Shown here: piece by piece, positions 1 to 12,263 of the stretch
Position numbering within the stretch: position 1 is the stretch's first letter
How the letters are laid out: each line of letters starts with the position of its first letter
Assembly (NCBI GenBank): GCA_002373555.1
Contig: DFKM01000128.1
Coordinates: 1-12,263 of the forward strand
Direction: 5' to 3'
Origin: Lachnospiraceae bacterium UBA3645
Lineage (GTDB): Bacteria; Bacillota; Clostridia; Lachnospirales; Lachnospiraceae
DNA: 12,263 nt
Notes under the pieces: generated by a model
What the model was told of the DNA's origin: nothing
Seen by the model: the letters and a program-made list of their open reading frames with translations, nothing else
Database searches by the model: none
Program-made: the position numbers and the translations under genes

Positions 1-995
1 GCTTCGGTGCCGGCGATACACCTGCGAACAATGCGTTCTCCATCCGTCATGCGACCCGTAACTTCCCGAACCGTGAAGGTTCCAAGGTCCAGAACGGCCA
101 GATCGCATCCGTCGCTCTTATGGACGCACGTTCCATCGCTGCTACAGCAGCCAACAAGGGCTTCCTGACCTCCGCCGAGACATTCGAAGGCGAGTACACC
201 AAGCCGAAATACTACTTCGATGCTGACATCTATGCGAACCGTGTCTACAACGGATTCGGCAAGCCCCATCCCGAAGTAGAGCTGATCGAAGGACCCAACA
301 TCAAGCCTTGGCCGAAGATGACTGCTCTGACCGACGACATCATGCTGAAGGTCGTTTCCGAGATCCATGATCCGGTCACCACGACTGACGAGCTGATTCC
401 TTCCGGTGAGACTTCTTCCTACCGTTCCAACCCTCTGGGCCTTGCAGAGTTCACTCTGTCCCGTAAGGATCCCGCATACGTTGGCAACGCAAAGGCTGTA
501 CAGGCTGTTGAGTATGCACGTCAGGCCGGCACAAGCCCGATGGAAGACGCCGGATTCAAGTCCGCATACGAAGCTGCAAAGGCCGCTGGTCTTGCTGTAG
601 ATCCTGAGAACACCGCGATCGGTTCCACCATCTTCGCTGTGAAGCCCGGTGACGGTTCCGCTCGTGAGCAGGCTGCTTCCTGCCAGAAGGTGCTTGGCGC
701 ATGGGCCAACATCGCAAATGAGTATGCTACCAAGAGATATCGCAGCAACCTCATCAACTGGGGTATGATGCCTTTCCTGTATGAGGGAAGCGACAAGGAG
801 CTGCCTTTCGCACTCGGCGATTATGTATTCATCCCCGGCGTACGTGCTGCGATCGCCAACAAGGATGAGGTCATCAAGGCTTATGCCATCACCGCTGACG
901 GCGTGAAGGAATTCAACGTGAAGCTCGGCGAGCTTACCGATGCAGAGCGCGATATCATCATGGCAGGCTGCCTGATCAACTACTATCGCGGATAA
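1..995 (+). CDS. Aconitase-family hydratase, C-terminal part (5' end outside window)
   Basis: The reading frame is open from the left edge (first full codon at 3) to TAA at 993-995. It gives about 330 residues of a protein whose family is usually about 750 residues. Visible aconitase signatures are the [12 protein letters not shown] segment, [10 protein letters not shown] at about 60-86, DGSAREQAA at 651-677 (the serine and arginine of the substrate-binding SxRE-type motif) and [18 protein letters not shown] near 722-776. The last two lie in the swivelling C-terminal domain. The family isomerises citrate and isocitrate through cis-aconitate with a [4Fe-4S] cluster in the cytoplasm; the cluster cysteines would lie upstream of this window. 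The pattern is closest to mitochondrial-type AcnA or the YbhJ-like 'hydratase' of clostridia, so the exact substrate is uncertain. Codon use looks biased as in highly expressed genes. A terminator follows 25 bases after the stop. Confidence 0.9.
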
Positions 996-1020
996 TTCCC
1001 GATTGCAGAATGATTTTCCT

Positions 1021-1050
1021 GGAGAGTGTCTTCGGACACTCTCCTTTTTG
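1021..1050 (+). terminator. Rho-independent terminator of the hydratase gene
   Basis: A perfect 10-bp stem, GGAGAGTGTC (1021-1030) pairing with GACACTCTCC (1035-1044), is closed by a TTCG tetraloop and followed by TTTTTG. UUCG loops on a C-G closing pair are exceptionally stable. It isolates the hydratase from the surface-protein unit downstream. Confidence 0.95.
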
Positions 1051-1083
1051 TTACAAAATATTACGGAGCTGTGACCGGAACAC

Positions 1084-1112
1084 TTGACTTTATTAAATGT
1101 CTTTGCTATAAT
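1084..1112 (+). promoter_or_regulatory. Extended -10 sigma-A-type promoter of the CHAP/LRR/Ig gene
   Basis: The -35 is TTGACT (1084-1089), then a 17-base spacer and a perfect -10 TATAAT (1107-1112). TGC at 1104-1106 makes this an extended -10. Transcription should start near 1119, giving a leader of about 80 bases before the ATG at 1198. This is one of the two strongest promoters in the window. Confidence 0.88.
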
Positions 1113-1122
1113 GGGCTCAAAT

Positions 1123-1139
1123 GTTACATAGATATTACA
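1123..1139 (-). promoter_or_regulatory. Candidate WalR (YycF) direct-repeat box
   Basis: On the plus strand this reads GTTACA-TAGAT-ATTACA; on the minus strand TGTAAT-N5-TGTAAC. That exactly fits the published WalR consensus TGTWAH-N5-TGTWAH, with 11 bases between repeats. It lies about 11 bases after the -10 hexamer, over the first transcribed bases, a position where binding would be expected to repress. A peptidoglycan-hydrolase-like gene is a typical WalR target. The match is seen; binding is inferred. Confidence 0.5.
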
Positions 1140-1197
1140 AGTTATTTTCCAGATGGAAATATAATTGAAACACGGAGTTCAATTACAAGGAGAACAA

Positions 1198-2823
1198 ATG
1201 AGTACTGTTAGAGTAAAGATTTTGCCTGTAATATTATCCCTGCTTTTCGTCTTCGGTGCTGCACCGGCAGCTGTCCAGGCTGCCGCATCCGGGACCTCCG
1301 GACAGACGAAATGGTCTTATTCCGATAACACGATCGTTTTCACCGGCGACGGAGCGACCGACAGCTATTCCGGTACGGATGTGCCGTGGGTGCTCAAGGG
1401 CGCCGCTGCGTCCAATTCCGGTCTGACTGCGGATAAGGTCATCCATGCTGCGGAAGATGAACTGCAGTACTCGGAGAAGCGGAGCAACAGCAGTCTATAT
1501 GACAAGCGTGCGAATATCGGCAAGGGCAACTATACGAAGTATGCCGCGGATCTGTTTCCGTCACTGCAGGCGAACGCATGGTGTGATATGTTCGTTTCGT
1601 GGTGCTTCTGGAAGGCCGCCGGCAAAGATCAGAATATCGCGAATAAGGCGCTCTGCGGTGGTCTGAAAAGTGCTTACACCCCGAATTCCGCCAGCAAATA
1701 CAAAGCAGACGGACGCTGGACAACGACCGATCCCCAGGTAGGCGATCAGGTTTTCTTCAAGAACAGCTCCCGGATCTGCCATACTGGTATTGTTTATAAA
1801 GTGACAAATGACGCGATCTATACGATCGAGGGAAATACGCTTTCCGGACAGTCCTCTTCCGCCAGCGGCGGCGAGGTATTGCGCAAGATGTATGCCCGCA
1901 GCTTCTGGAAGATCGCCGGTTACGGCCATCCCATCTACAACGGATCCGCCATCAATACCCAGCTGGATATCAGCAAGGTGGAATTCAAGGAAGGCGTGAC
2001 CAAGCTCGGCAGTTATCTGTTCACGCACCGGAATGATGTGAAGACAGTTGTTATCCCCAAGTCCGTTACAGAGATCGCCTCGTATGCATTCAGCTACTGC
2101 GAAGGCATCACGGATGTTTATTACGCCGGATCCGCCGCTGACTGGAGCAAGGTCAAGATCGGAAGTACAGGCAATTATTATATTGAACATGCCAATATGC
2201 ATTACGGCACGACCAATGCGCCGAAGGTCGAAACCAATTCGGTATCCGCAGACGGTACAAGCGCGTCCGGCAGCCTGCGCTTCACGAGTCAGCCTTCCAG
2301 CACCACGGTGGAAGGAAACAAGCTGCATATGTTCGCGGTGACCACGAACCAGTTCGGCGCGACTTACAGATGGCAGGTCAAGGAAGTCGGCAAGAAGTGG
2401 AGATTCTTCTCTGAGAAATGGACAGCCAGGACATCGATCCTGAACTTCACGGTCACACCCGCGATGAACGGCTGGAAATTCCGCTGCAAGGTGACCAAGG
2501 GCGGCCAGACTATTACGTCGAAGGCCTTTACAGTCAAGGTCGCCGGTGCACTGAGCGTGACCAAACAGCCGAAGAAGACTTCCGTGAAAGCGGGCAAGAA
2601 GGCTGTTTTCAAAGTCAAGGTCAGCAAGGAAGCGACATTCCAGTGGCAGTATCAGAAATCCGGCAGCAGTAAGTGGAAGAAAGTATCCGGCACGAAGACG
2701 GCAAAGACAGCCACGCTGAAGCTGAAGACCAAGAAGAAATACAACGGCTGGAAGTACAGATGCAAGATCACCTCCGGTAACCAGGTTGTCTATACCAATG
2801 CTGTCAAGCTTACTGTAAAATGA
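1198..2823 (+). CDS. Secreted CHAP-like amidase/peptidase nested in a BspA-type LRR, with two Ig-like domains
   Basis: I chose ATG 1198 (541 residues) because AAGGAG at 1187-1192 sits 5 bases before it; an in-frame TTG at 1165 has no such site. A signal peptide covers residues 1-28, with likely cleavage after AVQA. Residues about 36-62 (WSYSDNTIVF..DVPW) resemble the N-terminal cap of BspA/LRR_5 proteins. Residues about 75-240 form a CHAP/NlpC-P60-like cysteine hydrolase: AWCDMFVSWCF gives candidate nucleophile Cys129, RICHTGIV gives His195 and IEGNT gives Asn213. An LRR_5 unit follows (about 255-335, with EGVTKLGSYLF and YYAGSAADWSKVKIG), then two Ig-like domains at 360-444 and 450-541. The last 92 residues hold 24 Lys, 1 Arg and only 1 acidic residue. 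The likely role is cell-wall peptide cleavage or remodelling outside the cell, with the basic tail binding anionic wall polymers. No LPXTG or SLH anchor is seen. The substrate is unknown. Confidence 0.85.
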   Translation: MSTVRVKILPVILSLLFVFGAAPAAVQAAASGTSGQTKWSYSDNTIVFTGDGATDSYSGTDVPWVLKGAAASNSGLTADKVIHAAEDELQYSEKRSNSSLYDKRANIGKGNYTKYAADLFPSLQANAWCDMFVSWCFWKAAGKDQNIANKALCGGLKSAYTPNSASKYKADGRWTTTDPQVGDQVFFKNSSRICHTGIVYKVTNDAIYTIEGNTLSGQSSSASGGEVLRKMYARSFWKIAGYGHPIYNGSAINTQLDISKVEFKEGVTKLGSYLFTHRNDVKTVVIPKSVTEIASYAFSYCEGITDVYYAGSAADWSKVKIGSTGNYYIEHANMHYGTTNAPKVETNSVSADGTSASGSLRFTSQPSSTTVEGNKLHMFAVTTNQFGATYRWQVKEVGKKWRFFSEKWTARTSILNFTVTPAMNGWKFRCKVTKGGQTITSKAFTVKVAGALSVTKQPKKTSVKAGKKAVFKVKVSKEATFQWQYQKSGSSKWKKVSGTKTAKTATLKLKTKKKYNGWKYRCKITSGNQVVYTNAVKLTVK

Positions 2824-2868
2824 TGCAGCCGGAGCACACCGGCAGGTAAGATCGTATATTAAGAAAGG

Positions 2869-2888
2869 ACGCCGAACGGCGTAAGGAA
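2869..2888 (+). promoter_or_regulatory. Small hairpin abutting the ribosome binding site of the acidic lipoprotein gene
   Basis: ACGCC (2869-2873) pairs with GGCGT (2878-2882) around a GAAC loop, and the Shine-Dalgarno AAGGAA (2883-2888) follows at once, 6 bases before the ATG at 2895. There is no T-tract, so it is not a terminator. It may tune translation of the second gene of the transcript or protect its 5' side, but the stem is short. Confidence 0.35.
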
Positions 2889-2894
2889 CAGATC

Positions 2895-3305
2895 ATGAAA
2901 AAATTATTTGCAGCAGTTCTTATGCTGACCGTTTGCACACTGTGCGCATGTGCGCCCACAAAGCAGTCTTCCGAGGTACAGCCTACGCAGGGACAGGAAG
3001 CCCAGGCCGAGGCCGTGACGCAGGAAGCAGAAGTCGTAGAAGCCGAAGAACAGGAAAAGCAGGCGCAGGACAAGCAGGGCGAACAGCCCGCGGAAGCGGC
3101 TGCAGAAAAGAACGAAGCGATCTCTGAAGACGAAGAAGTCGTCGAAGAGGAAGCGGACGAAGAGCCCGATGCCGACGCCGATCTGGATGACGAGGCGGAA
3201 GACGTGGTCGAGGAAGACGAAGAAGACATGGTCGAAGAAGGCGGAGAGGATGACGCCTGGATGGACGGCACCGTCATTTCCGAAGAAGGAGATCCGGAGG
3301 AATAA
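2895..3305 (+). CDS. Extremely acidic small lipoprotein
   Basis: The protein is 136 residues, with AAGGAA 6 bases before the ATG. MKKLFAAVLMLTVCTLCAC is a lipoprotein signal peptide: a positive start, a hydrophobic core and the lipobox LCAC, predicting lipidation at Cys19 and anchoring on the outer face of the membrane. The 118-residue mature part contains 49 Asp/Glu, only 4 Lys and no Arg. It is rich in Gln, Ala and Glu first and nearly pure Asp/Glu with Val later. No folded domain is recognisable, and it is probably disordered. It begins 71 bases after the CHAP/LRR/Ig gene with no terminator or clear promoter between, so the two are probably co-transcribed. Possible roles are an electrostatic partner of the basic wall protein, cation binding or a spacer; none is shown. 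The low complexity could hide its family from a similarity search. Confidence 0.8.
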   Translation: MKKLFAAVLMLTVCTLCACAPTKQSSEVQPTQGQEAQAEAVTQEAEVVEAEEQEKQAQDKQGEQPAEAAAEKNEAISEDEEVVEEEADEEPDADADLDDEAEDVVEEDEEDMVEEGGEDDAWMDGTVISEEGDPEE

Positions 3306-3340
3306 AAAGACCTGTCTGCAATTATTTGCATGGATTTACG

Positions 3341-3366
3341 GAGGATGCGTACGCATCCTCTTTTTT
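3341..3366 (+). terminator. Rho-independent terminator after the acidic lipoprotein gene
   Basis: A perfect 20-base palindrome fills 3341-3360 (arm GAGGATGC, centre GTAC, arm GCATCCTC) and is followed by TTTTTT. It separates the surface unit from galK. Confidence 0.92.
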
Positions 3367-3380
3367 GTTTTCAATTATGC

Positions 3381-3409
3381 TTGTGAATGAATCATCGATA
3401 GGGTATACT
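3381..3409 (+). promoter_or_regulatory. Probable galK promoter
   Basis: TTGTGA (3381-3386) and TATACT (3404-3409) are separated by 17 bases. The start should be near 3416, about 45 bases before the galK ATG. A direct repeat GTGATC-CGC-GTGATC (3415-3429) lies right at the predicted start; it could be an operator half-site pair, but this is weak. Confidence 0.65.
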
Positions 3410-3460
3410 TTTTAGTGATCCGCGTGATCGAAGATATTGCATTTGACGGAGATGAATGAT

Positions 3461-4678
3461 ATGGAAAACATCAGGGAAAAGCTTGCGGAGCTGAAGAATA
3501 AATACAGAGAGATCTACGGGAATGAGGCGGAAGCGTCTGTGTTCGCACCTGGCCGCGTGAATCTGATCGGTGAACACACTGATTACAACGGCGGCTATGT
3601 CTTTCCCTGTGCCCTCAGTTACGGAACCTTTGCGCTCGGCAGAAAGCGCGGCGACAGAAAGATCCGGATGTATTCGGATAATGTAACGCGCCTGGGGATC
3701 ATGGAAAGCTCTCTGGATGATCTGAAAGCCTATGAGAACGATCATTTCACCGGCTATGTCAAGGGCGTGATCTGGGCCGCGGAAGAAGCCGGATTTGTGT
3801 GCAGCACCGGCATGGATATCCTGATCTGGGGCGATGTCCCGAACGGCTCCGGCCTTTCGTCCTCCGCTGCGCTCGAAGTATCCATCGGTCTGCTGATCAA
3901 GACCATGTTCTCCTTCGATGCGATGACCCAGCCGCAGATCGCGCTGCTCTCCCAGAAGGCGGAGAATGACTTTATGGGCATGCAGTGCGGGATCATGGAC
4001 CAGTTCATCAGTGCGATGGGAAAAGACGGGCATGCGCTCCTCTTAAATACCGGGACGCTTCAGTATCAGCATATCCCGCTCGAGATTTCCGGCGCCGAAT
4101 TTGTGATCGTGAACAGCTGTGTGAAGCACAGCCTGGTCGGTTCCGCTTATAACGACAGGAGAAATGAGTGCGAAACAGCGCTTCGGCTGATCAGAGAAGC
4201 CATGCAGGACGGCCGTATCGCAATGCCCGCCTCCGGAAAGCTGCCGGAGGGTCTGTGTGAACTGACGCCGGCGGAATTCGAAGCCGCGGCGGGCGTGCTG
4301 CAGGATCAGATCCTGTACGCCAGAGCAAAGCATGCGGTTTATGAAAATGACCGAACGATCCGTGCGGCGGAAGCGCTTTCCCACGGCGATACGGAACTGT
4401 TCGGAAAGCTGATGCGGGAATCCCATGCATCCATGCGGGATCTTTACGAAGTATCCTGCGAGGAGATGGATATCCTCACCGACATTGCGAATGCGAAAGA
4501 CTATGTGCTCGGCGCAAGAATGACCGGCGGCGGATTCGGCGGCTGCAGCGTGAACCTGATCAGAAAGGGATACGCGGAGCAGTTCCGGAAGGAAGTCGGC
4601 GAAGAATATACGGCAAAGACCGGAAAGAAACCGCTGTTCTATGCGGGCATCCCGTGCGAAGGCGCAAGAAGAGTGTAA
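3461..4678 (+). CDS. galK: Galactokinase
   Basis: This cytoplasmic GHMP-family kinase phosphorylates alpha-D-galactose to galactose 1-phosphate with ATP, the first committed step of the Leloir pathway. I start it at ATG 3461 (405 residues) because GGAG at 3448-3451 is 9 bases away; an upstream ATG at 3452 would leave no spacing. Galactokinases are usually about 390 residues, so it is full length. Motifs in order are the galactokinase signature GRVNLIGEHTDY (31-42), the ATP loop GSGLSSSAA (129-137), the catalytic-base region GIMDQF with Asp180, and the third GHMP motif TGGGFGGC (355-362). It has its own promoter and terminator. No galT, galE or galR lies nearby, so the rest of the pathway must be encoded elsewhere. 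Confidence 0.97.
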   Translation: MENIREKLAELKNKYREIYGNEAEASVFAPGRVNLIGEHTDYNGGYVFPCALSYGTFALGRKRGDRKIRMYSDNVTRLGIMESSLDDLKAYENDHFTGYVKGVIWAAEEAGFVCSTGMDILIWGDVPNGSGLSSSAALEVSIGLLIKTMFSFDAMTQPQIALLSQKAENDFMGMQCGIMDQFISAMGKDGHALLLNTGTLQYQHIPLEISGAEFVIVNSCVKHSLVGSAYNDRRNECETALRLIREAMQDGRIAMPASGKLPEGLCELTPAEFEAAAGVLQDQILYARAKHAVYENDRTIRAAEALSHGDTELFGKLMRESHASMRDLYEVSCEEMDILTDIANAKDYVLGARMTGGGFGGCSVNLIRKGYAEQFRKEVGEEYTAKTGKKPLFYAGIPCEGARRV

Positions 4679-4741
4679 GCTGCCATCTTTGCGAAGAAGC
4701 TTACGGTATTCCGAAATAAGGAGAAGGAATATACGGAATCA

Positions 4742-4769
4742 GGAGCCGGAATATGTCCGGCTCCTTTTT
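4742..4769 (+). terminator. Rho-independent terminator of galK
   Basis: GGAGCCGGA (4742-4750) pairs perfectly with TCCGGCTCC (4756-4764) around an ATATG loop, and TTTTTA follows. Confidence 0.93.
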
Positions 4770-4776
4770 ATCATTG

Positions 4777-4805
4777 TTGAAAGTATCATTTTTTTGTGAT
4801 ACCAT
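4777..4805 (+). promoter_or_regulatory. Probable promoter of the serine acetyltransferase unit with an inverted repeat in the spacer
   Basis: TTGAAA (4777-4782) and TACCAT (4800-4805) are spaced by 17 bases; the -10 is only a 4/6 match. GTATCA (4783-4788) and TGATAC (4797-4802) form a perfect inverted repeat around TTTTTTTG, exactly filling the spacer and overlapping the -10. This is a good position for a repressor operator, perhaps a sulfur-status regulator given the downstream gene. The leader is too short for a T-box or S-box. Confidence 0.5.
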
Positions 4806-4835
4806 AAAAAGAAGCAAACGGGAAAGGTGATGCAC

Positions 4836-5771
4836 ATGAAATCAACCGTAAAGAATGCCATCGAGCATGCCATTGAGGGTGTATACAACAACTATCATGA
4901 TGAGGAGCTCCTGATCCGGAAATCCGGTCTCCTGATGCCGCAGAGGGATGTTGTGATCGAGATCATTTCCGATCTGCGGAATGTCCTCTTCCCGGGTTAT
5001 TTCCGCGCGGATACACTGGATAACGAACTGGCTGTCTATTATGTCGGCCGGAACCTGGCGAAGATCTATGACGATCTGTCCGTGCAGATCGAATGCGCCA
5101 TGCGGTATAAGAACGAGGACGGTCTTTCGGAGGAAGAGATCGAGGAACGCACGGAAGAGATCTGCATCGAATTCTTCGGCACCATCCCGTATCTGCAGAA
5201 CATGCTCTTAAAGGATATCCAGGCAGGTTTTGACGGCGACCCGGCGGCGAAGAGCAAGGAGGAGATCATCTTTTCCTATCCCGGCTTCTTCGCGATCCTG
5301 GTGTACCGCATCGCTCATGAACTGTATACCAGAAATGTTCCGCTGATCCCCAGGATCATGTCGGAATATGCCCACAATCTCACGGGCATCGACATCAATC
5401 CCGGCGCGACGATCGGTGAATATTTCTTTATCGACCACGGCACCGGTGTGGTCATCGGTGAAACGACGGAGATCGGAAAGCATGTGAAGCTCTACCAGGG
5501 CGTAACGCTCGGTGCGCTTTCCACCCGTGACGGCCAGAAACTGTCCGGCGTGAAGCGGCATCCGACGATCGAGGACAATGTCACGATCTATTCGGGCGCG
5601 TCCGTGCTCGGCGGCGACACCGTGATCGGCGAGAGCTCCACGATCGGCGGCAACGCCTTCATCACGAGCTCGATCCCCAAATATGCAAAAGTATCGGTCA
5701 ACAATCCGGAGCTTGCGATCAAGACGCCGGGTGAAAGAAATAAGAACAGAGCAGAATGGGAGCTGGTCTGA
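4836..5771 (+). CDS. epsC: Serine O-acetyltransferase (EpsC/CysE type)
   Basis: The enzyme acetylates L-serine with acetyl-CoA to O-acetylserine, the precursor of cysteine, in the cytoplasm. ATG 4836 (311 residues) is preferred because GGAAAGG at 4821-4827 is 8 bases upstream; ATG 4830 would be only 2 bases from it. The N-terminal about 170 residues are helical, and the C-terminal part is a left-handed beta-helix of hexapeptide repeats (INPGATIGEYF, VVIGETTEIGKHV, IYSGASVLGGDTVIG). Catalytic residues seen are His201 in IDHGTG and His242 in KRHPTI, matching the two active-site histidines of CysE. The N-terminal extension fits the longer clostridial EpsC type. It is the first gene of a tight run with the DUF975 gene (17 bases later) and holA. 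No cysteine synthase gene is adjacent. Confidence 0.92.
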   Translation: MKSTVKNAIEHAIEGVYNNYHDEELLIRKSGLLMPQRDVVIEIISDLRNVLFPGYFRADTLDNELAVYYVGRNLAKIYDDLSVQIECAMRYKNEDGLSEEEIEERTEEICIEFFGTIPYLQNMLLKDIQAGFDGDPAAKSKEEIIFSYPGFFAILVYRIAHELYTRNVPLIPRIMSEYAHNLTGIDINPGATIGEYFFIDHGTGVVIGETTEIGKHVKLYQGVTLGALSTRDGQKLSGVKRHPTIEDNVTIYSGASVLGGDTVIGESSTIGGNAFITSSIPKYAKVSVNNPELAIKTPGERNKNRAEWELV

Positions 5772-5788
5772 CAGGAAGGAGGAGACGT

Positions 5789-6529
5789 ATGAACTGGACA
5801 AGAGAGCAGTTAAAGTCCAACGCGAAACTGATGGTAAAGAAGAACTGGTTCAACTGCGGCCTGGTGGCGTTCATCATGGCACTTCTGGGAGGCAGCGGAT
5901 CGGGAGGACGGATCAATTTCAATTACAGCGGAGAAGGCTTCAACATGCAGGAGCAGGGTGCGGATGCCATCGCTTCCAACCTCGGCGGTCAGTGGGCGCA
6001 TTATATCATCCAGCTTATGCCGTTCATCGCGGGCGTTGCAGCCCTTGTCGTTGTTCTGGCTGTTGCGATCGACATCTTTTTCGGCAATCCCTTAAGAGTC
6101 GGCGGGAACCGCTTCTTCCTGCACAACATTCACAGCCAGGGCGTGCTGGACGATCTGACATTTGCCTTTAAGAACCAGTACATCAACGTGGTTAAGGCAA
6201 TGTTCATTACGGACATCATCATTGCGCTGTGGTCGCTGCTGTTCCTGATTCCCGGGATTTACAAGAGTTATCAGTACCGTATGGTGCCGTATCTGCTGGC
6301 GGACAACCCCGAGCTTTCGGCGAGGGAAGCCATGGATATTTCCAAAGCCATGATGGAAGGAGAGAAGATGGCGGCGTTCGTGCTGGATCTTTCCTTTATT
6401 CCCTGGCAGCTGCTTTCCGCCATTACGCTCGGCATCGTCGGCATCGTCTGGGTGAATCCTTATGTGGAAGCGACGAACGCAGAGCTGTATACCGCCGTTT
6501 CGCAGAAAGGCGCGGCACAGTATTATTAA
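5789..6529 (+). CDS. DUF975 family multi-pass membrane protein
   Basis: The start ATG 5789 is set by AGGAGG (5777-5782) 6 bases upstream, giving 246 residues; an in-frame ATG at 5756 lies inside the preceding gene. The N-terminal stretch MNWTREQLKSNAK is typical of DUF975 proteins. Hydrophobic segments lie at about 20-36, 72-99, 137-158 and 195-222, so four membrane passes are likely, followed by a short tail. FGNPLRVGGNRFFL and LLADNPELSAREAMDISKAM are the conserved loops of the family. The molecular function of DUF975 is not established. The gene is 17 bases after epsC and ends 3 bases before holA, so it is co-transcribed with both; this position does not reveal a role. Confidence 0.88.
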   Translation: MNWTREQLKSNAKLMVKKNWFNCGLVAFIMALLGGSGSGGRINFNYSGEGFNMQEQGADAIASNLGGQWAHYIIQLMPFIAGVAALVVVLAVAIDIFFGNPLRVGGNRFFLHNIHSQGVLDDLTFAFKNQYINVVKAMFITDIIIALWSLLFLIPGIYKSYQYRMVPYLLADNPELSAREAMDISKAMMEGEKMAAFVLDLSFIPWQLLSAITLGIVGIVWVNPYVEATNAELYTAVSQKGAAQYY

Positions 6530-6532
6530 AGC

Positions 6533-7507
6533 ATGAAAACTATCAGAGCCGACATTAAAAACGGAACCTTCCGCCCGGTCTACCTGATTTACGGAGAGGA
6601 AGCATTCGTCAGAACTTCGCTGCGAAATGAGCTGAAAAGCGCGCTGGCCGGCGATGACGACATGAACTTCATGATGATGGAAGGCCGGGATGTTGATGTC
6701 TCCCAGATCATCCAGTTCGGACAGACCATGCCGTTCTTTGCGGATCACAGGCTGGTGATCGCCGAAAATACGGGGTGGTTCAAAAAGGAGCCGGAGGGAC
6801 TGGCGGATGCGCTGGATACCTTCCCGGACACCACCGTCCTGGTGATCGTCGAAGAGAGCATCGACAAGCGGAGCCGTCTGTATAAGAAGATCACGAAGAT
6901 CGGCTATGCCGCGGAATGCACGCGCCTGAAGCAGGATGCGCTGCTTCGCTGGGCCGCAAGGCGGATCGGCGCGGCCGGCAAGAAGGTGCGGGAGAGCACT
7001 TGCCGGGAATTCCTCTCCATGACCGGCGACGACATGGAGAATATCAAAAATGAGCTGGACAAGCTCATCAGTTATGTCGGGGACCGGGAAGAGATCACGA
7101 CAGAGGATGTGTATGAGATCACGACCAGGCAGATCCAGGGACGGATTTTTGACCTGGTGGACGCGGTCGCCGTGAAGGACCGGAACAAAGCGCTCGCGCT
7201 GTATTATGATCTGCTCACGCTCCGGGAGCCGCCGATGAAGATCCTCGCGCTGATCGCCAGACAGTTCCACCTGCTGATGCAGGTGAAGGAGATGCGGGCC
7301 GAGGGCATCGGAAGCGCGGAGATCGCGCAGGTCCTGAAGCTGCGGCCGTTCGTTGCGGACCGGATGGTCCGGCAGGCAGGGCGGTTCGCCGACGGCGAGC
7401 TGGCGCGCTATGTGGAGCGGTATCTGGATTATGATGCGGCGATCAAGCAGGGCGATCTGTCCGACCGTCTGGCATGCGAGTTGCTGATCGTATCCTTTTC
7501 CGGCTGA
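6533..7507 (+). CDS. holA: DNA polymerase III delta subunit (clamp loader)
   Basis: The 324-residue length matches the HolA family. The N-terminal PVYLIYGEEAF (residues 15-25) is the degenerate P-loop region of the delta AAA+ fold. TVLVIVEESIDKRSRLYKKI lies near 104-123. MTGDDMENIKNELDKLISY and RIFDLVDAVAVKDRNKALALYYDLL are characteristic of the family, and the rest forms the helical collar domain. Delta opens the beta sliding clamp during loading onto primed DNA. The ATG is 3 bases after the DUF975 stop and I see no good Shine-Dalgarno in front of it (the nearest AAAGG is about 22 bases upstream), so translation is probably coupled. The holA/rpsT convergent neighbourhood is common in Firmicutes and supports the call. 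Confidence 0.93.
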   Translation: MKTIRADIKNGTFRPVYLIYGEEAFVRTSLRNELKSALAGDDDMNFMMMEGRDVDVSQIIQFGQTMPFFADHRLVIAENTGWFKKEPEGLADALDTFPDTTVLVIVEESIDKRSRLYKKITKIGYAAECTRLKQDALLRWAARRIGAAGKKVRESTCREFLSMTGDDMENIKNELDKLISYVGDREEITTEDVYEITTRQIQGRIFDLVDAVAVKDRNKALALYYDLLTLREPPMKILALIARQFHLLMQVKEMRAEGIGSAEIAQVLKLRPFVADRMVRQAGRFADGELARYVERYLDYDAAIKQGDLSDRLACELLIVSFSG

Positions 7508-7520
7508 GATCCGGAGGAAA

Positions 7521-7557
7521 AATAAAACCTCCGCATGACGGTTGCGGAGGTTTTATT
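7521..7557. terminator. Bidirectional terminator between holA and rpsT
   Basis: A 15-bp perfect inverted repeat has arms AATAAAACCTCCGCA (7521-7535) and TGCGGAGGTTTTATT (7543-7557) around a 7-base loop. A-rich and T-rich ends give a U-tract on both strands, so it can stop the epsC-DUF975-holA transcript and the convergent rpsT transcript. Confidence 0.93.
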
Positions 7558-7578
7558 ATAAATCGATATTCTTCTGCA

Positions 7579-7842
7579 TCAGTCCATTGCGTTGACGGCC
7601 TTGGCCATACGCGATACTTTACGGGAAGAAGTGTTCTTATGATAGATGCCCTTGCTTGTAGCGGTATCGATCACGGAAGTCGCTGCGATCAGAGCAGCCT
7701 TTGCAGCTTCCTTGTCACCGCTGGCAATCGCAGCTTCGACCTTCTTGATGTAGGTCTTCACTTTGGAACGGGCAGCTTTGTTTCTGTCCGCGCGCTTTGC
7801 TGCTACCAGAACTCTCTTCTTTGCCGATTTGATGTTCGCCAC
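7579..7842 (-). CDS. rpsT: 30S ribosomal protein S20
   Basis: This 87-residue protein binds 16S rRNA during early 30S assembly. The sequence begins MANIKSAKKRVLVAAKRA and ends RKVSRMAKAVNAMD, with the expected Lys/Arg/Ala-rich helices. The start is GTG (7842-7840), not ATG: GGGAGG (7856-7851) is 8 bases upstream and the next residues ANIKSAKKR are the family N-terminus. A longer open frame reaches upstream to 7971 but has no family similarity there. The gene converges on holA, sharing a terminator, and diverges from the beta-helix protein gene. The leader is about 88 bases long. In E. coli rpsT also uses a weak non-AUG start, linked to feedback control, so the GTG here may matter for regulation. 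Confidence 0.97.
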   Translation of the reverse strand: MANIKSAKKRVLVAAKRADRNKAARSKVKTYIKKVEAAIASGDKEAAKAALIAATSVIDTATSKGIYHKNTSSRKVSRMAKAVNAMD

Positions 7843-7932
7843 TTTTCGTACCTCCCAAAAAATCTTTGATCTATTACTATAGTCATCTGTATACAGGAAA
7901 ACCGGACACGGACGATCTCTGTAAACAAGCCA

Positions 7933-7938
7933 TATAAT
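7933..7938 (+). promoter_or_regulatory. Possible -10 element of the beta-helix protein gene, overlapping the rpsT promoter
   Basis: A perfect TATAAT lies on the plus strand, but the upstream -35 is poor: CGGACG at 7909-7914, 18-base spacer, 3/6 match. If used, it gives a leader of about 108 bases before ATG 8053 and excludes simultaneous use of the rpsT -10, with which it overlaps by 2 bases. Confidence 0.4.
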
Positions 7939-7965
7939 GATACTGGATTTAAGGGAGAATGTCAA
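7937..7965 (-). promoter_or_regulatory. rpsT promoter
   Basis: Read on the minus strand: a perfect -35 TTGACA (7965-7960), a 17-base spacer and -10 TATCAT (7942-7937, 5/6 match). Transcription should start near 7930. The -10 overlaps a plus-strand TATAAT at 7933-7938. Confidence 0.85.
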
Positions 7966-7974
7966 TAACAAGAT

Positions 7975-8007
7975 CCTGTTTTTTCGCCGGATTTTCGGAA
8001 AAACAGG
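7975..8007 (+). repeat. Long inverted repeat in the leader of the beta-helix protein gene
   Basis: CCTGTTTTT (7975-7983) pairs perfectly with AAAAACAGG (7999-8007). The stem can extend by three more pairs (TCG with CGG, one G-U) around a CCGGATTTT loop. No T-tract follows, so it is not a classical terminator. Confidence 0.6.
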
Positions 8008-8019
8008 GAAATCAAATAT

Positions 8020-8037
8020 TGCGGATCATGATCCGCA
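8020..8037. repeat. 18-base perfect palindrome directly before the ribosome binding site
   Basis: TGCGGATCA followed by its exact reverse complement TGATCCGCA. It ends 3 bases before GGAG (8041-8044), the Shine-Dalgarno of ATG 8053. It could be a dimeric repressor operator or, in RNA, a 7-bp hairpin with a CAUG loop affecting ribosome access. Confidence 0.6.
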
Positions 8038-8052
8038 CAGGGAGCGGTAAGA

Positions 8053-10515
8053 ATGAATCAATCTATCGGAAAATGTCTCATCATGACGGTCCTGGCAGCC
8101 GTACTGCTGCTGGGGCCGGATATCCCGGCAGAGGCCGCCGGACAGCTGCTGACGTTTTCTGAAACAGGAATCACGGAGTACGGAGCAGGCGCGGGATACA
8201 GCATCACAGGCACCGCGCTTACGATCATGGCGCCGGGTGCCTATGAGATCACCGGCAGCTGTGCGAACGGCAGTATCGTCGTAGAAAAAGGCGTGCGGGA
8301 TGTACGGCTGGAACTCCGGGATCTGTCGCTGGCGTCGGAAACAACAGCGCCGGTCGTGCTTGGAAAGGCGTCCGGGGTCACCATTGTCACGGAGGGGAGC
8401 GTAGTCCTGTCCGACAATGTGCCGGCAGACGCTCCTGCTGCAGAAGGGGCCTGCATTCGGCTGAAAGCCGGCGCGGAGGCGGAGTTTCGCGGAAGCGGCA
8501 GGCTGGAACTGCGGGGGACAGCAAAGAACGGGATCAAAGGCGGATCGGGTACATCCATAGCATTCCGGCCGGAAGCGGATGCGGAAATCAAAGTCTATGC
8601 GGATAATAACGGGATCACCGCGGACGGAAAACTGGTATTCTATTCCGGTAAGTATATCATTCATACCGGCGGTGATGCAATCAAAGCTTCACCGGACAGT
8701 GACGACACGGTTTCGGAGGGATCCGTTACCGTCCTGGGAGGAACGTTTCAGATTCGGGCGGACGGTGATGGGGTTCAGGCGGAGACCGTTGCGATCCATG
8801 CCGGCACATTTGATCTGAAGACGTTCGACGGATACAGAAGCAGAGGGACAAAGCTGCAGCGAAAACGATACGGCAGGATCGGGTTCTATACGAGGGTCTT
8901 TGACTCTGAAACGATGAGCTGCAAAGGCCTGAAGGCTTCCGGCGACCGGGAGACGAAATGTGCACTGATGATAGACGGCGGATCCTTTACCCTGGACTGC
9001 GCGGATGACGCGGTCCATTCCGACAGCGACGTACAGATCACCGGCGGAACATTTACGATCGATACCGGTGATGACGGAATCCATGCAGACGGTACGATGA
9101 CGCTTGGAAGAGACGGCGCCGGCAGCCCGGAAATCAGCATCCGCAATTCGCTGGAAGGCATGGATGCTTCGACACTGTATGTTTACAGCGGGAAATATTC
9201 AGTGACCGCGGAAGATGACGGCATGAATGCGGCTGCAGGAGACGGCAGCATTACCGGCGACAATGAAGTGCGGATCCTCGGCGGGGATATTTTTATCAAC
9301 AGCCGCGGCGACGGGATCGATTCGAACGGTGATCTGAACCTGCTCGGCGGGAAGCTGATCGTGCTGAGCCAGATGAAAGGCGGTATGGATTCGCCGCTGG
9401 ATGCCGGCAGGAAGCTGTTTATTTCCGGCGCAGAAGTGCTGGCCGCCGGAACACCCGGCGTGGACGGTATTGCCTCCGCAGACTGTTTTGGAGACGAGCA
9501 GAACTATGTGATCGCAACGGAAAGGTATGTATCCGGGACCACGATTGAAGCAAAACGCGGCGGGATGACGGCATGCAGTGCAGTCACGAAGCGGTCTGTA
9601 AATTATGTGCTGTACTCTGCACCGGCTGCAGGGGAACTGTCCATCACTGCGATTCCGCCTGCGCCGAAGGAAACACCGGAAGCCCCGGAGGTGCCGCAGT
9701 CATCGGATCCGGTACAGAATGAAGAGAAAGAAGAGCCGGCACAGACGGGCAGGGAAGATCTGCAGGAGACAGAAGAGGCTTCCGTACAGACAGCGGGGCC
9801 GGTAAAGACAGATCAGAAGAAAAAGACCACAGCGGAGGAGAAGGAACGGCTGATAAACAGTGCAGCGACCGATAAGAAGCAGCTGCAGGAGACATCTGCA
9901 CCGGCAGAAAAAGAACAGACTGCGGCAGCTGCGTCTGCGGTACTGCTCGCGAAAATGACGGCCGTAAAGAAAACGAAACTGAAGCTCACCTGGGTGAAAG
10001 CACCGCACGCGGATGGTTATGAGATCTGGTTTGCCGGCTGTAAATCCGGTGATTCGAAGAAGGGATACAGGCGGATCAGGACGATCATGAAAACCGGAAA
10101 GACGAGCTTTACGGTTTCCGGTCTGATGAAGAATCATTCCTATAAAGCCGTTATAAAGGCTTACCGGAAGATCGGCGGAAAGAAGCAGTATATTTCCGAA
10201 AGCTTTTCGCTGCATGCGCTGACCGGAAACAGCAATGCCTGTTACTGCAATCCGAAATCCGTGACGCTGAAAAAGAAGAAGGTAACGCTGCGGACAGGGG
10301 ATACCTATAAGATCAAAGGCGCAAAGATAAAGAAGACCATGTCGGATCGAAAGCTGATTGCGCATGCGAAGAAATTCCGGTTTCTGACATCGGATCGTGC
10401 GGTTGCGGCCGTATCGAAATCCGGGAAGATTATCGCGAAGGGCTCCGGAAAGTGCAAAATCTATGTGATCGCGAATAATGGAGTGTCTACAGCCCTGAAG
10501 GTGACAGTAAAATGA
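8053..10515 (+). CDS. Secreted Cthe_2159-like beta-helix carbohydrate-binding protein with FN3 and Ig-like tail
   Basis: The protein is 820 residues, with GGAG 8 bases before ATG. A signal peptide covers 1-28, cleavage after PAEA. Residues about 30-530 match the style of the Cthe_2159/DUF4353 family, a right-handed beta-helix whose founding member from Clostridium thermocellum binds cellulose and polygalacturonate with calcium. Repeating coils are visible: GGTFQIRADGDGVQAE, GGSFTLDCADDAVHSD, GGTFTIDTGDDGIHADG, SGKYSVTAEDDGMNAA and GGDIFINSRGDGIDSNG, rich in acidic turns suited to Ca2+. A Pro/Glu/Gln-rich linker spans about 536-627. A fibronectin type III-like domain follows (about 630-726, with LKLTWVKAPHADGYEIWF), then a bacterial Ig-like Lys-rich domain to the end (about 733-820). 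No LPXTG, SLH or dockerin is seen, so wall attachment is probably through the basic tail. A role in polysaccharide binding is likely; catalytic activity is not evident. Confidence 0.85.
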   Translation: MNQSIGKCLIMTVLAAVLLLGPDIPAEAAGQLLTFSETGITEYGAGAGYSITGTALTIMAPGAYEITGSCANGSIVVEKGVRDVRLELRDLSLASETTAPVVLGKASGVTIVTEGSVVLSDNVPADAPAAEGACIRLKAGAEAEFRGSGRLELRGTAKNGIKGGSGTSIAFRPEADAEIKVYADNNGITADGKLVFYSGKYIIHTGGDAIKASPDSDDTVSEGSVTVLGGTFQIRADGDGVQAETVAIHAGTFDLKTFDGYRSRGTKLQRKRYGRIGFYTRVFDSETMSCKGLKASGDRETKCALMIDGGSFTLDCADDAVHSDSDVQITGGTFTIDTGDDGIHADGTMTLGRDGAGSPEISIRNSLEGMDASTLYVYSGKYSVTAEDDGMNAAAGDGSITGDNEVRILGGDIFINSRGDGIDSNGDLNLLGGKLIVLSQMKGGMDSPLDAGRKLFISGAEVLAAGTPGVDGIASADCFGDEQNYVIATERYVSGTTIEAKRGGMTACSAVTKRSVNYVLYSAPAAGELSITAIPPAPKETPEAPEVPQSSDPVQNEEKEEPAQTGREDLQETEEASVQTAGPVKTDQKKKTTAEEKERLINSAATDKKQLQETSAPAEKEQTAAAASAVLLAKMTAVKKTKLKLTWVKAPHADGYEIWFAGCKSGDSKKGYRRIRTIMKTGKTSFTVSGLMKNHSYKAVIKAYRKIGGKKQYISESFSLHALTGNSNACYCNPKSVTLKKKKVTLRTGDTYKIKGAKIKKTMSDRKLIAHAKKFRFLTSDRAVAAVSKSGKIIAKGSGKCKIYVIANNGVSTALKVTVK

Positions 10516-10533
10516 GTATTTTGTTCCAATACC

Positions 10534-10562
10534 TTGACGTAACAAATTTGTAACATTATAAT
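10534..10562 (+). promoter_or_regulatory. Sigma-A-type promoter of the zinc-ribbon/SH3b/YARHG gene
   Basis: TTGACG (10534-10539) and a perfect TATAAT (10557-10562) are spaced by 17 bases. The start should be near 10569, giving a leader of about 114 bases. It begins only 18 bases after the stop of the preceding gene, for which no terminator is visible. Confidence 0.85.
10539..10555 (-). promoter_or_regulatory. Candidate WalR (YycF) box between -35 and -10
   Basis: On the plus strand GTAACA-AATTT-GTAACA; on the minus strand TGTTAC-N5-TGTTAC, an exact fit to TGTWAH-N5-TGTWAH. It fills the promoter spacer and touches the -35, so binding should block RNA polymerase. It is the second such box in front of an envelope gene in this window. 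Confidence 0.5.
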
Positions 10563-10578
10563 AACAGAGTAATCGTTT

Positions 10579-10615
10579 ATCATGATATGCCATGCTTGCA
10601 TGCGCCTATCATGAT
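10579..10615 (+). repeat. Stem-loop at the 5' end of the SH3b/YARHG transcript
   Basis: ATCATGATA (10579-10587) and TATCATGAT (10607-10615) form a perfect 9-bp stem. Inside it, GCCATG (10589-10594) can pair with CATGCGC (10599-10605) with one bulged C around a CTTG loop. It would begin about 10 bases after the predicted transcription start. No known riboswitch class is recognised. Confidence 0.55.
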
Positions 10616-10682
10616 GATCTTATTCCCCGACGAAAAATGAGAAAATAGAATCTTTCTATGCAATAAAAAGGGAGGTAAAACT

Positions 10683-11858
10683 ATGGCCACAAAGATCAAG
10701 ATCTGCCCCGCCTGCGGACGGGAGATCCCCGCGCTCGCTTCATTCTGCCCCGAATGCGGCGTCAAGCTTGCGAAGCCCGATCCCGAAAGCTTCAGGGACT
10801 GGGATGACGAAGCCGAAGAGAGAGAGCAGGAAGAAGCTGCCAGAGAAGACGAGGAGTATGAAAGAAACGCTGCCAGAGAGGAAGAGATGGCGAGACGCCG
10901 CGAATCCTATCAGAAGCAGCTTGAGAGACGCCGTTCGAATTCCAGAAAGATGATCCCCGTGGTCATCCTTCTGATCCTGCTGCTGATCGCAGCCGGCATC
11001 TATGCCGGAACAAGGATGTTCCGGAGCGGCGGAAACGGTTCCGGCGGAGAACAGGGAAGCATCTCCGGCAATCTTTCCGGGAACAATGAATCCGCGGATG
11101 CCGAGACCGGCACCGGTGCAGCCGATACGCTGGAATCCCAGACCGAGACAGTCCCCGAGATCCAGACAACTGCTGCGGAATCCGAGAGCGAGACCGCGAC
11201 CGAGAGCCAGACCGAGACCAGCACGATGGAAAGCAGCACCCAGCCGACGACTACGGCTGTCGATACCAGCAATGCGAAGACCATGTATGTCACCACGTAT
11301 CTGAACGTTCGTGACGGCGCCGGCAACAGCTCGAATGTCATCGGCCAGATCACCGACGGCGATCCGATCCAGGTACTGGATGATTCCGGAAACTGGTACA
11401 AGATCGCTTACAACGGCCAGGTCGCGTATGTCTATTCCGGTTATGTCGTAGGCTCGAGGGAAGAAGTCGCAAAGCGCCATTCCGAGGAGGCTTCGAAGGC
11501 GGAAGAGAGTAGGAAGGCCGAGGAGAGCAAGAAGGCAGAGGAAAGCAAGAAAGCCAAGGAGACCACCAAGGACACCAGCAATTACAAGGCCGGCAGCGAT
11601 GATTCCTCTGTGATTGCCAAGAGCAGCAAGAAATATCTCGACGACGATGATCTGGACGGCATGAGCAGCAGCGATCTGCGTCTTGCCAGAAACGAGATCT
11701 ACGCCCGCCACGGCTGCATCTTCAAGGACAAGAGCCTGCAGAAATATTTCGAAGGCAAGAGCTGGTACACGCCGAAGATCAATGTAGACGATTTCGATAC
11801 AGGCAGCCTCAACAAGTACGAGATCGCGAACATCAAGAAGATCAGAGACAAAGAATAA
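10683..11858 (+). CDS. Zinc-ribbon, single-pass membrane protein with extracellular SH3b and YARHG domains
   Basis: The protein is 391 residues; GGGAGG (10670-10675) lies 7 bases before ATG. A zinc ribbon CPACG..CPECG at residues 8-26 gives four metal-binding cysteines. A highly charged Glu/Arg helix, probably coiled coil, spans about 33-88. One transmembrane segment follows (about 90-110, IPVVILLILLLIAAGIYAG) and predicts the N-terminus inside and the C-terminus outside. A Thr/Ser/Glu-rich stretch runs about 115-195, then an SH3b domain (about 201-257, with LNVRDGAGNSSNVIGQI and GNWYKIAYNGQVAYVYSGYV). A Lys/Glu linker with three copies of KAEES plus R or K starts at residue 272. A YARHG domain (about 316-391, with LARNEIYARHG and KSWYTP) ends the protein. 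SH3b domains usually bind peptidoglycan; YARHG is an extracellular domain of uncertain function. The layout suggests a link between cell wall and cytoplasm; no enzymatic domain is seen. Confidence 0.88.
   Translation: MATKIKICPACGREIPALASFCPECGVKLAKPDPESFRDWDDEAEEREQEEAAREDEEYERNAAREEEMARRRESYQKQLERRRSNSRKMIPVVILLILLLIAAGIYAGTRMFRSGGNGSGGEQGSISGNLSGNNESADAETGTGAADTLESQTETVPEIQTTAAESESETATESQTETSTMESSTQPTTTAVDTSNAKTMYVTTYLNVRDGAGNSSNVIGQITDGDPIQVLDDSGNWYKIAYNGQVAYVYSGYVVGSREEVAKRHSEEASKAEESRKAEESKKAEESKKAKETTKDTSNYKAGSDDSSVIAKSSKKYLDDDDLDGMSSSDLRLARNEIYARHGCIFKDKSLQKYFEGKSWYTPKINVDDFDTGSLNKYEIANIKKIRDKE
11496..11561 (+). repeat. Tandem KAEES(K/R) codon repeat inside the SH3b/YARHG gene
   Basis: Three consecutive 18-base units encode KAEES followed by R or K, then a fourth decayed unit. 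Synonymous bases differ between units, so the repeat is not brand new. It forms a charged, probably helical spacer between SH3b and YARHG. Confidence 0.7.
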
Positions 11859-11863
11859 TTTCA

Positions 11864-11883
11864 GGACCCCCGCAAGGGGGTCT
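11864..11883 (+). terminator. Hairpin after the SH3b/YARHG gene, weak terminator
   Basis: GACCCCC (11865-11871) pairs with GGGGGTC (11876-11882) around a GCAA (GNRA) loop, with one extra G-U pair outside. The following TTGCTGAT is a poor U-tract, so some read-through into trmB is plausible. I see no clear separate promoter for trmB in the 37 bases between hairpin and ATG. Confidence 0.7.
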
Positions 11884-11919
11884 TGCTGATAACAGAAATA
11901 AAAGGAAAGATTTGCACGC

Positions 11920-12263
11920 ATGAGATTAAAGAATGTGCCCGGAGCGGCAGAATATATAGCGAACAGCCCGTATGCGACACCGGATCCGCAGGAGCATAAG
12001 GGAAGATGGAAGGAACTGTTCGGGAACGATCATCCCGTCCGGCTGGAGATCGGCATGGGCAAGGGACAGTTCATCATCGGCATGAGCGAAGCGCATCCGG
12101 AGATCAGTTTTATCGGGATGGAGAAATACTCAAGCGTCCTCAAGCGTGCGGTCCAGAAACAGGAAGCGCATCAGCTGCCGAACCTCGCGCTGGTCTGCGC
12201 GGATGCGGCAGAGCTTACAGACATGTTCGCGGAAGGCGAGATCGACCGGATCTATCTGAATTT
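11920..12263 (+). CDS. trmB: tRNA (guanine-N7-)-methyltransferase, N-terminal part (3' end outside window)
   Basis: The frame is open from ATG 11920 to the right edge, giving 114 full codons of a protein usually a little over 200 residues. It begins MRLKNVPGAAEYIANSPY. The SAM-binding motif LEIGMGKGQFI, the following FIGMEKYSSVLKRAVQK and the motif IDRIYLNF (just before the family's DPWPK, which lies outside) identify TrmB, which makes m7G46 in the tRNA variable loop using S-adenosylmethionine. The purine-rich AAGGA at 11902-11906 is 13 bases from the ATG, longer than ideal; no better in-frame start is seen. Confidence 0.93.
   Translation, partial: MRLKNVPGAAEYIANSPYATPDPQEHKGRWKELFGNDHPVRLEIGMGKGQFIIGMSEAHPEISFIGMEKYSSVLKRAVQKQEAHQLPNLALVCADAAELTDMFAEGEIDRIYLN

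Follow-up and report, generated by a model that had tools for sequence, protein, structure and literature searches.

A tandem GTAACA repeat in the promoter spacer of a zinc-ribbon/SH3b/YARHG gene of Lachnospiraceae bacterium UBA3645 is a probable operator for a WalR-like regulator

The window analysed here, a stretch of 12,263 nucleotides from Lachnospiraceae bacterium UBA3645 (genome G000 in our comparisons), contains a gene for a membrane protein in which a Pfam scan placed an SH3_3 domain (57.9 bits) and, at residues 310-389, a YARHG domain (PF13308) that scored 78.4 bits and thus lies above the gathering score of 27. The zinc ribbon of the protein scored below the Pfam cut-offs, and the translation, read by eye, has a single membrane stretch between the zinc ribbon and the SH3 domain. 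Directly past the predicted transcription start, the 5' leader of the YARHG gene can form a strong hairpin at 10577-10617 (arms ATCATGATATGC and GCCTATCATGAT). Its 100-nt leader gave a folding z of -3.4, and the unrelated leaders of the orthologues in the genomes G004 and G003 also folded better than their shuffles (z -2.0 and -2.3). The features discussed in the following are collected in Table 1.

Table 1. Positions of promoters, repeats and genes in the window.
Feature	Position	Strand	Basis or remark
CHAP/LRR_5 gene promoter: TTGACT (1084-1089), TATAAT (1107-1112), 17-bp spacer	1084-1112	+	by eye
First box GTAATA-TCTAT-GTAACA, one mismatch	1122-1139	-	TGTAATATCTATGTAAC at 1139-1123; about 9-10 nt past the -10; kept in G004
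Gene for a secreted-looking protein with CHAP and LRR_5	1198-2823	+	Pfam scan
35-bp block identical in G004 (RGIG2573)	10533-10567	+	covers the -35, three half-sites and the -10
-35 hexamer TTGACG of the YARHG gene promoter	10534-10539	+	read in the sequence
Half-site 1, GTAACA	10539-10544	+	G10539 common to the -35; inside the G004-identical block
Half-site 2, GTAACA	10550-10555	+	11 bp past half-site 1; inside the G004-identical block
-10 hexamer TATAAT, 17-bp spacer	10557-10562	+	read in the sequence
Half-site 3, ATAACA	10561-10566	+	11 bp past half-site 2; overlaps the end of the -10; kept in G004
Gene for a 391-aa protein: zinc ribbon, one membrane stretch, SH3_3, YARHG	10683-11858	+	Pfam scan; membrane stretch by eye

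The promoter of the YARHG gene reads C-TTGACG-TAACAAATTTGTAACAT-TATAAT-AACAG. This promoter should work without an activator, given its 17-bp spacer and consensus bases at 11 of the 12 hexamer positions. The spacer holds the repeat GTAACA-AATTT-GTAACA (10539-10555), which reads TGTTACAAATTTGTTAC on the minus strand (10555-10539), that is, TGTTAC-N5-TGTTAC. All elements of the original prediction, this repeat and the TTGACG and TATAAT hexamers, were present. Its statement that the repeat lies exactly between the two hexamers has to be amended: the repeat does occupy the 17-bp spacer, but it shares G10539 with the -35, and a third copy had been missed, so that three half-sites at an 11-bp step span both spacer and -10 (10539-10566). 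On the minus strand, 10555-10539 and 10566-10550 both fit the WalR consensus TGTWAH-N5-TGTWAH exactly; on the plus strand, 10538-10554 fits it with one mismatch. Because TGTAACA and TGTTACA are reverse complements of each other, this consensus leaves the strand unfixed. GTAACA-N5-GTAACA, referred to below as the word, is oriented like the gene (plus strand) here, and likewise at 11 of the 13 other sites in the genus. The perfect palindrome ACAAATTTGT was rejected as the main feature of the operator, since the five intervening bases differ among the 12 other tabulated genus sites while the direct hexamers are constant, these sites having been selected by their hexamers (the genus table omits UBA3645, its G004 orthologue and locus L050, and the family table omits L060).

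The window contains four matches to the word with at most two mismatches, where the mean of shuffled windows was 0.21 and none of 200 shuffles reached four, and none of 300 shuffles of the 350-nt region upstream of the YARHG gene equalled the match found there. These counts, together with agreement at 12 of 12 positions plus the third copy, and with the 35 bp that are identical in G004 despite diverged flanks, make it very improbable that an AT-rich spacer simply resembles a direct repeat by chance, even though the word is missing from four of the five other orthologous promoters that were read and the loose consensus TGTWAH-N5-TGTWAH shows no clear enrichment in UBA3645 (7 occurrences against 4 in the control), for which reason we rejected that consensus as sole proof. 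The genome-wide scan that had been proposed to check the box gave the following counts for narrower patterns: in the 1.96-Mb assembly TGTTAC-N5-TGTTAC occurs once (control 0), and the word with at most one mismatch occurs seven times (control 1), at five places, two of them inside the window.

When 61 genomes were searched with the YARHG protein, some match was found in 53, in most cases confined to SH3b or YARHG. G003 (89%) and G004 (88%), the latter being the sister species Lachnospiraceae bacterium RGIG2573 from goat jejunum, encode near orthologues; G006 reaches 52%, and G009, G001 and G010 match over part of the protein (40-46%). Flanking the 35-bp block that UBA3645 and G004 have in common, identity amounts to only 12 of 41 alignment columns on one side and 70 of 131 on the other, the latter figure being raised by the ribosome-binding end. 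Identity runs of 35-36 bp between the same two genomes also occur at 7516, 7604 and 7900 (called non-coding by the script, around and partly inside rpsT), where the rpsT part of the window is 84% identical to G004 overall; the block at 10533-10567 is therefore notable against its own flanks, not by its length.

Among the six genomes in which the upstream region was read (UBA3645, G004, G003, G006, G001 and G010), the word stands at the YARHG gene only in UBA3645 and G004. In G003 the promoter is lost, another TATAAT is found upstream of the gene, and the contig lacks the word within two mismatches, whereas the orthologue promoters of G006, G001 and G010 keep TTGACG-N17-TATAAT and lack the repeat. 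The best matches upstream of these four orthologues have 4-5 mismatches, which is the level of shuffles. The original prediction had named absence of the repeat from close relatives as evidence against itself; the sister species has the repeat and the four others do not. Inclusion of the YARHG gene in a regulon, as it had proposed, is accordingly lineage-specific: it can be upheld for UBA3645 and G004 and not for G003, G006, G001 and G010. An 18-nt inverted repeat, 89% complementary and with 14 nt between its arms, is located around the G006 orthologue promoter (L005:2749-2798) and is possibly a different operator that replaces the GTAACA repeats.

The first box of the window, which precedes the CHAP/LRR_5 gene, was found and is conserved in G004 as stated in Table 1; it is the word on the opposite strand from the repeat at 10539-10555. 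It stands out less, because the CHAP/LRR_5 leader is also conserved in G004. Of the ten other genus genomes, nine yielded no full-length CHAP/LRR_5 orthologue. Within this leader (1150-1197), which is well conserved with G004, ATTGAA could pair with a TTCAAT located directly before the ribosome-binding site (by eye). Elsewhere in UBA3645, one box lies on contig C137 between a clostripain-family gene and one that encodes a secreted-looking protein to which Pfam gave no match, one on C112 lies inside a gene and was taken as chance, and the one on C13 is described below. That two of the five places fall within one window may itself be chance.

Beyond UBA3645, the word occurred 15 times in the genus against 1 in the control (11 genomes) and 231 times in the family against 71 (150 genomes, of which 85 had more matches than the control, 15 fewer and 50 the same number). 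Other families of the order gave 159 matches against 77 (128 genomes), unevenly distributed, with 55 against 13 in family f11 and 10 against 21 in f22. With promoters and gene starts assigned by simple script rules, 11 of the 13 genus matches outside the YARHG pair lie 6-12 nt past the -10 of a TTGACA- or TTGACT-N17-TATxxT promoter and point in the direction of the gene. All 11 genes behind these sites carry SH3_3 (Pfam), and nine also encode NlpC/P60 (L039, L041, L046, L047 and L048) or 3D (L040, L042, L044 and L051), leaving SH3 alone at L043, which is cut by the locus end, and L045. Of the remaining two genus sites, L049 faces a papain-lectin gene and L050 lies behind a tRNA-Gly with no clear target.

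The family Pfam sample comprised 15 of 30 loci, chosen for a secreted-looking gene beside the box and therefore biased; 11 of them had NlpC/P60, Hydrolase_2, M23, CAP or SH3_3, and the others a transglutaminase core (L066), LRR_5 (L059) or no domain (L054, L076). An M23-G5-LysM architecture was among the family genes chosen at boxes. In stretches of G027, G177, G150, G189 and G130, which were inspected because each had several matches and in which promoters and gene starts were assigned by script rules as well, some boxes are intragenic or are not directed at any clear gene. G027 has 13 matches to the word against 0 in the control, several of which precede a -35, and at L083:1223-1272 (G027:C1) four tandem GTAACA at an 11-bp step precede a small lipoprotein-like gene. 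The regulon that had been suggested to unite the two boxes of the window is in part supported by the word at secreted wall genes of the genus, by its enrichment in the family and by the WalR-like pair described below; its designation as a stress regulon found no support.

A promoter class with the box in the spacer was not seen. The exact spacer-box pattern appeared only on the G004 contig in a wider contig search, from which UBA3645 itself was possibly excluded, and only in UBA3645 among 397 family genomes that did not include G004. Among the matches listed from these 397 genomes, 49 others had 2-3 mismatches to the pattern, and five of the 49 keep TAACA and GTAACA next to a damaged -35 or -10 (by eye). 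The spacer geometry at the YARHG gene differs from that of the other genus sites, which follow the -10.

Direct repeats with an 11-bp step are a common binding target in the OmpR/PhoB family, and UBA3645 has ten Trans_reg_C genes. Seven of the ten regulators were scanned with family models (one of them partial, one truncated by its contig), and the best candidate for binding the word is encoded on contig C139. Its best model was NCBIfam YycF NF040534 with 284.3 bits against a cut-off of 340, followed by the next model at 246.9; as it falls under the curated YycF cut-off, we call it WalR-like and not WalR. The kinase encoded with it has NCBIfam WalK NF033092 as its best model (261.6 bits against a cut-off of 725), and Pfam finds only HisKA and HATPase_c in it. 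WalR, which the original prediction had named as the regulator, is therefore represented by a WalR-like regulator and kinase in the genome, and its identity here is our inference. The gene past the kinase encodes a Germane domain; in Bacilli, walH, walI or walJ adjoin walRK. Orthologues of the regulator match at 82-99% over nearly full length in seven of the ten other genus genomes, with two pieces in G007 and one in G005. No box was present at the nine loci of the WalR-like gene that were examined, and thus there is no sign of autoregulation.

It is unlikely, in our view, that the word serves a different member of the OmpR/PhoB family, whether PhoB or any of the nine further Trans_reg_C proteins of UBA3645, in which case the wall regulon would be real under another name. 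The abundance of such genes and their common preference for 11-bp direct repeats speak for it, as do a regulator on contig C93, encoded in the same stretch as an SH3b match, and the genome G002 (an assembly 87% complete), in which a WalR-like orthologue was not found although two boxes are present; yet WalR agrees better with the targets, the word and the conservation than the other named families known to us do. For PhoB in particular, the regions upstream of six pstS-type loci, all from the genus and five above the family cut-off, lack the word within two mismatches, and on this ground we rejected a Pho box. The pstS gene itself was not found in UBA3645 or G004. Upstream of pstS at L152, L154 and L155, inspection by eye showed repeats of the TTTAC type (CTTTAC, TTTTAC, CCTTAC) with an 11-bp step, which resemble a genus Pho box.

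PhoB-type regulators activate when bound over or beside the -35, and the same operator might accordingly be an activator site. On C13 of UBA3645 a triple copy stands directly before the TTGACG of a DUF5050 gene, divergent from a VanW/PG_binding_4 gene, and the word lies upstream of a -35 in the family genomes at L084 and L088. At the YARHG gene, however, the near-consensus hexamers with their 17-bp spacer and the overlap of the third copy with the -10 argue against activation, which we consider improbable, and in Staphylococcus aureus WalR sites between or downstream of the -35 and -10 are described as accompanying repression, with orientation having no effect (PMC10746227). The claim that the box sits in a repressing position agrees with that description, and repression is what we infer here; the position of the genus sites past the -10 at SH3b genes suggests repression as well.

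The site is real and looks functional, and operators of its kind are already known. As the word is also found at cell-wall enzyme genes of related species, we read 10539-10566 as an off-switch used by a regulator of wall growth: the repeats probably form a tandem operator at which the WalR (YycF)-like regulator of C139 represses the YARHG gene, a reading to which we assign, on sequence grounds, a probability of roughly two in three. In its phosphorylated form, this regulator would occupy the spacer of a strong sigma-A promoter in a head-to-tail arrangement, possibly joined by a third protomer on the -10, and would in this way block access by RNA polymerase. The presumed signal would be a fall in signalling by the WalK-like kinase, upon which the zinc-ribbon/SH3b/YARHG protein would be made, and any role of this protein in the wall is likewise putative. 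In Clostridioides difficile, WalR overexpression is reported to lower the expression of an NlpC/P60 gene for which two WalR sites are predicted (PMC9210968). In Bacillus subtilis, high endopeptidase activity is described as lowering signalling and freeing iseA (PMC7299342), and by analogy the same logic may apply to the YARHG gene.

If this reading is right, the data sketch, on the basis of sequence, a Lachnospiraceae regulon of the WalR type, in which the operator word is narrow and its sites at SH3b hydrolase genes have a repressing geometry. In the literature searched we found no WalR study of this family, which is a weak negative. The data also tie the YARHG protein to a wall regulon in two species. 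This link is of interest and is bound to one lineage, and through it the guess that YARHG binds peptidoglycan, put forward by Coggill and Bateman (PMC3355149), becomes testable via expression. More speculatively, and with considerable doubt on our part, the YARHG protein might be a recently recruited feedback component of WalRK in the species pair, made when phosphorylated WalR falls, that senses peptidoglycan outside the cell via SH3b and YARHG and then either signals to the interior via its zinc ribbon or holds wall hydrolases in check, like IseA of B. subtilis. Were this true, it would provide the first regulatory context for YARHG.

Among known systems, the Pho boxes of PhoB/PhoP are likewise tandem hexamers at an 11-bp step bound by a regulator of the same family; the word differs from them in its absence within two mismatches upstream of pstS in the genus and in having wall genes as targets. 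With the WalR/YycF (VicR) operators TGTWAH-N5-TGTWAH described for Bacillus, Staphylococcus and Streptococcus (PMC4168254, PMC9210968), the site has in common the direct hexamers, the 11-bp step, an A at the seventh position, the location in promoters of peptidoglycan hydrolase genes and the overlap with the promoter seen at repressed genes. TGTAACA-N4-TGTAACA fits the consensus given for VicR of Streptococcus mutans, TGTWAHA-N4-TGTWAHA (PMC4168254). The Lachnospiraceae word is narrower than these operators, with (T/C)GTAACA twice and a third copy at the YARHG gene, and its presumed regulator scores below the curated cut-off. Coggill and Bateman describe proteins with a zinc ribbon, a membrane stretch and YARHG, and also SH3 together with YARHG (PMC3355149). 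The UBA3645 protein has the N-terminal zinc ribbon, the membrane stretch and the extracellular YARHG in common with those described there, and is set apart from them by uniting zinc ribbon, SH3_3 and YARHG in one chain and by a promoter that carries the wall-regulon word in two species.
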